Below are positions 1 to 64,000 of a stretch of 64,000 nt of DNA, piece by piece. Source of the DNA: Halopseudomonas pelagia (lineage in GTDB: Bacteria > Pseudomonadota > Gammaproteobacteria > Pseudomonadales > Pseudomonadaceae); the NCBI RefSeq assembly GCF_009497895.1, contig NZ_CP033116.1, forward strand, positions 2,108,001 to 2,172,000, read 5' to 3'. The notes under the pieces were generated by a model. The model did not search any database, was not told the origin of the DNA, and saw only the letters and a program-made list of their open reading frames with translations. Within the stretch, counting starts at the first letter, position 1. Every line of letters starts with the position of its first letter. Position numbers and translations under genes: made by a program.

Positions 1-352
1 CGTATTTAGAGTAATGGCAGATTTTAACTTTGTTGACGCGCTGGGTTGGTCCATATTGCCGCCGGGCCAGCATTCTCTGCGCTGTCAAAAGCGGAAGATA
101 TAAAGGTAATTGTCCAAGTGCAAACGTTTCTCGTTAGCAATATGTTTCCGTATTACACAACCTGCCTTCCCAGTTTCCTCAACGGGTAGCTCATTTTGAA
201 GGATAAAAGGCAGGGCTGACGGGGTGGGCTTTCAAGTATTCCTACCCCGCTACGTCTGAGGCTAGAGCCACCTATACTGTGGTGATGGCGGGCTTGAGGA
301 GCGGAGCTGACCCGCAACGGCAATGATCGAAAACAGAAACTGAGGAGGGCGA
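1..352. other. Upstream non-coding stretch
   Basis: No convincing coding frame, RNA gene or repeat is visible. The short open frames here are low-complexity shadows. The right end holds the strong ribosome binding site (GAGGAGGGCGA) of the GH114 gene. The stretch probably carries that gene's promoter and possibly the end of a gene lying outside the window, but I could not pin down -35/-10 boxes. Confidence 0.4.
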
Positions 353-1231
353 ATGCAGAAGCTGAAGTGGTTTCGGGCCGCTTGCGCACTGCCCCTCGCC
401 ATTGGCCAGGCGGCCAACGCTTTGCCGACCGATCGAAACGAGGCCCCGCCTGTTGAGGTGGCGCCCGTTACGCAGGGCAGTTGGTACAAGCCGCCCGTAT
501 CGGCGACCTGGCAATGGCAATTGCTGGTAGATGACAATCACCCGCTGAACACGAACTATGTAGCGGATATCTACAATCTCGATCTGTTCAATACGCCCGC
601 AGCCACCATCAGCGCGCTGCAGGCGCAAGATCGCAAGGTGATCTGTTACTTCTCGGCCGGCTCCTTCGAAAATTATCGCTCGGATCGTCACCAGTTCGAC
701 CGCAGCGAACTGGGTAATGGCCTGGAGGGTTGGCCCAAGGAACGCTGGCTGGACATCCGCTCGAACAACGTCCGCAGGATCATGACCGAGCGGTTGGACC
801 TGGCAGCCGAGAAGGGCTGCGATGCGGTCGAACCGGATAACGTCCAGGGCTATCTTGAGCCCACAGGCTTTGACCTGAGCGCCGAAGACCAGCTCGCCTA
901 TAATCGGTTTATCGCCAATCAGGCGCGCCAGCGCGGCCTCGGGGTGGGTTTGAAGAACGATCTCGAGCAGGTGGAGGCGCTGGTGGATTACTATGATTTT
1001 TCGATCAACGAACAGTGTTTTCAATACAACGAGTGCGACCTGTTGTTGCCGTTTATCCAGGCCGGCAAACCGGTGTTGCATGCCGAATACCCGGAGGAAG
1101 ATGGCGGCCTTTCCCTGAGTGACAGGTCCGTAGAGGGGCTTTGCAGTGCCGCCAACAAACTGCAGTTCAGTACCCTGGTTTTGCCGGTTGCCCTGGACGA
1201 TAGCTTTCGGGTGACCTGCCAGAACCAGTGA
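353..1231 (+). CDS. GH114-family endo alpha-1,4-polygalactosaminidase-like protein
   Basis: This 292-residue protein has an N-terminal signal-like segment (about residues 1-23) and is expected to act in the periplasm or outside the cell. It matches the glycoside hydrolase 114 / TM1410-like TIM barrel: a WQWQL start, then [14 protein letters not shown], then [13 protein letters not shown] with the acidic residues expected in the active site, and GLKND further on. Known members cleave alpha-1,4-linked galactosamine polymers such as biofilm polysaccharide. The substrate here is inferred from family only. The start is supported by a GAGGAGG ribosome binding site 4-10 bases upstream. A DJ-1/PfpI gene follows 74 bp downstream on the same strand, so the two may be co-transcribed. 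Confidence 0.82.
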
Positions 1232-1305
1232 TTGTAGTAGCCGCCTGTTACCCGCAGGCCTTCATACAGGTGCATGCTGAACGCACCAATAGAGGAGGGC
1301 GAAAC

Positions 1306-1887
1306 ATGACCGCTAAGAAATTGCTGTTACTGGCCGGTGACTTCACCGAAGACTATGAAACCATGGTGCCGTTTCAGGCCCTGACCATGCTCGGCTATCA
1401 AGTTGACACGGTATGTCCGGAGAAAAAAGCCGGGGACACCGTACGCACCGCCATTCACGACTTTGAAGGTGATCAGACTTACACTGAGAAGCCCGGCCAT
1501 AACTTTGCTTTGAACTACGATTTCGATCAGGTCAAAGTCGAAGACTATGTTGGTCTGGTGATTCCTGGTGGCCGCGCCCCGGAATATTTGCGTTTGAACG
1601 AACGGGTAATCGAAATCGTGCAGCAGTTCGATAAGGCGCAGAAGCCCATCGCCGCCGTATGTCATGGTGCGCAGATTCTGGCCGCAGCTGGCGTGTTAAA
1701 AGGTCGCGAGTGCAGTGCCTATCCGGCCTGCGGCCCCGATGTGAAGCTCGCTGGTGGTACTTATATGGATATCCCGGTGGATCAGGCCCACACTCAAGGT
1801 AACCTGGTCACCGCGCCCGCCTGGCCATCGCATCCCGCCTGGCTGGCCGCGTTTGTAAAACTGCTGGGCGCCCAGATAACGCTCTAG
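1306..1887 (+). CDS. DJ-1/PfpI family protein
   Basis: A 193-residue DJ-1/PfpI superfamily protein. The nucleophile elbow is AVCHGAQ (Cys in the CHG motif), preceded by [14 protein letters not shown], which carries the conserved acidic residue of PfpI/YhbO-type members. Such proteins act as deglycases, glyoxalases or stress-protective hydrolases in the cytoplasm; the exact activity cannot be read from sequence. The frame is open upstream to 1228, but the ATG at 1306 follows a good AGAGGAGGGC ribosome binding site and gives the family's usual N-terminus ([13 protein letters not shown]), so I chose it. It probably shares a transcript with the GH114 gene before it and the ribbon-helix-helix gene 30 bp after it. 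Confidence 0.88.
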
Positions 1888-1917
1888 TTCGGATAAACAA
1901 TCATCAGGGGTGGCCGC

Positions 1918-2223
1918 ATGTGTGAGCTCTACGTCAAAGCCGATCCAATTCTGTACGAATCGCGTTCCCGCTCCCTGCGCATCCGCGGCGTGGTCACCAC
2001 GCTGCGGCTGGAAAATCAGTTCTGGCAGATACTCCAGGAAATCGCCGAGGTCGATGGCATGACCACCAACCAGTTGATTACCAAGCTGTACGAGGAAATC
2101 ATGGAACTACGCGGCGAAGTAGAGAACTTCGCCTCGTTTTTGCGGGTGAGCTGTACTCGCTATCTGGCTCAGCGCGAAGCGCGTCCGGTGCCCTTGTCGG
2201 TGGTGCGTGCCTCGGCGGGCTGA
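1918..2223 (+). CDS. Ribbon-helix-helix domain protein
   Basis: A 101-residue protein. Residues about 15-75 look like the RHH_4 ribbon-helix-helix domain found in small proteobacterial proteins: SRSLRIRGVVTTLRLENQFW forms the strand and first helix, and GMTTNQLITKLYEEI the second helix. Members are presumed DNA-binding but mostly uncharacterised. It starts 30 bp after the DJ-1/PfpI gene, so it is probably the last gene of that unit. Its stop codon directly abuts the stop codon of the convergent binding-protein gene on the other strand, with no bases between them. No antitoxin-style toxin partner is visible beside it. Confidence 0.75.
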   Translation: MCELYVKADPILYESRSRSLRIRGVVTTLRLENQFWQILQEIAEVDGMTTNQLITKLYEEIMELRGEVENFASFLRVSCTRYLAQREARPVPLSVVRASAG

Positions 2224-3036
2224 CTATTGCGCCGGTACGTAGCGCCGCACAATTTGCTTATAGCTGCCATCGGCAACCAGTTGTTGTAACGCCTCTGCAT
2301 AGTCCCGAACAAAGTCCGGATCGTTTGATTCCTTGCTGAACGCTACCTCTGCTGGCTCATGGGACACCACAACCTTAGTCGCTTTGATTTGTCTGCCCAG
2401 GCCGAGCTGACGGATCTCATAGGCGCCGGTATGTTCGTTGGCAATGACGCCGTCAATTCGCCCTCTGTCCAGCATGCGCCACAGGTTTTCGCGTTTGGCC
2501 AGGATCGTTACCCTCGCGGCAAATTCGGGGTCGTTCATGACTTCCTGAAAGTCAGATCCGTAATACACCCTGATCTGCGCGCCAAGTCGGAATTCAGTAT
2601 CTCGCAGATCAATCAGGCGAGAGACGGGCCATTTTGCAAGCGCCCGTTCATGCATAAACAGAATGTTGTGCGAGGCAGGGATAACGGCGCCGGAGAAGTG
2701 CGCAAACTTTTCGCGCTCCGGTCGCCGAAAGGCGCTGGGTAGAATATCCAGCCGGCCCAGCTCCAGTTCCCTTAGCGCTCTTGCCCAGGGCAACTTGTGC
2801 AGGGTGGCCTTGCAGTCCAAATGCTCAAGCACTGCGCGGTTGAGCTCGACATCGATTCCCGCAATATCTCCATTAGGCATTTGCATGCTGAACGGTGGGT
2901 CATCGTCCCAGCGCACGCTTTTCTCGCATTCGGCTGCCGCCAGACTGGGCCAGCAAGCCAGCACAACAAGAACGAGTGCCAAGCAGCCGCCTGGTAACAC
3001 AGGACGAGCTGCGACAGCGCCAATCAAGATCGTCAT
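2224..3036 (-). CDS. Periplasmic solute-binding protein, family 3
   Basis: About 270 residues with a signal peptide ending near SLAAAECEK, followed by a family 3 (amino-acid-type) substrate-binding domain: WDDDPPFSM, then the typical IDVELNRAVLEHLDC and LPWARALRELELGRLDILPS segments. Such proteins feed polar amino acid ABC importers or act as sensor-like orphans. No permease or ATPase gene lies beside it, so its partner is elsewhere or it is an orphan. The frame is open to 3105. I chose the ATG at 3036 because it puts the signal peptide at the N-terminus and has a GAGG box 9-10 bases upstream, but 3069 is possible. It lies 76 bp downstream of nadE on the same strand. Confidence 0.78.
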   Translation of the reverse strand: MTILIGAVAARPVLPGGCLALVLVVLACWPSLAAAECEKSVRWDDDPPFSMQMPNGDIAGIDVELNRAVLEHLDCKATLHKLPWARALRELELGRLDILPSAFRRPEREKFAHFSGAVIPASHNILFMHERALAKWPVSRLIDLRDTEFRLGAQIRVYYGSDFQEVMNDPEFAARVTILAKRENLWRMLDRGRIDGVIANEHTGAYEIRQLGLGRQIKATKVVVSHEPAEVAFSKESNDPDFVRDYAEALQQLVADGSYKQIVRRYVPAQ

Positions 3037-3112
3037 CCGTGCAGACCTCGTTTTGGTTTCAAGGAGCATAGCAGACCGGCGATCCCCGGCACCTCGCCCT
3101 CGCACCTGCAGA

Positions 3113-3940
3113 TCAAGGTGTCAGAGGCACCTGGCGTTTATGCTCGGTCGCATCATAGCGCTCGATGATCTGACGAGCGATATCGTCGTCCACCGCCTTA
3201 CCCAGCAGGAAAGCATCAATCTGCTCGTAGGTCAGACCATAGGCATCTTCATCCGGTCTGCCAGGCTTCAATTCTTCAAGGTCGGCGGTTGGCACTTTGC
3301 CGACCAGTGACGCAGGCGCACCCAGCTCCGCAGCAATGCGCCGTACCTGGCTCTTGGTCAGCCCGGTCAGTGGGGCGAGGTCACAGGCGCCGTCACCAAA
3401 CTTGGTGAAAAAGCCCATCACCGCTTCGGCGGCATGGTCGGTACCCACCACCAGGCCATTGACGAAGTTGGCCAACGCATATTGCGTAACCATACGGGTA
3501 CGCGCCTTGACGTTGCCTTTAACAAAATCACGCTTGCCCGCGTCAGCCTGTTCATCAGCAAAGTTCTCCATCAACGCGTCGACCGCACTTTGAATGTCGA
3601 CGGTGCGCACCTGATCCGGGTTGATGAAATCCACCGCTGACTGGGCGTCGTGCTCATCATGCTGCACGTCATAGGGCAGGCGCATGGCATAGAAGGTAGC
3701 GTTGTAGCCGCCCTGGCGAAGCGATTCGACGGCAATTTGGCAAAGCTTGCCACAGGTAGTCGAGTCCACACCGCCGCTGATCCCGAGCACCAGCGCTTTA
3801 GTCCCGGAGCGTTGTACGGTGTCTTTAATGAAATCGATACGTCGCTCAAGCTCCATCTTGAGTTCAACGTCGTTCTCAAGCTTGGAATTCACCTGCAAAG
3901 CGCTGCGAATTTCAGCGCCACGGCTTGACGCAGTGTTCAT
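3113..3940 (-). CDS. nadE: Ammonia-dependent NAD+ synthetase
   Basis: 275 residues, the same length as the E. coli enzyme. It makes NAD+ from nicotinic acid adenine dinucleotide, ATP and ammonia in the cytoplasm. The N-type ATP pyrophosphatase P-loop SGGVDS sits at residues 55-60. The deamido-NAD site appears as KGNVKARTRM and GTDHAAEAVMGFFTKFGDG, and the C-terminal KVPTADLEELKPGRPDE loop is present. There is no nitrilase (glutaminase) domain, so it should use free ammonia. The ATG at 3940 follows AAGGAGACAAGC, a strong ribosome binding site; the frame extends to 3976 but the upstream codon is less well placed. Confidence 0.95.
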   Translation of the reverse strand: MNTASSRGAEIRSALQVNSKLENDVELKMELERRIDFIKDTVQRSGTKALVLGISGGVDSTTCGKLCQIAVESLRQGGYNATFYAMRLPYDVQHDEHDAQSAVDFINPDQVRTVDIQSAVDALMENFADEQADAGKRDFVKGNVKARTRMVTQYALANFVNGLVVGTDHAAEAVMGFFTKFGDGACDLAPLTGLTKSQVRRIAAELGAPASLVGKVPTADLEELKPGRPDEDAYGLTYEQIDAFLLGKAVDDDIARQIIERYDATEHKRQVPLTP

Positions 3941-4090
3941 GCTTGTCTCCTTGGTATTCGACACGAAAAGAATCAATGACCTGATAGTTCGACACCATAA
4001 ACGAGGTTAGTGCCGACACCAAGAGTCAGTTCGTTATCTGGCATGTCAGAACCTTACACAGGGCTAGCATTGTCGCTACAAATGCTCACT

Positions 4091-4567
4091 TCACAAACCA
4101 AGCTGCGAAAGCTCTGGATGATCATCCGGGCGGCGGCCCAGTGGCCAGCGGAATTTGCGTTCGGACTCCTCAATGGGTAGATCATTGATGCAGGCGAAGC
4201 GATGGGCCATCAAGCCGTTCTCGGCAAACTCCCAGTTCTCGTTGCCGTAGGAGCGGAACCAGTTGCCGGAATCGTCGTGCCATTCATAGGCATAGCGCAC
4301 AGCAATACGGTTATCGGTGAAGGCCCATAGCTCCTTGATCAGGCGATACTCGAGCTCCTTGTTCCACTTACGCTCGAGAAAAGCCTGCGCTTCGGCGCGG
4401 TTCTTCGCAAACTCCGCGCGGTTGCGCCATTGGGTATCTGGTGTATAGGCCAGCGCCACTTTTGCCGCGTCCCGGCTGTTCCAGCCATCTTCAGCCAACC
4501 GGACTTTTAACAGGGCAGACTCGCGGGTAAAAGGCGGAACAGGTTGGCGAATTTCAGGGGTAGACAT
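4091..4567 (-). CDS. NTF2-like (DUF1348) protein
   Basis: A 158-residue SnoaL/NTF2-fold protein of the DUF1348 type, recognised from the pattern [36 protein letters not shown] and [20 protein letters not shown]. The family is uncharacterised; the fold usually forms a small cone-shaped pocket for hydrophobic ligands. It starts 14 bp after the stop of the PPOX/ferredoxin-reductase fusion, so it is very likely the last gene of that operon (GST, fusion oxidoreductase, NTF2-like protein). That placement suggests a role in handling a small-molecule substrate. Confidence 0.85.
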
Positions 4568-4581
4568 GGCACAGCACCTCT

Positions 4582-6639
4582 CTACAGATCAAGAACCAAG
4601 GGTTGAATACCGTCCGCATGTTCCGCCGGTACCGCGCAGCAGATCAGCACGCTGCCGTCCTCCGGCATTTCCGCTGGCGGATTGGGGTAGTGAACGTCGC
4701 CGCTGACAATGCGTGTTTTGCAGGTGCCACAGGAACCGCCGCGGCAACTGAAGTCGGGGCTCAGGCCGCGGCTTTCTGCCAGCTCTAGCAAGCTACCGCT
4801 GTCTGGGGTCCAGCGGGCTTCTTTTGCCGATGACTCGAAATACACCGGCACCGGCGCGCTGGCGGCGGGTAGTTGGGCCAGTGGTGCGGAGGTTTCAGCC
4901 GCCAAGCGTCGTAAGGTCGAAGGCCCGAATGCCTCGGCGTGAATGCGTTCATCCGCAATGTTCAGCGCACGTAGCGCGTCGTACATATCCTGAATAAATC
5001 CGCCGGGCCCGCAGAGGTAATAATCGTAATCATCCAGCGGCAGCCGAGTCTTTACTTGAGCGAAGTCCAGGCGGCCGGTTATATCAAAGTCGCGGCCAGC
5101 GATAGCTTCAGCGCCTGGATTGCTTAAGGCGCGGTGAATATGCAGTTGCTGCGGATCGCGCTGCTGCAAATCCCCGAGCTCTGCCTGGAATGGCAGGTCC
5201 TCCAGCGTTCTGGCGCTCTGGAACAGATGCACATGGCGTTGCCGCTGATGCTGTTGATTCTGCGCTGCCAGCTCCCTGAACATGGAAAGCAGGGGCGTGA
5301 TGCCTACCCCGGCAGCGATCAATACCACCGGCCGTTCGGTTTCCTCTTTCAACGTGAAGCTGCCCATTGGCGGGCGCACCTCCAACAGGTCGCCCACTTG
5401 CATAGTGTTGTGCAGGTGATAAGACGCCGGCCCCTGCGCCTTGACGCTGATACGGATGTGCCCGTCAGAAGGGGCGCTGGAAACGCTGTAGGTTCTGATC
5501 AGCGCGGGCTCATCGGCATTGGGCTGCAGGCGCACCGGCACATGTTGCCCAGGGGTAAAAGCAACGTGCGCAATGTCCAGCGGCTGGATAACAAACGAGC
5601 GGATGTCCTTGCTCTCTTGCTGCACCTGCATCACCCGCCATTGCTGCCACTGCTGGCGCTTTTCTTTCTGCAGCAGCTTCTCATCTGCTTTAGCCCAGGT
5701 ACCTGTAGCCAGGCTGGTGGGTGCGTAGTCTTGAAACTCCCAGCGCAGCGCGACGGCGGCAGGTCGCAACACCGCCTGAGTCACATCCAGCGTCCAGAGC
5801 CGCTCGGCGCCTTCAAACGCGTTAACCAGTGGGCCATCCAGAATCAACTCAGTGCGCCCGGTAAGCTGCAAGATGTCGCCATTGGCGAAATCAACAAACA
5901 GCAGGCCGGCGACAGGGTTGGCGTGCAGATTGCCCAAGGTGTTGAAGAACAGATTGCCCGCGTAATCGGGAATGGTCAGCCGGTTGCCCTCGACTTTGAC
6001 AAAGCCCGCGCGGCCACCCCGGTGGGAAACATCCACAGAGCGGTGGTGTGGGTCGTGATCGAAGTAGCTGGCGATAAAAAAGGTGTCCGCGGCGCGGATA
6101 ATTGCGGCAGCCCGCGCAGTCAGCTCAGTAAATTCCTGCCGCGGCGGGCGGTCGGCTGGCATCTGAACGTGTTGATAGGAGCGCGTTTGAATGTACTTGG
6201 GGCAGTTGCCATAAGAGTGCTCGACCGCCACGGCAATGCCATCCGCAGATACCTGCTGGATCACACCGTTGATGCGATTACGCCGACGCGTATGCAGCTC
6301 GATGCCGAGCAGCCCGATACTCTTGCCGGGTTGCAAGCCGGCAGCGGCCGGATCCTGGCTGTCTGGCTGCGTACCCAGTAGCAACTGCTGCGGGTCGGGC
6401 GAGGTAACGAAGCCTTCCGGCCCCTCCAGCAGAGTGGCCCAGGGCCGCTGCTGCGCATCCACCGCACCGACGATCATAAAGGGTAACTGCTGGTAGAAAT
6501 CACGGTGCTGGTCGGGCATGTGGTCGCGAATCACCTTTTGCCCAAGCACCTCCATCCGCTCGGACACGCCGTGCAGTTCCTGAAGTACTTTTTCCCCGGC
6601 ATGCCAGGGAGAGCGGCGGTGCTTGGGCAGGTGATCCAT
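4582..6639 (-). CDS. PPOX / ferredoxin-reductase / 2Fe-2S ferredoxin fusion
   Basis: A 685-residue three-part flavoprotein. Residues about 40-300 are pyridoxamine-5'-phosphate-oxidase-like (FMN-binding split barrel; [19 protein letters not shown] and [11 protein letters not shown] segments). Residues about 340-570 are a ferredoxin-NADP+ reductase module with the FAD motif RTYSVSSAP, the nucleotide motif [11 protein letters not shown] and YLCGPGGFI. The C-terminal ~90 residues are a plant-type 2Fe-2S ferredoxin with CRGGSCGTC and a distal CC. Electrons should run NAD(P)H to FAD to 2Fe-2S, probably on to the FMN domain. The substrate is unknown. It sits 26 bp after a GST gene and 14 bp before an NTF2-like gene, arguing for a small redox/detoxification operon. 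Confidence 0.88.
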
Positions 6640-6665
6640 GGTGCGTCCTCCTCGCGTGGCTCGGC

Positions 6666-7298
6666 TTAGTTGGCCTGCAGACCTACAGCGGTTCGCGCCA
6701 TGGGTACGAAGTCGGGCAGTGCTTCAACCCGTTGCAGCCAGGCGCGCACGTTCGGGTAGTCCTCCAGCGACACATTGCCTTCCGGGGCATGGGCGATATA
6801 GGCGTAGTTGGCCACATCGGCGATGGTGGCTGTATCGCCTGTCAGGAACGGCGAATTGGCCAACTCGCTGTTCATCACTTTGAGCAGCACGTGGGAGCGG
6901 GTGATAGCCTCGGCGGCATTCAATTGAGCGCCGAATACGGTGACCAGGCGCGCAGAGGCCGGGCCGTAGGCAACCGGGCCGGCCGCCACCGAGAGCCAGC
7001 GCTGGATGCGCGCCGCCGCGACAGGCTCGTCAGACATCCAACTGCCGCCGCCGTCGTACTTCTTCACCAGGTACACCAGAATGGCATTGGAGTCGCTGAG
7101 AATGGTGCCGTTGTCATCGATAACCGGCACTTGCCCAAAAGGGTTAATGGCGAGGAATTCAGGTTTTTTGTGCGCCCCATTGGCCATGTCGAGATCCACC
7201 GGTTCCATGGGCAGCTTCAGCAATGAAAGCATCAACTGGACGCGATGGGCGTGGCCGGACAGGGGGTGGCGATAGAGTTTGATAGCTGGTTGAGACAT
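6666..7298 (-). CDS. Glutathione S-transferase
   Basis: A 210-residue cytosolic GST with a thioredoxin-fold N-terminus ([19 protein letters not shown], with Ser in the position typical of theta/beta-like enzymes), the cis-Pro/glutathione-binding stretch [21 protein letters not shown], and an all-helical C-terminal domain with [18 protein letters not shown]. It conjugates or reduces electrophiles with glutathione. It is first in an apparent operon with the PPOX/ferredoxin-reductase fusion and an NTF2-like protein. The start ATG at 7298 gives the family-standard N-terminus. Confidence 0.93.
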
Positions 7299-7476
7299 GA
7301 TCGTGGCTCCGCATCTGGTTAAGGAGGTCAGCGCAGATCAAACCGGCTTGGGCTACTTGCGCTGGGAAGTACATGCTGCACCCACTCGCGGCTGAGCAGA
7401 ATCACCATGCAGAGCAATGCATAATTTCGTTTTCTGAAAGAGTGGGGCAGGGTGTTGGCGTTTCAGCCGTGTAGCG

Positions 7477-8379
7477 TTAGCTTAGAAAGGCGGGGTGCGC
7501 GCGCAGCCTGGGCGTGGCAAAGTCGATAAAAGTACGCACTCGCGCCGCCGCCCGGCGACCATCACGGTAGATCAACTGTGCTGGTATGCCCTGGATCGCA
7601 AAGCTGCCCAGTACCGGCTCCAGCAAACCGCTCTGCAGCTCATCATGCGCCTCATAACTCATACAGCGAATCAGCCCCAGCCCCAGGGTTGCGGCTTTAA
7701 TGGCGGCGCGCTGGGTGGTGCAGGTCAGCACCGGCGCCGGTTTCACCACACGCGTGGAGCGCTCTGAACAAAAGCGCCACTCACTTTCCTCGCCAGAGGC
7801 GGTGGTCAGCACGCTGCGATGGGCTTTAAGGTCCTCGAGCGTCTGCGGGCGCCCCCACTTAGCCAGGTAAGCGGGTGAGCCGCAGACGATCGGCTGCACC
7901 GTCCCCACCGCCATGGCGAACTCCGAGGAGTCCGGCAAATGGCCCACCACCAGCGCAACATCAATATTGTCCTCAAGCAGTTTTGGCAGACCTTCGCTGG
8001 CGCGGGTGTGCAAGTACACGTCGGGAAACGCTGCAAGATAGTCGAGGGCGATGGGCGTCAAGATCTGCTGATCCATCAGCATCGGCAGTGCCACGTTCAA
8101 TTGCCCGGCTGGGCGCGCATGCAGGCCGGCGGCGGAGCGTTCGGCAGCGGCCGTATGCTCTAGTATCTGCTCGCAACTGGCAGCAAACAGCTCGCCCGCA
8201 GGGCTAAGTTCGACGCCGCGCGGGCCGCGCAGCAGCAGGGTGTTGTTCAGGCGTGCTTCCAATTCAGCGATGCTGCGCATAACGGTCACGGTCGAGAGCT
8301 CTAGCTGGCGCGCTGCCGCGGCAAGGCTCCCGGCTTGCGCCACGGCTTCGAACACCTGCATCTGACGGTAATGGCTCAT
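7477..8379 (-). CDS. LysR-family transcriptional regulator
   Basis: 300 residues: an N-terminal winged helix-turn-helix (FEAVAQAGSLAAAARQLELSTVTVMRSIAELEARL, residues about 8-42) and a LysR substrate-binding domain (QLNVALPMLMDQQILTPIALDYLAAFPDVYL onward). It is of the small TFDRD-like subgroup that often acts on oxidoreductase or exporter genes. It starts 3 bp after the next LysR gene's stop and reads in the same direction as the GST operon, 178 bp ahead of it. Control of that operon is a reasonable guess only, since the usual divergent layout is absent. Confidence 0.92.
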   Translation of the reverse strand: MSHYRQMQVFEAVAQAGSLAAAARQLELSTVTVMRSIAELEARLNNTLLLRGPRGVELSPAGELFAASCEQILEHTAAAERSAAGLHARPAGQLNVALPMLMDQQILTPIALDYLAAFPDVYLHTRASEGLPKLLEDNIDVALVVGHLPDSSEFAMAVGTVQPIVCGSPAYLAKWGRPQTLEDLKAHRSVLTTASGEESEWRFCSERSTRVVKPAPVLTCTTQRAAIKAATLGLGLIRCMSYEAHDELQSGLLEPVLGSFAIQGIPAQLIYRDGRRAAARVRTFIDFATPRLRAHPAFLS

Positions 8380-8382
8380 ACG

Positions 8383-9297
8383 CTAGAGTCTCCCAGCCCT
8401 CTGCAGCGCCGGCTCCTGCAAAAACCGTTCGGCACAAAAGTCGACAAAAGTACGTACTTTAGCCGGAACCCGCCCGCCACCCTGATAGAGAATGTGCACC
8501 GGCAACGCCGCTGCTTCATAGGTATCGAGAATAATCTCCAGCTCGCCCTTGGCTACCAGCTCGGCCACCTGATAAGACAAAACCCGTGTCAGCCCCCACC
8601 CCAAGCGCGCCGCATTGATCGCCGCCCGGTTGGAACTCACCAACAAACGCGGCTTGGGGTGCAGGGAAGTGGTGCCGGTTGGCAGGTTGAACTGCCAGTC
8701 GGTGAGAAGGCTGCTGGCAGAGGACATCACAATAGGCGCAGTCAATACGTCCTTAGGTGCTTTCGGCCGACCAAATTCCTCGAGAAAGGCCGGGGCAGCG
8801 CAAATCACCGGGCGGATATGCCCGACCTTGATCGCCTGCAGGCCGGTGTCTGGCAAGTGACCGATGCGTATGGCCACATCCACGCCCTCGTCGACCATGT
8901 TTACCAGTCGATCCACCAGCAGGGCGTTGATAGCCACCTGCGGATGCGCAGCCAGGTACTCGGTAATCTGCGGAATCAGATACAGCTCGCCGAACATCAC
9001 CGGCGCCGTCACCGTGAGATTACCCCGGGCTCGGATGCTGCTGCCGGTGGCCAGCTCTTCGGCTTCGTCCAACTCCAGCAGGATGCGCTTGCAGTCTTCC
9101 ACATAGCGCCGCCCGGCTTCGGTCAGGCGCAAGGTGCGCGTGCTGCGTGCGAGCAGCACCGTACCCAGGCGTTTCTCCAGGCCGGCAATCACGCGCGTCA
9201 CGCTCGGCGGCGACATGCCCATCAGCTTGGCACCCCCGGCAAAGCTTTTCGCCTCCGCCACGGCCAGCAGTACTTTCATTTCCTGAAACCTGTCCAC
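8383..9297 (-). CDS. LysR-family transcriptional regulator
   Basis: 304 residues with a typical LysR helix-turn-helix (LLAVAEAKSFAGGAKLMGMSPPSVTRVIAGLEKRL) and an effector domain starting at GNLTVTAPVMFGELYLIP. It is clearly related to the LysR gene lying 3 bp downstream: both share the order VATF-like effector start, HLPD motif and a C-terminal VRTF(V/I)DF. This suggests a local duplication. Both read on the minus strand and are probably co-transcribed. The next gene upstream, a DMT exporter, is on the same strand 135 bp away. Confidence 0.92.
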   Translation of the reverse strand: MDRFQEMKVLLAVAEAKSFAGGAKLMGMSPPSVTRVIAGLEKRLGTVLLARSTRTLRLTEAGRRYVEDCKRILLELDEAEELATGSSIRARGNLTVTAPVMFGELYLIPQITEYLAAHPQVAINALLVDRLVNMVDEGVDVAIRIGHLPDTGLQAIKVGHIRPVICAAPAFLEEFGRPKAPKDVLTAPIVMSSASSLLTDWQFNLPTGTTSLHPKPRLLVSSNRAAINAARLGWGLTRVLSYQVAELVAKGELEIILDTYEAAALPVHILYQGGGRVPAKVRTFVDFCAERFLQEPALQRAGRL

Positions 9298-9432
9298 AGT
9301 TACCGCCTTGCCTGGAACCTGATTGGTAGCACACAGCGTAGCGGCGTTGGATAGGGATGCGCTACTTGTCCCGGTGGTTTGGCTGAACTAACGAGCGATA
9401 TAGGTTGCTGCTGACGATCACTTGAGGCGAGC

Positions 9433-10293
9433 TCAAGTGGGACGTGTGCGCGCCCCCCGCTTACTGATCCACAGCGCTAGAATGATCAGGCTGCCGCCGA
9501 TCGAAAGCGGCAGTAGAGCGGTGTCAGTGCGCCAGACCACCAGATTGAGCAGCAAACCCACTGGTACGGACAGATTGTTCATCACCGCGAGTGTGCCGGC
9601 GGATACCAGGGTTGCGCCCTTGTTCCAGCAGAACTGTCCGACCGCCGTGGCAAGCACCCCCATCCATAGCAGCACGCCCCATTGCGTAGACGTGGTTGGT
9701 AACTGCTCGGGATCGCCGAACAGCAGCCACGCAGGCAACACCACCAGCAGCGCGCCGAGGAAGAAGTAACCGAAGCGTCGATATAGCGGGATCTCCGACG
9801 GAAAGTGCTGGGTCAGGTGCTTGTAACCGATCTGCCCGCTTGCGAAGGTGAAGTTGGCCAGTTGCATCAATAGAAAGCCGCCAAGAAAACCAGCAGAAAT
9901 CCCGTCGAATCGTATGACCCCCGCGCCCAGCACGGCAACCCCCGCGGCCACAAGTGCCCAGGGATTGAATCGCCGCCGCAGCGCATCGTCAATCAGCGTC
10001 ACGTGCAGCGGCGTCAGCACCGTGAACAGCAGCACTTCCGCCACGCTCAGCAGATTGAAGCTCAGGTACAGGCAAATGTACGTCACGCCAAATTGCAACG
10101 ACCCCACCAGCGTGACCCCGCCGATAAATCGGGGATCGACGCCGCGCCAGCGTGTCAGCGGCAGAAACACCAGGCCGGCCAGCAGAACGCGGGTCAGCAC
10201 TGAAAAGTAGGGATCCACCTGTCCGGCCAGATGGGCACCGATCAGATTGAAGGACACGGCCCAGAGCACCGTGACGAAGAGCAGATAGGTCAT
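9433..10293 (-). CDS. DMT-superfamily (EamA) transporter
   Basis: About 286 residues with two EamA repeats and roughly ten membrane helices (MTYLLFVTVLWAVSFNLIG at the N-terminus). It probably exports a metabolite or amino acid-like solute from the inner membrane; the substrate is not readable. The frame is open to 10407, but the ATG at 10293 follows a TGGAGGCGAC ribosome binding site and starts directly with the first helix, so the longer form with a basic leader is unlikely. It diverges from tenA, with about 190 bp between the two starts. Confidence 0.88.
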   Translation of the reverse strand: MTYLLFVTVLWAVSFNLIGAHLAGQVDPYFSVLTRVLLAGLVFLPLTRWRGVDPRFIGGVTLVGSLQFGVTYICLYLSFNLLSVAEVLLFTVLTPLHVTLIDDALRRRFNPWALVAAGVAVLGAGVIRFDGISAGFLGGFLLMQLANFTFASGQIGYKHLTQHFPSEIPLYRRFGYFFLGALLVVLPAWLLFGDPEQLPTTSTQWGVLLWMGVLATAVGQFCWNKGATLVSAGTLAVMNNLSVPVGLLLNLVVWRTDTALLPLSIGGSLIILALWISKRGARTRPT

Positions 10294-10479
10294 GTCGCCT
10301 CCATTACAGGAGCGCAACCATAACGGCTCGCCGGCAAATCGGCCACGCGCGTTGTGTAGCTTTTTTTGAAAATGGGCGCAGGCCTCATGTTCGCCGCGTC
10401 TGCGCAACCAGGTGTGCGTTGGCTATGCTATGGTGCCTTTTGTTGCAGATTATCTATCAAAAACAGCGAGATAAAGTAG

Positions 10480-11148
10480 ATGCCCTATACCTTCGAGCAC
10501 CTCAAACAACACTGTCAGCATGAATGGGATGCCTATATTCAGCATGATTTTGTTATTCAATTGGGCGAGGGCAGGCTGGCGCCGGAGTCGTTCCGTCACT
10601 ATCTCAAGCAGGACTATCTGTTTCTAATCCAGTTTGCCCGCGCCTTTGCTCTGGCGGCATACAAGAGCACCACGCTGGACGATCTGCGGCACGCCAAGGC
10701 AGGGCTTTCGGCGATCGTCGATCTGGAACTGGGCCTGCACATTCAGTACTGCGAGGAGTGGGGCATCAGTGAGCAGGAATTGCAGGCCTTGCCGGAAGCG
10801 CGCGCAACACTGGCATACACCCGCTATGTGCTCGACACTGGCAACCGCGGAGACCTGCTCGACCTGCACGTGGCGTTGGCACCCTGCCTGGTCGGTTACG
10901 GTGAAATCGCCAACTGGCTCAACACCCGGGCGCAAACGCTGCGCGGTGAGCAGAATCCCTATGATGCCTGGATTGGGATGTACGAGAGCGCCGAGTTTCA
11001 GGTGGCGATGCATGCCGAGATCGACTGGCTGAACCGGGAACTGGCAGACGTAACCCCTAGACGCTTCGAGCGCCTGGCGCGGATCTTCAGCGACGCCACC
11101 CGGCTGGAAATTGATTTCTGGGCCATGGGGCTGGAGCTTCGCCAGTAG
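10480..11148 (+). CDS. tenA: Thiaminase II / aminopyrimidine aminohydrolase TenA
   Basis: A 222-residue TenA-family helical protein. It hydrolyses 4-amino-5-aminomethyl-2-methylpyrimidine to the hydroxymethyl form, salvaging thiamine precursors in the cytoplasm. The active-site Cys is C136 in ALAPCLVGYGEIANW; the conserved Asp near 45 (KQDYLFL) and the aromatic pocket residues are present. It stands alone rather than in a thiamine operon, and I could not find a TPP riboswitch in the 190 bp before it. The T6SS immunity gene converges on it 54 bp downstream. Confidence 0.93.
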   Translation: MPYTFEHLKQHCQHEWDAYIQHDFVIQLGEGRLAPESFRHYLKQDYLFLIQFARAFALAAYKSTTLDDLRHAKAGLSAIVDLELGLHIQYCEEWGISEQELQALPEARATLAYTRYVLDTGNRGDLLDLHVALAPCLVGYGEIANWLNTRAQTLRGEQNPYDAWIGMYESAEFQVAMHAEIDWLNRELADVTPRRFERLARIFSDATRLEIDFWAMGLELRQ

Positions 11149-11202
11149 CGATAGGTTGCATGGAGGGGGTCATGGAAAAGGAGGAGGAAGATTACGAAGT
11201 GC

Positions 11203-11613
11203 TCAGGGCAGGTAAGCGTCCTGAGTATGAACAAACTGATCAAATTCGGCCGAATTGTATATCGCCAAACAGGCATGAAAGGCGCTGTTGCCGTTGCCGG
11301 ACTTCATAGGTGAGCCATCAGCGGCGTAGCGATTTAGAACGAAATTGCGCGTATCCAGATAGGGGTCGTGCAGGATGTCCATCGTGTCTTCATCCTGCAG
11401 GATCTGATGCGCGCCTTTTCCCATGAAATGGTAGGCGCGGCTGGCGCTGGCCAGATCCTCACGCAGAACAGACTGCTCTTCGGGCAGGGCCTCCAGCAGG
11501 CAGCGGGTAAGGCCATAGTTTTTCAGAGACTGCCGGGCATCTTCGGTAGCGGTGTCAGCCAAGTTGGTCGCACAGCCGCTCATCAGAAGTGTGGCCAATA
11601 GCAAGGCTTTCAT
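11203..11613 (-). CDS. tai4: T6SS amidase immunity protein, Tai4 family
   Basis: A 136-residue lipoprotein-like protein: signal segment MKALLLATLLMSGC with a plausible lipobox Cys, then a Tai4-like helical domain (LKNYGLTRCLLEALPEE, DTRNFVLNRYAADG, GNSAFHACLAIYNSAEFDQFV). Tai4 proteins sit in the periplasm and block the Tae4 peptidoglycan amidase, protecting the producer and its sisters. The chosen ATG overlaps the stop codon of the Tae4 gene by one base (TAATG), the usual coupling for effector/immunity pairs; an upstream start at 11628 also exists. Assignment rests on family recall plus its place directly after Tae4. Confidence 0.85.
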   Translation of the reverse strand: MKALLLATLLMSGCATNLADTATEDARQSLKNYGLTRCLLEALPEEQSVLREDLASASRAYHFMGKGAHQILQDEDTMDILHDPYLDTRNFVLNRYAADGSPMKSGNGNSAFHACLAIYNSAEFDQFVHTQDAYLP

Positions 11614-12185
11614 TATTTGAGTTCCCAATAGAGGATGCGCACGGGTGAAACGCCGGGGTTGCGGTAGGCGCTGCCGTTAGGGTTCTGGTAATCGGAGCCG
11701 TCGCCGGTAAAGCTTCCATCCCAGAGCGTTACATGACCCGTAGCATCGCCCCAGCCCTGCACCTCTACCACGATCAGTCCCTTGAGCCCGTTTAGCGTGG
11801 CTGACTGGTCGGGGGTTAGGGTTTTATCCGGCGTTCCCCAATTGTGCCTGACAAAATCGACTACACCCGTGACCCGCAATATGTAGGGCAAGCCGTCGCC
11901 GCCACGTACACGGTAGATGTTGGTGCGAGGCGTAATGGTCCCCGTGGGCACCTGATAACCACCGTAATTGAAAGCCCTACTCTTACGTAGCGCACAAGCA
12001 TTAGTGTAATCATTCGGGTTGCTGCGACGTAGCTCGGCAACATTATCACCCACCAGATCGTAGACCGCCTGGAAGTCCATTTTCCCAACCTCAGCATAGG
12101 CATTCCACAGATCCTCAAAGCGAGGTCTTTTGACCTCGACGCTGGTTGAGGTATTGCCGGCGGAGGCAGTCAAGGTGTTTGTCAT
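11613..12185 (-). CDS. tae4: Type VI secretion amidase effector Tae4
   Basis: A 190-residue NlpC/P60-fold amidase. RPRFEDLWNAY is the family opening. The catalytic Cys is C64 in NACALRKSRAFNYGG and the catalytic His is H151 in GDATGHVTLWDG, with an acidic residue following. Tae4 enzymes cut the gamma-D-Glu-mDAP bond of peptidoglycan in the periplasm of attacked cells. The start codon directly follows the PAAR gene's stop (TGAATG), and the stop overlaps the immunity gene's start, so the three are translated as one unit. No Hcp, VgrG or Tss gene is in the window, so the secretion machine must be encoded elsewhere. Confidence 0.93.
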   Translation of the reverse strand: MTNTLTASAGNTSTSVEVKRPRFEDLWNAYAEVGKMDFQAVYDLVGDNVAELRRSNPNDYTNACALRKSRAFNYGGYQVPTGTITPRTNIYRVRGGDGLPYILRVTGVVDFVRHNWGTPDKTLTPDQSATLNGLKGLIVVEVQGWGDATGHVTLWDGSFTGDGSDYQNPNGSAYRNPGVSPVRILYWELK

Positions 12186-12767
12186 TCAGATGTCTCCTTG
12201 CAGGGGTACGGACCTTGAAGTAAAGACCCCCGGTATGAATACCGAGCCGTCTTCGCTTACGCGTCCACTGACGGATGTGTCAGTAATTCCTGCAACGGTA
12301 ATCTCTATCAGATCACCCGGCGAATAGCCGGAGGTATCAGCGTGTAGATTCAAATCAGTGTAGAACCGAGAGCTATCAGCAAGCGGAGTTTTTCCCTCCC
12401 CATAAAAGAAGTACAAACGATCGACCGACTTGTCAGCTGGCTTAACGCCGCCGCCAAGGTTGGGAGCAGAAAAAGGGGAGCCTGAGTGAATGTTACTGAG
12501 GCTAATGCTGCCCTGTGCCAGTAACGTATTGGACCCCGGCGGACAACCGCAGGCCACATAGTCGCCAGTCCGAGCCGCCGGTCCTGCGGGTAGCTGTACC
12601 GTTCTACCGCCGACTGCGATGATTTCACCAATGCCTTTCTTGCATGCTGGGCAGGTGGCTTTATGACCCACTAAACTGGCGACCAGGCCGTCAAATACGA
12701 CGCCCTCATTACCTTCGATTACTTCCCCGCCAGTGGAGGTCTTTGACCCTATACCAATTCCAAGCAT
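12186..12767 (-). CDS. PAAR-domain T6SS spike tip protein with C-terminal extension
   Basis: 193 residues. Residues about 1-90 are a PAAR domain (GDxVxHGG-like opening replaced by VVFDGLVASLVGHKATC, then CPACKKGIG, and CGCPPGSNTLL) that should form the metal-bound cone on a VgrG spike. Residues about 91-193 are an extra domain (PADKSVDRLYFFYGE, YSPGDLIEITVAGI) that could be the dock for the effector encoded next. It is first in the PAAR-Tae4-Tai4 cassette, with no bases between its stop and the Tae4 start. Divergent upstream DNA (12768-12988) probably carries the promoter. Confidence 0.88.
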   Translation of the reverse strand: MLGIGIGSKTSTGGEVIEGNEGVVFDGLVASLVGHKATCPACKKGIGEIIAVGGRTVQLPAGPAARTGDYVACGCPPGSNTLLAQGSISLSNIHSGSPFSAPNLGGGVKPADKSVDRLYFFYGEGKTPLADSSRFYTDLNLHADTSGYSPGDLIEITVAGITDTSVSGRVSEDGSVFIPGVFTSRSVPLQGDI

Positions 12768-12988
12768 GACGTCTGACTCCCCCTGTTTACATTTCTCGAC
12801 CTGATAACGCGTGGCAAAGGAGCTTAATTGCTAATGCGGATACGTCAATTCCAGGCTGGTAGCTTTGCTGGGCAGGTCACAGATTCTAATTGCCAAAGGC
12901 GCAGGGGTGTATGCCAGTTGCCGAGCTTGTAAGATGGCATAGCTAAAATGCGTCCTGGAATGGTCAATTCGAGAGGCCGGAAGATCAA

Positions 12989-13186
12989 ATGGACTTCATC
13001 TTCGATTTTTTAATAAACGCATTAGCTCACCGTATCGGCGTTTGCGTGCTGGGTGTTCTAAATGGCGGCAGCTTCAAAGGGGAGAGCGGTTATGCCTGGG
13101 GTTGTGCTGTAGTGGTGGGCTGTGTAGTACTCCTCACGCCCATAGCCGCTATTATCGGCTGGCTCATTTTCGCCAATAGCAGATAA
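12989..13186 (+). CDS. Small hypothetical membrane protein
   Basis: A 65-residue hydrophobic protein with one or two likely membrane helices (ALAHRIGVCVLGVLN and WGCAVVVGCVVLLTPIAAIIGWLIF). The ATG follows GGAAGATCAA, an acceptable ribosome binding site. Small proteins of this look are common and usually unannotated in Pseudomonas. It stands alone, diverging from the PAAR cassette. I do not recognise a family. Confidence 0.5.
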   Translation: MDFIFDFLINALAHRIGVCVLGVLNGGSFKGESGYAWGCAVVVGCVVLLTPIAAIIGWLIFANSR

Positions 13187-13382
13187 AGTTTTTCTTCCGC
13201 CTCGTCCCCGTGCGGCCACCGTTCCTCGATGTGTTCATACGCAAATTCAAGCGGTGCTTTAGGTTGAACTCCCCCCTAGTTGTCCTGACAAAAATTAAGA
13301 GCCTGTGGCAATTACATATTCCTCATGACGCCAGGCATCCATTTGATATTGGAAATGGGGCATACAAGCAGGAGGACAAGCT

Positions 13383-14396
13383 ATGAACAAACATCGTTAT
13401 AAACCACTTCAAGCACAGACCATGGTCATCACCGGTGCCACTTCAGGTATTGGACTGGCTACCGCCCAGCGGGCCGCACGCTATGGCGCCAGATTGGTTC
13501 TGGCTGCACGCAACGAGGATGAACTGAAAAATCTCTGTTTTGAAATCAGCCAATCTGGCGGCAAGGCCGCATACGTGGTGGCCGACGTAGGAGAAGAGCA
13601 GGACGTTCAGAAGATCGCCGACAAGGCTGTCGAGGAATTCGGTGGCTTCGATACCTGGGTAAACAATGCAGGTGTTGTGGTGTTCTCCGAGCTGCAAGAT
13701 CTACCAATCGAAGACCATCAGCAGATATTTCAGACCAATTACTGGGGCGTGGTTTACGGGTCACGGATTGCCCAGAAGCATTTCAAGACGCGTGATAACG
13801 GTGGATCCATCATCAATATCGCCTCCATCAACGCAGAGATGCCCGTCCCGATACTGGGCGCCTATTCAGCCAGTAAAGCTGCGGTAAAAGCCTATTCTGA
13901 CGTGTTGCGCATGGAGTTGTTGCATGAGAAGGCACCGGTGAAGGTCACCGTCGTCATGCCTTCCGGCATTGCCACGCCGATTTCTGACCATGGCCGCAGC
14001 TACATGGAAGACCGCGGCAAGATAATGCCCCCGCTCTACGACCCCGAGCTGGTCGCCGAGGCCATACTCACCGCTGCGCAAAAGTATGTGCGTCAGATCA
14101 CTGTCGGTGAAACCGGGCGGATCTCGATGTTAGCGTGGGATCTGGTTCCTTCGGTGATGGACAGGGTCATCAGCTGGGCGCTGCCTAGAGTGCAATCGAG
14201 CGGCAAACCAAAGTCGCCTACCGATAATCTGTACTCGGCAGACGAGGACGGCGCTGTCTATCTCAATCAGCGCCGTCAAGGCCTGATGCTGAGCCCTTAC
14301 ACCCAGGCGCGGCTGCATCCAAAGGCGGCCCTGGGCGTTGCAACAACAGCTGTGGCGGTAGGCCTGGTGGCGTTCAAGCTCATCAAAGGTCGCTAG
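13383..14396 (+). CDS. Short-chain dehydrogenase/reductase with C-terminal membrane segment
   Basis: 337 residues. A classical SDR domain occupies about 1-260: TGATSGIG cofactor motif, NNAGVV, the catalytic Ser in IINIASINAEM, and YSASK with catalytic Tyr and Lys. Residues about 260-337 extend past the usual SDR length and end in ALGVATTAVAVGLVAFKLIKGR, probably a C-terminal membrane anchor. The oxidised substrate is unknown; membrane-tethered SDRs of this type often act on lipid or hydrophobic alcohols/ketones. The start follows a strong AGGAGGACAAGCT site. Confidence 0.9.
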   Translation: MNKHRYKPLQAQTMVITGATSGIGLATAQRAARYGARLVLAARNEDELKNLCFEISQSGGKAAYVVADVGEEQDVQKIADKAVEEFGGFDTWVNNAGVVVFSELQDLPIEDHQQIFQTNYWGVVYGSRIAQKHFKTRDNGGSIINIASINAEMPVPILGAYSASKAAVKAYSDVLRMELLHEKAPVKVTVVMPSGIATPISDHGRSYMEDRGKIMPPLYDPELVAEAILTAAQKYVRQITVGETGRISMLAWDLVPSVMDRVISWALPRVQSSGKPKSPTDNLYSADEDGAVYLNQRRQGLMLSPYTQARLHPKAALGVATTAVAVGLVAFKLIKGR

Positions 14397-14586
14397 GGTT
14401 AAAGGATGCCTAGCGCTAGATCCACAAAGCCCGGAAGGGTGTCCGCGTTAGCCGCGCGGGCATTCTGGGTCCTGGCCACGCCAGCTGCGCTGATTTACTG
14501 AACCTCAACCAACCGACGCAGTCGTTATTTAAGAGCACGTTGTTTTATTTTTTCGCTCGCTGCCAGTTACCCACGAGGATATTTGC

Positions 14587-14748
14587 ATGCCAAACCGAGA
14601 CGCTAACGCCCCACACGATCCCAAGCCCAAGACAGACCAGGAACAAACAGACAAAGAGAACAAAAAGCGTAAAGAGCATGACGACGATCTGCTGGATGAA
14701 ACCCTGGACGAGTCATTTCCGGCGAGCGATCCACCGGCTAATTACTGA
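14587..14748 (+). CDS. Small acidic protein with FPASDPP motif
   Basis: A 53-residue, very hydrophilic protein whose C-terminal half reads LLDETLDESFPASDPPANY. The DETL-ESFPASDPP pattern is one I recall from a widespread family of tiny uncharacterised proteobacterial proteins, which supports it as a real gene despite its length. The middle is rich in Lys/Glu/Asp and probably unstructured. GAGGATATTTGC before the ATG is an adequate ribosome binding site. It stands alone between the SDR and the ABZJ_00895-type gene. Confidence 0.72.
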   Translation: MPNRDANAPHDPKPKTDQEQTDKENKKRKEHDDDLLDETLDESFPASDPPANY

Positions 14749-14927
14749 CAGTGACAACAGCCTGGCTTCTTTGATGGTCATGCCAGCCGAGCTGTCGGCT
14801 GGTTGCTGCTTTGCCAAATCAAATCCCCGCCCTTTATCCCCCCTGTTTATTTTTGAAGGTTGACTGAATAATACGTCAAACCGCAGTCGGTAAGGCCGAC
14901 ATACTCCACAACACAAGGAAGTCCACC

Positions 14928-15386
14928 ATGATCCAGCTCACCCCACTGAAAAAATACCTGTTCATCTTCGCCGGCGCCAATTTGTGCCTGATGGTGATCG
15001 CTGCGGTGGTGTTTGCCCTGCTGGACCTGGAAGGCAATGCCGGGGTCAATATGGGTATATTGATAGGCTCGGCGATGGCGGCCGGGCATTACTTTCTCAA
15101 GGACCATCAGCGCCTGCCCACCGCCGCCGAGAAGCGCTGGCTGGTTTTCATGTCGTTCCTGGCATCCGTGCTGGTCTCGCTGCTATTCGTCCTGGCCATC
15201 GTGGCGATGCAGCCAGAAAGCGTCGCGGTGATGCGGATTATGCTGCAAGAGAACGCAGTCGTTTTCCTGATCGTCATGCTGGTGGTTTCGCTGGTCTATC
15301 TACTGGTGCTCTGGCTGGGCTACGGCTTTATGCTCGACAAGCAATTCAAAGCGATGCAAAAGAAAGCGGCATCCGGCCGGCCGTGA
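14928..15386 (+). CDS. ABZJ_00895 family membrane protein
   Basis: A 152-residue inner-membrane protein with four predicted helices, matching the uncharacterised ABZJ_00895 family (KYLFIFAGANLCLMVIAAVVF, GILIGSAMAAGHYF, then AAEKRWLVFMSFLAS and the C-terminal LVLWLGYGFMLDKQFKAMQKK). The start follows ACAAGGAAGTCCACC. A decayed second copy of the last ~29 codons lies at 18387-18473, so this gene was once duplicated. Function unknown. Confidence 0.85.
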   Translation: MIQLTPLKKYLFIFAGANLCLMVIAAVVFALLDLEGNAGVNMGILIGSAMAAGHYFLKDHQRLPTAAEKRWLVFMSFLASVLVSLLFVLAIVAMQPESVAVMRIMLQENAVVFLIVMLVVSLVYLLVLWLGYGFMLDKQFKAMQKKAASGRP

Positions 15387-15441
15387 TGTTCATCTGACCC
15401 AACTGCGTCGCAACCGCCACCGCATCGTCGCAATCAAGTCC

Positions 15442-16104
15442 TTAACTTTCCCACCGTTCATCACGACGGGTAATACATGCAGCCAATAGCTCTTCCAACG
15501 AGGTCTGCAATTGCTGCATAAACACGTTGCTGTCTTCACCCGGCAGCAACGCTTCACCAATCACTACATCACAGTTGAACGGCACCAGCATGGACTCACC
15601 TTTTGGCAGGGCGCGGCCCAGGCCGTGCATGGCGATGGGAGTTACTGTGGTGCCGGGGTGGGCGCGGGCGAGGTGGTAGATGCCCTTGCGCAGCGGTTGC
15701 AATTGTTCGGCTTCGCCGCGGCTGCCTTCCGGGAATAGCAGCAGTATCTCGTCATTGGCCAGCGCCTGTTGGCACTGCTCAAATACCTTTTCCTTGTCGA
15801 CCTGGCTTTGCCGGTCTAGCGGGATGATGCCGATCACGTTGAGCGACAGCCAACTGGTAAAACGGTTGCGCAGAAAGTAATCGGCGGCAGCTACGGGGCG
15901 CACGCGGTGCAGCTGGCTGAGCGGGTAGAGCGCCATCAGCACCAGGGTATCGAGGTGGCTGTTGTGATTGGCCGCCAGGATTGCCGGACCGCGCGCGGGC
16001 AGGCGCTGCGCGGAATAAATGTTGAGCCCCAGCAGCAGGTACACCAACGGTTTGACGATCAGTAGGAAAAACAGCCGCTTGGGCAGACGTTGAATGAACG
16101 ACAT
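15442..16104 (-). CDS. PlsC-like lysophospholipid acyltransferase
   Basis: 220 residues with one N-terminal membrane helix and the acyltransferase domain: the HX4D motif in AANHNSHLDTL, and FPEGSRGEA (the glycerophosphate-binding motif). It should transfer acyl chains to a lysophospholipid or similar acceptor at the inner membrane. It is last in a tight minus-strand run of four genes: small 4-helix protein, CDP-alcohol phosphotransferase, CdsA-like enzyme and this one, 7 bp after the CdsA-like stop. The set resembles E. coli ynbA-ynbB and points to a side pathway of phospholipid synthesis rather than the housekeeping one. Confidence 0.9.
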   Translation of the reverse strand: MSFIQRLPKRLFFLLIVKPLVYLLLGLNIYSAQRLPARGPAILAANHNSHLDTLVLMALYPLSQLHRVRPVAAADYFLRNRFTSWLSLNVIGIIPLDRQSQVDKEKVFEQCQQALANDEILLLFPEGSRGEAEQLQPLRKGIYHLARAHPGTTVTPIAMHGLGRALPKGESMLVPFNCDVVIGEALLPGEDSNVFMQQLQTSLEELLAACITRRDERWES

Positions 16105-16111
16105 GGTGGCC

Positions 16112-17068
16112 TCAGTAGCTGGTGTAGAAAAGAAAGTGGAAGAACAGCGGTGCGGTGTACATCAGGCTGTCAATGCGGTCGAGAATACCGCCATGACCGG
16201 GAATCAGCTGGCTGGTGTCCTTGATGCGCAGGTCACGCTTGACGGCAGAGATGGTCAGATCGCCGACAAAACCAGCGCAGCCGATGAGCAGACCCGCTGC
16301 CAGGCCCTGCCAGAAACTCATTGGCGTCAGCCAAGGGGCCAGCAGGCCACCCAGCAGAGTGGTGGTGGCTACGCCACCGAGAAAACCAGCCCAGGTTTTG
16401 TTGGGGCTGATGGTGGGCACTATCTTGCGCTCACCAAACTTTTTACCCCAGATGTACTGCGCCACGTCGTTGAATTGGGTGAGGAATACCAGATACAGCA
16501 CCAGGCCCACGCCGCCACCGGAGGCGTTTTGATCCGCCGGCAACATCAGCAGGTAGGCCACGTGGCTGATGGCAAACACCGTGGTCATGATTGCCCATTG
16601 ATATGAGCCAACCGCACGGATAAAGCCTTTGGTTTCGCCCAGGATCAACAAGCCGAAGGGGATCAGCAGGAACAGGTAGACCGGAATAAAAACGATAAAC
16701 ATGCCGTACCAGTCTTTGGCAATCCAGTAATACTGCAGCGGCACCATCAGATAGAGCGCGAGAATCAGACGGCGGTCACTGATGCGTACAGGCAGTATCG
16801 AAAAGATTTCCCGCAGCGCGATAAAACTCAAAATCGCGAAGAAGATTAGCGAGGCTGTTTGGCCAATCATCAGCGCAGTAAAAACCACCGCGACCATGAT
16901 CCACCAGGAGTTGATGCGCTGCTTGAGTTCCAGATGTGCTTCCGGGCTTAAACGAGAGCGTAGGCGCCATTGGGTGATGGAGGCCACCACCAGCATTGCC
17001 AGAACTACCAGCATGGCCACAAGCGCATTGGGGGTGAGATCAAGCATAAAGGGCAAGCCGATATCCAT
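16112..17068 (-). CDS. CdsA/YnbB-like phosphatidate cytidylyltransferase
   Basis: About 318 residues, eight or more membrane helices, and the C-terminal CTP-transferase signature spread over KTWAGFLGG, GFVGDLTISAVKRDLRIKD and GHGGILDRIDSLM. It should convert phosphatidic acid and CTP to CDP-diacylglycerol in the inner membrane. The frame starts at a GTG (17083), but the ATG at 17068 has GGAG 8-11 bases upstream and is preferred; it begins one base after the stop of the YnbA-like gene. The neighbour uses CDP-diacylglycerol, so the pair likely makes and consumes it locally. Confidence 0.9.
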   Translation of the reverse strand: MDIGLPFMLDLTPNALVAMLVVLAMLVVASITQWRLRSRLSPEAHLELKQRINSWWIMVAVVFTALMIGQTASLIFFAILSFIALREIFSILPVRISDRRLILALYLMVPLQYYWIAKDWYGMFIVFIPVYLFLLIPFGLLILGETKGFIRAVGSYQWAIMTTVFAISHVAYLLMLPADQNASGGGVGLVLYLVFLTQFNDVAQYIWGKKFGERKIVPTISPNKTWAGFLGGVATTTLLGGLLAPWLTPMSFWQGLAAGLLIGCAGFVGDLTISAVKRDLRIKDTSQLIPGHGGILDRIDSLMYTAPLFFHFLFYTSY

Positions 17069-17069
17069 G

Positions 17070-17732
17070 TCAGTTGGCTCCACGTTGTTGCAGGAGCATG
17101 TAGGCGTTCATCAAGCGACGCAATGCGGTTATCGCGCTGCCCACCACCAGCAGGATCAGGCTGATCCAAAGCGCCATGCCGTAGTGCCCCCAGAAGATCT
17201 CCAGTGCAGATATCACGGCAGCGACTGTAATCAGCGCCATACGTTGCTGCTTGGCCATTGGGCCGCGAAAGTCCGCTGCCAGCCCCAGGGAGACGCCCAG
17301 CACGCGAATGTAGGCGGTCATGACCGCAAGCAGAGCGCCGAGCCAGGCCAGCCACATGGCGCTGGGGAAATCCGGCAACGCAAAGCCGCAAGCCACGATC
17401 AGCAGCGGATCGGCGATGCGGTCCGGCACGTCATTGAACAATTCGCCTGCCGGCGTCTGCTTCCCGCCTTCCATCGCGACCATGCCATCGAACAGATTGC
17501 ACAGCAGGCGTAATTGAATCAGCAGTGCGGCGGCCAGGAACCACAGTGAGCGCTCACCCGCCAGCGTCTGCCCGGCCATCACCAGCGCAGCGCCGCCGCC
17601 AAGGGCAAAGACCACACTGAGGATCGATATCTGATTGGGCGTTACCTTGCGGCGGCTAAGCCAGGCGGCGAAGCGTCGCATCAGTTGCTGGTCGCGGATT
17701 TTCAGGGGGCGACGGTTACTGAGATCTGTCAT
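17070..17732 (-). CDS. YnbA-like CDP-alcohol phosphatidyltransferase with altered motif
   Basis: 220 residues with about six membrane helices. The CDP-alcohol motif D-x2-DG-x2-AR-x8-G-x3-D-x3-D is found with exact spacing, but three positions differ: N79 for the first Asp, M87 for Arg, and N100 for the third Asp. D82, G83, A86, G96 and the presumed catalytic base D104 remain. The first and third Asp normally bind metal ions, so metal or substrate handling may differ; I believe YnbA-type proteins may share this, but cannot check. Start chosen at 17732 (MTDLSNRR), since the frame extends far upstream into the preceding gene. Product alcohol unknown. Confidence 0.85.
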   Translation of the reverse strand: MTDLSNRRPLKIRDQQLMRRFAAWLSRRKVTPNQISILSVVFALGGGAALVMAGQTLAGERSLWFLAAALLIQLRLLCNLFDGMVAMEGGKQTPAGELFNDVPDRIADPLLIVACGFALPDFPSAMWLAWLGALLAVMTAYIRVLGVSLGLAADFRGPMAKQQRMALITVAAVISALEIFWGHYGMALWISLILLVVGSAITALRRLMNAYMLLQQRGAN

Positions 17733-17736
17733 GGGG

Positions 17737-18126
17737 TTACTGCTCCGAGGTCGCGGCGTCGCGCGCCAGCGAAAGGGTGAGATACAGGCAATAGGCAAAA
17801 GCCAGGCAGCTGGGCGGCAGGATGGTGGCCCAGAGCGCGGGGGTGTCATTGGCCGTATGCGCCAGCCAGAGTGCGCTGAAGCTGACCGAAACAATCAGCA
17901 GCGGCGGCGCCGCGATACGCAGAACACGGCCAGGTAGCCGAGCAAACAAGGCGTTGGCACAAACGGCCATGAGCAGGGTAATGATCGCGCTGGCGCAGCC
18001 TTGCAGCACGCCGGCAACCAGGGCTTCTCGGTGCCCGGCGGGCCAGTTGGCTAACAGCGCCCAGCCACCCCAGAGCACAAAGGCCAGCGCCGCCGCTAAC
18101 AAGCGGCCAGGAGCCAGGGCGCTCAT
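17737..18126 (-). CDS. Small four-helix membrane protein
   Basis: A 129-residue protein with about four membrane helices (LLAAALAFVLWGGWALLANW, ASAIITLLMAVCANALF, VLRIAAPPLLIVSVSFSALWLA, and a final helix). It is first in the phospholipid operon, ending 4 bp before the start of the YnbA-like gene, so it is almost surely co-transcribed. I recognise no family; its position suggests a partner or transporter-like accessory for the lipid made by this operon. Confidence 0.75.
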   Translation of the reverse strand: MSALAPGRLLAAALAFVLWGGWALLANWPAGHREALVAGVLQGCASAIITLLMAVCANALFARLPGRVLRIAAPPLLIVSVSFSALWLAHTANDTPALWATILPPSCLAFAYCLYLTLSLARDAATSEQ

Positions 18127-18386
18127 TAAGCCGGGCCTTTTGTGCAGGGCTGGGGTCGAATCTTTAAGCGTGCCAGGGAGGTGAATAGCAGAGAGAGTAA
18201 AACGCGCTGTAATGGCAAATAAATCATGCCCTGAAATCCTGTTCGATCGGCATCAAAGGGGCAGGTTACCGCAAGTGTCGAGCAACGCACGAGCACTCCC
18301 TGTTCAGCCTGTGACCTGGGTCATGAATTGTGTTGCAGTTGGGGCCTATATCCAGATGGGTTCAATTCAGTGTTTCACCTTTTCCG

Positions 18387-18473
18387 TCGCTGGCGGCCTT
18401 GATGCTCTGGCTGGGTTACGGCTTTATGCTCAGCAGGCAGTTCAAATCCATGCAGAAGAAAGCGGCATCCTGA
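18387..18473 (+). pseudogene. Decayed 3' remnant of an ABZJ_00895-family gene
   Basis: The translation LMLWLGYGFMLSRQFKSMQKK followed by AAS and a stop matches the C-terminus of the intact gene at 14928-15386, differing at only a few residues, and the DNA is also close (TCGCTGG, then CTCTGGCTGGG, GCTTTATGCTC, GAAAGCGGCATCC). Upstream of 18387 the match is lost and no start remains. It is a leftover of a duplicated gene, in the same orientation as the intact copy about 3.1 kb away. Confidence 0.8.
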
Positions 18474-18474
18474 C

Positions 18475-18502
18475 ACAAAAAAGCCCGCCAATTAGGCGGG
18501 CT
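18475..18502 (-). terminator. Rho-independent terminator of the OmpA-like gene
   Basis: Read on the minus strand, AGCCCGCC-TAATT-GGCGGGCT (18502 to 18482) forms an 8-bp perfect stem with a 5-base loop, followed by TTTTTTGT. It lies about 47 bp past the stop of the DUF4398/OmpA gene and should end that transcript. Confidence 0.88.
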
Positions 18503-18548
18503 CTGGTACAAACGCATGGGGCACCGGCTAGCGATGCCCTGACGCGCT

Positions 18549-19391
18549 TTACTCGATAGACGAACGCGGTGCTACGGGCTGGTCATTGTCGGAAATGGTC
18601 ACTTCCACCCGACGGTTCTGCGAGCGGCTGGAGGCCGAATCGTTGCTGGCGACGGGGTACTGTTCGCCATAGCCGACCACCTGAACGCGCTGGGAATTAA
18701 CGCCAGCGTGCGTCAACGCACGTTGCACTGACTCGGCGCGGCGCTGAGACAGCTGCTGGTTGTAGGAATCGGCACCGGTACTGTCGGTATAGCCTTCCAC
18801 CACCAGCTGACGCTCGGGGTTGTCATTCAGAAAGCTGGCCAGCTTCTGCACGTCACGCACGCCTGACGGCTTGAGCTCGGACTTGTCGACGTCGAACAGC
18901 ACGTCACCCAAAGTGATCAGCGTACCGCGTTCGGTCTGCTTTGCCTTCAGCTCATCCTGCAGTCTGCGGATCTGCGCCTCACGTGACGCCAACTGCTGCT
19001 CGCTTGACTTCAGCTGTTGCTCACTTGATTTCAGTTGCTGCTCACGTGACGAAAGCTGAGCTTCGGCGCGCTTGGCAGCAGACTGCTCCAGATCCGCTTC
19101 TGCGGACCGCAAAGCGATGGTCTGCTCGGCCAGCTCAATGCGGCGCTGGGCTACATAAGAGAGTTGGTCGACTTGCTTCTTGTCACCATTCTCAAAGGCC
19201 TTGCTGGCTTGATCGACAGCCTTGCCAGCATCTTCGGTCTCCAGCGCAGCCATCTGGCTGGCGCGGGGGTCACCTTGGAGTTGGGCATATTGCGCCTGAG
19301 CCTGCTGCAGGTTGCTGTTGGGCTGTGAAGCACAGGCAGACAGGCCAATGGCCGCGGCGAGCACGGTGGTAATAGTCATTAATTTGTTCAT
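18549..19391 (-). CDS. DUF4398 and OmpA-like domain lipoprotein
   Basis: 280 residues. A lipoprotein signal (AAIGLSAC, Cys ~20) is followed by a DUF4398-type helical region, then a coiled stretch with 7-residue repeats (SSEQQLK-type, about residues 111-138), and a C-terminal OmpA domain (VLFDVDKSELKPSGVRDV, VEGYTDSTG, LSQRRAESV, GYGEQYPVASN) that binds peptidoglycan. It probably tethers the outer membrane to the cell wall. It follows a DUF4398 lipoprotein gene by 46 bp on the same strand, a pairing I know from Pseudomonas. Confidence 0.93.
   Translation of the reverse strand: MNKLMTITTVLAAAIGLSACASQPNSNLQQAQAQYAQLQGDPRASQMAALETEDAGKAVDQASKAFENGDKKQVDQLSYVAQRRIELAEQTIALRSAEADLEQSAAKRAEAQLSSREQQLKSSEQQLKSSEQQLASREAQIRRLQDELKAKQTERGTLITLGDVLFDVDKSELKPSGVRDVQKLASFLNDNPERQLVVEGYTDSTGADSYNQQLSQRRAESVQRALTHAGVNSQRVQVVGYGEQYPVASNDSASSRSQNRRVEVTISDNDQPVAPRSSIE
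18982..19059 (-). repeat. 21-bp tandem repeat in the OmpA-like gene
   Basis: Three full 21-base units (starting at 18982, 19003 and 19024) plus part of a fourth from 19045 encode consecutive 7-residue blocks of the SxEQQLx kind. The middle two units differ at only a few positions (CTTGACTTCAGCTGTTGCTC versus CTTGATTTCAGTTGCTGCTC). The repeat lengthens the coiled spacer in 7-residue steps and could vary in number between strains. Confidence 0.8.
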
Positions 19392-19437
19392 AACAGGTAA
19401 TCCTTGGGTGAAGGCGATAGGGAAGGGGGCGTCTTGA

Positions 19438-19833
19438 TCACTCGGCGCTGCGCATACCTTCTTCGCGCAGATCCTCGATCCCCTGGCTGGCGTCCTTCAG
19501 GGCATTTTGCGTCTTGGCGGCCCGCGCCTTGCGCTCGGCAACGCGTGCATCCCACTCAGCTTGCTCAGCGAGTACGCGCGCCTTGTCATAGTCCTTTTCC
19601 TGCATGGCCATTTCGGCCTGCTTCCACTTGTCACGTGCGGAACGCATCTCCACCGCTGAATACTCGGTAGCCTCGGCGCTGACTGCAGCGTTCACGGCTG
19701 ATTCGGTCAGGGCGAATTGGGCAGTAGGGGGGTTGCCCGCGCAACCTACTAACAGCAGACCACCCAACGCCACAGCCGCCAACATGGGCAGTCGGAAATG
19801 CGATAGGGGATTTTTGATAGTGTTCATGTTCAT
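19438..19833 (-). CDS. DUF4398 domain lipoprotein
   Basis: A 131-residue lipoprotein with signal and lipobox (LGGLLLVGC, Cys ~31) and a DUF4398 helical domain (ARDKWKQAEMAMQEKDYDKARVLAEQAEWDARVAERKA with tetratricopeptide-like character). Function unknown; probably periplasmic and attached to the outer membrane. It is upstream of, and likely co-transcribed with, the DUF4398/OmpA lipoprotein. The two may be parts of one envelope complex. Confidence 0.9.
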   Translation of the reverse strand: MNMNTIKNPLSHFRLPMLAAVALGGLLLVGCAGNPPTAQFALTESAVNAAVSAEATEYSAVEMRSARDKWKQAEMAMQEKDYDKARVLAEQAEWDARVAERKARAAKTQNALKDASQGIEDLREEGMRSAE

Positions 19834-20158
19834 GATCAGTCTCCAATGTAAATCTCGCCTGACGGATCAGAACAGCGGCCGCAAGCATTGTGTTATTCAT
19901 TGCCTGATCTTCTGCTTCCGGGCCGGACATACACGAATTACTGGCTCTTCATTAGACACCTTATTTCAACAATCGGCTTGGTTATTTATCTAACGGAACG
20001 AAAATCGATACAAAACAACAGGCTTGCCCCTTCCTTTTCGCTCGTCGCCCTGTTTCTGCGTCTTATCGCACCGTACGGCGTTCCATCGCAAATCCGTCTC
20101 TGCTCGCGGGTAGAGCTGTCAGATTGAGCTTCCCGATCACCACACGGAGCAGCTAGCG
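19834..20158. other. Divergent promoter region
   Basis: 325 bp between the DUF4398 lipoprotein gene (minus) and the DUF2141 gene (plus). It is AT-richer than its surroundings, as expected for two divergent promoters. I see no clear hairpin, RNA or credible small gene; the open frame ending at 20127 is too poor in codon pattern to call. The DUF2141 start follows CACACGGAGCAGCTAGCG. Confidence 0.45.
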
Positions 20159-20599
20159 ATGCGACATAACCCTAAATCTCTAAACCTCCCTCTCTTCACC
20201 GGTCTGCTGGCCTTCGGTTGTAGCGCACTGAGTGCAGATCTTCAGATCGACATCAGCAATGCCAAGCAGAGCAATGGTCTGGTTTATTTCGCGCTGTATG
20301 ACTCAGCAGAGTCTTACGAGGAGCGAGAAATGCGCGAAGGGGCGATTTCCACAGAGAGTGATACGCCTCCGTCTGCCGTATTTACTGGTTTGCCGCCGGG
20401 TGACTACGCAATCACGGTCTATCAGGATGTAAACGCCAACCGCAAGCTCGACACCAACCTCATCGGTATACCCAACGAACCTTACGGCTTCAGCCAAAAT
20501 GCTATGGGCGCTATGGGGCCACCGGATTTTACTGCAGCCGCGATCAGCTTGTCGGCAGACGATGAAACCCAGGTGATCAACATTGAGCTGAGGAATTAA
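20159..20599 (+). CDS. DUF2141 periplasmic protein
   Basis: 146 residues with a signal peptide (LLAFGCSALSADL; cleavage near 24-26) and a beta-rich DUF2141 domain recognised from GLVYFALYDSAESY, FTGLPPGDYAITVYQDVNANRKLDTNLIGIPNEPYGFS. Members are secreted and uncharacterised. The stop is 2 bp before the carotenoid oxygenase start, so it is the first gene of a four-gene operon that ends in a two-component system. Confidence 0.88.
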   Translation: MRHNPKSLNLPLFTGLLAFGCSALSADLQIDISNAKQSNGLVYFALYDSAESYEEREMREGAISTESDTPPSAVFTGLPPGDYAITVYQDVNANRKLDTNLIGIPNEPYGFSQNAMGAMGPPDFTAAAISLSADDETQVINIELRN

Positions 20600-20601
20600 T
20601 C

Positions 20602-22104
20602 ATGAATCGTCGTGAGCTATTGCAGCAAATGTTGATGGGTAGCGCCGCCGCCATGCTGGTGCCCCTGAGTCTGGCCAGGGCTGCAGGTGAGGCTGGTAGC
20701 ATGGTCGGCAGTGCGCCGCATAAGGCATGGCTGCTGGGTTATCAGAGCGTGCAGCAGAACAGCCTGAGCAGCGATTCATTGCGCTTGAGCGGCCGCTGGC
20801 CTGCAGCGCTGCAAGGCAGCTTCTATCGCAACATGCCGGCGCGTTTTGAGCGCGGCGGGCAACGTTACCAGCACTGGTTCGACGGTGACGGCATGCTTCA
20901 GGCGTTTCGGTTGAACGGGGGCAGCATTGCCCATCACGGCAGGTTTGTCGAAACGCGTAAGTTCCGTGTTGACGAGAGCGCCGGGCGGCAACGCACGCCC
21001 GCTTTCGGCACGCGGCTGGCGAGTATGGAAGCAGTCGCCGGTCCAGACGACATGAACGTGTCCAATGTGAGTGTGACCTGGCATGGCGAGCGCTTGATGT
21101 CCCTGTGGGACGCAGGCTCTGCCTGGGAACTCGATCCGCAGACGCTCAGCACCATCGGCCCGGTGACCTGGCGCGACGATCTGCAAGGCGTGCCGTTCTC
21201 TGCCCATCCGCGCAAGGATACCGATGGCAGCCTGTGGAATTTCGGCGCGGCTCGCCAGATGCTGTTGATCTATCACATTGGCGCTGACGGCACGCTAAAG
21301 AAAGCCGAAGGCATCCCCGTGCCGGATCTGCCGATGGTGCACGATTTTGCCATCACCGAGCGGCATCTGATATTCCTGTTGCCGCCCATGGTGCTGGACG
21401 CAGACCGTTCTACAGCCGGGCAAAGCGTGCTCGATAGCTACCGTTGGCACGCTGACCAGCCCATGCGAATCCTCACCGTTGACAAGAACGACTGGTCCCG
21501 GCAACGCTGGTATGAACTGCCGTCCGGCTTTGTGTTTCATCTGGGTAACGCCTGGGAAGAGGCTGGGGGTACTATTCGGTTTGACTACCTGCGTTACGCC
21601 GATGCCCGGGTGTTGACCGAGAGTTTCCGTGCGGTGATGACGGGCGAGTACAGCGGTGGACACCGTTCGCAGCTTGCACAGGTCACGCTTTACCCTGATA
21701 GCGGCCGCGCCGAGCAGCAGCTGTTGCCGGGTGAATGCGAGTTTCCGACACTGGACCCGCGTGCCGTTGGCCGACGCCAGCGTTTCCTGGTGCTGGCCGA
21801 GGCCACCGGCGATATAAGCCACCCTGGATTCAATGCGCTGAGGCGAATCGATCTGGACCGGCAAAATGAGCAACACTATCGTTTCGACGAGGGCATCATG
21901 GTAGAGGAGCATCTGGTCATACCCAAAACAGCCAACGCCGCTGACGGCGACGCCTGGTTGCTTGGTACCGTGCTGGACACCAAAGCTGGCATCACCCGCC
22001 TGACATTGTTTGATGCAGCGCATCTGCAGGACGGCCCCATGGCTCAGGCGGCGCTGCCCTACAGTCTGCCGTTGGGCTTTCACGGCCACTTTGTGCGCAG
22101 CTGA
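20602..22104 (+). CDS. Carotenoid oxygenase family protein
   Basis: A 500-residue RPE65/CCD-type beta-propeller. All four iron-binding His are identifiable: H202 (SAHPRKDTDGSLWNFG), H247 (MVHDFAITE), H313 (FHLGNAWEE) and H493 (GFHGHFV), with the second-shell Glu in NAWEE. It should cleave a double bond in a carotenoid, apocarotenoid or stilbene-like substrate with O2. The N-terminus MNRRELLQQ plus a hydrophobic stretch looks like a Tat-type signal, placing it in the periplasm. The preceding DUF2141 protein is also exported. The stop overlaps the kinase start by one base (TGATG). No carotenoid synthesis gene is in the window. Confidence 0.93.
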   Translation: MNRRELLQQMLMGSAAAMLVPLSLARAAGEAGSMVGSAPHKAWLLGYQSVQQNSLSSDSLRLSGRWPAALQGSFYRNMPARFERGGQRYQHWFDGDGMLQAFRLNGGSIAHHGRFVETRKFRVDESAGRQRTPAFGTRLASMEAVAGPDDMNVSNVSVTWHGERLMSLWDAGSAWELDPQTLSTIGPVTWRDDLQGVPFSAHPRKDTDGSLWNFGAARQMLLIYHIGADGTLKKAEGIPVPDLPMVHDFAITERHLIFLLPPMVLDADRSTAGQSVLDSYRWHADQPMRILTVDKNDWSRQRWYELPSGFVFHLGNAWEEAGGTIRFDYLRYADARVLTESFRAVMTGEYSGGHRSQLAQVTLYPDSGRAEQQLLPGECEFPTLDPRAVGRRQRFLVLAEATGDISHPGFNALRRIDLDRQNEQHYRFDEGIMVEEHLVIPKTANAADGDAWLLGTVLDTKAGITRLTLFDAAHLQDGPMAQAALPYSLPLGFHGHFVRS

Positions 22105-23168
22105 TGAACATCCGATCAGAACATTCTGACGCGCATAACGCGCATGAGCCTTCATTCTGGTTGAAGGTGCCGGCATGGGCGCGCTGGGGCGGGGCTATCG
22201 TCTTCAACACGGTTATCGCCCTGTTTCTTACGGCTATCGACTACGGCGGCTCCCTGATGGTGAACTGGGTGTTTTCCCAGTGCATCGGTTTGACCATCAC
22301 CTCCTTTGTGGTCCTTAGCCTGGGCTTTATCCATGTTCGCCCGTGGCGCGCAGTGGGCCTGGGTCTGGCGGTGGTGTTGGGCTCCATGCTGGGCACCGGG
22401 CTGGCACTGGTGGTCACCGGGGTTTACCAATTCGAGGAGCCAGTTTCACGGGCGTTCTGGCAGGCGGTGTTTATTGGCCTGGTGTTCGGCACTGGTATCA
22501 CCTTGCTTGCCTTCTACCGCGAGCGCACCCTGCGCACAGAGCAAGCACTTGATGCCGAGCGCCTCAAGCTTCTGCAGGGTGAAAAGGCGCGGGTAGAGAC
22601 CGAGTTACGCCTGCTGCAGGCACAGGTCGAACCGCACTTTCTGTTCAACACGCTGGCGATTCTGCGCGGTTTGATCGGCCGTGATCCGCTGGCAGGCAGG
22701 CAGCTGCTGGACCACCTGATCGACTATTTGCGTGCCAGCCTGTCCCATAGCCGCTGCGATCACGCAACGCTGGGCGAGGAACTGGCGTTGTTGGACAACT
22801 ACCTCACCATCATGCAATTTCGCATGGGCGAGCGAATGACGTTCAGTATCAAGGTTCCCGATGAATTGCGCAGCCAGCCGCTGGCCCCCATGCTGCTGCA
22901 ACCCCTGGTGGAAAATGCTATTCGCCACGGCCTGGAGCCAAAAACCGGGCCTGGCCGGATGTGGATTAACGTATCGAGTACGGGCGATGTCATTCAGATG
23001 CAAGTAGGCGACGACGGTATTGGTTTCAGCAGTAGCGGCGCCGCCGGGACCGGGCTGGCCAATATCCGCGCTCGCCTTGCCACCCTCTATGAGGGGCGAG
23101 CTACACTCACCCTGGAAGACAACGACCATGGCGGTGTAACCGCCACGCTGAGGGTGCCGCGCGCATGA
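22104..23168 (+). CDS. LytS/YehU-type sensor histidine kinase
   Basis: 354 residues: four predicted membrane helices in about 30-140 with no large sensor domain, a short coil, then the His_kinase domain with phospho-acceptor H178 in QVEPHFLFNTLA, and the ATP-binding domain (QPLVENAIRHGLEPK, GDDGIGFSS). It should phosphorylate the LytTR regulator encoded next, whose start overlaps its stop by 4 bp. The membrane part may sense a lipophilic signal. Its coupling to a carotenoid oxygenase gene makes a carotenoid-derived or light/redox signal worth testing; that link is inference. Confidence 0.93.
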   Translation: MNIRSEHSDAHNAHEPSFWLKVPAWARWGGAIVFNTVIALFLTAIDYGGSLMVNWVFSQCIGLTITSFVVLSLGFIHVRPWRAVGLGLAVVLGSMLGTGLALVVTGVYQFEEPVSRAFWQAVFIGLVFGTGITLLAFYRERTLRTEQALDAERLKLLQGEKARVETELRLLQAQVEPHFLFNTLAILRGLIGRDPLAGRQLLDHLIDYLRASLSHSRCDHATLGEELALLDNYLTIMQFRMGERMTFSIKVPDELRSQPLAPMLLQPLVENAIRHGLEPKTGPGRMWINVSSTGDVIQMQVGDDGIGFSSSGAAGTGLANIRARLATLYEGRATLTLEDNDHGGVTATLRVPRA

Positions 23169-23926
23169 GCATCCGGGTACTGATTGCCGACGACGAGCCA
23201 GAGCTGGTCCGCGAGCTGGACCGCCAGCTGCGCCAGGCCTGGCCGGGGCTGACCAGCATTGCGCATGCCGCCGATGGGTTGGAAGCCCTGCGCCTGCTGG
23301 AGCAAACACAACCGCAGATCGCCTTTCTGGATATCCGCATGCCCGGCCTCAGCGGCCTTGAAGTGGCCGCGCAGCTGCATCAGCCTTGCCATATCGTCTT
23401 TGTTACAGCTTACGATCAGTACGCAGTCGACGCCTTCGAGCGCGAAGCCGTGGATTACCTGCTCAAACCGGTACGCGAAGACCGCCTGCAAGTCACGGTT
23501 GAACGTCTGCAGCAACGCCTGGCCAGCGGAACCCCCATGGGCGAAGATCTAGCCGCCCTGTTGGCCAGAGTCACGCAGATGCTTGAACCCGCACCGGTGT
23601 CGCCGCTGCAGTGGTTACAGGCTTCGGTCGGTGAACGCATACGGCTGATTGCGGCGGCTGAAGTGCTTTATCTGCGCTCCGAAGACAAATACACCGTCCT
23701 GCACACCGCAGATGGCCATTACCCCATCCGCACGCCGCTAAAGGAGCTGGAGCCACGGCTGGACGGCGAGCACTTCTGGCGCATTCACCGCAACTGCATC
23801 GTCAATGCCCGCTATGTGCAATCCATCAGTCGTGACTTTCGTGGGGGTCTGAATCTCAGTTTGAAAGGCTGCGCCGATAAACTCGTGGTCAGCCGCAGCT
23901 ACGCCGAGCGCTTTCGGCCGCTGTGA
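23165..23926 (+). CDS. LytTR-family response regulator
   Basis: 253 residues. Residues 1-120 are a receiver (LIADDEPEL acidic pocket, phospho-acceptor D56 in AFLDIRMPG, switch VTAYDQYA, Lys in LLKPV). Residues about 150-253 are a LytTR DNA-binding domain (EVLYLRSEDKYTVLHT, FWRIHRNCIVNARYV). It is the output partner of the overlapping kinase gene. LytTR proteins bind paired imperfect 9-10 bp repeats; the operon's own upstream DNA (19834-20158) is a natural place to look for them. Confidence 0.94.
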   Translation: MSIRVLIADDEPELVRELDRQLRQAWPGLTSIAHAADGLEALRLLEQTQPQIAFLDIRMPGLSGLEVAAQLHQPCHIVFVTAYDQYAVDAFEREAVDYLLKPVREDRLQVTVERLQQRLASGTPMGEDLAALLARVTQMLEPAPVSPLQWLQASVGERIRLIAAAEVLYLRSEDKYTVLHTADGHYPIRTPLKELEPRLDGEHFWRIHRNCIVNARYVQSISRDFRGGLNLSLKGCADKLVVSRSYAERFRPL

Positions 23927-24052
23927 AACAGCATTAGATCACTTTGCCGTACCCATGCATCTGCAGCCGCGTCTGACCAGCCCAACCAGCTCTGGTACCC
24001 TGTCAGTCTTGAGTAACCCTATTTCGCATTTTTGAAAAAGCTGAGGTACCGC

Positions 24053-24496
24053 ATGATCTGGACTGTTTATTTATCCGGTGAGATCCATACCGACTGGCGC
24101 GAACAGATTCAAGCCGGCGCAGAAGCCGCCGGTTTGCCGGTGGAATTTACCGCCCCAGTCACCCATCACGAATCCAGCGACGCTGCGGGCGATATGTTGG
24201 GCAAGCCCGATGTACCCTTCTGGCGCGACCACCAGTCTGCCAAGGTCAACGGCATACGCACCAAGACGCTGCTGGAGCAGTGCGATGTGGCCGTGATCCG
24301 CTTTGGCGACAAGTACAAACAGTGGAACGCGGCCTTTGATGCCGGCTACTGCGCCGCCATGGGCACGCCCTACATTACCCTGCACGATGAAGACATCATC
24401 CATCCGCTCAAGGAAGTGGACGCAGCGGCGATGGCCTGGGCGCAGACCCCCGAGCAAGTGGTCGAGGTGTTGAAGTACGTTACCTCCGCCAGATAA
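24053..24496 (+). CDS. YtoQ family protein
   Basis: 147 residues matching the YtoQ family (IWTVYLSGEIHTDWREQI, GPVTHHESSD-like segment, LLEQCDVAVIRFGDKYKQWNAAFDAGYCAA), which has a nucleoside-deoxyribosyltransferase-like Rossmann fold and no agreed function. The ATG at 24053 follows GAGGTACCGC; an upstream TTG at 24032 is less likely. It precedes a PaiB-like gene by 54 bp and may be co-transcribed. Confidence 0.9.
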   Translation: MIWTVYLSGEIHTDWREQIQAGAEAAGLPVEFTAPVTHHESSDAAGDMLGKPDVPFWRDHQSAKVNGIRTKTLLEQCDVAVIRFGDKYKQWNAAFDAGYCAAMGTPYITLHDEDIIHPLKEVDAAAMAWAQTPEQVVEVLKYVTSAR

Positions 24497-24550
24497 CAGC
24501 GGTACTCTATAGAATCTGACTAAAACCCGTGTTACCGGAGCGAAACCGCC

Positions 24551-25171
24551 TTGTACCTGCCCGAGCACTTTGCCGAAGACCGGCCCGAGCAACTGCACGC
24601 CCTGATGCGCGCCTACTCGCTGGGCGCGTTGGTGATGCACACCGACGAGGGGCTGGATGCCAACCACATACCCTTTGAGTTGCTGGCAGAGCAGGGCGCT
24701 CACGGCGTGCTGCAAGGCCATATAGCCCGCGCCAATCCATTGGTGCAGCAGATCACCGATGGCGCGCCCGTACTGGTGATCTTTCAGGGGCCGCACGGCT
24801 ACATCTCGCCCAACTGGTACCCCAGCAAGCACGAAACCCACCGCCAGGTACCCACCTGGAATTACCAGGTAGTGCATGCCCATGGCCGCATTCGCCTACG
24901 TGACGACGAGCGCTTCGTCCGCGGCCTGGTAGCGCGGCTCACCCGTGAACATGAAGCCCAGGCTGGGTCCGAACGCCCCTGGAAGATGACCGACTCCAGC
25001 CCGGACTATATCAGCGAGATGTTGGCAAAGATTGTCGGTATCGAGATCGAGATTGAAAGCTTGGTGGGCAAGTTCAAGCTGAGCCAGAACAAGGCGGCTG
25101 CTGATGTGGCGGGGGTGGTGGATGCGCTGGATGAGCGTGGGCAGAAAATGCTGGCGGATACCATGCGCTAA
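24551..25171 (+). CDS. PaiB-type FMN-binding regulator-like protein
   Basis: A 206-residue split-barrel flavin-binding protein of the PaiB family: MYLPEHFAEDRPEQLHALMR start, GPHGYISPNWYPSK motif, VPTWNYQVVHAHG, and a C-terminal helix FKLSQNKAAADVAGV. PaiB was named as a repressor of sporulation and protease genes in Bacillus; in Gram-negatives it is mostly uncharacterised and may simply be an FMN enzyme. It begins with TTG, preceded by CCGGAG; no ATG gives the conserved N-terminus. A hairpin follows the stop. Confidence 0.9.
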   Translation: MYLPEHFAEDRPEQLHALMRAYSLGALVMHTDEGLDANHIPFELLAEQGAHGVLQGHIARANPLVQQITDGAPVLVIFQGPHGYISPNWYPSKHETHRQVPTWNYQVVHAHGRIRLRDDERFVRGLVARLTREHEAQAGSERPWKMTDSSPDYISEMLAKIVGIEIEIESLVGKFKLSQNKAAADVAGVVDALDERGQKMLADTMR

Positions 25172-25179
25172 GGATTTTC

Positions 25180-25203
25180 GGATTTGGCCAGCCAAATCCT
25201 TTC
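25180..25203 (+). terminator. Likely terminator after the PaiB-like gene
   Basis: GGATTTGG-CCAG-CCAAATCC forms an 8-9 bp stem starting 9 bp after the PaiB-like stop and is followed by TTTC. The T-run is short, so efficiency may be modest. Confidence 0.6.
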
Positions 25204-25220
25204 AGGTGAGAAAAGCAAAA

Positions 25221-25249
25221 CAGCCATATCGATCGCGTCGATATGGCTG
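25221..25249 (-). terminator. Terminator of the isochorismatase remnant
   Basis: CAGCCATATCGA (25221-25232) and TCGATATGGCTG (25238-25249) form a perfect 12-bp stem with a 5-base loop. On the minus strand it is followed by TTTTGC, so it ends transcription of the minus-strand gene whose stop is at 25258. The plus-strand side lacks a T-run. Confidence 0.8.
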
Positions 25250-25257
25250 CATAGCGC

Positions 25258-25716
25258 TCAGCGCTTGCTGGTCAGCGTGTTGTAGCTGTTGATCAAGTTG
25301 CGATAGTCAGGAATGTGATTCGAGAACAGGGTCCCCAGACCTTCAACATCATTGCGCCAATCGCGGTGCAGCTCACACGCTAGCCCGAACCAGGTCATCA
25401 TCTGGGCTCCGGCTGCGGACATGCGATCCCAGGCGGCATCGCGCGTCAAGGGATTAAAGGTCCCAGATGCGTCTGCTACCACGAAAACCTCATAGTCTTC
25501 TTCCAGGGCTGACAGCACCGGGAAAGCAACGCAAACCTCAGTGACTACGCTCGCCACGATCAGCTGCTTTTTGCCAGTGGCTTTAATCGCCTTGACGAAG
25601 TCTTCGTTGTCCCAGGCATTGATCTGGCCCGGGCGGGCAATATAGGGCGCGTCCGGGAAAATCTCCTTCAGCTCAGGCACCAGCGGGCCATTCGGGCCGT
25701 CTTCAAAACTGGGTGG
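25258..25716 (-). pseudogene. 5'-truncated YcaC-like isochorismatase-family hydrolase
   Basis: The frame encodes the C-terminal ~two thirds of a YcaC-type cysteine hydrolase: SFEDGPNGPLVPELK, PYIARPGQINAWDNEDF, the nucleophile Cys in VVTEVCVAFP, and the conserved C-terminal NHIPDYRN. Homology stops near 25711, where the frame runs into a stop (TAG, 25719-25717). About 60-65 N-terminal residues that carry the catalytic Asp are missing, along with any start or ribosome binding site. YcaC-like proteins are about 208 residues. An internal ATG gives 140 residues, which would lack part of the catalytic triad. The break coincides with the upstream edge of the pseudo-sedolisin gene. Confidence 0.8.
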
Positions 25717-25781
25717 CTATTCAGTCAATGGGCATTTATGCTCACCGCACTTCAGGCACCTCTGCCCCAATAAGGATAACA

Positions 25782-27074
25782 ATGAAACACACTAAAACAT
25801 GGATGCGGCGCGGTATGTGCCTGGCTGTCTGTCTCGTGGCCGTGGGGTTGTACGGATGCAAGGCCGAGAGCACCGACCAGGACGTGCCTGCGGAGGAAGA
25901 CGCGGAGAATGTGCCTGAAGCGGACGATTTCCAGCACGCATTTGTCCTGGCTTCTGACGATGCTCCCGTGCTGACCTCCAGCTTTCGGCAGACCATGAAC
26001 TTGCAGAGCTCGGCCAGTGCGTCCTCTTCAAGTGGGTGGACACCTCAGCAGTTTCTGGATGCCTATAACGTGGATTCCGTTGTTACAGCGGGCAACAAGC
26101 CCCGAGGATATGGAATCAAAATAGCCATCATCACGGCCTACCACTACTCGAACCTGCAGAGCGATCTGAATACCTGGGCAAGGAAGTTTTCCATAAATCC
26201 GATTAGCTTGAACATCATCAACCAGGCCGGCACCGTCAGGAATAGCAACTGGGCCATACAAAGTAACATAGCTGTTCAGATGGTCAACGCCGTGAGCCCG
26301 GGGGCGACTGTCTATGTGATTGAAGCCAAATCGAATACTCAGAGTGATATGAGGATCGCCGTACAAACCGCGGTCAATCTAGGTGTAGATATTGTCTCGA
26401 TGCCGTTTGGCGCTCGCGAGTTCTCTGGGGAAAACTCCATGGCTTCCATGTTTGCCAAGACTCAAATCGCGTGGATAGTGGCAGCGGGCACTGGCGCTGG
26501 GCCGACCTTTCCGGGGACCTCTCCAGACGTTGTCGCGGTGGGTAGCACGTCAGCCAGTTTGTCAGCCAGTTCGGTACTCCTGTCTGAGACCGCAGTGGCC
26601 AACTCAGCAGCTGGCATGTCAATTTATCAAAGAATGCCCAGTTACCAGATGATTCCAGCCGTCCAGAATGCCAACACCACGGCTTTTCGGTCCGTCCCGG
26701 ACGTAGCCTTTCACGCTGATTCGGGGCACGGCGCCCAGATTTATGTATCAATACTCGGAGGGTGGTACGTTATAGGCGGCAATGCGGTATCGACGGCATT
26801 CTTCACGGGTGTGGTCGCCATAGCCGATCAAGTCAGGAAAGGCGGTACCAAGCCAATGTTGTCTACCATTCACACCTCGCCCAACCCGCTTCAGCGCAGC
26901 CTCTACGGGCTTATGTCCACAAACGGAGGGCCCACCAATTCCACCGTCCTCAACGACGTCGTGGATGGATACTCCGGCGAGGGATCTTATCCAGCAGGCC
27001 CCGGCTACGATATCGCGACCGGCCTGGGCTCGTTGGATGTGAAGGCATTTGTCGACTACATGTATAACCAGTAG
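25782..27074 (+). CDS. S53 sedolisin-like lipoprotein lacking catalytic residues
   Basis: 430 residues. A lipoprotein signal ends at C26 (VGLYGC), followed by an acidic linker and an S53-type domain from about residue 86 (TPQQFLDAYNV). The fold is clear from VQMVNAVSPGATVYVI, VPDVAFHAD, and the C-terminal calcium-site pattern NDVVDG...AGPGYDIATGLGS. Gapless reading against the sedolisin/kumamolisin motifs as I recall them puts Q160 and A164 in place of the catalytic Glu and Asp, T237 for the oxyanion Asp, and A335 for the nucleophile Ser (GGNAVST instead of GGTSxxx). The ~180-residue propeptide of active members is absent too. It therefore looks like a pseudoprotease anchored in the outer membrane. 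Start chosen at 25782, after ATAAGGATAACA. Confidence 0.85.
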   Translation: MKHTKTWMRRGMCLAVCLVAVGLYGCKAESTDQDVPAEEDAENVPEADDFQHAFVLASDDAPVLTSSFRQTMNLQSSASASSSSGWTPQQFLDAYNVDSVVTAGNKPRGYGIKIAIITAYHYSNLQSDLNTWARKFSINPISLNIINQAGTVRNSNWAIQSNIAVQMVNAVSPGATVYVIEAKSNTQSDMRIAVQTAVNLGVDIVSMPFGAREFSGENSMASMFAKTQIAWIVAAGTGAGPTFPGTSPDVVAVGSTSASLSASSVLLSETAVANSAAGMSIYQRMPSYQMIPAVQNANTTAFRSVPDVAFHADSGHGAQIYVSILGGWYVIGGNAVSTAFFTGVVAIADQVRKGGTKPMLSTIHTSPNPLQRSLYGLMSTNGGPTNSTVLNDVVDGYSGEGSYPAGPGYDIATGLGSLDVKAFVDYMYNQ

Positions 27075-27205
27075 CCTGCGTGCGCTTATAGCTACAGCCA
27101 GCTCGACCCGACCGTCGCCTATCAGGCTTGTTGGCGATGGTCGGGAGGGCGCTGTCTTTCGGCAATGGCATGGCGCACCGAACCTGTGATATTTGGCTCT
27201 GGTCA

Positions 27206-28558
27206 CTAGCGCGGACTAACCACCCCACATGAGCAGTCATATATCACCTGCGCCACCTTTCTCAGCCCTACCGCCAACAATTGGAAGCTAACGGAGCCGA
27301 GCGCAATACGGATTGCCTGCGGCACATGCTCAGAAGTGCAAAAGGGCTCCGCCGAGGACACGGCGATATCGGAGCGCAACAACTCCATCACCACCTGCTC
27401 TGCGCGCACGTCGACCGGAAGATGAACCCACAGGAAGTAAGACGCCGCATAGCCAGAGCATTGCAAGCCTTCCAGTATCTGCCTCGCCAATGCCTGCCGC
27501 TTGGTCGCATCCTCACGCTTCGCTGCCTCCAAACGGGCTAAGATCCCATCTTCTATCCACTCGCACACGATTGCGGTCATCAAGCCTGGCGTGTTCCAGG
27601 TTGTTGCTCTTACGGCGCGTTCTATCTTGGGTACCCATTCTATCGGCGCCACAACATAGCCCACCCGCAGCCCGGTACCTGCGCTTTTGGAGAAGCCTGA
27701 TACGTAGATCGTGGACTCCGGCGCCAAGGTGGCCAACGGCGGCGGGGGGTTAGCCACCAGGAACGCGTAGGCAGCATCTTCGATAATCAGCAGACTGTGC
27801 TCGCGTGCTATGTCCACCAGCCGTTGTCGTTGCGCAAGGCTCATGATCCAGCCAAGCGGGTTGTGCAGTGTCGGCATAACATAGACCGCGCGCACTTTCC
27901 GTTGCCTGCAAAGTAGCGCCAGCGAGTCCAGATCGGGGCCGTGGCCAGAAGAGGGGAGAGGCAACAACTCCAGATGCTGGGCTTCCCCCAGGGCCTTGAA
28001 GCCGGAATAAGCCAGGCTGTCGACTGCCACCACGTCGCCCGGATTGAGCATGGCTATGGCAGTGACGGCCAAGCCATGTTGCGCTCCGTTGACTATTACT
28101 ACCTGATCCGCCGTCGTCCGCAATCCGCGGCGAACCAAGTGCTTGGCAACCGTTGCACGCTCATGTGTTCGACCGGCATGGGGCTGGTAACGCAGCAGCG
28201 CCTCCAGATCACCGCCAGAAGCTATCCGCCGCAACGTGCTGCGTAAAAGCTCCGTTTGCTCAGGCAGCTCGGGGTAATTGAAATTGAGGTCCAGCATGGC
28301 GGGCGCCGTTGAGTGCTGATCGATCCCATGCCCCGGCGGCATGGCAATCTCTCGCACATAGGTGCCCCTTCCTGCCTCGCCACTGACCAATCCAATTGCG
28401 GCCAGCTCGGTATAGATCCGCGACGCAGTTACCAAAGCGATGCCTTCCTTTGCGGCCAGGGCGCGGTGGGTGGGAAGACGCGTGCCAGGGGCCAGCTTGC
28501 CCGCACGAATATCGGCCGCCAGAGAATCGACCAGTGCTTTATAACGGTTGCGAGCCAT
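27206..28558 (-). CDS. MocR-family PLP-dependent regulator
   Basis: About 450 residues: a GntR winged helix (residues ~1-70; LAADIRAGKLAPGTRLPTHRALAAKEGIALVTASRIYTEL) joined to a type I aminotransferase-fold domain (HGLAVTAIAMLNPGDVV, PTLHNPLGW, EDAAYAFLV, and the PLP-binding Lys in VSGFSKSAGTGLRVGYV). MocR proteins use PLP or amino compounds as effectors and often control a divergent neighbour, here the DJ-1-like gene 85 bp away. Starts at 28579 (TTG), 28570 and 28558 are possible; 28558 best fits the family N-terminus. Confidence 0.92.
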   Translation of the reverse strand: MARNRYKALVDSLAADIRAGKLAPGTRLPTHRALAAKEGIALVTASRIYTELAAIGLVSGEAGRGTYVREIAMPPGHGIDQHSTAPAMLDLNFNYPELPEQTELLRSTLRRIASGGDLEALLRYQPHAGRTHERATVAKHLVRRGLRTTADQVVIVNGAQHGLAVTAIAMLNPGDVVAVDSLAYSGFKALGEAQHLELLPLPSSGHGPDLDSLALLCRQRKVRAVYVMPTLHNPLGWIMSLAQRQRLVDIAREHSLLIIEDAAYAFLVANPPPPLATLAPESTIYVSGFSKSAGTGLRVGYVVAPIEWVPKIERAVRATTWNTPGLMTAIVCEWIEDGILARLEAAKREDATKRQALARQILEGLQCSGYAASYFLWVHLPVDVRAEQVVMELLRSDIAVSSAEPFCTSEHVPQAIRIALGSVSFQLLAVGLRKVAQVIYDCSCGVVSPR

Positions 28559-28642
28559 CCCTATTTGCATCCATGACAATTATTTGATTGTTATGGTCTT
28601 CCGGTTGAAGCTCTTTGGCAACGCCTATTCAGGAGCCCTGCC

Positions 28643-29302
28643 ATGCATATCAGTATTCTCACTTTTGAAGGCTTTAACGAACTCGACTCGTTGATTGCTT
28701 TCGGCGTCCTTAATCGTATAAAGCAGCCCGGCTGGCGAGTGACGATAGCGAGCCCTGAGCGGCGCGTAACATCCATGAACGGTCTGGTACTGGAAAGCCA
28801 GGTGTCGTTGCACGAGGCCTGCGAAGCAGACGCTGTGATCATCGGCAGCGGTATCAAGACAAGAGAAATAGCCGCCGACGCCACGCTTATGGCTCAGCTT
28901 CGCCTCGATCCCGATGGGCAGCTATTGGCGGCCCAATGTTCAGGTGCGCTGATACTGGCCAAGCTGGGTCTGTTAAATGGCGTGCCGGCGTGTACCGACC
29001 TGACCACCAAACCCTGGTTACAGGATGCCGACGTTGAGGTGCTGAATCAGCCCTTTTATGCCGCAGGCAACGTTGCGACTGCAGGTGGCTGCTTGGCTTC
29101 GAACTATCTTGCGGCGTGGATTATTGCCCGTTTGATCAGCAAGGAAGCCGCAGCAGATGCGCTGCATTACGTTGCGCCAGTAGGTGAAAAAGAGGAATTT
29201 GTCAGCCACGTGATGGGGTTAGTTGGCGCATATTTCCATGACCAGAGTGCGCAGCCAACGATGGGCGGGGTCGGCACTGAATCTAGGATGCCACAGAAGT
29301 GA
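28643..29302 (+). CDS. DJ-1/PfpI family protein
   Basis: 219 residues of the DJ-1/PfpI class, with the nucleophile elbow LLAAQCSGALILAKLG and the DLTTKPWLQ and VATAGGCLAS segments that mark the ThiJ-like branch. Exact function unknown. It diverges from the MocR regulator, which is its likely controller. Its last 84 bp overlap the end of the LysR gene on the opposite strand, so both proteins share DNA at their C-terminal codons; the protein tail past about residue 190 may be dispensable. Confidence 0.88.
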   Translation: MHISILTFEGFNELDSLIAFGVLNRIKQPGWRVTIASPERRVTSMNGLVLESQVSLHEACEADAVIIGSGIKTREIAADATLMAQLRLDPDGQLLAAQCSGALILAKLGLLNGVPACTDLTTKPWLQDADVEVLNQPFYAAGNVATAGGCLASNYLAAWIIARLISKEAAADALHYVAPVGEKEEFVSHVMGLVGAYFHDQSAQPTMGGVGTESRMPQK

Positions 29303-30112
29303 AACGGTGAACTCGGCCGTGGGCACTGGGAGGGGAAAGCTGAACATCCCTTCCCGCAAACTGGCTGTGTGACGTTGAGGAACGCTGGCTATCAGGTCGG
29401 AACCTCGAGCCAAACCCAGAGCGGTCGAAAAGCCGCCCACGATCGTGGTGATCTTGCGGGTCAACCCTAGCAGGATGAGAGCGTCGTCGATTGGACCGCT
29501 ATCAGCCCCTCTCCGCGACACGAAAATATGCTTGCCGGAAGCATAAAGGGAAGGGGTGATCTCCCCTTGGCTTAACCGGTGACCTAGCCTCACCGCGCCG
29601 ACGTAGTTGTCCCGGAACAGCGCTTTTACCTTCAACTCCGGCGCTGTGGAAGCCTCGATTACTCCAGTTTCCAGGTCGACGCTGCCATCGCGCAGTGACT
29701 GGCTGTCTTTATCTGGCTTCTGCACAAAAAATAACCGGACCCCAGGAGCCTGCTCTGCGATGCGCGCTATCAACTCAGGTCCAAAGCACTCCACAAAGCC
29801 TTCGCTGGTTCGCAGCGTGAAGGTTCTGACCAGGTTGTTAAGGTCGAGTGTTTCTGCAGGACGCAATATTTCCTGGCCATCGCGCACGAGCTGACTGACC
29901 CGGTCGCGCAACTCGAGAGCCCTTGGCGTCGGCACCAGCCCTCGTCCGGCTCTGACCAGCAGGGGGTCGCCCATTGTCTCGCGCAGTCGAGCGAGTGCCC
30001 GGCTCATTGCCGACGGGCTCAAGCGCAAGCGTTTAGCCGCGCGCGCAACACTGCCCTCTGCGAGTACCGCATCAAGGGTGACGAGCAAGTTGAAGTCAGG
30101 GTTTGGCATCAA
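29219..30112 (-). CDS. LysR-family regulator (NodD/NahR-like)
   Basis: 297 residues with helix-turn-helix LDAVLAEGSVARAAKRLRLSPSAMSRALARLRETMGDPLLVRAGRGL, a form typical of the NodD/NahR/LinR branch, and an effector domain with FTLRTSEGFVECFGPELI. It diverges from a cupin-MFS gene pair with about 138 bp between starts, the classic layout for a LysR regulator and its target. Its 3' end overlaps the convergent DJ-1-like gene by 84 bp. Confidence 0.92.
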   Translation of the reverse strand: MMPNPDFNLLVTLDAVLAEGSVARAAKRLRLSPSAMSRALARLRETMGDPLLVRAGRGLVPTPRALELRDRVSQLVRDGQEILRPAETLDLNNLVRTFTLRTSEGFVECFGPELIARIAEQAPGVRLFFVQKPDKDSQSLRDGSVDLETGVIEASTAPELKVKALFRDNYVGAVRLGHRLSQGEITPSLYASGKHIFVSRRGADSGPIDDALILLGLTRKITTIVGGFSTALGLARGSDLIASVPQRHTASLREGMFSFPLPVPTAEFTVSLLWHPRFSADPAHRWLRTLVMEICAN

Positions 30113-30250
30113 CTGATCTTAGCTCAGCTTTCGCCATAAGTGGCGTCAGACGCATCTATAAAGTGCAAATGGTGCGTCTTCCGCCTTATAGCGTTGTTCC
30201 TTACAGTTTTGCTCAGCGGCGCATTCGCACCGAATTGAAAGGAAAGCGAC

Positions 30251-30790
30251 ATGAACTCTCTGGAAAAGTCCCTCGAAGCCATCAGCTCAATCTGGGGGCC
30301 GCTCAGTTCCGAGCTGGTTGCAGGCTGTAAACAGCAACTGGAAACCCTCTTACAAACACCGATTTCAGAGCAATGGTTGGCGACGCTATGCCTGGAACAG
30401 TTGGCTCAAAAAGAACTGTACCGGGATCCCGCTAATGGATTCGTGCTGTTGGCGCACTCTGAACCCCAGGAGCTATACCGAGCCCCCCACGACCACGGCC
30501 AAGGCTGGGTCATTTATGCCATTCAGCAAGGGGAAATCGAGATGGGCACTTATGCCCGGATCGAGCGGGCTGACGGAAAGGTTGAACTGGTCAAACGGGA
30601 TACCACCGTTCTTGGTGCCGGCATGGCTCAGGTGTATCTGCCAGGTGACATACATGACACCCGCTGCGTTTCAGGTCCCGCATTGCTATTCCGATTCACC
30701 GAGCGAGATCTGAAAAAAGAGGCTAAAGCCGGCACCTTGACCAGGTATGTATGGGGCGACGGCATCTGGACCCTTGAGCCCCAGCAGTGA
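30251..30790 (+). CDS. Cupin-like (double-stranded beta-helix) protein
   Basis: 179 residues resembling predicted metal-dependent enzymes of the cysteine-dioxygenase/cupin fold: APHDHGQGWVIYAIQQGEIEMGTY supplies a His-rich metal motif with Glu, and QVYLPGDIHDTRCVSG a second His. The substrate is unknown. It begins after GAAAGGAAAGCGAC, diverges from the LysR gene, and its stop overlaps the GTG start of the MFS exporter gene by three bases, so the two are translationally coupled. Confidence 0.8.
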   Translation: MNSLEKSLEAISSIWGPLSSELVAGCKQQLETLLQTPISEQWLATLCLEQLAQKELYRDPANGFVLLAHSEPQELYRAPHDHGQGWVIYAIQQGEIEMGTYARIERADGKVELVKRDTTVLGAGMAQVYLPGDIHDTRCVSGPALLFRFTERDLKKEAKAGTLTRYVWGDGIWTLEPQQ

Positions 30791-32127
30791 AAAGCGTCGT
30801 GCCTGAGCGAGGGCGGACGCTAGCGATCACTTGCGTGCTCACCGCCATGGTAATGGTGGTACTGAACACAGCTATTGCAAACGTCGCATTGCCCGCGATT
30901 GCAGTCTCGTTAGACGTATCTCCCGCTATGTCCGTCCGGGTAATCACTGCATACCAGATGGCATTGTTGATGGCGTTGCTGCCTTGCGCGGCCCTAGGCG
31001 AAAGACTGGGCTACCGTAGGGTATTTGCCCTGGGCGTCATGTTGTTCACGGCGGCTACAGTTTTGTGTTCCCTGGCGCCATCACTGCCTTGGCTGCTTGC
31101 TGCACGATTCATGCAAGGGCTTGGCGGCGCGGCAGTCATGGCACTTGGTGTTGCGCTGCTTCGCAGTGCCGTAGCTCCTGACCAACTCGGTGCGGCTATT
31201 GGCTGGAATGCCATGGCAGTGGCACTGTCTTCTGCTGCCGGTCCGGCTATCGGCGCATTGGTTCTATCGGCAACAACCTGGCCCTGGTTGTTTGCTCTGC
31301 AACTCCCTCTGGGTTTGTTCGTACTGCTCATTACACGCTCGCTTCACGATAATTATGGGACTGCCAGCAGCGTTGATTTATTGAGCATGGCGTTGAACGT
31401 CGGGATGTTCGGCACCTTGGTTTTTGCCGTCGATGTGTTTATCGACAGACCGATACTGGCAGGGGCCCTGTTAGCCGTATCGGGCTTACAACTGGTTGCA
31501 CTGGTAAAGCGTGAAATGCCAAAAAAGGCGCCGCTGATCCCCATCGACCTCCTGGGATCCCGATCATTCAGCCTTTCCGTATTGGCGTCTGTGTTTTGTT
31601 TTGCGGGCCAGACAGCCGCTATTGTCGCCTTGCCGTTTTACTTACAACGCAACCTTGAGCAAAGCGCCTTGATGACCGGCCTCTATATGGTCCCATGGCC
31701 CTTGTCTGTTGCTATCGCAGCACCATTGTCACGCCGCCTTGCAGACAAATATTCGACAGGTTTGATCTGCTTTTCAGGCGGTTTGCTGCTCGCTGTGGGC
31801 CTGGGAGCAACATCGTTGTGGCCGCTCGAGGAAGCCGTCTATCTCCTTATACCGTTCACAATGCTGTGTGGGTTAGGTTTCAGCCTTTTTAATGCCGCAA
31901 ATAATCGCAATCTGTTTCTCTCGGCATCCATCGAACGCAGCGGGGCGGCAGGAGGTATGCAAGGCACCGCTCGATTGCTTGGGCAGACTGCAGGGGCGGT
32001 GATTATGACGGTGATTTTTACTTTCGGTGAAATTGCAACGACACCTCGGATTGGGTTCGGGCTTGGCGCCGCTCTGACGTTATTCGCAGCGTTGCTGAGT
32101 ACCTTGCAAATCAAGAGGGTGGCATGA
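30787..32127 (+). CDS. MFS drug/metabolite exporter (DHA2-like)
   Basis: 446 residues, 12-14 membrane helices. The N-terminal half has the DHA2-type pattern (MVVLNTAIANVALPAIAVSL motif D1-like, LGERLGYRRVFALGV motif A, ARFMQGLGGAAVMALG). It should export a small organic compound using the proton gradient. The GTG start overlaps the cupin gene's stop, and the LysR gene upstream is the likely regulator. The enzyme plus exporter pairing suggests detoxification of one compound. Confidence 0.9.
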   Translation: MKSVVPERGRTLAITCVLTAMVMVVLNTAIANVALPAIAVSLDVSPAMSVRVITAYQMALLMALLPCAALGERLGYRRVFALGVMLFTAATVLCSLAPSLPWLLAARFMQGLGGAAVMALGVALLRSAVAPDQLGAAIGWNAMAVALSSAAGPAIGALVLSATTWPWLFALQLPLGLFVLLITRSLHDNYGTASSVDLLSMALNVGMFGTLVFAVDVFIDRPILAGALLAVSGLQLVALVKREMPKKAPLIPIDLLGSRSFSLSVLASVFCFAGQTAAIVALPFYLQRNLEQSALMTGLYMVPWPLSVAIAAPLSRRLADKYSTGLICFSGGLLLAVGLGATSLWPLEEAVYLLIPFTMLCGLGFSLFNAANNRNLFLSASIERSGAAGGMQGTARLLGQTAGAVIMTVIFTFGEIATTPRIGFGLGAALTLFAALLSTLQIKRVA

Positions 32128-32286
32128 CCCAGGCCAAGACCTCAGGGCATATGTTTTGCTCACTCTGGCGCACCGTTCCCTGCGTTGGTGGCCATCAGAC
32201 CAAAGACCTGATTTCGTTTGTGGTTTTTGCCCACCGGAAGGTTTACCTTTGAGGGAAGGCATTACGCCACTCTCAGGAGCCCATGG

Positions 32287-32523
32287 ATGGCGCGTAAACG
32301 TACCTCAACATTCGAAGATCTGGTAACCCTCCTTTCAAGACTGCCCTGGTGGGCAAGTTTGCTGATTGGCGTTATTAGTTGGCTGATCCTGCGCCCCGTT
32401 GCTACTAGCCCTATGGCCACTCCCGCAGGCGCAACGCTCGACGACCTTTCCGGAATAATGCTCAGCCAGGCCTGGCGCGTCTTCGCGATGTTTGGCCAAT
32501 ACCTAATTCTGAATCGCCCCTAG
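32287..32523 (+). pseudogene. 5' stump of a membrane-anchored Mrr-like restriction endonuclease
   Basis: The first ~75 residues (MARKRTSTFEDLVTLL, LPWWASLLIGVISWLIL, WRVFAMFGQYL) match, as I recall, the N-terminus of Pseudomonas restriction endonuclease-like proteins that carry two membrane helices before an Mrr-type nuclease domain. Only the first helix and the start of the second remain; similarity ends near 32507 and the frame stops at 32521-32523, just before the IS3-family element. The nuclease part is not found on the far side of the IS. The gene is therefore inactive as a nuclease. The family call is from memory and moderately sure. Confidence 0.55.
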
Positions 32524-32549
32524 TTTCGTAGACACCTCCAGGCCTTATA

Positions 32550-32576
32550 TGGAATGCCCCGGGTTACCTGGACACT
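32550..32576 (+). repeat. Left inverted repeat of the IS3-family element
   Basis: TGGAATGCCCCGGGTTACCT followed by GGACACT. It pairs with 33752-33778 over 16 perfect bases and then with gaps. IS3-family ends usually begin TG and end CA, as here. Confidence 0.85.
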
Positions 32577-32608
32577 TCTAGCCTATTATTTGAGCATAGG
32601 AGGAAGTG

Positions 32609-32893
32609 ATGAGTAACCAGCGATATTCACCCGAATTCAAAGACGAAGCGGTCCGGCAGATCGTCGAGAGGGGTTACCCAGTAGCCGAGGTCTCGGAGCG
32701 ACTGGGTGTCTCTGCCCACAGCCTTCACAAATGGGTCAAGGCAATCAAGCCAAGTAAATCCGACGAACAGACCTCAGAGCTCAACGACGCAAAGAAGGAA
32801 ATTCTTAAGCTGCGAGCCCAGCTTCGACGAACTGAGGAGGAGCGAGATATCTTAAAAAAGGCCGCTCGGTACTTCGCAAGCCAACCCGAGTGA
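32609..32893 (+). CDS. IS3-family transposase OrfA
   Basis: 94 residues (from the ATG after AGGAGGAAGTG): a helix-turn-helix (YSPEFKDEAVRQIVERGYPVAEVSERLGVSAHSLHKWVKA) and a leucine zipper-like coil (EILKLRAQLRRTEEERDILKKA) used for dimerisation and end binding. It overlaps OrfB by 4 bases. A slippery run near its end permits fusion to OrfB. Confidence 0.94.
   Translation: MSNQRYSPEFKDEAVRQIVERGYPVAEVSERLGVSAHSLHKWVKAIKPSKSDEQTSELNDAKKEILKLRAQLRRTEEERDILKKAARYFASQPE
32854..32860 (+). promoter_or_regulatory. Programmed -1 frameshift site (A AAA AAG)
   Basis: The heptamer A AAA AAG lies in the OrfA frame at the codons for Leu-Lys-Lys. Slipping back one base enters the OrfB frame, which is open from here on through 33744. 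This is the standard IS3-family way to make the OrfAB transposase. Confidence 0.8.
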
Positions 32894-33744
32894 AGTACCG
32901 ATTTGTTGCTGACCACAGTAGCGAGTTTCCGGTGCGCACCATGTGCAACCTGCTTGATATCTCGCGAAGCGGCTACTACGCATGGCGTTTCCGGCCGTTG
33001 TCCGACAGAGCTGTCGAAGATGCTCGGCTGCTGCCTTTGATACATGCTTCTTACGGTGCCAGCTTTGGCGTCTATGGCTATCGGCGGATATCAATGGACC
33101 TGAAAGAGACTGGTGAGACGTGCGGTAAGCACAGAGTCCATCGCATCATGAAGACCAATAATATCAAAGCGATACACGGTTATAAAAAGCCAAGAGTTGT
33201 GAACGGCCGACCATCGATCCTGGCACCCAATACGCTTAACCGGGAATTCAAGGTGACCACACCAGACACCGCTTGGGTAACCGATATTACTTACATTAGG
33301 ACCTGGCAAGGATGGCTATACCTGGCAGTCGTACTGGATCTGTTCTCACGCAGAGTAGTGGGCTGGTCCATGAAACCGACGCTAGCACGCGAGATCGTTC
33401 TAGACGCTCTCATGATGGCTGTCTGGCGTCGCAAACCCACTAGCCGAGTGCTGGTTCACTCAGATCAGGGGTCTCAATATGGCAGCGACGACTGGAGACG
33501 ATTCTGTCATCACCACAACCTTGAGCCAAGCATGAGTCGACGCGGCAATTGTTGGGACAATGCTGTCGCGGAGTCATTTTTTAGTAGTTTGAAAAAAGAG
33601 CGCATTAAGAAGCGCATCTACAAAACCAGAGACATAGCTCGCGCAGATATCTTTGATTACATCGAAGTGTTTTATAATCGAAATCGGCGCCACAGCCATC
33701 TCGGCGGCTTAAGCCCAGAGGCTTTCGAGGCCGCTTCAGCATGA
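32890..33744 (+). CDS. IS3-family transposase OrfB (DDE integrase domain)
   Basis: 284 residues with an HTH_21 region (YGYRRISMDLKETGE) and an rve integrase core. The DDE triad is visible: Asp in WVTDITYI, Asp in VHSDQGSQYGS and Glu in NAVAESFFSSLK, with the K/R-rich segment after it. The frame is intact, so the element may be active. It can be read alone from a GTG at 32890 (overlapping the OrfA stop) or as an OrfAB fusion through the upstream slippery site. Confidence 0.95.
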   Translation: MKYRFVADHSSEFPVRTMCNLLDISRSGYYAWRFRPLSDRAVEDARLLPLIHASYGASFGVYGYRRISMDLKETGETCGKHRVHRIMKTNNIKAIHGYKKPRVVNGRPSILAPNTLNREFKVTTPDTAWVTDITYIRTWQGWLYLAVVLDLFSRRVVGWSMKPTLAREIVLDALMMAVWRRKPTSRVLVHSDQGSQYGSDDWRRFCHHHNLEPSMSRRGNCWDNAVAESFFSSLKKERIKKRIYKTRDIARADIFDYIEVFYNRNRRHSHLGGLSPEAFEAASA

Positions 33745-33751
33745 GGCTTCA

Positions 33752-33778
33752 ACGTGTCCAAAAACCCGGGGCATTCCA
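33752..33778 (-). repeat. Right inverted repeat of the IS3-family element
   Basis: Read inward on the minus strand it begins TGGAATGCCCCGGGTT, identical to the left end for 16 bases, and continues TTTGGACACGT. Confidence 0.85.
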
Positions 33779-33938
33779 CTGATCCTTGGACTTGGTATGC
33801 CTAGTAGATGCGGATGCTATCACCTGCGCCCTAATTTATGGCGGGCAGTTGCCTGGAATGGGATCAGTTTTCATCTGAACCCAATTACCCGCATGATAAT
33901 TGCCGGGAAACGTAGCCCCCTACGTACGAACAAACTGA

Positions 33939-34748
33939 TCAATTTGGCAGTGTGCAGGCAGGGTAGACATCGCATAGCTGGCCATCCATTTTGAATTGTC
34001 TTAATTGCGGGGGCTCATTGCAGAAAAAGCCAGATTCCTGTTGTGCACAAGCACGATACCCCTCAGGTGTTTTCACCCATTGGCGTGAATCCTTCGGCTT
34101 GTCTTCCGGCTCCAGCTCAAAGGTGAAGTGAATGCTTTTACCTTGTAGCTCATTCCAAGCAAACCGGGGGTATTCCCTGACAATTCGAGTTCTTTGCTCA
34201 TCGTGCGTTTTACAGCTGAAGGTTTTGCTAACGTCGCCTCGTCTTGGGTGATTTTCAAACGTATATGAACACCGGCGGAACTGGTTCAAGGATAGGAAAG
34301 CTTCATGATTTACGCCTGTTTCATACATTTCATCTGGCAATAATATAAACATTTCTTCTTTTGCTTCGTGGACCTTGCCAGCTGGTCCAGTCAGAGTCAG
34401 AGAGGGCCTGAAGGCAAACAACCTGCAGCCCTTGTTGACGACATGCAGCGGGAGTTCGAAGGAATAATTGACCGCAGCTGACTCAGCCGCACTGGTCACG
34501 TCCTTGGGCTGAAGGCCCACGATCAGGTCCAGGTCGCCTAGGAAGTCAGGGCAGGCTCCGTCCCGAGGAAAGTAAAGGGCGTTCGCCTCAAGATCATATC
34601 CAGCAGGGCTTACTACGGTGATGGTGAAGCTTTCGGGGCTGGGTGTCAGGTTTTGAAAATTCGGCCGGTAATTCGCTGCAGAGCAACCATATAAAGTGAT
34701 AGAGGCTAATGTCAGAGATACCAGCGTGCGCAGGGTTACTTCAGTCAT
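33939..34748 (-). CDS. Hypothetical lipoprotein, paralogue A
   Basis: 269 residues with a lipoprotein signal (ASITLYGC). No family recognised. It is clearly a paralogue of the next gene: both share a Pxx(Y/F)TIT opening, a CxxTF-like block in the middle, and the C-terminal pattern W-KTP-GYR-C, PP-L-QF-M-GQ-CD-YP-CTLP. Multiple conserved Cys suggest disulfides in the periplasm. The DNA is noticeably AT-richer than core genes here, hinting at transfer. The frame is open to 34814 (inside the paralogue), but the ATG at 34748 fits the signal peptide and leaves a 22-bp gap. Confidence 0.75.
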   Translation of the reverse strand: MTEVTLRTLVSLTLASITLYGCSAANYRPNFQNLTPSPESFTITVVSPAGYDLEANALYFPRDGACPDFLGDLDLIVGLQPKDVTSAAESAAVNYSFELPLHVVNKGCRLFAFRPSLTLTGPAGKVHEAKEEMFILLPDEMYETGVNHEAFLSLNQFRRCSYTFENHPRRGDVSKTFSCKTHDEQRTRIVREYPRFAWNELQGKSIHFTFELEPEDKPKDSRQWVKTPEGYRACAQQESGFFCNEPPQLRQFKMDGQLCDVYPACTLPN

Positions 34749-34770
34749 GGGTACGATTTCCGTCGAATTA

Positions 34771-35580
34771 TCAGTCAAGGCCTTCAGGCAGCGTGCAACC
34801 TGGGTAGATGTCACATTGCTGTCCGTTCATCTCAAACTGCTTTAATTCAGGCGGGTCCTGGCAATAAGAATTAAACTCCCTATTAACGCAGGGGCGGTAC
34901 CCATCAGGTGTTTTAAGCCAACTTCGTGGAGAAGAAGGTGTATCTTCGGCGACTCTGGAAAAGGTGTAATGGATTGTTTTGTCCTTCAAGTCTTCAAAAA
35001 CAAAGGCCGGGGAGTAACCGCCAGCGTCCTTCTCTGCATTGAAGCAATTTATAAACCTTCGCACCTTTGAACCGAGCCTTGGAATATAGAAAGTATGGGA
35101 GCACAGCCTGGTTTGGTTGACGCTCCTCAGGGATTCATGCCGTCCTTCGCGTGCGGGCATCTCGGACTTCGGGAAAAAGTACATGTCCTGTGTTCTGTGT
35201 GTGCCCCCTTGGCCTTCCCGAAGCTCCAACCCTAAATGGGAGTGAGCGGCATTCAATTGGCATCCCAAGATATGGATGCTCAGCGGGCTTTTAAACGAAT
35301 ACTCATTTGCAGAAGTGGGCTTTTCTCTATCAAGCTCGGCTGCCTGGCGGCTTACTCGCCAGTCAAAAGCTTCGGTGTCCTCCGAACATACGCCATTCGC
35401 GGGTCGATAGACTGTAGTTGCTTTGATGGTATGTTCATCTAGCGCCGTGGCAGTGATGGTGTAGTGGTCTTTGCTAGGGTTCAATCCTTTGAAGTCTGAA
35501 GGCGGGGCCGTTGCACAGCCGGAAAAAGCGATTGCAGCAAGTGAAAGAAGTGTGGCTCTATGCAGGCTGAGCGTAAACAA
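34771..35580 (-). CDS. Hypothetical lipoprotein, paralogue B
   Basis: 269 residues, lipobox at AAIAFSGC (Cys ~22). The C-terminal region matches paralogue A downstream (SWLKTPDGYRPC, PPELKQFEMNGQQCDIYPGCTLP). A pair of Cys-rich outer-membrane or periplasmic proteins made from one transcript is the simplest reading. No known domain is recognised; a role as immunity, adhesin or envelope proteins cannot be told apart. The pair sits between the IS3-family element and a 1-kb gene-poor stretch. Confidence 0.75.
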   Translation of the reverse strand: MFTLSLHRATLLSLAAIAFSGCATAPPSDFKGLNPSKDHYTITATALDEHTIKATTVYRPANGVCSEDTEAFDWRVSRQAAELDREKPTSANEYSFKSPLSIHILGCQLNAAHSHLGLELREGQGGTHRTQDMYFFPKSEMPAREGRHESLRSVNQTRLCSHTFYIPRLGSKVRRFINCFNAEKDAGGYSPAFVFEDLKDKTIHYTFSRVAEDTPSSPRSWLKTPDGYRPCVNREFNSYCQDPPELKQFEMNGQQCDIYPGCTLPEGLD

Positions 35581-36619
35581 GGCTATATTCCCTTCTGCCA
35601 GGTTATTTGGTTCTTGAGTGATCGGATGATTGCTGAGATGGGCGTCGAGTCGTACCTAGAGTGGTAAAGCGGTAAGCCGGCGAGCCATTAAGCGATGGCA
35701 TCCTAAGGACTTTGATCAACAGAGACAATCGTTGCTTCATTGTCTTGTGACACAGTTCTATGGCTTAACCGGCATCCGACCCTGAGTAGTGAATAGAGCA
35801 GCGACCCAACTTGTATGGGTAGTAAGTGAAAGCAAAGGCGTGAGTATCGTCCTGGTAGTGCTTCATGACTTTGCGTTGTGTCAATGGACGCATCATGCAG
35901 CGCCGAAACTCGCTGCGAAAGGCCAGGGTCAGATGAACATTTCTACAAATTGATAAAATTACCGACACAGTCAAGGTCAACATGAACCGGCCGCAATATC
36001 CTAGCGGAGCATCTGTGTTGGGTCTGATGAGCGGCCAGAGCAGGATGGAAGCGCGATCTCGGTAGTGGCGATCAATTATTGCGTTAACGCGGAGCCACCG
36101 GCGTTTTTCAATGACATTGGCCCTATTGATCCCAGAGAGGGATCTGAACAACCAGAGGCCAGCCTTTAGCGGAGCTGACAACTCCCAGCCCGTTCAGTAA
36201 CAGATGCGCAACAGCCAACTCCGTGACTGCTCAACGAGTGCAGCAACAGGAAATCAGGGCTCTGTCGGTTCGGCATCCAATTTCTCCATGTCAATAAACG
36301 GAAAAACTCCGGCCGCTCCATTGGTATAACTGTGGAGCGACAGGCGTCGTTGTCTGGCTGGACCAAATCCCGGTGATGCGCTATTTAAGCGGCAATTTTG
36401 TCACCAGCTCTCTGGCCGGTGTCTTCAAAGGAGCAAATCAGATGAAAGGCTAGCGTAGAGCTGATGTGTAGAGTGCGGGCGGGTTCGCTGTGAGCTACCG
36501 TTTGGGTTTTATCGTAGGATTTATTGGTTTTTCAAGTGCAGCCCCGGAGGTACCATACGGTTTGCAGGAGCCTAATTATGACCGCTTGCGGTCTGCACAT
36601 CAGGATATAAGGACATAAA
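35581..36619. other. 1-kb gene-poor stretch
   Basis: No open frame here has convincing codon use or a recognised product; the longest (minus strand, 36181 to 35765) has many rare codons and no good start. It likely carries the promoter of the lipoprotein pair on the left and of the small protein at 36620 on the right. One oddity is AAAGGAGCAAATCAGATG at about 36427, a strong ribosome binding site that leads only to Met-Lys-Gly-stop. ACCGCTTGCGGT (about 36580) is a short palindrome. This may be eroded former coding DNA. Confidence 0.45.
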
Positions 36620-36985
36620 ATGGAAGGTGTATTTTTCTTGGTAGTCATGTTGATTCTTTTTGGCTCGTTTATCGCTATTAGGGTCTCCCAAGTGGGTTTC
36701 AGAGCTGCCTTTGGTGGCGAGTTCAACCCGAACGGTCAGGACAAGAAAACCAAGGAAATGCGGGATATCTGCAGTCGATTTGTGGCGAAGGAAATGAAGG
36801 AAACCTATCAATCTCAGCCGGATAAGCTGTCAATTGCATTGCCAGAGCTAGTTGATGGGATGTCAACATTTGTAGGCGCAATGGGCTACAAGGTTAAGCC
36901 AGATACGATTGAATCCATGGTAAGAGCCGAACTCGTCTCAGGCGGGCATGTGAGCCAGGAACAGGCGGATGGCGTTCGGATTTGA
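36620..36985 (+). CDS. Small hypothetical membrane-anchored protein
   Basis: 121 residues: one N-terminal membrane helix (GVFFLVVMLILFGSFIAIRVS) and a soluble ~90-residue tail. The ATG follows AAGGACATAAA, a good ribosome binding site. I recognise no family. Base composition is low in GC like the lipoproteins upstream, so it may belong to the same acquired block. It converges on the TRAP transporter operon. Confidence 0.62.
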   Translation: MEGVFFLVVMLILFGSFIAIRVSQVGFRAAFGGEFNPNGQDKKTKEMRDICSRFVAKEMKETYQSQPDKLSIALPELVDGMSTFVGAMGYKVKPDTIESMVRAELVSGGHVSQEQADGVRI

Positions 36986-37017
36986 ACGCTTTCGGTCTCA
37001 TACTTTTTTCTTAATCG

Positions 37018-38943
37018 TCATACCAGCCCTGGCTTGCCCCGGTTCTGCTGCCACACCATGGCTGCCAGCACGGCTGATGCCAGGCCGCCGATCAGGGTGG
37101 TCATCGGCCCCGGGAAGCTAAAGGCAAAGCCTGCGGCAATCAGCGGCAAGCGTTGCCAGGGTTTCACCAGACCGGCGCCGAGTAGGTAGCCCTCCAGCCC
37201 GCCGGAGATCAGCATAATGCCGGCGATAATCGAGGGCAGCACGTAGAGCAGCGGTGTCAGGTCTCCCTGCAGCAGCAGGGCAGGCTGGAACAGGAAGAAC
37301 AGCGGCACGAAGTAAATAACAATGCCCAGGCGCATGGCGGTGAACGAGGTTCTCATCGGCTTGGCACCGGCTATGGTGCCAGCGAGAAAGGCCGCTGCGC
37401 CGACCGGAGGGGTGATCACCGAGAGCATGGCGTAGTAGACGATAAAGAAGTGCACGGCGATGGTATTCAGCCCGCCCACTTCAATGATCGCCGGGGCCAG
37501 TGTCACCGCCAGGAAGATATAGGCGACGATGGCCAACCCGGCCATGCCCATGACGAAACAGGCGACGATGCCAAACAGGATCACCAGAAACAGGTTGTCG
37601 CCGCCTAATCCCACCAGGCCGGAGGTGACCGAGCCGGTGACGCCGGTAATGGTCAGAGCGCCGACCACGAAGGCGATGGGCAGAATGATGGCGGCGGTCT
37701 GGGTGATGAGTACGCCGATCTGCCGTATGGCGCTGTACAGCCGGGCGGGCGTCAGGCGCGTTTCCTTGCGCAGGAACGACAGGCCAATCATCAGGATGCA
37801 GGCATACCAGGGCGTGTAGTATTCCCAGCGCATGTACAGCAGCCCCCACATCAGGAACGCCATGACGAACAGAAACGGCCAGCCGCGCATCAGCACCTTG
37901 CGGGTGGAGGGCAGATCTTCCTTCGGCATGCCTTTCATCCCGTTGCGCGCGGCATAGCCATCCACTTGCAGGATCAGGCCAAAGTAGAACAGCAGCGACG
38001 GCAGGATGGCGGCGATCATGATGGTGGCGTAGTCCACGCCAATGGTAATCGCCATGACGAAGGCAATCGCACCCATCACTGGCGGCATCACCACGCCGCC
38101 GGTTGAGGCGCAGGCTTCGATGGCTCCGGCGTAGTGGGGCGGGTAGCCGGCCTTTTTCATGGTCGGGATGGTGATGGAGCCGGTGCCGGCGATGTTGGAA
38201 AAGATCGAACCGGACAGGCTGCCCATAAAGGCGCTGGCGACCACCGCAACCTTGGCCGAGCCGCCGCGATAACGGCCGAAACCGGCATTGGCCAGGTCAA
38301 TAAAGAAGGTGCCGGCGCCGGTCGCCAGCAGGATGCCGGCGAAGACCAGAAAGCCCAGAATGATCTCGGCGACGATCTTGGTGGTGATGCCCATCATGCC
38401 CTCGGCACGGAACACGTAGGATTCGATCATGTGGTCGAACTGGTAGGGCACGCCCATGAACAGGCCGGGGAAATGGCTGGCGACCAGCGGATACAGCCCG
38501 ATCAGCACCACCACCAGCAGGAAGGGCGTACCGCCGCTGCGCCGGGCCAGCTCCATCATCAACAGCCAGATGAGAATGCCCAGGTACAGATTGCTCCAGC
38601 CGGCCTGAACCATGTCCCAAGCGTTGTGGGCGAAATAGAAACTCGCGGCCAGCACGCTTAAGGCGGCCAGTACATCGTAAATCGGCACTTTGGTCTGTGC
38701 GGCTCTGGCGGGTAGCGCGATAAAGGCGGCGGCGGCGAAGAAGCCGATAAAGATCCAGTAGTACTCGCCTTCCAGCAGGCGCCGGCCTTCCCAGGTAAAG
38801 CCGAATATATAGGCGATACCGCTGACCAGCCCGCAGACGCTCAGCACAACAAAGGCGATGCTCTGCCATGAGTAGGCGTCACCCAGCCGCGTAACCTCGT
38901 TGCCTGGTGCAGCTTCTTCAGCAGTGATGATGTCGGTTTTCAT
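37018..38943 (-). CDS. TRAP transporter fused permease (TAXI type)
   Basis: 641 residues, about 17-19 membrane helices, with a DctQ-like small-permease part at the N-terminus fused to the large DctM-like part (GSGSIFSNIAGTGSITIPTMKKAGYPPHYAGAIEACASTGGVVMPPVMGAIAFVMA and GAAAFLAGTIAGAKPMRTSF are TRAP hallmarks). It imports an organic acid or amino-acid-like solute, driven by Na+ or H+. Its binding protein is encoded 20 bp upstream in the same operon. Confidence 0.94.
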   Translation of the reverse strand: MKTDIITAEEAAPGNEVTRLGDAYSWQSIAFVVLSVCGLVSGIAYIFGFTWEGRRLLEGEYYWIFIGFFAAAAFIALPARAAQTKVPIYDVLAALSVLAASFYFAHNAWDMVQAGWSNLYLGILIWLLMMELARRSGGTPFLLVVVLIGLYPLVASHFPGLFMGVPYQFDHMIESYVFRAEGMMGITTKIVAEIILGFLVFAGILLATGAGTFFIDLANAGFGRYRGGSAKVAVVASAFMGSLSGSIFSNIAGTGSITIPTMKKAGYPPHYAGAIEACASTGGVVMPPVMGAIAFVMAITIGVDYATIMIAAILPSLLFYFGLILQVDGYAARNGMKGMPKEDLPSTRKVLMRGWPFLFVMAFLMWGLLYMRWEYYTPWYACILMIGLSFLRKETRLTPARLYSAIRQIGVLITQTAAIILPIAFVVGALTITGVTGSVTSGLVGLGGDNLFLVILFGIVACFVMGMAGLAIVAYIFLAVTLAPAIIEVGGLNTIAVHFFIVYYAMLSVITPPVGAAAFLAGTIAGAKPMRTSFTAMRLGIVIYFVPLFFLFQPALLLQGDLTPLLYVLPSIIAGIMLISGGLEGYLLGAGLVKPWQRLPLIAAGFAFSFPGPMTTLIGGLASAVLAAMVWQQNRGKPGLV

Positions 38944-38963
38944 GGCGATACCTTTTTATTCGG

Positions 38964-40160
38964 TCAAAGACGCGTACGAAAGCCTTCCAGCCCCTGTGTG
39001 TGCTTCTTCACAATGGCCATGAATTGTTCGTCGTTGGCGTTCGGCTTGATACCGCTTGCCTGGGCTTCGGCCAGGGCGGCCTCGCGCGCGGCCATCCAGC
39101 TGTCCATCTTCTGAATCGCTTGCTGGTTCCAGCCTTCGTCTTCCTCGGTCCAGACGTTGATCTCCTTGAGATAACGCACCGTGCCTTCATGCACTGGCAG
39201 CGGCGAGCGATCCAGATATTCCCGGAACACCTCCATACTCATCCGTGTGGAGAGCGGGTGAGAGCCTTTGTACTCATCGAAGGACTGGTGAAACCATCTG
39301 GCCATGCGGTAGGCGAATTCCTCGTCTGCATCCGCCGGGGCCGCGTAGAGAAAGTTCGAGGCCAGGCCGTCGATGCCCTTGGAGGAGGCGACGCCCATGG
39401 TGATGGTGCCAGGCACGACCATGGGCCGGTGCTCCAGAAAGCCGGCCCATGCCTCGGTGTTGTCCAGATCCATGGGCAGCCAGCGAATGCCGCCGGGGGC
39501 GCCTTCCATTTCTGCCATTACCGAGCTGACCGTGGCGCAGTAGGCGACATCGGCCCGGCCTTCCACGACGGTGCGGCAGTTCTCGACATAACTGCTGGCG
39601 GGCACAAATTGGTAATTGGCAGCGCCTTCTTCCGGCGTCATGCCGAGGTAGGCGGGCAGGCCATCACGGACGGCGGCAATCATGGGCGGCGAGAATTGCC
39701 CCTGGGCCACCCTGAGGCCTCCTTGCTTGAGGTCGTCCATGCTGTGCAGATCAGAGTCGCCGGATACAACAAAGCCCCAGGGCGTGTCGTTGTGGTGCCA
39801 GATTACGCGTTGGGGTACGGGCGTCATGGTCGCGTAGTGGCCGATGCCCTGGATCTGGAAGCGCAGTTCCGCCGCTGAGACCGAGCTTAGCGCCAGATCG
39901 CGACGTTCGGTGAGGCGGCGATGGCGCTGGACTTCGCTGTCCTCCGGCACCACGCGCACGTTGATGCCCAGATCCTTCTGCAGCGTTGGCCCCCAGCCGT
40001 TGGTGGAGGCAAAGCTGCCGCTGGAGGTGCCGGGCGTGCCGATCACCAGCAGGTTCGGCATGCTGTCATCATTGGCCTGGGCTGAAGTGATAGCGCTGAA
40101 TGCCAGCGCGCCCGCCATAGAGCTGGCAGCCAACACCGCCTTCAGCGATCTGATCTGCAT
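38964..40160 (-). CDS. TAXI-family TRAP solute-binding protein
   Basis: 398 residues with a signal peptide (MQIRSLKAVLAASSMAGALAFSA...QAN) and a TAXI domain (LLVIGTPGTSSGSFASTNGWGPTLQKDLG, RRDLALSSVSAAE, VVEGRADVAYCAT). It captures the substrate in the periplasm and passes it to the fused permease; TAXI ligands are typically glutamate or related acids, but cannot be read here. The ATG at 40160 follows CGGAGACAGCTCTT; the frame extends to 40232 without signal peptide logic. Confidence 0.92.
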   Translation of the reverse strand: MQIRSLKAVLAASSMAGALAFSAITSAQANDDSMPNLLVIGTPGTSSGSFASTNGWGPTLQKDLGINVRVVPEDSEVQRHRRLTERRDLALSSVSAAELRFQIQGIGHYATMTPVPQRVIWHHNDTPWGFVVSGDSDLHSMDDLKQGGLRVAQGQFSPPMIAAVRDGLPAYLGMTPEEGAANYQFVPASSYVENCRTVVEGRADVAYCATVSSVMAEMEGAPGGIRWLPMDLDNTEAWAGFLEHRPMVVPGTITMGVASSKGIDGLASNFLYAAPADADEEFAYRMARWFHQSFDEYKGSHPLSTRMSMEVFREYLDRSPLPVHEGTVRYLKEINVWTEEDEGWNQQAIQKMDSWMAAREAALAEAQASGIKPNANDEQFMAIVKKHTQGLEGFRTRL

Positions 40161-40478
40161 AAGAGCTGTCTCCGATTTTGTTCTTGTTATCGTGATGACG
40201 CTTCTGTGTGCCTTCGGCACCGGCAAAATCAAACTAAAGTCGATAGCGCGTTGCTGTCAAGAAAGCGGATGCTCCATGCTGGTTGGGCAAAAGACTTGAT
40301 TCACAGGGTGAATGGCTACTTCTGCTGAACCTCGGTTTGATATCTTGGTGACATCTGCCTGGCGAATGCGCGACCCTTATCTATTGGCTCAATGCTGAGC
40401 GTACTGCGCAGCGCAGCACCTACTAGGAACCACTGACATGCCGATTGACTGCATTGCCTCTGATCGTAACGAGGCGCC

Positions 40479-41405
40479 ATGACCTCTTTGCTGTTACTCG
40501 CTTTAGTGCCTATCGCCATTCTGATTGCCATGGGCACCTGGCTGCGTCAATCCGGCTTTGTGCAGGAGACGTTCTGGCCGCAGGCTGAAAAACTGGGCTA
40601 TTACGTGCTGTTGCCGTCGCTGTTCTTTCATAGCCTGGCCACGGCAGAGTTGGGCGATGTGCCCGTGCGCGCGATGATGCTGACGCTGGTGTTGTCCATT
40701 CTGGTGGTTGCGGCACTGCTGCTTGCGCTGCGGCCGCTGTTCAAGCTGGACGGCCCAGCGTTCACCTCGCTGTTTCAGGGCGGGGTACGTTTCAATAATT
40801 ACGTGGGCGTGTCTGCCGCGGCAGGTCTGTTCGGCGCGCAGGGCATTGCCCTCGCGGCGCTGGCCAACGCGGCGATAGTGCCCACCGTCAATGTGCTCTG
40901 CGTGCTGGTTCTGGCGCGCTATGGCTCGGCAGGACGATTGTCACTTCTGGCTGTAGCTCGGCAACTGGTGCGTAATCCGTTACTGGTTGCCTGCGTGCTG
41001 GGTATGGCGGCGCAGGCGATGGAATTGCGCATCCCCGGGGGGATAGAACCGGCGCTCAAAGCGCTGGGGCAGGCGTCGCTGCCGCTTGGTCTGCTGTGCG
41101 TCGGCGCCGCCTTGAACCTGAGCGCAGCTGCCGGCTGGATAAGGCCGATAGGTCTTTCGTCCGTCGCCAAGTTCCTGATCCTGCCGCTGGTCACCCTGGG
41201 CTTCTGCCACCTGTTCGGTTTGCAAGGGGAGGCGGCTATAGCCGCCATCCTGTTCCAGGCGTTACCGACTGCCTCGTCGTCCTACATATTGGCGCGCCAC
41301 CTGGGCGGCGACGCGCCGCTGATGGCCGGCATTATTGCCGCCCAGACCCTGATTGCCGCCGTCGCGCTGCCGGTGATGGTGATTACCTTGACGCCCTGGC
41401 TTTAG
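40479..41405 (+). CDS. AEC-family transporter (auxin efflux carrier-like)
   Basis: 308 residues with about ten membrane helices in two inverted halves, the AEC/malate permease fold (VLLPSLFFHSLATAEL, GGVRFNNYVGVSAAAGLFG, FQALPTASSSYILARHLGGD). Members carry organic anions or amino acids out of the cell. It diverges from the TRAP-TAXI operon with about 320 bp between starts, and a hydrolase gene follows 94 bp after. Confidence 0.92.
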   Translation: MTSLLLLALVPIAILIAMGTWLRQSGFVQETFWPQAEKLGYYVLLPSLFFHSLATAELGDVPVRAMMLTLVLSILVVAALLLALRPLFKLDGPAFTSLFQGGVRFNNYVGVSAAAGLFGAQGIALAALANAAIVPTVNVLCVLVLARYGSAGRLSLLAVARQLVRNPLLVACVLGMAAQAMELRIPGGIEPALKALGQASLPLGLLCVGAALNLSAAAGWIRPIGLSSVAKFLILPLVTLGFCHLFGLQGEAAIAAILFQALPTASSSYILARHLGGDAPLMAGIIAAQTLIAAVALPVMVITLTPWL

Positions 41406-41499
41406 TGATGAATAGCCAGCTCACCTGTGCTTCAGCCTGCTCTGCACATGGCCAGCAGCGACTAAACTGCGTAAACCCACCCAAAAATGTAAAACCAAT

Positions 41500-42672
41500 A
41501 TGCCCGCACCCAAACACGATACCCCGCCCCACATGACCGTGACCGAGCTGGCCGAACAACTGCCGCCTGGCATCCGTTCGCGCATGCTGAACAATGGCAA
41601 TGGCCTTGATATGCATATTCTTGAGGCGGGTTTTGAACAACCCGGCCGCGAGTGTGTATTGCTGCTGCACGGCTTCCCGGAGCTGGCCTTTACCTGGCGC
41701 AAGGTGATGTTGCCGCTGGCGGCTGCGGGTTACCACGTGGTGGCGCCGGATCAACGCGGTTACGGGCTGACCGAAGGGGCGGATCTGCGCTTTGACGGCG
41801 AGCTTAGCCAATACCACTTACTCAATCTGGTGCGCGATGCCCTGGGGCTGGTGTTTGCGCTGGGCCATAGCGCTGTGGCAGCGATTGTGGGCCATGATAT
41901 CGGCTCGCCGGTTGCTGCGACCTGCGCCCTGACTCGGCCGGATGTATTCCGCGCCGTCGCGTTGATGAGTGCTCCTTATCCTGGCGTACCCGACTTTCGC
42001 TTTGATGGCCGTAAGAGTGCTGAGCAGGCTGCCCGTTTGCATGAGGATCTGGCAGCGCTCACCCCGTCGCGTCTGCATTACCAACGGTATTTCTGCGCAC
42101 CGCAGGCCAATGGCGACATGCTCGATTGCCCGCAAGGATTGCACGATTTTCTGCGCGCCTATTTTCATATGAAAAGTGCTGATTGGCCGGGCAACACGCC
42201 CGCGCCGCTGGCATCGGCCAGCGCTGCGGAGCTGGCGAGAATGCCTGAGTATTACGTGATGCAGGCCGGCAAGACCATGCCGGAGACGGTCGCCTCCGCG
42301 ATGCCCACGCCGGAGCAGGTGAGTGCCTGTGACTGGTTGCCTGACGATGAGCTGGCAAGCTATGCCCGCCTGTTTGCTGAAACCGGATTCCAGGGCGGGC
42401 TGCAATGGTATCGCGCCTTCGCCTCAGCCGCTTCCCAGGCAGAACTGTTGTTGTTTGCCGGCAATACCGTCAGCGTGCCGTCCTGCTTTATCGCCGGTGA
42501 AAAAGACTGGGGTATCTACCAAAGCCCCGGCGCCTTTGAGGCCATGCAAAGCCGTGCGTGCACAGACCTTCGCAGTTGCGATCTGTTGCCGGACGCGGGG
42601 CATTGGGTGCAGCAGGAGCAACCTGAACTGGTGGTGGACAAGCTGTTGGAGTTTCTGGCTGGTTTGCGTTAA
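41500..42672 (+). CDS. Alpha/beta hydrolase, epoxide-hydrolase-like
   Basis: 390 residues. LLHGFPELAFTWRKVMLPLA gives the oxyanion HGFPE motif, the nucleophile is D133 in VGHDIGSPVA, and the catalytic His is in LPDAGHWVQQEQPE, all typical of epoxide hydrolases and related dehalogenases. The lid domain carries Tyr in APYPGVPD and PEYYVMQ. It opens an epoxide or similar electrophile in the cytoplasm. The substrate is unknown. Confidence 0.9.
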   Translation: MPAPKHDTPPHMTVTELAEQLPPGIRSRMLNNGNGLDMHILEAGFEQPGRECVLLLHGFPELAFTWRKVMLPLAAAGYHVVAPDQRGYGLTEGADLRFDGELSQYHLLNLVRDALGLVFALGHSAVAAIVGHDIGSPVAATCALTRPDVFRAVALMSAPYPGVPDFRFDGRKSAEQAARLHEDLAALTPSRLHYQRYFCAPQANGDMLDCPQGLHDFLRAYFHMKSADWPGNTPAPLASASAAELARMPEYYVMQAGKTMPETVASAMPTPEQVSACDWLPDDELASYARLFAETGFQGGLQWYRAFASAASQAELLLFAGNTVSVPSCFIAGEKDWGIYQSPGAFEAMQSRACTDLRSCDLLPDAGHWVQQEQPELVVDKLLEFLAGLR

Positions 42673-42775
42673 GGGGGGAGTGGGTCGGAGTAACCTTTGC
42701 GTTGGATTTCGATGTGCTACTTTGAATGGTATTCAGATTCAGCACTTTCCTGAAAGCGGCACGGGATGACGACCA

Positions 42776-43447
42776 GTGGCTATCAGCGATATCAAGGCCC
42801 GGCTGTTCCAGGTATCTCGCCGATCTCATTGCGGCCTATGCCTGCGCGCGGGCCTTTTCTTGCTGACGACACTGGCGCTCAGCCTTTCCGGCCGGGTGTT
42901 AGCGGTGGAAGTTGAACGTGTTTCCCGTGACGGCCCAGATGAACTCCGCGCTACGGTCTCGGTTGCGGCACCGTTGACGCGGGCTTTAACGCTGCTTGAG
43001 AAACCTTGCCACCTGCTAGAGTGGGTACCCAAACTGCGCTCCTTGACGATTCTGGCAAAGCCGGGTGAAAACCAGACGCTGGTGTATATGGCGACGGAGC
43101 TGGGTTGGCCGATGAATCTCCGTGACAGTGTCACACTCTTTACCCGCAGCGAAGGGCCGCCGGTCACACTGACTATGCAGTCCAGGCCCGATAGCGTGCC
43201 GGCCGTTGACGGCTACCAGAGAATCCCATTCAGCGAAGGCAGCTGGACTTTGTACGCCGAGCGGGCCGATACCACTCGTATCGATTATGTACAGCGTGTC
43301 GAACCCGGCGGGCAGGTATCGCAATGGTTATCTGATCGTATCGGTATGACCGAGGTGGCTGAGCTGCTGCAATCTCTGCGCGACTATGCTGCCGACAGCC
43401 GCAGCAAGACGTGCGGTGATGATGCTTCCGATCCAGGGCTTCGATAG
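42776..43447 (+). CDS. START-domain periplasmic protein
   Basis: 223 residues with a signal segment (LFLLTTLALSLSGRVLA) and a START/Bet v1-like lipid-binding domain (EVERVSRDGPDELRATVSV, LTRALTLLEKPCHLLEWVPKLRSLTIL, ERADTTRIDYVQRVEPGG). It probably binds a hydrophobic ligand in the periplasm. The start appears to be GTG at 42776 since the nearby ATG at 42766 is out of frame; a start further in is possible. The lipoprotein gene follows 11 bp downstream, so they are likely paired. Confidence 0.82.
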   Translation: MAISDIKARLFQVSRRSHCGLCLRAGLFLLTTLALSLSGRVLAVEVERVSRDGPDELRATVSVAAPLTRALTLLEKPCHLLEWVPKLRSLTILAKPGENQTLVYMATELGWPMNLRDSVTLFTRSEGPPVTLTMQSRPDSVPAVDGYQRIPFSEGSWTLYAERADTTRIDYVQRVEPGGQVSQWLSDRIGMTEVAELLQSLRDYAADSRSKTCGDDASDPGLR

Positions 43448-43458
43448 GTTTTTCGCTG

Positions 43459-44973
43459 ATGCCATATGCTGCCAGACCATTGTGCTTCCAGTTGGCCCTG
43501 ACCTTGTTGCTCACTGCGCTGGCCGGCTGTGCCGGAATCAATGTTGCTGAGGTTGACCGGGTTGCCGTGAGGGAGAGCCGGGCGTCGATAAAGGCGAGCC
43601 TTCATGACTGCCACGCCGGGTATGACGCTCTGGATGCCATGGCGCGGGACCTCGGCACGGTGGATGCGCGATACCAGCGCGTAGAAGGTCTTGCTCATTT
43701 GCGCACCTCACGGTTTCTCGCCAGTTTTGATGTTGCTGCGCTGTCTGAGGCTGCGTATCAGCGTTGGCTTAAGCATCAGAACTCGCATGCTGTGGAGGGG
43801 CTTTTCATCGAGTGGTTGCGTCTGCCGCCGGCCAGTCAGCAGCAGCTGAGCCACTACTGGCCTGGCGACCAGGCAGCGGTAAAACGTGCACTCAGTGACT
43901 GCGGTGGCGCGCTGGTAGCGCACCAGGCTGAGTTGCCACGCCTGACCGGCATGACCACTGACGGTCAGTATCAGAACTGGAAACGTTGGGCAGGTCTTTA
44001 CCCGTTGGCCGTCATGCCGTTCTATCTGGGCGTGGTAAACGAACACCGGAACCTGCAACAACAACAGCGCGAGTTTGCCAATAATGATACTGAACGGGCA
44101 GGGCAGTGGACGCATTACCTGCAACCGCTACCCACGCCGTCTCCTGCCGAGGCGTTGGAATTATTACGCCAGCAACCATTGGATGAATTGGGCATACCGC
44201 TGTTGGGCTCAGCCATAGAGGAGCAGTTACTTGACGCCTTTATGCCGGCCCTGGCGATCAAGAACACCCATGGCGCAGCTGCCGACAATGACCGACCCGC
44301 GCACTTGATCGCCGACGCTTCCGGAGCCATTCAGCGTGACACGACCCAACCCACGGTTTATACCCATGTCAGCCATGGTCGCTATCAGGGCCAGGTAACC
44401 CTGCAGCTGAATTACAGTGTCTGGTTTGCCGAGCGCAAGGCGGAGCAGGCGCTGGACTTGCTCGCTGGCGAGTTCGACGGCATTACCTGGCGGGTTCATC
44501 TGCTGCCGTCAGGCGCTGTTCTGGGCTACGACAAGATGCATCAGTGCGGTTGCTGGTATCAGTTTTTTCCGGCCGAGGGGCTTGATGCCCAGCCCGCTTT
44601 GCCCCGGACTCAGGAGCCGTTCAATATTGGGCGAACGCTACACCCGGAGCAGCGGCATACTTTATGGCTGGCAGCGAACACGCATCACTTGCTTGGCGTA
44701 CAGGCTGCTAACGCGCCGCGCGCCACGCAGCCTCTGACTGTGCAGCCCTATGCGCAATTAAGAGCGCTGGAAAGCCCGGACGGGCACTATTACAGTCCAT
44801 TCGATGCGCAAGGATTGGTGCCTGAGTCCAGGCGACCCGAGCGCCTGGTATTCTGGCCCATGGGCATTCCCAGCCCAGGCGCGATGCGCATTCACGGCAC
44901 CCACGCTATCGCTTTTATTGGTTACAGGCATTTCGATGATCCCTGGCTACTGGAAGAGCTGGGGCTGGAATAG
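43459..44973 (+). CDS. Large hypothetical lipoprotein
   Basis: 504 residues with a lipoprotein signal (TLLLTALAGC, Cys ~24). No domain is recognised. The N-terminal ~180 residues are helical (DALDAMARDLG, YQRWLKHQN); the C-terminal part is beta-rich with His/Cys clusters (MHQCGCWYQFF). Proteins like this occur unannotated in Pseudomonas. It follows the START-domain gene by 11 bp, so the two may act together, for example in moving or sensing a lipid at the outer membrane. Confidence 0.8.
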   Translation: MPYAARPLCFQLALTLLLTALAGCAGINVAEVDRVAVRESRASIKASLHDCHAGYDALDAMARDLGTVDARYQRVEGLAHLRTSRFLASFDVAALSEAAYQRWLKHQNSHAVEGLFIEWLRLPPASQQQLSHYWPGDQAAVKRALSDCGGALVAHQAELPRLTGMTTDGQYQNWKRWAGLYPLAVMPFYLGVVNEHRNLQQQQREFANNDTERAGQWTHYLQPLPTPSPAEALELLRQQPLDELGIPLLGSAIEEQLLDAFMPALAIKNTHGAAADNDRPAHLIADASGAIQRDTTQPTVYTHVSHGRYQGQVTLQLNYSVWFAERKAEQALDLLAGEFDGITWRVHLLPSGAVLGYDKMHQCGCWYQFFPAEGLDAQPALPRTQEPFNIGRTLHPEQRHTLWLAANTHHLLGVQAANAPRATQPLTVQPYAQLRALESPDGHYYSPFDAQGLVPESRRPERLVFWPMGIPSPGAMRIHGTHAIAFIGYRHFDDPWLLEELGLE

Positions 44974-44986
44974 TTGCCAGCTCCGC

Positions 44987-45688
44987 CTACCATTTTTCAT
45001 GGTAAGGGCGCACCTCAGCGAGGAAAGACCACGCGTCTTTGGGTTGATGAGCCAGGTGAAAGACCTCTGCTGCAATGCTCTTGGGCTGGATGAAAAAGTC
45101 ATCCGCGGCTTCGCTGTGCATCTTGCGCGCCCAAGGCACATCAATGACGGCATCAATTACCAGATAGGCCACATGCACGCCCTTGGGACCCAGGTCTCTG
45201 GCCAGCGACTCGGCGAGAATGCGCTGGGCTGCCTTGGTGGGGGCGAACCCGGCGAAATTAGGCTTGCCGCGCAACGCCGAGGTGTTGCCCGTGACGATGA
45301 TCGAACCTTCACCCGCTTCAATCATGCCGGGTGCAACCATCTGCGCCAGATGCAGCAGGGTCATGGTGTTGATCTCGAAGTTTTTCTGCAGCACAGCCGG
45401 GTCGGTCTCCTGAAAGGATGCGAAAGACCCGCCGACGGCATTATGCACAACCACCTTGGGCGCGCCGATCTTGTCGATCACCTGCTGCAGGGCCTGGGTA
45501 TCGGTCACATCGCAGGGCATGGCGAAAGCGCCGGGCACCTCTGCTTCAAGCTTGGCAAGCCGGTCAACATCACGTGCGATCATTGCGACGCGATAACCGG
45601 CTTCGGCGAAGCGACGAACCAGAGATGTACCCACTCCTTGGCCTACGCCAGTGATCAGCGCCAGAGGCTGTTCGGAAGAATTGTTCAT
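44987..45688 (-). CDS. Short-chain dehydrogenase/reductase
   Basis: 233 residues. Cofactor motif LITGVGQGVGTSL (a TGxGxGxG variant), VHNAVGG in place of the usual NNAG, and a shifted Ser-Tyr region (IIVTGNTSALRGKPNFAGFAPTKAA: the usual YxxxK Tyr is Phe (F-A-P-T-K)). That Tyr to Phe change may reduce or alter activity. It is last of the HxlR-methyltransferase-SDR operon, 24 bp after the methyltransferase. ATG at 45688 follows AAGGAGCAGCAAACTC. Confidence 0.88.
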   Translation of the reverse strand: MNNSSEQPLALITGVGQGVGTSLVRRFAEAGYRVAMIARDVDRLAKLEAEVPGAFAMPCDVTDTQALQQVIDKIGAPKVVVHNAVGGSFASFQETDPAVLQKNFEINTMTLLHLAQMVAPGMIEAGEGSIIVTGNTSALRGKPNFAGFAPTKAAQRILAESLARDLGPKGVHVAYLVIDAVIDVPWARKMHSEAADDFFIQPKSIAAEVFHLAHQPKDAWSFLAEVRPYHEKW

Positions 45689-45712
45689 GAGTTTGCTGCT
45701 CCTTTCCATTGT

Positions 45713-46468
45713 TTACTTGCTGGTGGAATCAAGGGGTTTGCGGAATTTCAGCGTCATCCGGTCGGTTTCGCCGATGGCTTTGTACTTGTCTTCATCACCC
45801 GAGCGCAGGGCAGGGGGGAGGGACCAGGCGCCATGCGGGTGATCTTTGCTGTCTAGCGGGTTGGCGTTGATTTCGCTGGCGCCGTCGAACACGAAACCGG
45901 CACGCTGGGCGATCTCCTTGACGTAGGCTTCGGTGACATAAGCGCTGGTGCGCATGGTCTGCATATCGGCATCGGGCCGGGCGCGGTGCTCCACTATTCC
46001 GAGCACGCCGCCGGGTTTCAGCGCCTGGTAAAACGCAGCGAAATAGTCATCTTCCTGTTCCGCCATGATCCAGTTGTGCACATTACGGAAGGTCAGGGCC
46101 AGATCCACGCTGCCCGGAGGCGCAACGCTGATTTCCTTGGGTGGGTTGATGTGCCGCACCGTGACCTTGCCGAAAATCTCCGGCTGGCGTATTACGCGGC
46201 TTTCATACATTTCCAGCACTTTGGGCATGTATGGCATCAGTCCATCCGGTGAGAAATGCGCGACGTACAAGCGCCCCTTGTCTGCCAGGTAGGGCGCGAG
46301 GATTTCCGTATACCAACCCAGGGCCGGCAGGATTTCCAGTACTGTCATGTCAGGCTGCAAACCGAAGAAATTCAGCGTTTCGACCGGGTGCCGCGCGTCG
46401 TTGCGAGCAATGTTCTGCGCGCTTCTGTGCTTGCCTACGACCAGGGATTCGAGCGTTGTATCTGTCAT
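45713..46468 (-). CDS. Class I SAM-dependent methyltransferase
   Basis: 251 residues with a Rossmann-like domain: MTVLEILPALGWYTEILAPYL replaces the usual GxGxG motif I (EILPALGWY), then GSVDLALTFRNVHNWI and LKPGGVLGIVEHRARPDAD. It resembles predicted methyltransferases of the COG4798 kind. The substrate is unknown. It sits between the HxlR regulator gene (36 bp upstream) and the SDR gene. Confidence 0.87.
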   Translation of the reverse strand: MTDTTLESLVVGKHRSAQNIARNDARHPVETLNFFGLQPDMTVLEILPALGWYTEILAPYLADKGRLYVAHFSPDGLMPYMPKVLEMYESRVIRQPEIFGKVTVRHINPPKEISVAPPGSVDLALTFRNVHNWIMAEQEDDYFAAFYQALKPGGVLGIVEHRARPDADMQTMRTSAYVTEAYVKEIAQRAGFVFDGASEINANPLDSKDHPHGAWSLPPALRSGDEDKYKAIGETDRMTLKFRKPLDSTSK

Positions 46469-46504
46469 CTGTGGCTCCTGAAGAAAGAGTTGAGGGATAG
46501 TCCC

Positions 46505-47008
46505 TCAGGTATCGGACTTGGCCTTGAAAGGGGCCAACATGGCGTGGACATGCGCATCGGCGCCGGGTCCGGGACGCAGCCATATTCTTTCGCGCGGAAC
46601 GACCTTGCCGGTTTTTGCATCGACCAGAGCAAGGCGCAATTCGTTTTCGGTCTCGCGATCAACCAATTCGATAGTCGGCGCACCATAGCCAGAGGCATCC
46701 CAGCGATCCCCCCATTCACGCAGGGCGGTGGTGACTTTCCACAGATCCCGGCCTTTGTCGGTCAGGTGGTATTCATCACGTGGCGGCCGCTCGTTGTAGC
46801 GGGTGCGCTTGACCACACCGTGCTCCTCCAGCGATTGCAGCCGCTTGGACAGGGTGGTGGTGGGGATGCCGCAGCTCTTTCTGAACTCGTCATAGCGCGA
46901 CAGTCCCAGGCCCAGATCGCGCAGCAACAGCAGCGTCCAGCGATCACCGATGATTTCCAGCGCACCCGCTACCGAGCAGCGCATACCCGCAAAGGATTTG
47001 GTTTTCAT
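46505..47008 (-). CDS. HxlR-family transcriptional regulator
   Basis: 167 residues: HxlR winged helix with the conserved N-terminal Cys (GMRCSVAGALEIIGDRWTLLLLRDLGLGLSRYDEF), typical RLQSLEEHGVVKRTRY and YHLTDKGRDL. The Cys may sense electrophiles or redox change, as in related HxlR proteins. The protein is longer than average owing to a C-terminal ~50-residue tail. It starts the operon with the methyltransferase and SDR genes and likely controls it. Confidence 0.92.
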   Translation of the reverse strand: MKTKSFAGMRCSVAGALEIIGDRWTLLLLRDLGLGLSRYDEFRKSCGIPTTTLSKRLQSLEEHGVVKRTRYNERPPRDEYHLTDKGRDLWKVTTALREWGDRWDASGYGAPTIELVDRETENELRLALVDAKTGKVVPRERIWLRPGPGADAHVHAMLAPFKAKSDT

Positions 47009-47252
47009 TTGAGATTCTCTTGGTTACTCTTATTATGAGAGTTACAAGTTCTTTTGCGTCTGTCAAGCCGATGAGAGCTGCTGTCCGTGATAGGCGACCG
47101 GTGGACGATACTGATACTGCGTGACTGTTTTTGCGGGTCAGGCGCTTTGAATATTTCCAGAGAAACCTGGTAATAGCACGTCCGGTCTTGGCGGATCGCC
47201 TGCAAATCGGCCCCGCTTTAGCCTAGAGCAACGACTGTTGAACCAAGTGCAG

Positions 47253-47286
47253 AGCCAACCCCGGTTGGCTTTCTGGTTGTTGTTTT
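47253..47286 (+). terminator. Hairpin with T-rich tail upstream of the MscS-type gene
   Basis: AGCCAACC-CC-GGTTGGCT (47253-47270) followed by TTCTGGTTGTTGTTTTT. It looks like a plus-strand terminator, yet no plus-strand gene ends nearby; it lies about 60 bp before the channel gene. It may end readthrough or act as a leader hairpin. Confidence 0.45.
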
Positions 47287-47330
47287 TCCGTTACACTGCG
47301 GTGGTTTGATTTAAACAGGCCCTGCTATCC

Positions 47331-50048
47331 ATGACTGAACGACGGTTTCCCTCCACTTGCTGGCTCCTTTTCACCAGTCTCATTCTGAGTTGTCTGTTGG
47401 TGTCGCCCGCCATGGCGTCGGTTACCGATTTGTTGAATGCGGCCACCAGCGGGGGGCAGGAGGAGAGTGCCAGCGAAGCATCCGATGACCAGAAGGAATC
47501 CGAAGAGTCGGCAGAGGAACCCCCGCCTGAGCCGTCCGCCAATCCGGTCCAGCCCATATTGGAGGCGGAGCCAGATCAGTTTTTGGAGAGTGATTTTTCG
47601 ACGTCAGAGTCAGGTGATGCTCCCCAGCAAATTCAGATTCTGCGTGAGTCACTGAGTAACCGTCAGGCTGCATTGGACGGCAGCCGCCGGCGGCTGGCTC
47701 ATGCCCAAACTCTGCTGGAACGACTGGATAACGAGTACCGCAGTTTCGAGTTGCGGCTTGAGAAGGCAGGGCTGAACCTGACCGTGGACTATGCCCGTCT
47801 ACTACGCCAACGGCTGGATCGGCTCAATAGCCAGACCATTGCTGTCGAGCTGACCGATGGCATCAGCGGCCGATTGTCAGCCGCCCGTGAAGAGCAGCTG
47901 CGTCTAGAGGAGTATGAGGCCCTCAGCGATAACGATGCCCAGGAGGATTCTTCACAGGTACGCCAGGAGCTGATTACTCAGCTTCACGGTGTCGTCACAG
48001 AACACATCGATGTTCTCAACGAGTATTACAACACCGTGACCGAGCTACGGACACGTTTCGACGCCTACCAGGAGCTGCTTCAACAACGCCTGTTCTGGCT
48101 TCCCAGCACCGAGCGGGTGGGTCCTGAGACCGTCATGGATTTGTATCAGGGCAGCATTTGGTTTGTATCGAATTTTCATCTGGAGCCCGTCACGGACGCC
48201 CTGCGTCATTCCTTTGCCGAAAGAACCATTCGAATACTGGTGGTGCTGGCCGCGCTGATAGTCCTGTTGGCGCGGCGCCGAGTCTTGCGGCAGAAGTTGG
48301 TGGATTGCGGGAAAGACGTCGGCAATGTGGGTCGTGATCGCATGGCCGCCACTTTCACCGCAGGGGGTGTGAGTCTTATCCTCGCATTACCAGGGGTCCT
48401 GGTACTCTTGCTCGCAGCACTGATGCTCAAGGAAGGCAACAGCTTCTTCTCTGCCTTATCCTCCGGTTTTAGCTCGGCCGCCTTTGTCACATTGCTCCTG
48501 GAGTCGCTGCGCTCGGTAGCCCGTAGGGACGGGTTAGGTGAGCGTCACTTCAAATGGAATGGTCCGTCGCTGGCGGCTATTCGGCGTCAAATTCCGATAC
48601 TGTTAGCGGTGCTTACTCCGGTAGTGATCGTACTGCCAACAATGGACGCGCAGGAGGGAGGCGCTTTCGATGACAGCCTTGGGCGATTGCTGTTCATAAC
48701 CACTTCGGTGGCAATGGCCTGGTTCGCTTGGCGGGTGACGAGGGCTGTACTGCACGCTGCGCTCCACCGCAAATTCCTGAAAAGCGCACAAGTGCTTGCC
48801 GTCGCTACGCCCTTGGCGCTCGCCGTAGCAGCCCTCGGGGGCTATTACTATACGGCGGTCCAGTTGCAGGGGCTGATGTTCATCAGCATCTGCTGGGTAG
48901 CCTTCGTCATTTTGCTGTACTACCTGTGTCTTCGCGGCTTGTCCGTGCGCGAGCGACGCATGACCCTCAAGCGGCTGCGGGAACAACGCATTGCCGAACG
49001 CAAGATGGCTGAAGCCCGTGAAGCTGCGGAGAATTCTGGCGAGGGCGTCCCCGTGGCTTTCGATATGCCCGAAATGGACCTGGAAGACATCAGTCAGCAA
49101 AGTAAATCACTGATACGCATACTGGCCGTGACCCTTGCGCTTTATGTGCTGTGGGGCTTCTGGGCCGACGTCATTCCCGCTCTACAGATATTCGATAACA
49201 TCACGCTGTGGAGCATCGGTGGCGAAGCGGAGGGCGAGACTTCAGTGGCCATCACCCTGGGTGATCTGATGTTGGCATTGCTGGCCGGCGTTGGCACTCT
49301 GCTGGCCGTTCGCAACCTGCCGGGTACCCTGGAGGTGATGGTGTTGAGTCGGGTCAATCTGGAGCCTGGCTCTGGGTACGCGATCACGACACTGGTTACC
49401 TACGTCATTGTGTTTATTGGTGTGATCACGGCACTGGCCGTTATCGGCGTGCAGTGGTCCGAGCTGCAGTGGCTGATCGCTGCCCTGGGCGTGGGTTTGG
49501 GGTTCGGGTTGCAGGAGATTGTTGCCAACTTTGTTTCCGGCATTATCCTGCTGTTCGAACGGCCCATTCGTGTGGGCGACACGGTAACTATCGGCGGAAC
49601 AACTGGCACTGTGTCCCGTATCCGCATTCGTGCTACCACTCTGGTGGATTGGGATCGCAAGGAGCAGATTATTCCCAACAAGACCTTTGTGACCCAGGAT
49701 CTGACCAACTGGACACTGACCGATCCGATAACCCGCGTGATCATTCAAGTGATGGCGGCGTACGGCTCGGATGTGGACAAGGTTCGGGATCTGCTGCAGG
49801 AAGTAGCGGAAAATAACGAAAGGGTTCTGAACGACCCGGCCCCGGCAGTCTTTTGCGTGGGCCTGGGGGAGCGCGGAATCAATTTCGAAGTACGGGTATT
49901 CGTGCAAGACCTTCTGGACTTCATGCCGCTGTCACATGAGTTGCATTCGGCGGTCACCCGCGCGTTCAAAGAAGCCGAGATGGAAATTCCCTTTCCTCAG
50001 CAGGATATTCATATTCGCAGTGTGCCCATGCCCAAGAGCGTGTCCTGA
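47331..50048 (+). CDS. Large MscS-family mechanosensitive channel (MscK-like)
   Basis: 905 residues. A signal peptide (to about MASV, residue ~30) is followed by an acidic low-complexity stretch, a helical coiled region (~100-270) expected in the periplasm, several membrane helices from ~300 to 690, and the C-terminal MscS core (~700-900). The pore helix is seen at WLIAALGVGLGFGLQEIVANFVSGIILLFERP and the beta domain at IRVGDTVTIGGTTGTVSRIRIRATTLVDWDRKEQIIPNK. It should release solutes during osmotic downshock. Length lies between small MscS and full MscK/MscM. Confidence 0.92.
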   Translation: MTERRFPSTCWLLFTSLILSCLLVSPAMASVTDLLNAATSGGQEESASEASDDQKESEESAEEPPPEPSANPVQPILEAEPDQFLESDFSTSESGDAPQQIQILRESLSNRQAALDGSRRRLAHAQTLLERLDNEYRSFELRLEKAGLNLTVDYARLLRQRLDRLNSQTIAVELTDGISGRLSAAREEQLRLEEYEALSDNDAQEDSSQVRQELITQLHGVVTEHIDVLNEYYNTVTELRTRFDAYQELLQQRLFWLPSTERVGPETVMDLYQGSIWFVSNFHLEPVTDALRHSFAERTIRILVVLAALIVLLARRRVLRQKLVDCGKDVGNVGRDRMAATFTAGGVSLILALPGVLVLLLAALMLKEGNSFFSALSSGFSSAAFVTLLLESLRSVARRDGLGERHFKWNGPSLAAIRRQIPILLAVLTPVVIVLPTMDAQEGGAFDDSLGRLLFITTSVAMAWFAWRVTRAVLHAALHRKFLKSAQVLAVATPLALAVAALGGYYYTAVQLQGLMFISICWVAFVILLYYLCLRGLSVRERRMTLKRLREQRIAERKMAEAREAAENSGEGVPVAFDMPEMDLEDISQQSKSLIRILAVTLALYVLWGFWADVIPALQIFDNITLWSIGGEAEGETSVAITLGDLMLALLAGVGTLLAVRNLPGTLEVMVLSRVNLEPGSGYAITTLVTYVIVFIGVITALAVIGVQWSELQWLIAALGVGLGFGLQEIVANFVSGIILLFERPIRVGDTVTIGGTTGTVSRIRIRATTLVDWDRKEQIIPNKTFVTQDLTNWTLTDPITRVIIQVMAAYGSDVDKVRDLLQEVAENNERVLNDPAPAVFCVGLGERGINFEVRVFVQDLLDFMPLSHELHSAVTRAFKEAEMEIPFPQQDIHIRSVPMPKSVS

Positions 50049-50284
50049 AGCAAGAGCGGCCGCAGTCCTTCAATGCTGTTCAGCCAGCCAGACTGCCGTT
50101 GCCACCTAGCTCCACCACCACGGACATTTCCTGACTCAATGGGCCAGGAACTACTGAAAAAGCCTGCTGGTCCATTGTGGCAGACAGCCAAGGGTGTCTT
50201 CGCGGCCAAGCAGATGAGTGCTGATGCGTGAATCATGCCGACGGCGCCCGCTGTACCAACCTATTCGACCCCGTAGGAGCGACC

Positions 50285-51661
50285 ATGTCGACCATCACTA
50301 CTGTTAACCCCGCCACTGAAGAACAACTCCACACCTACGATGTCATGTCCGAAGAGGAAGCCACTGAGCGTTTGGAAGCTTGTCATGCTGCTTTTCTGGA
50401 ATGGCGTGAACTGACTCCCCAGGACCGGGCGCCTTACTTGGCGAAGATCGCGCAAAAGCTGCGTGAGCATGCGGATGAGCTGGCTGCATTGATGACCAGT
50501 GAAACCGGTAAGCTGCTAAAGGACGGCCGCGTTGAAGTCGAACTCTGTGCGGCCCTGTTCGAATACAGCGCCAAGAACGGCCCCGAGTTGCTGGCCGATG
50601 AAGAGCGTAAGCAGGGGCTTAGCGGCAAGCGTGGCATCGTCAGCTATCAGCCCATTGGGGTGATCTATTCGATTCAGCCCTGGAATTTTCCCTGCTACCA
50701 GGTGGTTCGAGTGCTGGCCGCCAACCTGATGGCGGGTAATGGCTGTTTGCTCAAGCATGCCAGCATCTGCACCGGATCAGGCTTGCGCCTGCGGGAAATT
50801 TGCATTGAAGCGGGACTGCCCGAGAATCTGTTTCAAGTCGTGGTGATCGGCCATGACACCAGCGACAAGCTGATCGCCCACCCCAAGGTCCGTGGCGTTA
50901 CGATGACCGGCAGCGACGGAGCAGGGCGGCACATTGGCGCGACGGCAGCCAAAGCGCTGAAGAAGACGGTACTTGAACTGGGATCCAACGACGCCTATCT
51001 GGTACTTGAAGATGCCGACATTGAAACGGCGGTGAAATATTCAGTGATGGGGCGGCTATACAACAATGGCGAGACCTGCGTCTCTGCCAAGCGGTTCATC
51101 GTCACGGAAAAAGTCTATGACGCCTTTGTTGAAGCATTCGTGGCTCAGATGAAAGCCATTACCATGGGCGACCCCACGAGCAAGGACACACAGCTGGGTC
51201 CGCTTTCCAGCCAGGACCAGTTCGATACGGTCAAAGAACAAGTGGAGAGCAGCGTCGCAAAGGGTGCGAAAGTCCTCTGCGGTGGTGAGGTGCCGGATCG
51301 CAAGGGTGCTTATTATCCTGCCACCGTGTTGACGGAAGTCACTCCCGGAATGCCGGCCTATGACGATGAAATCTTCGGGCCTGTTGCGGCAGTCATCCGC
51401 GCCAAAGATGACGAGGATGCCATGCGACTGGCGAACGATAGTCGCTACGGTCTGGGTGGCGGGATCTTCTGCAAGGATGAGGAACGCGCCATCAAGCTGG
51501 CCCGTGATCACTTCGAGACGGGCATGATTCGTATCAACTCATTCGGTGCTGCTGATCCGAATATGCCATTTGGCGGAGTCAAGGATTCCGGGTACGGACG
51601 CGAACACGGCGGCTTCGGCATGAAAGAGTTCGTCAACGTAAAGGCGATTTTCCTGCCATGA
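50285..51661 (+). CDS. NAD(P)-dependent succinate-semialdehyde dehydrogenase
   Basis: 458 residues, class 3-like aldehyde dehydrogenase of the YneI/Sad type. Cofactor and active site motifs: QPWNFPCYQ, LKHAS, MTGSDGAGRHIG, catalytic Glu in LELGSNDAYLV, catalytic Cys in NNGETCVSAKRFIV. It oxidises succinate semialdehyde (or a close aldehyde) to succinate, linking GABA or polyamine breakdown to the TCA cycle. The ATG at 50285 follows TAGGAGCGACC; the frame is open to 50228. It stands alone, with no gabT or gabP beside it. Confidence 0.9.
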   Translation: MSTITTVNPATEEQLHTYDVMSEEEATERLEACHAAFLEWRELTPQDRAPYLAKIAQKLREHADELAALMTSETGKLLKDGRVEVELCAALFEYSAKNGPELLADEERKQGLSGKRGIVSYQPIGVIYSIQPWNFPCYQVVRVLAANLMAGNGCLLKHASICTGSGLRLREICIEAGLPENLFQVVVIGHDTSDKLIAHPKVRGVTMTGSDGAGRHIGATAAKALKKTVLELGSNDAYLVLEDADIETAVKYSVMGRLYNNGETCVSAKRFIVTEKVYDAFVEAFVAQMKAITMGDPTSKDTQLGPLSSQDQFDTVKEQVESSVAKGAKVLCGGEVPDRKGAYYPATVLTEVTPGMPAYDDEIFGPVAAVIRAKDDEDAMRLANDSRYGLGGGIFCKDEERAIKLARDHFETGMIRINSFGAADPNMPFGGVKDSGYGREHGGFGMKEFVNVKAIFLP

Positions 51662-51692
51662 ATACACGGGTAGCCACCTGGTGAGCGAGCAC

Positions 51693-52208
51693 ATGAAAAC
51701 TGAAGGCCCCTCAGCAGAGTCACTGACTGATATCTACCAGGCACGTCCGGGCGAGCCATCGCCCTGGACCGCCATCACCGATCAGGTCATGGGCGGCGTT
51801 TCCACCGCTGAAGTGATGCAGGATGGGCGCTATGGCTCGGCCTGTACCTGTCTGACAGGCCGCACCAGCCTGGAGAACAACGGCGGCTTTGTGCAGATGA
51901 AGCTTGAGATTGAGCCAGCTTGGCCGTGTGCTGAGTACGCGGGCTTCTTTATCGAGCTTTGCGGCCCAGCACACGACTACAACCTGAACGTCAAAACCAC
52001 GCAGCTGGACAAGCCCTGGCAATCCTTTCGCTGCACCTTGCCGGTCGAGCCAGAATGGACGCGCTTTGTTGTGCCCTATGCGCAATTGAGCCCGCACCGC
52101 ACAGATGCCGAGCTTGACCCGGCGAAGATCCGCAGCGTGGCTGTTATCGCGATTGGCGAGGCATTTGATGTGGATGTATGTGTTCGGCGGTTCGGGTTTT
52201 TTAAGTAG
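51693..52208 (+). CDS. CIA30 (NDUFAF1-like) family protein
   Basis: 171 residues (or 175 from a GTG at 51681) of the CIA30 jelly-roll family: WTAITDQVMGGVSTAEV, TCLTGRTSLENNGGFVQMKLEI, YNLNVKTTQLDKPWQSFRC and a final IRSVAVIAIGEAFDVDVCVRRFGF. Eukaryotic members help assemble complex I; bacterial ones are unassigned and probably bind carbohydrate. It is 31 bp after the dehydrogenase gene and could be co-transcribed. Confidence 0.85.
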   Translation: MKTEGPSAESLTDIYQARPGEPSPWTAITDQVMGGVSTAEVMQDGRYGSACTCLTGRTSLENNGGFVQMKLEIEPAWPCAEYAGFFIELCGPAHDYNLNVKTTQLDKPWQSFRCTLPVEPEWTRFVVPYAQLSPHRTDAELDPAKIRSVAVIAIGEAFDVDVCVRRFGFFK

Positions 52209-52263
52209 TAAATCGGACACCAGCGGAGAACGGCTTTTGTTTCTGCCTCAACTGATCCGCCTC

Positions 52264-53160
52264 TCAGCGCGTAGAGCTGTCAGAGGCGGACCGCGCGGAA
52301 TTGGAATAGGCACTCAATGCCGTCACTGTCACCAGTATTAGCCCCATCCCCAGCATCTGTGTAGCCGCCAGGTCTTCATTCAGCACGGCGAAGCCGAACA
52401 GCGTGGCGGTTACCGGTTCTACCATCGCCACAATGGAAGCCACGGTCGGAGAAGTGCGACCCAGGCCGATGACATAAAGAGTGAACGACAACCCCGCACC
52501 GAACACGCCGAGTGCTACGAACAGCGGCCAATCCGATGTGCCTAAGGCCGCCGTCTTCTGGCCGGTATCGCCCAGCCAGATGAGTATGGCCACAAGTACC
52601 GCGAAGGCTACGGATAAAATGGTTTGCGGGCGGCCGTGGGGGCTCGCGTACTTGAAAGCAAAAATGAACATGGCGTAGGACACGCCAGCAAGCAGGCCGG
52701 CGGCCACACCGATTGCCGTGAGATCGCTGGCACCGATGTCGTAAATCTGGGTAAGCAGCATGACGCCGACAATCACTACCGCGATCGCGCCCCACTTGAA
52801 CGGCGTCGGGCGTTCCAGATTCAGAGCAAATGACACGAGATACACAAAAACTGGTGCGCAGTACATCAGCGTAGCGGCTACTGCAACGCTGCCGTGCTCG
52901 ATGCTCAGGAAATAAAACGAGAAGTTGCCTGCTACACCGAGGCCGCCAACCACTGACCAGAACCAGAGCTTGCGGCTTGCAAGTCCGCTTTTGTCTGGGC
53001 GCAGCACCAACCAGACCAGGACGCAGAACAGTCCGATTGCGCCCCGGTAGAATGACACGACAGACGCGTCCCAGCCTTCGCCCATGAGGATAGCGCCAAT
53101 CCCGCCCGACAATCCCCAGAACAGAGCCGCCAACGCCACAAAAGCTGTACCTGCACCCAT
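52264..53160 (-). CDS. DMT-superfamily (EamA) transporter
   Basis: 298 residues with two EamA domains, ten helices (ALAALFWGLSGGIGAILMGE, ALMYCAPVFVYLVSF-like centre, ASIVAMVEPVTATLFGFAVLNED). It probably exports a metabolite. It converges on the CIA30 gene, with 55 bp between. Confidence 0.9.
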   Translation of the reverse strand: MGAGTAFVALAALFWGLSGGIGAILMGEGWDASVVSFYRGAIGLFCVLVWLVLRPDKSGLASRKLWFWSVVGGLGVAGNFSFYFLSIEHGSVAVAATLMYCAPVFVYLVSFALNLERPTPFKWGAIAVVIVGVMLLTQIYDIGASDLTAIGVAAGLLAGVSYAMFIFAFKYASPHGRPQTILSVAFAVLVAILIWLGDTGQKTAALGTSDWPLFVALGVFGAGLSFTLYVIGLGRTSPTVASIVAMVEPVTATLFGFAVLNEDLAATQMLGMGLILVTVTALSAYSNSARSASDSSTR

Positions 53161-53409
53161 TATTTCATCTCGCGTTTCTACGTGGATTAAAGTTCGTTAG
53201 GGTGGGTTAGAGTCGGTGTGTTGCATTTTGTTGCGAGTCTTTTCAAGACGGTCTGCGGGGATGCATGCAGGAAGAAAAGGGTGTTGACCAGCAAAGTGTC
53301 CGCGACTAGAGCGTTATAGCCGCCTAGCGCAGGCAGTGGTGCCTGTGCCTGCGACGCGTTTGCCTATTGCGGTAAGTATTGTAGGCAACTCGGTGGAGCT
53401 AGGGGCTGG

Positions 53410-53766
53410 TCAAAGCAGCTGTGTATCTTCACAGATCAACTTCACGCGAATGGTTTCCGTGGAGTAGTCCCCACCAATGCGCAGCTCGGCTTGTTCGCCG
53501 GGCTGAATGGTCGCTTCTGGGAAAAAGGTCCAGGCCTGTTCTGCCGGTTCTGGCCTGAGCGAACATTCCACCGCACTGCTGTGGTTATTGGTCAGGCGCA
53601 GATGCTTGGGATTATCGGCGCGGGCCGGGCCAGTCGAGTCTTCCGGATCGATGACCAGGGTGCGAATGTCCAACTCGTTGAGCTCGCTGTCCAGCAGCAC
53701 CTGTGGCGCGGCTAAGGCGACGGCAGGCATGCAGGCAATCACGACGCAGGCGTGGGCTAACTTCAT
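53410..53766 (-). CDS. Small periplasmic hypothetical protein
   Basis: 118 residues with a clear signal peptide (MKLAHACVVIACMPAVALA|AP) and a short beta-rich domain with two Cys. The pattern SSAVECSLRPEPAEQ and TIRVKLICED resembles small proteins found in Pseudomonas without assigned function. It stands alone between the DMT gene and the ABC permease gene. Confidence 0.72.
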   Translation of the reverse strand: MKLAHACVVIACMPAVALAAPQVLLDSELNELDIRTLVIDPEDSTGPARADNPKHLRLTNNHSSAVECSLRPEPAEQAWTFFPEATIQPGEQAELRIGGDYSTETIRVKLICEDTQLL

Positions 53767-53840
53767 CGTGCGACTCCTTATGTTTACCGATACACAGCAG
53801 TAGAGACCGCTGCGCGTCTCAGGTTCCGTAGGTCACCTAT

Positions 53841-56441
53841 TCAGCCCTCGCGCAGCAACATGGCCTGGTTCTGCTTCAAGGCCTGCAGTGTTGGCAGCAG
53901 CCCGCCCAGCAGGGCAAGCGAGCTGACTACACCTGCCACCAGCGCGCCAAGCCACCAGAGATCGCCTGCCGGCAGTTTCAACAGTAGGGTTGCCAGGGGC
54001 AGGGCGATGAGCGCGCCGAGTGCGGTGGCGAACAGGGTGGCGATAAAAGTCAGCAACCCGGTTTCCAGCAGCATGGACAGCCGAATGGCGCGGTGCCGGG
54101 CACCCAGACAATGCAGCAGGTTGGCCTCATAGAGCTGGCGCCGGCGGCTGACACTGACCACGCTGGAGAGCACCAGCAAGCTCGCCGTGAGGCTGATCAG
54201 GGCGACGGCGGCAAGACCGGCGGTGGCTTTGCCAAGCAGGTCGCCTGCGGTCTTGAGCCAGTCGGCAGTGCTCAGGGTGATCACATTGGGAATGTTCCTG
54301 GCCAGCCATTGTTGGGACTGTTGGGCGGCCGAGTCGCTCTGGTAGACCACACCGACGTAGCGGCCGATCAAGGCATCCAGCGCGCCATCCTGCAACACAC
54401 CCTCAAACCAGAAGCGCGTCTGCAGGCCTTTCTGCCGGTACAGGGCTCTTATTTCAGCGGCAATGGTCTGGCCTTCGACCAGAAACTCGACCCGATCGCC
54501 GACGGTCAGCCCGAGCTCGTTAGCCTCCCGATCCTCCATGGCCATAAAGGCGGGTTGGCCGTCAGGTGCTGGTGATGTCCACCATTCTCCAGAGACCAAC
54601 TCCAGGTCTTCCGGGTTGCCGGACAGATAGCTGAGCTTGTATTCATCACCCATGGCTTCGCGTCTGGCGCGGGAATCGTCTGCGAGCATCTCGGCGATCG
54701 GCTCCTGGTTAATCGCGCCCAGGCGCCCCCGTACCAGGGGCAGAAGCTCGGTCTCGGCGCTGGGGTCAAGTGACTCCAGGCCGGCGTTGAGCGTGTCGAT
54801 CTGATCAGGCAGCACCTCATAGAGAATCAGCGCCGGCGCCTCGGCGGGAATGGTTGATTCCAGTGCGCGCAGCAGCGTGCTGACCAGCAGGGTGCAGGCG
54901 ACTACCAGCGTCAGCGCGGTACCCAGCGACAGCAGCGTTGCCCGCAGTGGTGAATCCGGCCGGTGCAGATTGGCCAATGCCAGGCGTCGGGCAAAATTGC
55001 GCTCGGCAAAGCCGCCGTTTTCCAGGGCTTTGGCGCCGCGCTGCAAGCCCTTGATCAGCGCTTCCAGTAACCCCCAGAGTACGACCACCGCGAGCAGGAA
55101 CATAAAGCCAAGTTGCGAGGAGGGCAGCCAGAACAGCGTGGCGGTGATATACACCGCCAGCAGCAGATAGCTGGCTACGCGCCAACTTCGTGGCTCATGC
55201 CGGGCGGCTTGAACCTTGCCTCTGAACAGCCCTGCCGGCGATGCAGCCAGTGCTCTGGCGAGTGCCGGTAACGCGAAGACGTAAGCGGTCAATACCGCAA
55301 ACAGCCAGCTTAGAAGCAAAGGTATGGCCCACAACGTAATCCAATGCCCAGCTCCACCAGAGCCGGATATCGCGAAGGCATCGCCGGCCAGCGTCAGGGC
55401 CACAGCGGAGAGCGCCAGACCGATGGCGCCGCCGATGATTCCGGCCAGGCTGCCGAGTACGCCGATCTGCAGCAGATAGATGATCACCAGCGGCGCGCGC
55501 CGTAACCCCAGCGTCTGCAGGGTGGCGATGGTACCGAGCTTTTCATCCAGGTAGGCATGGATGCTGTTGGCGACACCCAGGCCGCCAATAAACAGTGTGG
55601 TGAAGGCAATCAGAATCAGCGCCGTGGCGATTTGGTCCAGCCGTTCGGCCAGCCGCTCGCTGCGTTCGGCAAAGGTGGTGGTATCCCAGCGGGCATCGGG
55701 GAAGGCCTGCTCCAGCTCGTTCAGCCAAACAGTCAGATCGCGGTCGGTTTGTACACGATATTCATAGTCGACGCGGCTGCCAGGTTGTATCAGTTGAGCC
55801 GCTTGCAAGGCCTCGTCGGAGATCATGATCGGCAGGCCACGCCAGTTGGCATTCAGACTGCGATCCGGCTGCGCTTCTATAAGAGCGCTGATGCGAAAGG
55901 TCGCGGCGCCAATCTGTATCTGATCGCCAACAGTTTGGCCCAGACGTTCAGCCAGCAGGGGATCAATGATCGCGCCCCAGAGCCCGTCCTGCTGGGCAGT
56001 GAGTTCTGCGCGCGGTTGATCTGGTGTCAGCTGTAGCTCGCCATACAGCGGGTACGCGGCATCCGGAATCAGAATCTCGGCGCTGAAGAAGTTCTCGCCG
56101 TTGGCATCACTGACCATGGTGTCGAGCTCACGCACCAGCGAAATAGTGCCGCTGGCGCGAATCCATTCAAGCGCTTCATCGGGCATTGGCTCGTTGGTAT
56201 CCAGCTCGACATCGCCGCCTAACAGCGCGCGGGTATCTTCCAGCAAGCTTTGCTCGATCACTCGGTAAAGGCTGGCCGTGGCGGCGACCAGCGTGACGCC
56301 AAGGATCAGGCAAGCGAGAAACACTTTGAGTACGGAGATGCGTGAGCGCAGGTCGGTGACGGCGAATTTCAGCAGCCACAGGGCTCTGGCTGACCAGGGT
56401 AATCTGGCGGTTGTGTCAGAGCGCATGCAGGCGTCCCGCAT
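53841..56441 (-). CDS. YbbP-like ABC transporter permease (FtsX domains)
   Basis: 866 residues with about ten membrane helices and two FtsX regions (SIHAYLDEKLGTIATLQTLGLRRAPLVIIYLLQIGVLG in the middle; a similar LLHCLGARHRAIRLSMLLETGLLTF at the end). It pairs with the ATPase encoded upstream, overlapping it by 26 bp. In E. coli YbbA-YbbP belong to the LolCDE/MacB-like type VII ABC family and act on envelope substrates rather than as simple importers. Start at 56441; an ATG at 56426 is also possible. Confidence 0.92.
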   Translation of the reverse strand: MRDACMRSDTTARLPWSARALWLLKFAVTDLRSRISVLKVFLACLILGVTLVAATASLYRVIEQSLLEDTRALLGGDVELDTNEPMPDEALEWIRASGTISLVRELDTMVSDANGENFFSAEILIPDAAYPLYGELQLTPDQPRAELTAQQDGLWGAIIDPLLAERLGQTVGDQIQIGAATFRISALIEAQPDRSLNANWRGLPIMISDEALQAAQLIQPGSRVDYEYRVQTDRDLTVWLNELEQAFPDARWDTTTFAERSERLAERLDQIATALILIAFTTLFIGGLGVANSIHAYLDEKLGTIATLQTLGLRRAPLVIIYLLQIGVLGSLAGIIGGAIGLALSAVALTLAGDAFAISGSGGAGHWITLWAIPLLLSWLFAVLTAYVFALPALARALAASPAGLFRGKVQAARHEPRSWRVASYLLLAVYITATLFWLPSSQLGFMFLLAVVVLWGLLEALIKGLQRGAKALENGGFAERNFARRLALANLHRPDSPLRATLLSLGTALTLVVACTLLVSTLLRALESTIPAEAPALILYEVLPDQIDTLNAGLESLDPSAETELLPLVRGRLGAINQEPIAEMLADDSRARREAMGDEYKLSYLSGNPEDLELVSGEWWTSPAPDGQPAFMAMEDREANELGLTVGDRVEFLVEGQTIAAEIRALYRQKGLQTRFWFEGVLQDGALDALIGRYVGVVYQSDSAAQQSQQWLARNIPNVITLSTADWLKTAGDLLGKATAGLAAVALISLTASLLVLSSVVSVSRRRQLYEANLLHCLGARHRAIRLSMLLETGLLTFIATLFATALGALIALPLATLLLKLPAGDLWWLGALVAGVVSSLALLGGLLPTLQALKQNQAMLLREG

Positions 56442-57087
56442 CCATTCTCACGCGGTGCTGGCAGCGCTCGGCGACACGCTCGTCGTGGGTCACCAGCACC
56501 AGCGTGGACTTGCTTTCCTTGTGCAGGTCGAACAGCAGCGTGAGTATCTTCTCGCCGGTTTTATGGTCCAGGTTACCGGTGGGCTCATCGCCCAGCAGCA
56601 GGCTCGGCTGGTGCACCAGCGCCCGGGCAATCGCCACACGCTGCTGCTCGCCACCGGAAAGCTGAGTGGGGTAGTGCTGCAACCGATGGCTTAGCCCGAC
56701 GGCTTCCAGCATGGCAGTCGAGCGCTCACGTGCGTGCGCCTGCCCGGCGATTTCCAGTGGCAGGCTGACGTTGCCCAGCGCGCTGAGGCCGGGTAACAAA
56801 TGGAAGGATTGGAAGATAATGCCCAGGTGTTCGCTGCGCCAGTCAGCTAGTGCATTGGAGTCCATATCGCCCAGGCGCCGGCTGCCGACCAGTATCTCGC
56901 CCTGGTCCGGGCGTTCGAGACCGGAGAGCAACAGCAGGAGTGAGGTCTTACCACTGCCGGAGGGGCCAGTGATTGCCAGTGTCTCGCCCGGTGGAATCGT
57001 CAACGATGCGTTGTTGAGTACTGCGACGGTTCCTGATTCTGTGGGGTAGCTGAGGTGGATGTCGCTCATTTGCACGCTGGTGGACAC
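56416..57087 (-). CDS. YbbA-like ABC transporter ATP-binding protein
   Basis: 223 residues: Walker A in ITGPSGSGKTSLLLLL, Q-loop, signature LSGGEQQRVAIARAL, Walker B LLLGDEPTGNLD, then a switch His in LVTHDERVAERC. It is of the LolD/MacB class that drives mechanical change in an FtsX-type permease, here the YbbP-like protein. GTG start after AAGGAAGCCCT. In E. coli ybbA is divergent from tesA; no thioesterase gene is next to it here. Confidence 0.94.
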   Translation of the reverse strand: MSTSVQMSDIHLSYPTESGTVAVLNNASLTIPPGETLAITGPSGSGKTSLLLLLSGLERPDQGEILVGSRRLGDMDSNALADWRSEHLGIIFQSFHLLPGLSALGNVSLPLEIAGQAHARERSTAMLEAVGLSHRLQHYPTQLSGGEQQRVAIARALVHQPSLLLGDEPTGNLDHKTGEKILTLLFDLHKESKSTLVLVTHDERVAERCQHRVRMDAGRLHAL

Positions 57088-57220
57088 AGGGCTTCCTTTG
57101 GCTAGACAGGGTCAGCCCGCACTATGCCATGCCAGCAGCAGCCCCGGCGACGCGCAGACACCATTGGCAACACTCTCCTGTGGCTTGGCGAGTCACAGGA
57201 TTTCTAGCGAAGGTTGGCGA

Positions 57221-58477
57221 TCATTTGGCTTCCGCTGGACCTTCCGCAGAGGGGGTTGCCCCAACGCTCGGTTCACCGACCGCCAGCTCTTTGGGAAAAC
57301 GGCGGATCAGCAGTGTCAAGCCGAAGCCCACCGAAAGCACCAGCACGGTGAAGCTGTAAGCGACGGTAAAGCCGCCGGTGGTTTCGATCAGCCAGCCGGC
57401 GATGGCTGGGCCGAGGAATTGGCCGAAAGCAAAGAACAGTGTGGCAAAGCTGAATGCGATGGGGATGTAACGCGGTGCGACCTGATCCGTCGCGCTGGTC
57501 TGAATCATCGCAAACACGCCGTTGATCGAGGCGCCCATCACCAGGAAGTGGAAGAAGAAGTAGGGCAGGCTCTGCTCTATAAGTGGCAATGTCATGGCCA
57601 TGATGACAAGGAAGATGCACGTTGCCAGTGCATTCCCGCGGCCCCAGAAGTCTGACAGCCAGCCCCAGAGCGGACCGGCGGCAATGGACATCAGGCCCAT
57701 CATTGCCATATAGCGGCCGGCTATGGATGCGCTGTGGCCGCTTTCTACCATGAAGCTGACCATGAACACCGTCTGAACGATATAGCTCATGCCAATGATG
57801 CCGTAGGTAGTGGCCACGATCAGTACCCGGGGATTGCGGTAAATCAGCCATTTCTCATCCGCTGGCAGGTGTCCGGCATCGCTGGCTTTAGCGGTTGGCG
57901 GATTGCGCACGAATAACCCGACCATCACTGCCACGAGCAGTGCCGCGCCAGCAAATACACCCCAACTGACTCGCCAACCCTGCTCGCCAAATGTGGCGAA
58001 CAAAAAAGGCACGAGAACGCCAGACACGAGAACGCCGACACCCACACCACTCGTCATGCAGCCAATTACCAAGCCGCGTTTCTCGGGAAACCAGGTAGCC
58101 AGCAACGCCACCATGGGCGCAAATGCAAAGGCAGTACCAAAGCCCAGCAAACCCATTAGCGCCATAACCAGCCAAAAATTGGCGGCAAAGGCCAGACCGA
58201 CAAACCCAGCTGTGACCGTGAGCATGCCGAACATGATTGACGCCTTCGCGCCCCAGCGGGCAGCCGCCAGGCCACCGGCCAGGACGAAGCAGACATAACA
58301 CAGGGCGGTAACGGTGCTGAGAATCCCCGCCTGCTGGTAGGACAGCCCCAGATCAGCACGCATCGCTGGCAGGATGACGCCGTAAGCCAGGCGCGCAAAG
58401 CCAATCACCACCAGGGACGTAAGGGTACCGCACAGCACGGTAATCACCATGTTCGGGCGCATCGCACTCTGGGACAT
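57221..58477 (-). CDS. MFS transporter
   Basis: 418 residues, 12 membrane helices (FARLAYGVILPAMRADLGLSYQQAGILSTV at the N-terminus, GLVIGCMTSGVGVGVLVSGVLVP in the middle). It matches the YbfB/arabinose-efflux-like branch of MFS. The substrate is unknown. It follows the three-gene Tat/AKR operon on the same strand, 84 bp downstream, so could be part of that unit. The start at 58477 is preferred to 58513. Confidence 0.88.
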   Translation of the reverse strand: MSQSAMRPNMVITVLCGTLTSLVVIGFARLAYGVILPAMRADLGLSYQQAGILSTVTALCYVCFVLAGGLAAARWGAKASIMFGMLTVTAGFVGLAFAANFWLVMALMGLLGFGTAFAFAPMVALLATWFPEKRGLVIGCMTSGVGVGVLVSGVLVPFLFATFGEQGWRVSWGVFAGAALLVAVMVGLFVRNPPTAKASDAGHLPADEKWLIYRNPRVLIVATTYGIIGMSYIVQTVFMVSFMVESGHSASIAGRYMAMMGLMSIAAGPLWGWLSDFWGRGNALATCIFLVIMAMTLPLIEQSLPYFFFHFLVMGASINGVFAMIQTSATDQVAPRYIPIAFSFATLFFAFGQFLGPAIAGWLIETTGGFTVAYSFTVLVLSVGFGLTLLIRRFPKELAVGEPSVGATPSAEGPAEAK

Positions 58478-58561
58478 CGGGGCTCTCTTATGCTCTGACT
58501 TGGTAGCCGCCAAGGTTACCAGTTATCTGCGCGGTGGCCGACAGAGTCGTGTTAAAAGAGC

Positions 58562-59260
58562 CTATTTTGCTCTCGCGGACCGAGACTCGACGCTCTTCCA
58601 AATTAGGCCGAGCAGCGTGATAGGCAATACTGCAAATAACGCTAAGGCGCCCGGCGCGACGGCGCCCGACGCATCCAGTACTTGCAAAGTTAGAGCGGAA
58701 ATCAGTACCCAGAATGCCGGGATAATGGCGGTCGCCCAGAGAGCCCAACCTCTCAGCATAATCAGTGCCAGGCCGAGCGTGGTGATGGCTGTGGGATCGG
58801 CGTGGATGCCGACCACTTCTGCCCGGTACCAGGAGCCGCCGCTCAGTGGCGCCATCAGAGGCAACATTATCAGACCGAAGAGGGCAATTGCCGACCCGAT
58901 TACGACCGGTGGGCTGGTAGGGCGCGGCGCTCTGTCCAGGCCACACCGGGTAAACGCAATCACGACCAGAAGCACGGCCTGGGCGATAAAAGCGTAGCCG
59001 AGGTAGGCTCCTGCCCAGTTGAGCTCTGCGTAACGCTGGATAAAGAACATGAAGCCGACAAAGATCCAGAGCGGTGCGGGTATCAAGCAAGCGAGCCGCG
59101 TGCGCTGCGTCAATGCCAGCCCAAGCGCGGCCGCGCCTAGGGCCAGGGACATCAGATGCAGCGGCCAGAAGGTCTCCCCCATGCGCTCCAACAGGCGGAA
59201 GTAAATTTCCGCCGTGAAGGGAACAAAGTCCTGCAGCTGGTAACTCGCCCAACCGTTCAT
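58562..59260 (-). CDS. DUF6064 family membrane protein
   Basis: 232 residues, about six membrane helices, matching DUF6064 (FVPFTAEIYFRLLERMGETFWPLHLM, RYAELNWAGAYLGYAFIAQA). The ATG overlaps the stop of the Tat-signal aldo/keto reductase gene (ATGA), so translation is coupled. A longer frame exists, but it would run inside that gene. Function unknown; its neighbours hint at an envelope redox role. Confidence 0.85.
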   Translation of the reverse strand: MNGWASYQLQDFVPFTAEIYFRLLERMGETFWPLHLMSLALGAAALGLALTQRTRLACLIPAPLWIFVGFMFFIQRYAELNWAGAYLGYAFIAQAVLLVVIAFTRCGLDRAPRPTSPPVVIGSAIALFGLIMLPLMAPLSGGSWYRAEVVGIHADPTAITTLGLALIMLRGWALWATAIIPAFWVLISALTLQVLDASGAVAPGALALFAVLPITLLGLIWKSVESRSARAK

Positions 59261-60192
59261 AGCGACTCGATATAGGCTGCCATTCGTTGCCGCGCGTCGG
59301 CCGAGGGCATCGGGTCTCGACCGGCGTGCATATTTTCGCGCAAGTGTTCGACCTGGCTGGTTGCGGGGATGGCGCAGGTGACCGCCGGATGGCTGACGAT
59401 GAATTTCAGCAGAAAGTCCGCCCAGGTGCTGCAACCGCATTCCGCTTGCGCCCATTCGGGCAATGGCTCCTCACGGCGCTTGAGGCTCTTGATCAGGTTG
59501 CCGCCATCGTAAGGCCGGTTGGCGATCACGCCAATGCCGCGTTCTTCCGCCAGTGGGAGCAGCCGGTCCTCTGCGTCGCGATGGGTGATGTTGTAAGTGA
59601 GCTGGACGAAGTCGATATCCTCCGAACTCATGATCTGCTCGATCTCGCTATGGCGGCGTCCGTGCGAGGTCGTTATGCCGATGTAGCGGATGGTGCCCTC
59701 GGCTTTCATCTCCTGCAGGGCTGCCAGGTGCTCGCGCCAGTCGGTCAGATTGTGCACCTGCACCAGATCAAACTGCTCAAGGTTCCAGCGTTCTTCCAGC
59801 TCAGCCACCTGCTCGCGGGCTGAGCCCCCGGCCGGGCTCCAGACTTTTTCTGCGGAAAACAGGTTCTCTGGGGTGCCGAGTTGTTGTAACGCGTAGCCCA
59901 TGACATCCGGCGCGGAACCGTACATGGGCGAGGAATCAATCAGCCCTCCGCCCAGCTCGAAAAACGTTTTAACGATCTCGGTGCGGGCATCGAGTAACTT
60001 TGGATCGCTGCCGACATTGAAGGTGCGCCAGGTACCCATACCGATGACGGGTAGCTTGTTGTCGCTTCCCGCAAAGGCTTTCTGCCTAAGCCCGTTGGCG
60101 TTGGCAAAAAGGGCGGCCGATGGCAGCATCACGGCCGCCAGCGCGGCGCCGATGATTTTCAGGCTGTGTCTGCGCGTGATGGGACGGTTCAT
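59257..60192 (-). CDS. Tat-exported aldo/keto reductase
   Basis: 311 residues. The N-terminus has a twin-arginine signal (TRRHSLK then a hydrophobic run to about 30), which implies export of a folded enzyme to the periplasm. The AKR catalytic set is complete: Asp and Tyr in LIDSSPMYG, Lys in LFSAEKVW, His in VQVHNLTDW. AKRs normally use NADPH, which is scarce in the periplasm, so either the signal is a membrane tether or another electron donor is used. Both flanking genes encode membrane proteins with 4-bp overlaps, forming a tight operon. Confidence 0.9.
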   Translation of the reverse strand: MNRPITRRHSLKIIGAALAAVMLPSAALFANANGLRQKAFAGSDNKLPVIGMGTWRTFNVGSDPKLLDARTEIVKTFFELGGGLIDSSPMYGSAPDVMGYALQQLGTPENLFSAEKVWSPAGGSAREQVAELEERWNLEQFDLVQVHNLTDWREHLAALQEMKAEGTIRYIGITTSHGRRHSEIEQIMSSEDIDFVQLTYNITHRDAEDRLLPLAEERGIGVIANRPYDGGNLIKSLKRREEPLPEWAQAECGCSTWADFLLKFIVSHPAVTCAIPATSQVEHLRENMHAGRDPMPSADARQRMAAYIESL

Positions 60193-60605
60193 AGCGGTCG
60201 CTCTTTCAGATTTTTTTGAATAGGCACCGTGGTGGCCAACACCAGAACAAAGCAGGTCAGCACGAAGACCTTGTTAACAAACCAGTTGGTGCGCCAGATC
60301 GACCACTCCGGGTCAGCGAGAAAACGGCCGAACAGAGTGCAGATGATGAGGATTTCAATCACCGACATACCCACCGCCAGTGCACGTGTGTAACGAGGGC
60401 GTACCAGCAGCGCCCAACCTAGCCAGACGTGCGCCAGTGGCCACAGATCCCAGTAGATATAACGCGTCCAAGGCTCCCCGTAGAACAGTGCATAGCCAAT
60501 GGGGAACAGGTATTTGATGAACAACGTCCAGGCGGCGAGGATAAACAGCGCGTGGGCGAGAAAGCTGAACCAGGCGCTTGCTGGTTGTCGGGTGGGCAGT
60601 GACAT
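60189..60605 (-). CDS. Hypothetical membrane protein
   Basis: 138 residues with four predicted membrane helices (HALFILAAWTLFIKYLFP, DLWPLAHVWLGWALLV, ALAVGMSVIEILIICTLF, VFVLTCFVLVLATTV). The N-terminal helix region contains Trp-rich and Tyr-rich loops. It is first in the operon with the Tat-AKR and DUF6064 genes; its stop overlaps the AKR start by 4 bp. No family recognised. Confidence 0.78.
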   Translation of the reverse strand: MSLPTRQPASAWFSFLAHALFILAAWTLFIKYLFPIGYALFYGEPWTRYIYWDLWPLAHVWLGWALLVRPRYTRALAVGMSVIEILIICTLFGRFLADPEWSIWRTNWFVNKVFVLTCFVLVLATTVPIQKNLKERPL

Positions 60606-60775
60606 TACAGCGCTCCTGTCCCCAGGCCGTCGTGACCTGACTCTTTGATCTCTGACTGTAACGCAGTCTAGCTGGTGTGAGCCCGTTGGATGCTCAATGA
60701 GCCAGGCTGATCTCTACAGAAATAATTCAAAAAATGTTTACCTGAGCGCTAAGAAAAAGATCACCCGGGCCTAGC

Positions 60776-61597
60776 TCACACCATTTCCAGTGACTGTTTG
60801 CATGTAGGCGGTGGATAGGCAGCATCTATCCGGGCAAGGTCTTCGTTATCGAGTCTGAGCTTGTCAGCCCCTGCGTTCTGTTTGAGGTGAACCAGATTCA
60901 CCGCCTTGGGAATGGCGATCATCCCGGGGTGACGCAGTACCCAGGCCAGCGCTATCTGCGCGGGTGTGGCGTCGTGCTTGTCGGCTATGCTTTGCAGTGC
61001 AGCGTCCTGAAGCAGGGCTCCGCCTTGCCCGATTGGACAGTAGGCCATAATCGGCATGTTGTATTGCGCATGCCAGCCCAGCAGGTCGTATTCAATGCCG
61101 CGCGATTCGGGATTGTAGAGCACCTGATTGGTCGCGCAATCCGGAGTATCGAGTTCCTGCAGATCGGCCACGTCAAAGTTCGACACACCCCAGCGCAGGA
61201 TCTTGCCCTGCTCGCGCAAACGTTCGAAGGCGGCGACTGTCTCGTCCAACGGATATTGCCCGCGCCAGTGCAGCAGGTAGAGGTCAATAGTCTCGGTGCC
61301 CAGGCGTTGCAGGCTGCGCTCGCAGGCGGTCTGAACGCCCTTGGCGCTGGCGTTGTGCGGATAGACCTTGCTGACCAGATACACCTCGTCACGTCGGCCC
61401 CGAATGGCGTCGCCGACGATCTCTTCCGCACCGCCTTCGGCATACATCTCCGCCGTGTCGATCAGCGTCATGCCCAGATCCAGGCCCTCACGCAAAGCTC
61501 TAACCTCGGCCTGCCGGTGCCCGGCATCCTCGCCCATGCGCCATGTGCCCTGGCCTATACGCGGTACGTTTACTCCGCCCAAACTGATTGTCTGCAT
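60776..61597 (-). CDS. Aldo/keto reductase
   Basis: 273 residues, cytosolic AKR with the full catalytic set: Asp and Tyr in LIDTAEMYAEGGAEE, Lys in YLVSKVYP, His in YLLHWRGQYPL. It resembles YeaE/DkgA-like enzymes that reduce methylglyoxal and other aldehydes with NADPH. It is not the partner of the Tat-AKR operon: 170 bp separate its stop from that operon's start, though both read on the minus strand. Confidence 0.92.
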   Translation of the reverse strand: MQTISLGGVNVPRIGQGTWRMGEDAGHRQAEVRALREGLDLGMTLIDTAEMYAEGGAEEIVGDAIRGRRDEVYLVSKVYPHNASAKGVQTACERSLQRLGTETIDLYLLHWRGQYPLDETVAAFERLREQGKILRWGVSNFDVADLQELDTPDCATNQVLYNPESRGIEYDLLGWHAQYNMPIMAYCPIGQGGALLQDAALQSIADKHDATPAQIALAWVLRHPGMIAIPKAVNLVHLKQNAGADKLRLDNEDLARIDAAYPPPTCKQSLEMV

Positions 61598-61770
61598 GTT
61601 AAGGGGTTCCTGTTGGATGGTGGGTGCCGGGCCGGTTTTCGGCTACAGGCCTTCTGGTTCATTCACTTTGGTCTGACACATCTTGTGAATCAAATTTCCT
61701 TTTCCTTGTCACACCCCCACGGTACTTCACTGCCCCCATACTTGTGACAAAGGAGATTTCGTTTAAGGCC

Positions 61771-62487
61771 ATGATCGACTGGATTGAAACAAACCAGGCG
61801 GTACTGAGTGTATGCGTCAGCTTCGCTACCCTGCTTGTCTGGGTGATATACGCCCAGTTGTTGTATTCCGGATTTCGGCGGCAGCGCACGGCTCGGGTAA
61901 TCATCAATCGCGGTAGCAAAAGAGACCTGGATGCCCTGTGCATCGTCAGCAATATGAGTCAGGAAGCGATTTATGTGGAATATATCATTGCTACCCTGAA
62001 AACCTCGCTCGGCTCTGTGACGATGGACGTCACGGATTTTGAACAGCACCCTACAGAAGAACGCGAGAACGGTGCGGGCGAGCGGCAAACTGTTGCGGTG
62101 ACACCCACGAACATTCGCGAAAACACCCGGCAAGGCCCGTTGCTCTCAGGCGAATTCATGCATATCGGGACCTTTAGCGGACTGGTCCAGCGTCTGGCTA
62201 GGCAAGGTGGCATACCGATGCAGGGGAATAGCCCAGAAGAGGATATTCAGCTGGAAAGTCTGACCATTGAGCTTATCGCGTTGTACGGACCGGAGCCCAA
62301 GCCCGTTAGCGCCAGACGAGACTTCATTATTGATAGCAGCAAGTACGGCGGGACCTTGACACCCGCCTCCTGGCGAACCCGTCAGAGCATTTCATTCCTG
62401 CAACGCCGCCGGCTGTGCAAGATGGTGGATGAAATGAATGACACCAATTTCTTTATGACCTCTACCATTCGCCGGGAGAAGCGTTAG
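61771..62487 (+). CDS. Hypothetical single-pass membrane protein
   Basis: 238 residues. One N-terminal membrane helix (TNQAVLSVCVSFATLLVWVIYAQLLY) is followed by a basic stretch (FRRQRTAR) and a ~190-residue cytoplasmic domain without a recognised family. The ATG at 61771 follows AAGGAG at a rather long distance (about 16 bases). The frame is open to 61624, but the upstream part reads like non-coding DNA. It converges on the ADP-ribosylglycohydrolase gene with 13 bp between stops. Confidence 0.72.
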   Translation: MIDWIETNQAVLSVCVSFATLLVWVIYAQLLYSGFRRQRTARVIINRGSKRDLDALCIVSNMSQEAIYVEYIIATLKTSLGSVTMDVTDFEQHPTEERENGAGERQTVAVTPTNIRENTRQGPLLSGEFMHIGTFSGLVQRLARQGGIPMQGNSPEEDIQLESLTIELIALYGPEPKPVSARRDFIIDSSKYGGTLTPASWRTRQSISFLQRRRLCKMVDEMNDTNFFMTSTIRREKR

Positions 62488-62500
62488 CCGCTCATATCCA

Positions 62501-63604
62501 TCACAGGCCGGCAGCATCAGGGCTGACCAGTTGCTCAATAGCCCGGTTGATTGAGGCCTGTTTGCTGAGCTGATCAAACAGGTCTCCGGCCGCCTCGCCC
62601 TGGATCAGGCCCAGCAGTACGCCCAATACCGATCCCCTGTGTACATTGTCTCCACCCACTTCAGCATTGACCTGCAAGGCCTGCAGTGGATCCTGCTGGT
62701 GTTTGCAGGCCAGATACAACACCGCAGGCCATGCGTCACTGATGTAACAGGCGGGGGACAGCACATTGCCGATCACCTCACGCTCCGCGTGCCTGCCTTC
62801 TACCAGCTTGGTCAGATCCCGGCGTGACACTCCCCGCGCTGCATTCAGCAGTAACTCCCGCACCTGGGTGTCGTCCTCACGAAACAGCAAGCCGTCAATC
62901 AACTGCACATAGGCGTCGCATACATCGGCGAGAAAATCATCCGGGTGGGTCAATGCCAGATGCTCACGGCACAGCTGACGGGTGTCTGCCAACGAGGTGC
63001 CGCGCAATCGTTCGCCGATCACGAGTGGGGCGATGGTCACCAGGCCGCCAATCGATGGCGTATCGTGAGTAACTGCAGCGCACTGATCAGGCGGGGACCC
63101 TTTAGCGAGATTGGCAAAGAAGCCGCGGTGATAGGATTCAGCGTAGGTATCCGGGTGGGCCGAGTCGTCTGCCATCATCAGCTGAATATAGGCCCGCAGA
63201 AATCCATCGCGATCATAATGCCCGCCGGCGGCGTTCATCACCTCTATCAGCGTCAGCGCGCAATGGGCGTTGAGGGTGTTGTCACCGGCGCGCATGCCCT
63301 GATGGTAATGCACGTTGGGGCGGTCCCAGTACTGGGCTTTGCCCTTGAGAATCACGTCGCCGACGATACTGGTCTGGTTCTGGGCCGCGGCAGCCTTGCG
63401 GCCGCCGCCGCTGGTCGAATGAAGGGACATGATCGAGGACGGATGGAAGGTGGGCGGCGCTTCAAAAGTCTTGATCCCGTTCGGGAACGCCTCATCAATG
63501 TCACTGACGCGGTAGTACCAATGCACCGGCATGGCCAGTGCATCGCCGATAAACAGATTGTGCAGGGCGGCAGTCGCCCTGGAAGTGATTACCGCGTCCA
63601 TCAT
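62501..63604 (-). CDS. ADP-ribosylglycohydrolase family protein
   Basis: 367 residues of the DraG/ARH family: an ALHNLFIGDALAMPVHW start, MRAGDNTLNAHCAL with metal-binding-type acidic residue, HDTPSIGGLVTIAP, and GGDNVHRGSVLGVLLG near the C-terminus, where the family has its second Asp-rich metal motif. Such enzymes remove ADP-ribose from proteins or hydrolyse ADP-ribosyl compounds with two Mg ions. No ADP-ribosyltransferase gene is in the window, so it is an orphan here. Confidence 0.88.
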   Translation of the reverse strand: MMDAVITSRATAALHNLFIGDALAMPVHWYYRVSDIDEAFPNGIKTFEAPPTFHPSSIMSLHSTSGGGRKAAAAQNQTSIVGDVILKGKAQYWDRPNVHYHQGMRAGDNTLNAHCALTLIEVMNAAGGHYDRDGFLRAYIQLMMADDSAHPDTYAESYHRGFFANLAKGSPPDQCAAVTHDTPSIGGLVTIAPLVIGERLRGTSLADTRQLCREHLALTHPDDFLADVCDAYVQLIDGLLFREDDTQVRELLLNAARGVSRRDLTKLVEGRHAEREVIGNVLSPACYISDAWPAVLYLACKHQQDPLQALQVNAEVGGDNVHRGSVLGVLLGLIQGEAAGDLFDQLSKQASINRAIEQLVSPDAAGL

Positions 63605-63774
63605 GCTTGTCCCTTGGTTGGTTTCCCCGAGCTTAACGTAGTGCCGGTTGAGTGCTTCATCGCAGGTGTTTCAAAGAAATTCGACGGGTTTTCTGCCCTT
63701 GCGTTATTGATTCGCGAGCGCTTTTCATAAAGCCGGGATATGATTCGCGCCCCACCTCTCAGCACCAGACCATC

Positions 63775-64000
63775 ATGCTCAGCAACGCTATTTATACTGA
63801 CCTTTCGGGTTACTACGATTTAATGTGCGCGGATATCGATTACCGCGCCCAGAGCCACTGTATTCACCGGCTGCAGCAGTTGCTCGGGAATGGCGGGAAG
63901 ACGCATCTGGATCTGGCCTGTGGGACCGGGCCGCATGTGCGGCATCTGCTTGATGCGGGCTACCAAAGCAGTGGTTTGGATATCAATCAGCCGATGCTGG
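63775..64000 (+). CDS. SAM-dependent methyltransferase, 5' part
   Basis: The first ~75 residues are visible: YYDLMCADIDYRAQ, then motif I DLACGTGPHVRHLLDAGY and motif II-like SGLDINQPML. This is the start of a class I methyltransferase; the rest lies past the window edge. The methylated substrate cannot be judged. It diverges from the ADP-ribosylglycohydrolase gene. Confidence 0.88.
   Translation, partial: MLSNAIYTDLSGYYDLMCADIDYRAQSHCIHRLQQLLGNGGKTHLDLACGTGPHVRHLLDAGYQSSGLDINQPML

Follow-up and report, generated by a model that had tools for sequence, protein, structure and literature searches.

A predicted pseudo-sedolisin lipoprotein of Halopseudomonas pelagia and its relatives, which appear to have shed their catalytic residues step by step

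The window, a stretch of 64,000 nucleotides from the Halopseudomonas pelagia genome (contig NZ_CP033116.1, positions 2,108,001 to 2,172,000), carries the gene of an S53-like protein whose features are listed in Table 1. The window protein is laid out as a signal with lipobox, an acidic linker and a sedolisin core with calcium-site residues. The lipobox was recognized by eye in the window protein and by pattern match in its relatives, with L-x-G-C occurring within the first 110 residues of 45 of the 61 members of the clade defined below; many of the other 16 are N-terminally short. Lipoproteins with Lys, not Asp, at position +2 are as a rule sorted to the outer membrane. About 70 bp upstream of the gene, starting at TGGCTATT, could be aligned between the window and the copies L004, L005 and L006, and were seen by eye in a fifth copy, L003. 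A sigma-70 consensus scan made no call in this upstream block, and a terminator scan made none at the hairpin downstream of the gene.

Table 1. Coordinates of the S53-like gene, its flanks and the protein positions discussed in the text (window numbering).
Feature	Position	Strand	Remarks
Isochorismatase-like hydrolase, 5'-truncated	25258..25680	-	Name by eye; 140 aa vs 208 aa in G006
Junction	25712..25713	.	Hydrolase region of genome G006 matches at 93% identity as far as 25712
Conserved upstream block	25713..25781	+	TGGCTA (25714-25719), 17-bp spacer, TATGCT (25737-25742), later AAGGA; promoter-like by eye
CDS, predicted pseudo-sedolisin lipoprotein, 430 aa	25782..27074	+	Homologues with corresponding start
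Lipobox Leu23-Tyr-Gly-Cys26, then Lys27	25848..25859	+	By eye in translation
FQHAFVL strand motif ahead of core, residues 50-56	25929..25949	+	Conserved; approximately FRHAHVL in relatives
Gln160 at catalytic Glu position	26259..26261	+	Opposite Glu of pro-kumamolisin and TPP1
Ala164 at catalytic Asp position	26271..26273	+	Opposite Asp of pro-kumamolisin and TPP1
Thr237 at oxyanion Asp position	26490..26492	+	Oxyanion column, family alignment
Ala335 at nucleophilic Ser position	26784..26786	+	Opposite Ser of TPP1 and pro-kumamolisin
Asp392, calcium-site residue kept	26955..26957	+	58/58 filled rows of 61 clade members
Asp410, calcium-site residue kept	27009..27011	+	58/58 filled rows of 61 clade members
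Strong hairpin without T run	27107..27145	+	Starts 32 bases past the stop codon; z -3.0 for 27072-27170

The window protein had no match to any Pfam or NCBIfam model. Its top single-sequence match in the PDB was Tripeptidyl-peptidase 1 (TPP1; E 9.7e-7), a human S53 member which the accessible part of the source describes as a lysosomal zymogen, active and complete in its four catalytic residues (PMC6278154). Residues 42-429 of the model aligned with pro-kumamolisin from its residue 134, and the model and this alignment together place the window protein in the sedolisin core fold. According to the accessible parts of two sources, S53 enzymes use Glu, Asp, Ser and an oxyanion Asp and carry a large prosegment (PMC6278154, PMC7804941). 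All four of these positions are occupied by other residues in the window protein (Table 1), the part of the TPP1 alignment with Q160 and A164 scoring only 1.8 bits, and the G-T-S-x-x-x-P motif of S53 reads G-N-A-V-S-T-A. Since Glu, Asp, oxyanion Asp and Ser are all missing, the known S53 chemistry cannot operate. The earlier note had described a sedolisin-fold protein without catalytic residues that keeps its C-terminal calcium site; the fold comparison and the residue alignments bear out the first part, and the conservation of both calcium-site aspartates in every filled row of the clade bears out the second. The window protein is best described as a predicted cell-surface lipoprotein with the shape of an acid protease in which all the cutting residues are replaced.

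A further sign of a pseudoenzyme had been seen in the missing propeptide, and this argument fails because seven catalytically intact relatives lack the propeptide as well. No Pfam match to the propeptide domain PF09286 was found in the window protein or in the window genome, and none of ten relatives scanned at E<=1 contained it, those seven among them. What does precede the core, in lipoproteins whether or not they keep catalytic residues, is a motif of approximately F-R-H-A-H-V-L, in which A53 and V55 are nearly invariant and L56 is invariant (35 of 35 in the homologue alignment); strands lie at 51-52 and 55-56 of the window protein in the model. Given that the aligned range begins within the prosegment part of pro-kumamolisin, this motif may be a prosegment remnant.

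Homologues were collected in three protein searches, each of which scored approximately 8,000 candidates with the most shared words. The first gave 333 matches at E<=1e-3, the best 120 of which were used; with the best 120 of 910 and the best 120 of 281 from two further searches the set came to 257 proteins among the matches listed. It was divided into the clade of the window protein (n=61; P0001-P0061 without P0055, plus P0078), five sister lipoproteins (P0055, P0080, P0180, P0181, P0187), a neighbouring branch (n=23; P0062-P0086 without P0078, P0080 and P0085, plus P0124) and a comparison set of the 168 others, among whose source names are Isosphaeraceae, Gemmataceae, Desulfosporosinus and one Hyperionvirus. 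These others have the same core as the window protein, but 166 of the 168 keep all four catalytic residues, the two exceptions carrying Asn at the oxyanion position; there was no propeptide match in the three that were scanned (P0089, P0097, P0099). All four sister lipoproteins with filled rows are intact at the catalytic columns, while the neighbouring branch consists of S53-like proteins with catalytic losses of their own (5 of 22 intact).

Of the 61 clade members, 56 have every catalytic column filled, and none of these has a fully intact site. Glu is kept in 20 of 58, Asp in 0 of 58, the oxyanion Asp in 31 of 61 and Ser in 41 of 59; only Asp164 is missing from 15 of the 56 (ESDS in nine, EQDS in six), and five more read ENDT. 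Clade members without the oxyanion Asp are always without Glu as well (28 of 28 among the 56, related rows that are not independent); P0079 and P0084 of the neighbouring branch are exceptions to this rule. The window protein shares its QATA with P0002 and P0004-P0006, and P0003, P0007, P0009, P0010 and P0012 have QATS. The substitutions first noticed in the window copy are thus family-wide and no private mutation. By the same token, the statement that all catalytic residues have been lost is correct for the window copy but falls short as the whole story: this copy is the endpoint of losses made step by step, and close copies of the Halopseudomonas type retain the Ser.

In a tree made without the catalytic columns from 88 of the first 120 proteins, the 54 clade members that were long enough formed one group (98/91), with P0055 and P0080, whose sites are intact, as sisters. 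The same group was recovered in a quick tree built from 164 of the 257 proteins and in a careful tree of 72 rows (58 of the 257 and 14 others, 13 of them from viral contigs). In both of these trees the lipoproteins all fall inside a larger set of related proteins, and the chosen outgroup is not one side of a branch. The lipoproteins are sister to the neighbouring branch in the 88-row tree and nested within it in the 164-row tree. On the 88-row tree the fewest kept/lost changes were 9 for Glu, 7 for Asp, 9 for the oxyanion Asp and 10 for Ser, counts that are blind to gain versus loss; losses are the sensible reading in surroundings that are intact. On the trees made, the whole clade is without the triad Asp, and Glu, oxyanion Asp and Ser are each missing in several separate lines. 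With QATA in some relatives and QATS in others, Ser probably went last in the lineage of the window protein. The emerging picture, drawn from sequence comparison, is of a little-known and patchily distributed bacterial family that seems to have shed its catalytic residues step by step.

A ranking of the 339 core columns by how much conservation they have lost in the clade, compared with the 168 others, put column 160 1st, 237 2nd, 164 3rd and 335 7th. Column 206 has lost conservation too, and so have 334 and 339 of the G-T-S-x-x-x-P motif, which suggests that the peptide cleft has not simply been retained. Median column entropy was 0.86 bits in the clade and 2.15 in the others. Two segments are conserved in the clade, N298-T-T-x-x-R303-S304 (298-304) and L377 to S387 (377-387), with such gained conservation inflated in part by the lower diversity of the clade compared with the 168 others, which makes it look more conserved everywhere.

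Gene DNA was read for five copies (the window, L003, L004, L005 and L006), and the frame is intact in four of them. Nei-Gojobori omega between the window and the other copies was 0.33 for L004 (bootstrap 0.24-0.45), 0.34 for L003 (0.26-0.44), 0.39 for L005 (0.29-0.50) and 0.50 for L006 (0.39-0.64). Two neighbouring genes compared with G006, which was taken to be the assembly of L004, had omega values of 0.09 (0.03-0.16) and 0.06 (0-0.19; 140 codons with few changes), so the value of the S53 gene is 3.7 and 5.5 times theirs, the 5.5-fold figure resting on 140 codons. Between the window and L004 approximately 20 stops would be expected under neutrality by a crude estimate, and 0 and 1 were seen; the L004 copy has a TAG at codon 38, and P0003, under the same species name as L004, is a protein of 431 aa. 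With omega below 1 in all window pairs and so few stops, selection maintains the protein, weakly. The suggestion in the earlier note that the gene is not decaying is supported, as far as plain decay goes, by these omega values and by the intact frame; the weak constraint and the nonsense codon in one strain nonetheless make relaxation part of the story. Catalytic residues lost across homologues on a scaffold under (weak) constraint are what is expected of a pseudoprotease.

At the left edge of the gene, the upstream block begins where identity to G006 ends, next to a hydrolase gene; the stretch that this gene lacks matches no other DNA of the window genome. On the right side, homology to the G006 locus resumes only at 32218. 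The coincidence of the junction with the start of the block, together with the truncated hydrolase, shows that the gene arrived with a rearrangement or at its edge. Positions 25713-32217 of the window are absent from the matching G006 locus and hold, besides the S53 gene, ORFs named by eye as a MocR-type regulator, a DJ-1-type protein, a LysR-type regulator and an MFS transporter; an IS3-type transposase ORF (name by eye) follows that segment at 32890-33744.

The gene is present in three of 37 genomes of the genus, and the same three carry it among 298 genomes of the family; 369 genomes of the class gave the window's own and one distant match. A pattern-based scan placed three loci in named genomes, namely H. 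laoshanensis, Haliea and a Burkholderiales MAG. Neighbours are mostly unlike between loci, which have the upstream block in common, and synonymous divergence between gene copies stays below 1 across orders. This low divergence and the patchy distribution suggest that the gene has moved between genomes and lineages together with its upstream region. In two genomes of the same genus the copies (G006 C1 68593 and G019 C1 3145770) adjoin pieces found within a few kb of each other in G013, a genome without the gene, and this may be a shared hotspot. Transport as plasmid or phage cargo found no backing: six weak plasmid matches were all below 60% identity with none covering 80%, and the phage collection gave no match. 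The only Rfam hit around the loci was a tRNA beside L005. Adjoining the Haliea gene copy, at L005:9459-10086, are tandem copies, approximately 170 bp each, of a segment that looks like the 3' end of a tRNA-Val together with a terminator-like stem.

We consider it probable, with moderate confidence, that the window protein is a lipid-anchored pseudo-sedolisin that binds a ligand. The protein would be lipidated at Cys26 and held in the outer membrane by its linker (Lys at +2), and its calcium-stabilized subtilisin-type scaffold would serve to bind a ligand, protein or peptide, either at the surface or in the periplasm, with the gene having presumably spread among genomes along with the upstream region. 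The interface would more likely be a clade-conserved segment (e.g., 298-304 or 377-387) than the old active site, as columns 206, 334 and 339 have also lost conservation and the active-site columns vary freely. Of the alternatives, slow decay ranks ahead of a surface decoy, and a decoy ahead of new chemistry. A relic in slow decay, having lost its enzyme function and persisting only through copying between genomes, would account for the weak constraint (omega 0.33-0.50), the nonsense codon of L004, the patchy presence and the change of catalytic residues in many lines. We nevertheless find it doubtful, as omega is clearly below 1 in all four window pairs (upper bounds no higher than 0.64), four of the five copies read as DNA have an intact frame, the scaffold columns are strongly conserved with loss focused on the catalytic columns, and the upstream block is retained.

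Rather improbable is a fast-changing surface decoy or shield against proteases, phages or predators, a role in which catalysis would be dispensable and transfer and diversity would be favoured. Such a role would accommodate the predicted lipoprotein nature, the raised omega, the copies in Haliea and a Burkholderiales MAG, and the S53 proteins with lipobox-like signals in viral-collection contigs. Against it, the window protein had no PADLOC match and no match in the phage collection, and the S53 proteins from viruses are distant and catalytically intact. That the protein is still an enzyme, through other residues or a Ser-Glu pair in ESDS/EQDS relatives and with new chemistry in the window form, draws on the 15 of 56 filled clade members that lack only Asp164 and the five ENDT proteins. 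It is very unlikely, however, for the window form is without all four groups and no new Ser/His/Asp set was apparent by eye among the conserved columns.

Set beside described S53 members of MEROPS, such as sedolisin/pseudomonalisin and kumamolisin, the predicted pseudo-sedolisin of the window differs in its lipobox and in the absence of both the propeptide domain and the four catalytic residues (Glu, Asp, oxyanion Asp and Ser); TPP1, its top single-sequence match in the PDB, has all four catalytic residues where the window protein has none. Pseudoproteases have been described in S8, in rhomboids and in further families. Among them, CspC and CspA of Clostridioides difficile are in the accessible descriptions soluble S8 pseudoproteases of spore germination that act with the related protease CspB, whereas the window protein belongs to S53 and has no second homologue in its genome. 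A role as regulator of a paralogue is unlikely in the window genome, which has a single homologue at E<=1e-3 and no propeptide domain. In the accessible parts of the open-licence literature no description of an S53 pseudoprotease family of this sort was found, and an earlier account may exist elsewhere; the class 'non-peptidase homologue' is employed in the accessible part of PMC7804941, and MEROPS entries possibly list such proteins under it. Stages of the loss survive today, with intact sisters, clade members that lack the triad Asp alone and others that lack all four residues, which opens the order and the consequences of losing a catalytic centre to direct tests on natural proteins.

As to deeper origins, an S53 protein from a giant-virus-like lineage might have been taken up by bacteria, gained a lipoprotein signal, lost its catalytic residues one by one in several lines and become a solitary mobile surface binding module with its own promoter. 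Consistent with this, the lipoproteins are nested in a larger group that mostly has no evident signal and an AT-rich-type amino-acid make-up and includes P0174, labelled Hyperionvirus, and the neighbouring branch, which is carried on metagenome contigs (that of P0076 has 493,516 bases), has catalytic losses of its own. We think such an origin unlikely, given that P0174 is basal on a long branch and that the outgroups of the 164-row and 72-row trees do not form one side of a branch. When viral sequences were scanned with A2, distant relatives alone came up (27-30% identity), and scans with P0121 and P0067 yielded no relatives. Several S53 proteins in the viral collection have all four residues intact and a lipobox-like signal by eye (L042:2738-4024, L044:9650-12217, L045:9689-11233, L047:9656-11164 and L050:9785-11065), with a terminase near the S53 gene in L047 and an RNA ligase near that in L045; phage-borne S53 lipoproteins of this kind merit separate attention. 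Intact S53 proteins also lie on the viral contigs L008, L009 and L010 at approximately 7900-9900, where the neighbours match phage tail-fibre and virion families (L008, L009) or a replicative helicase (L010).
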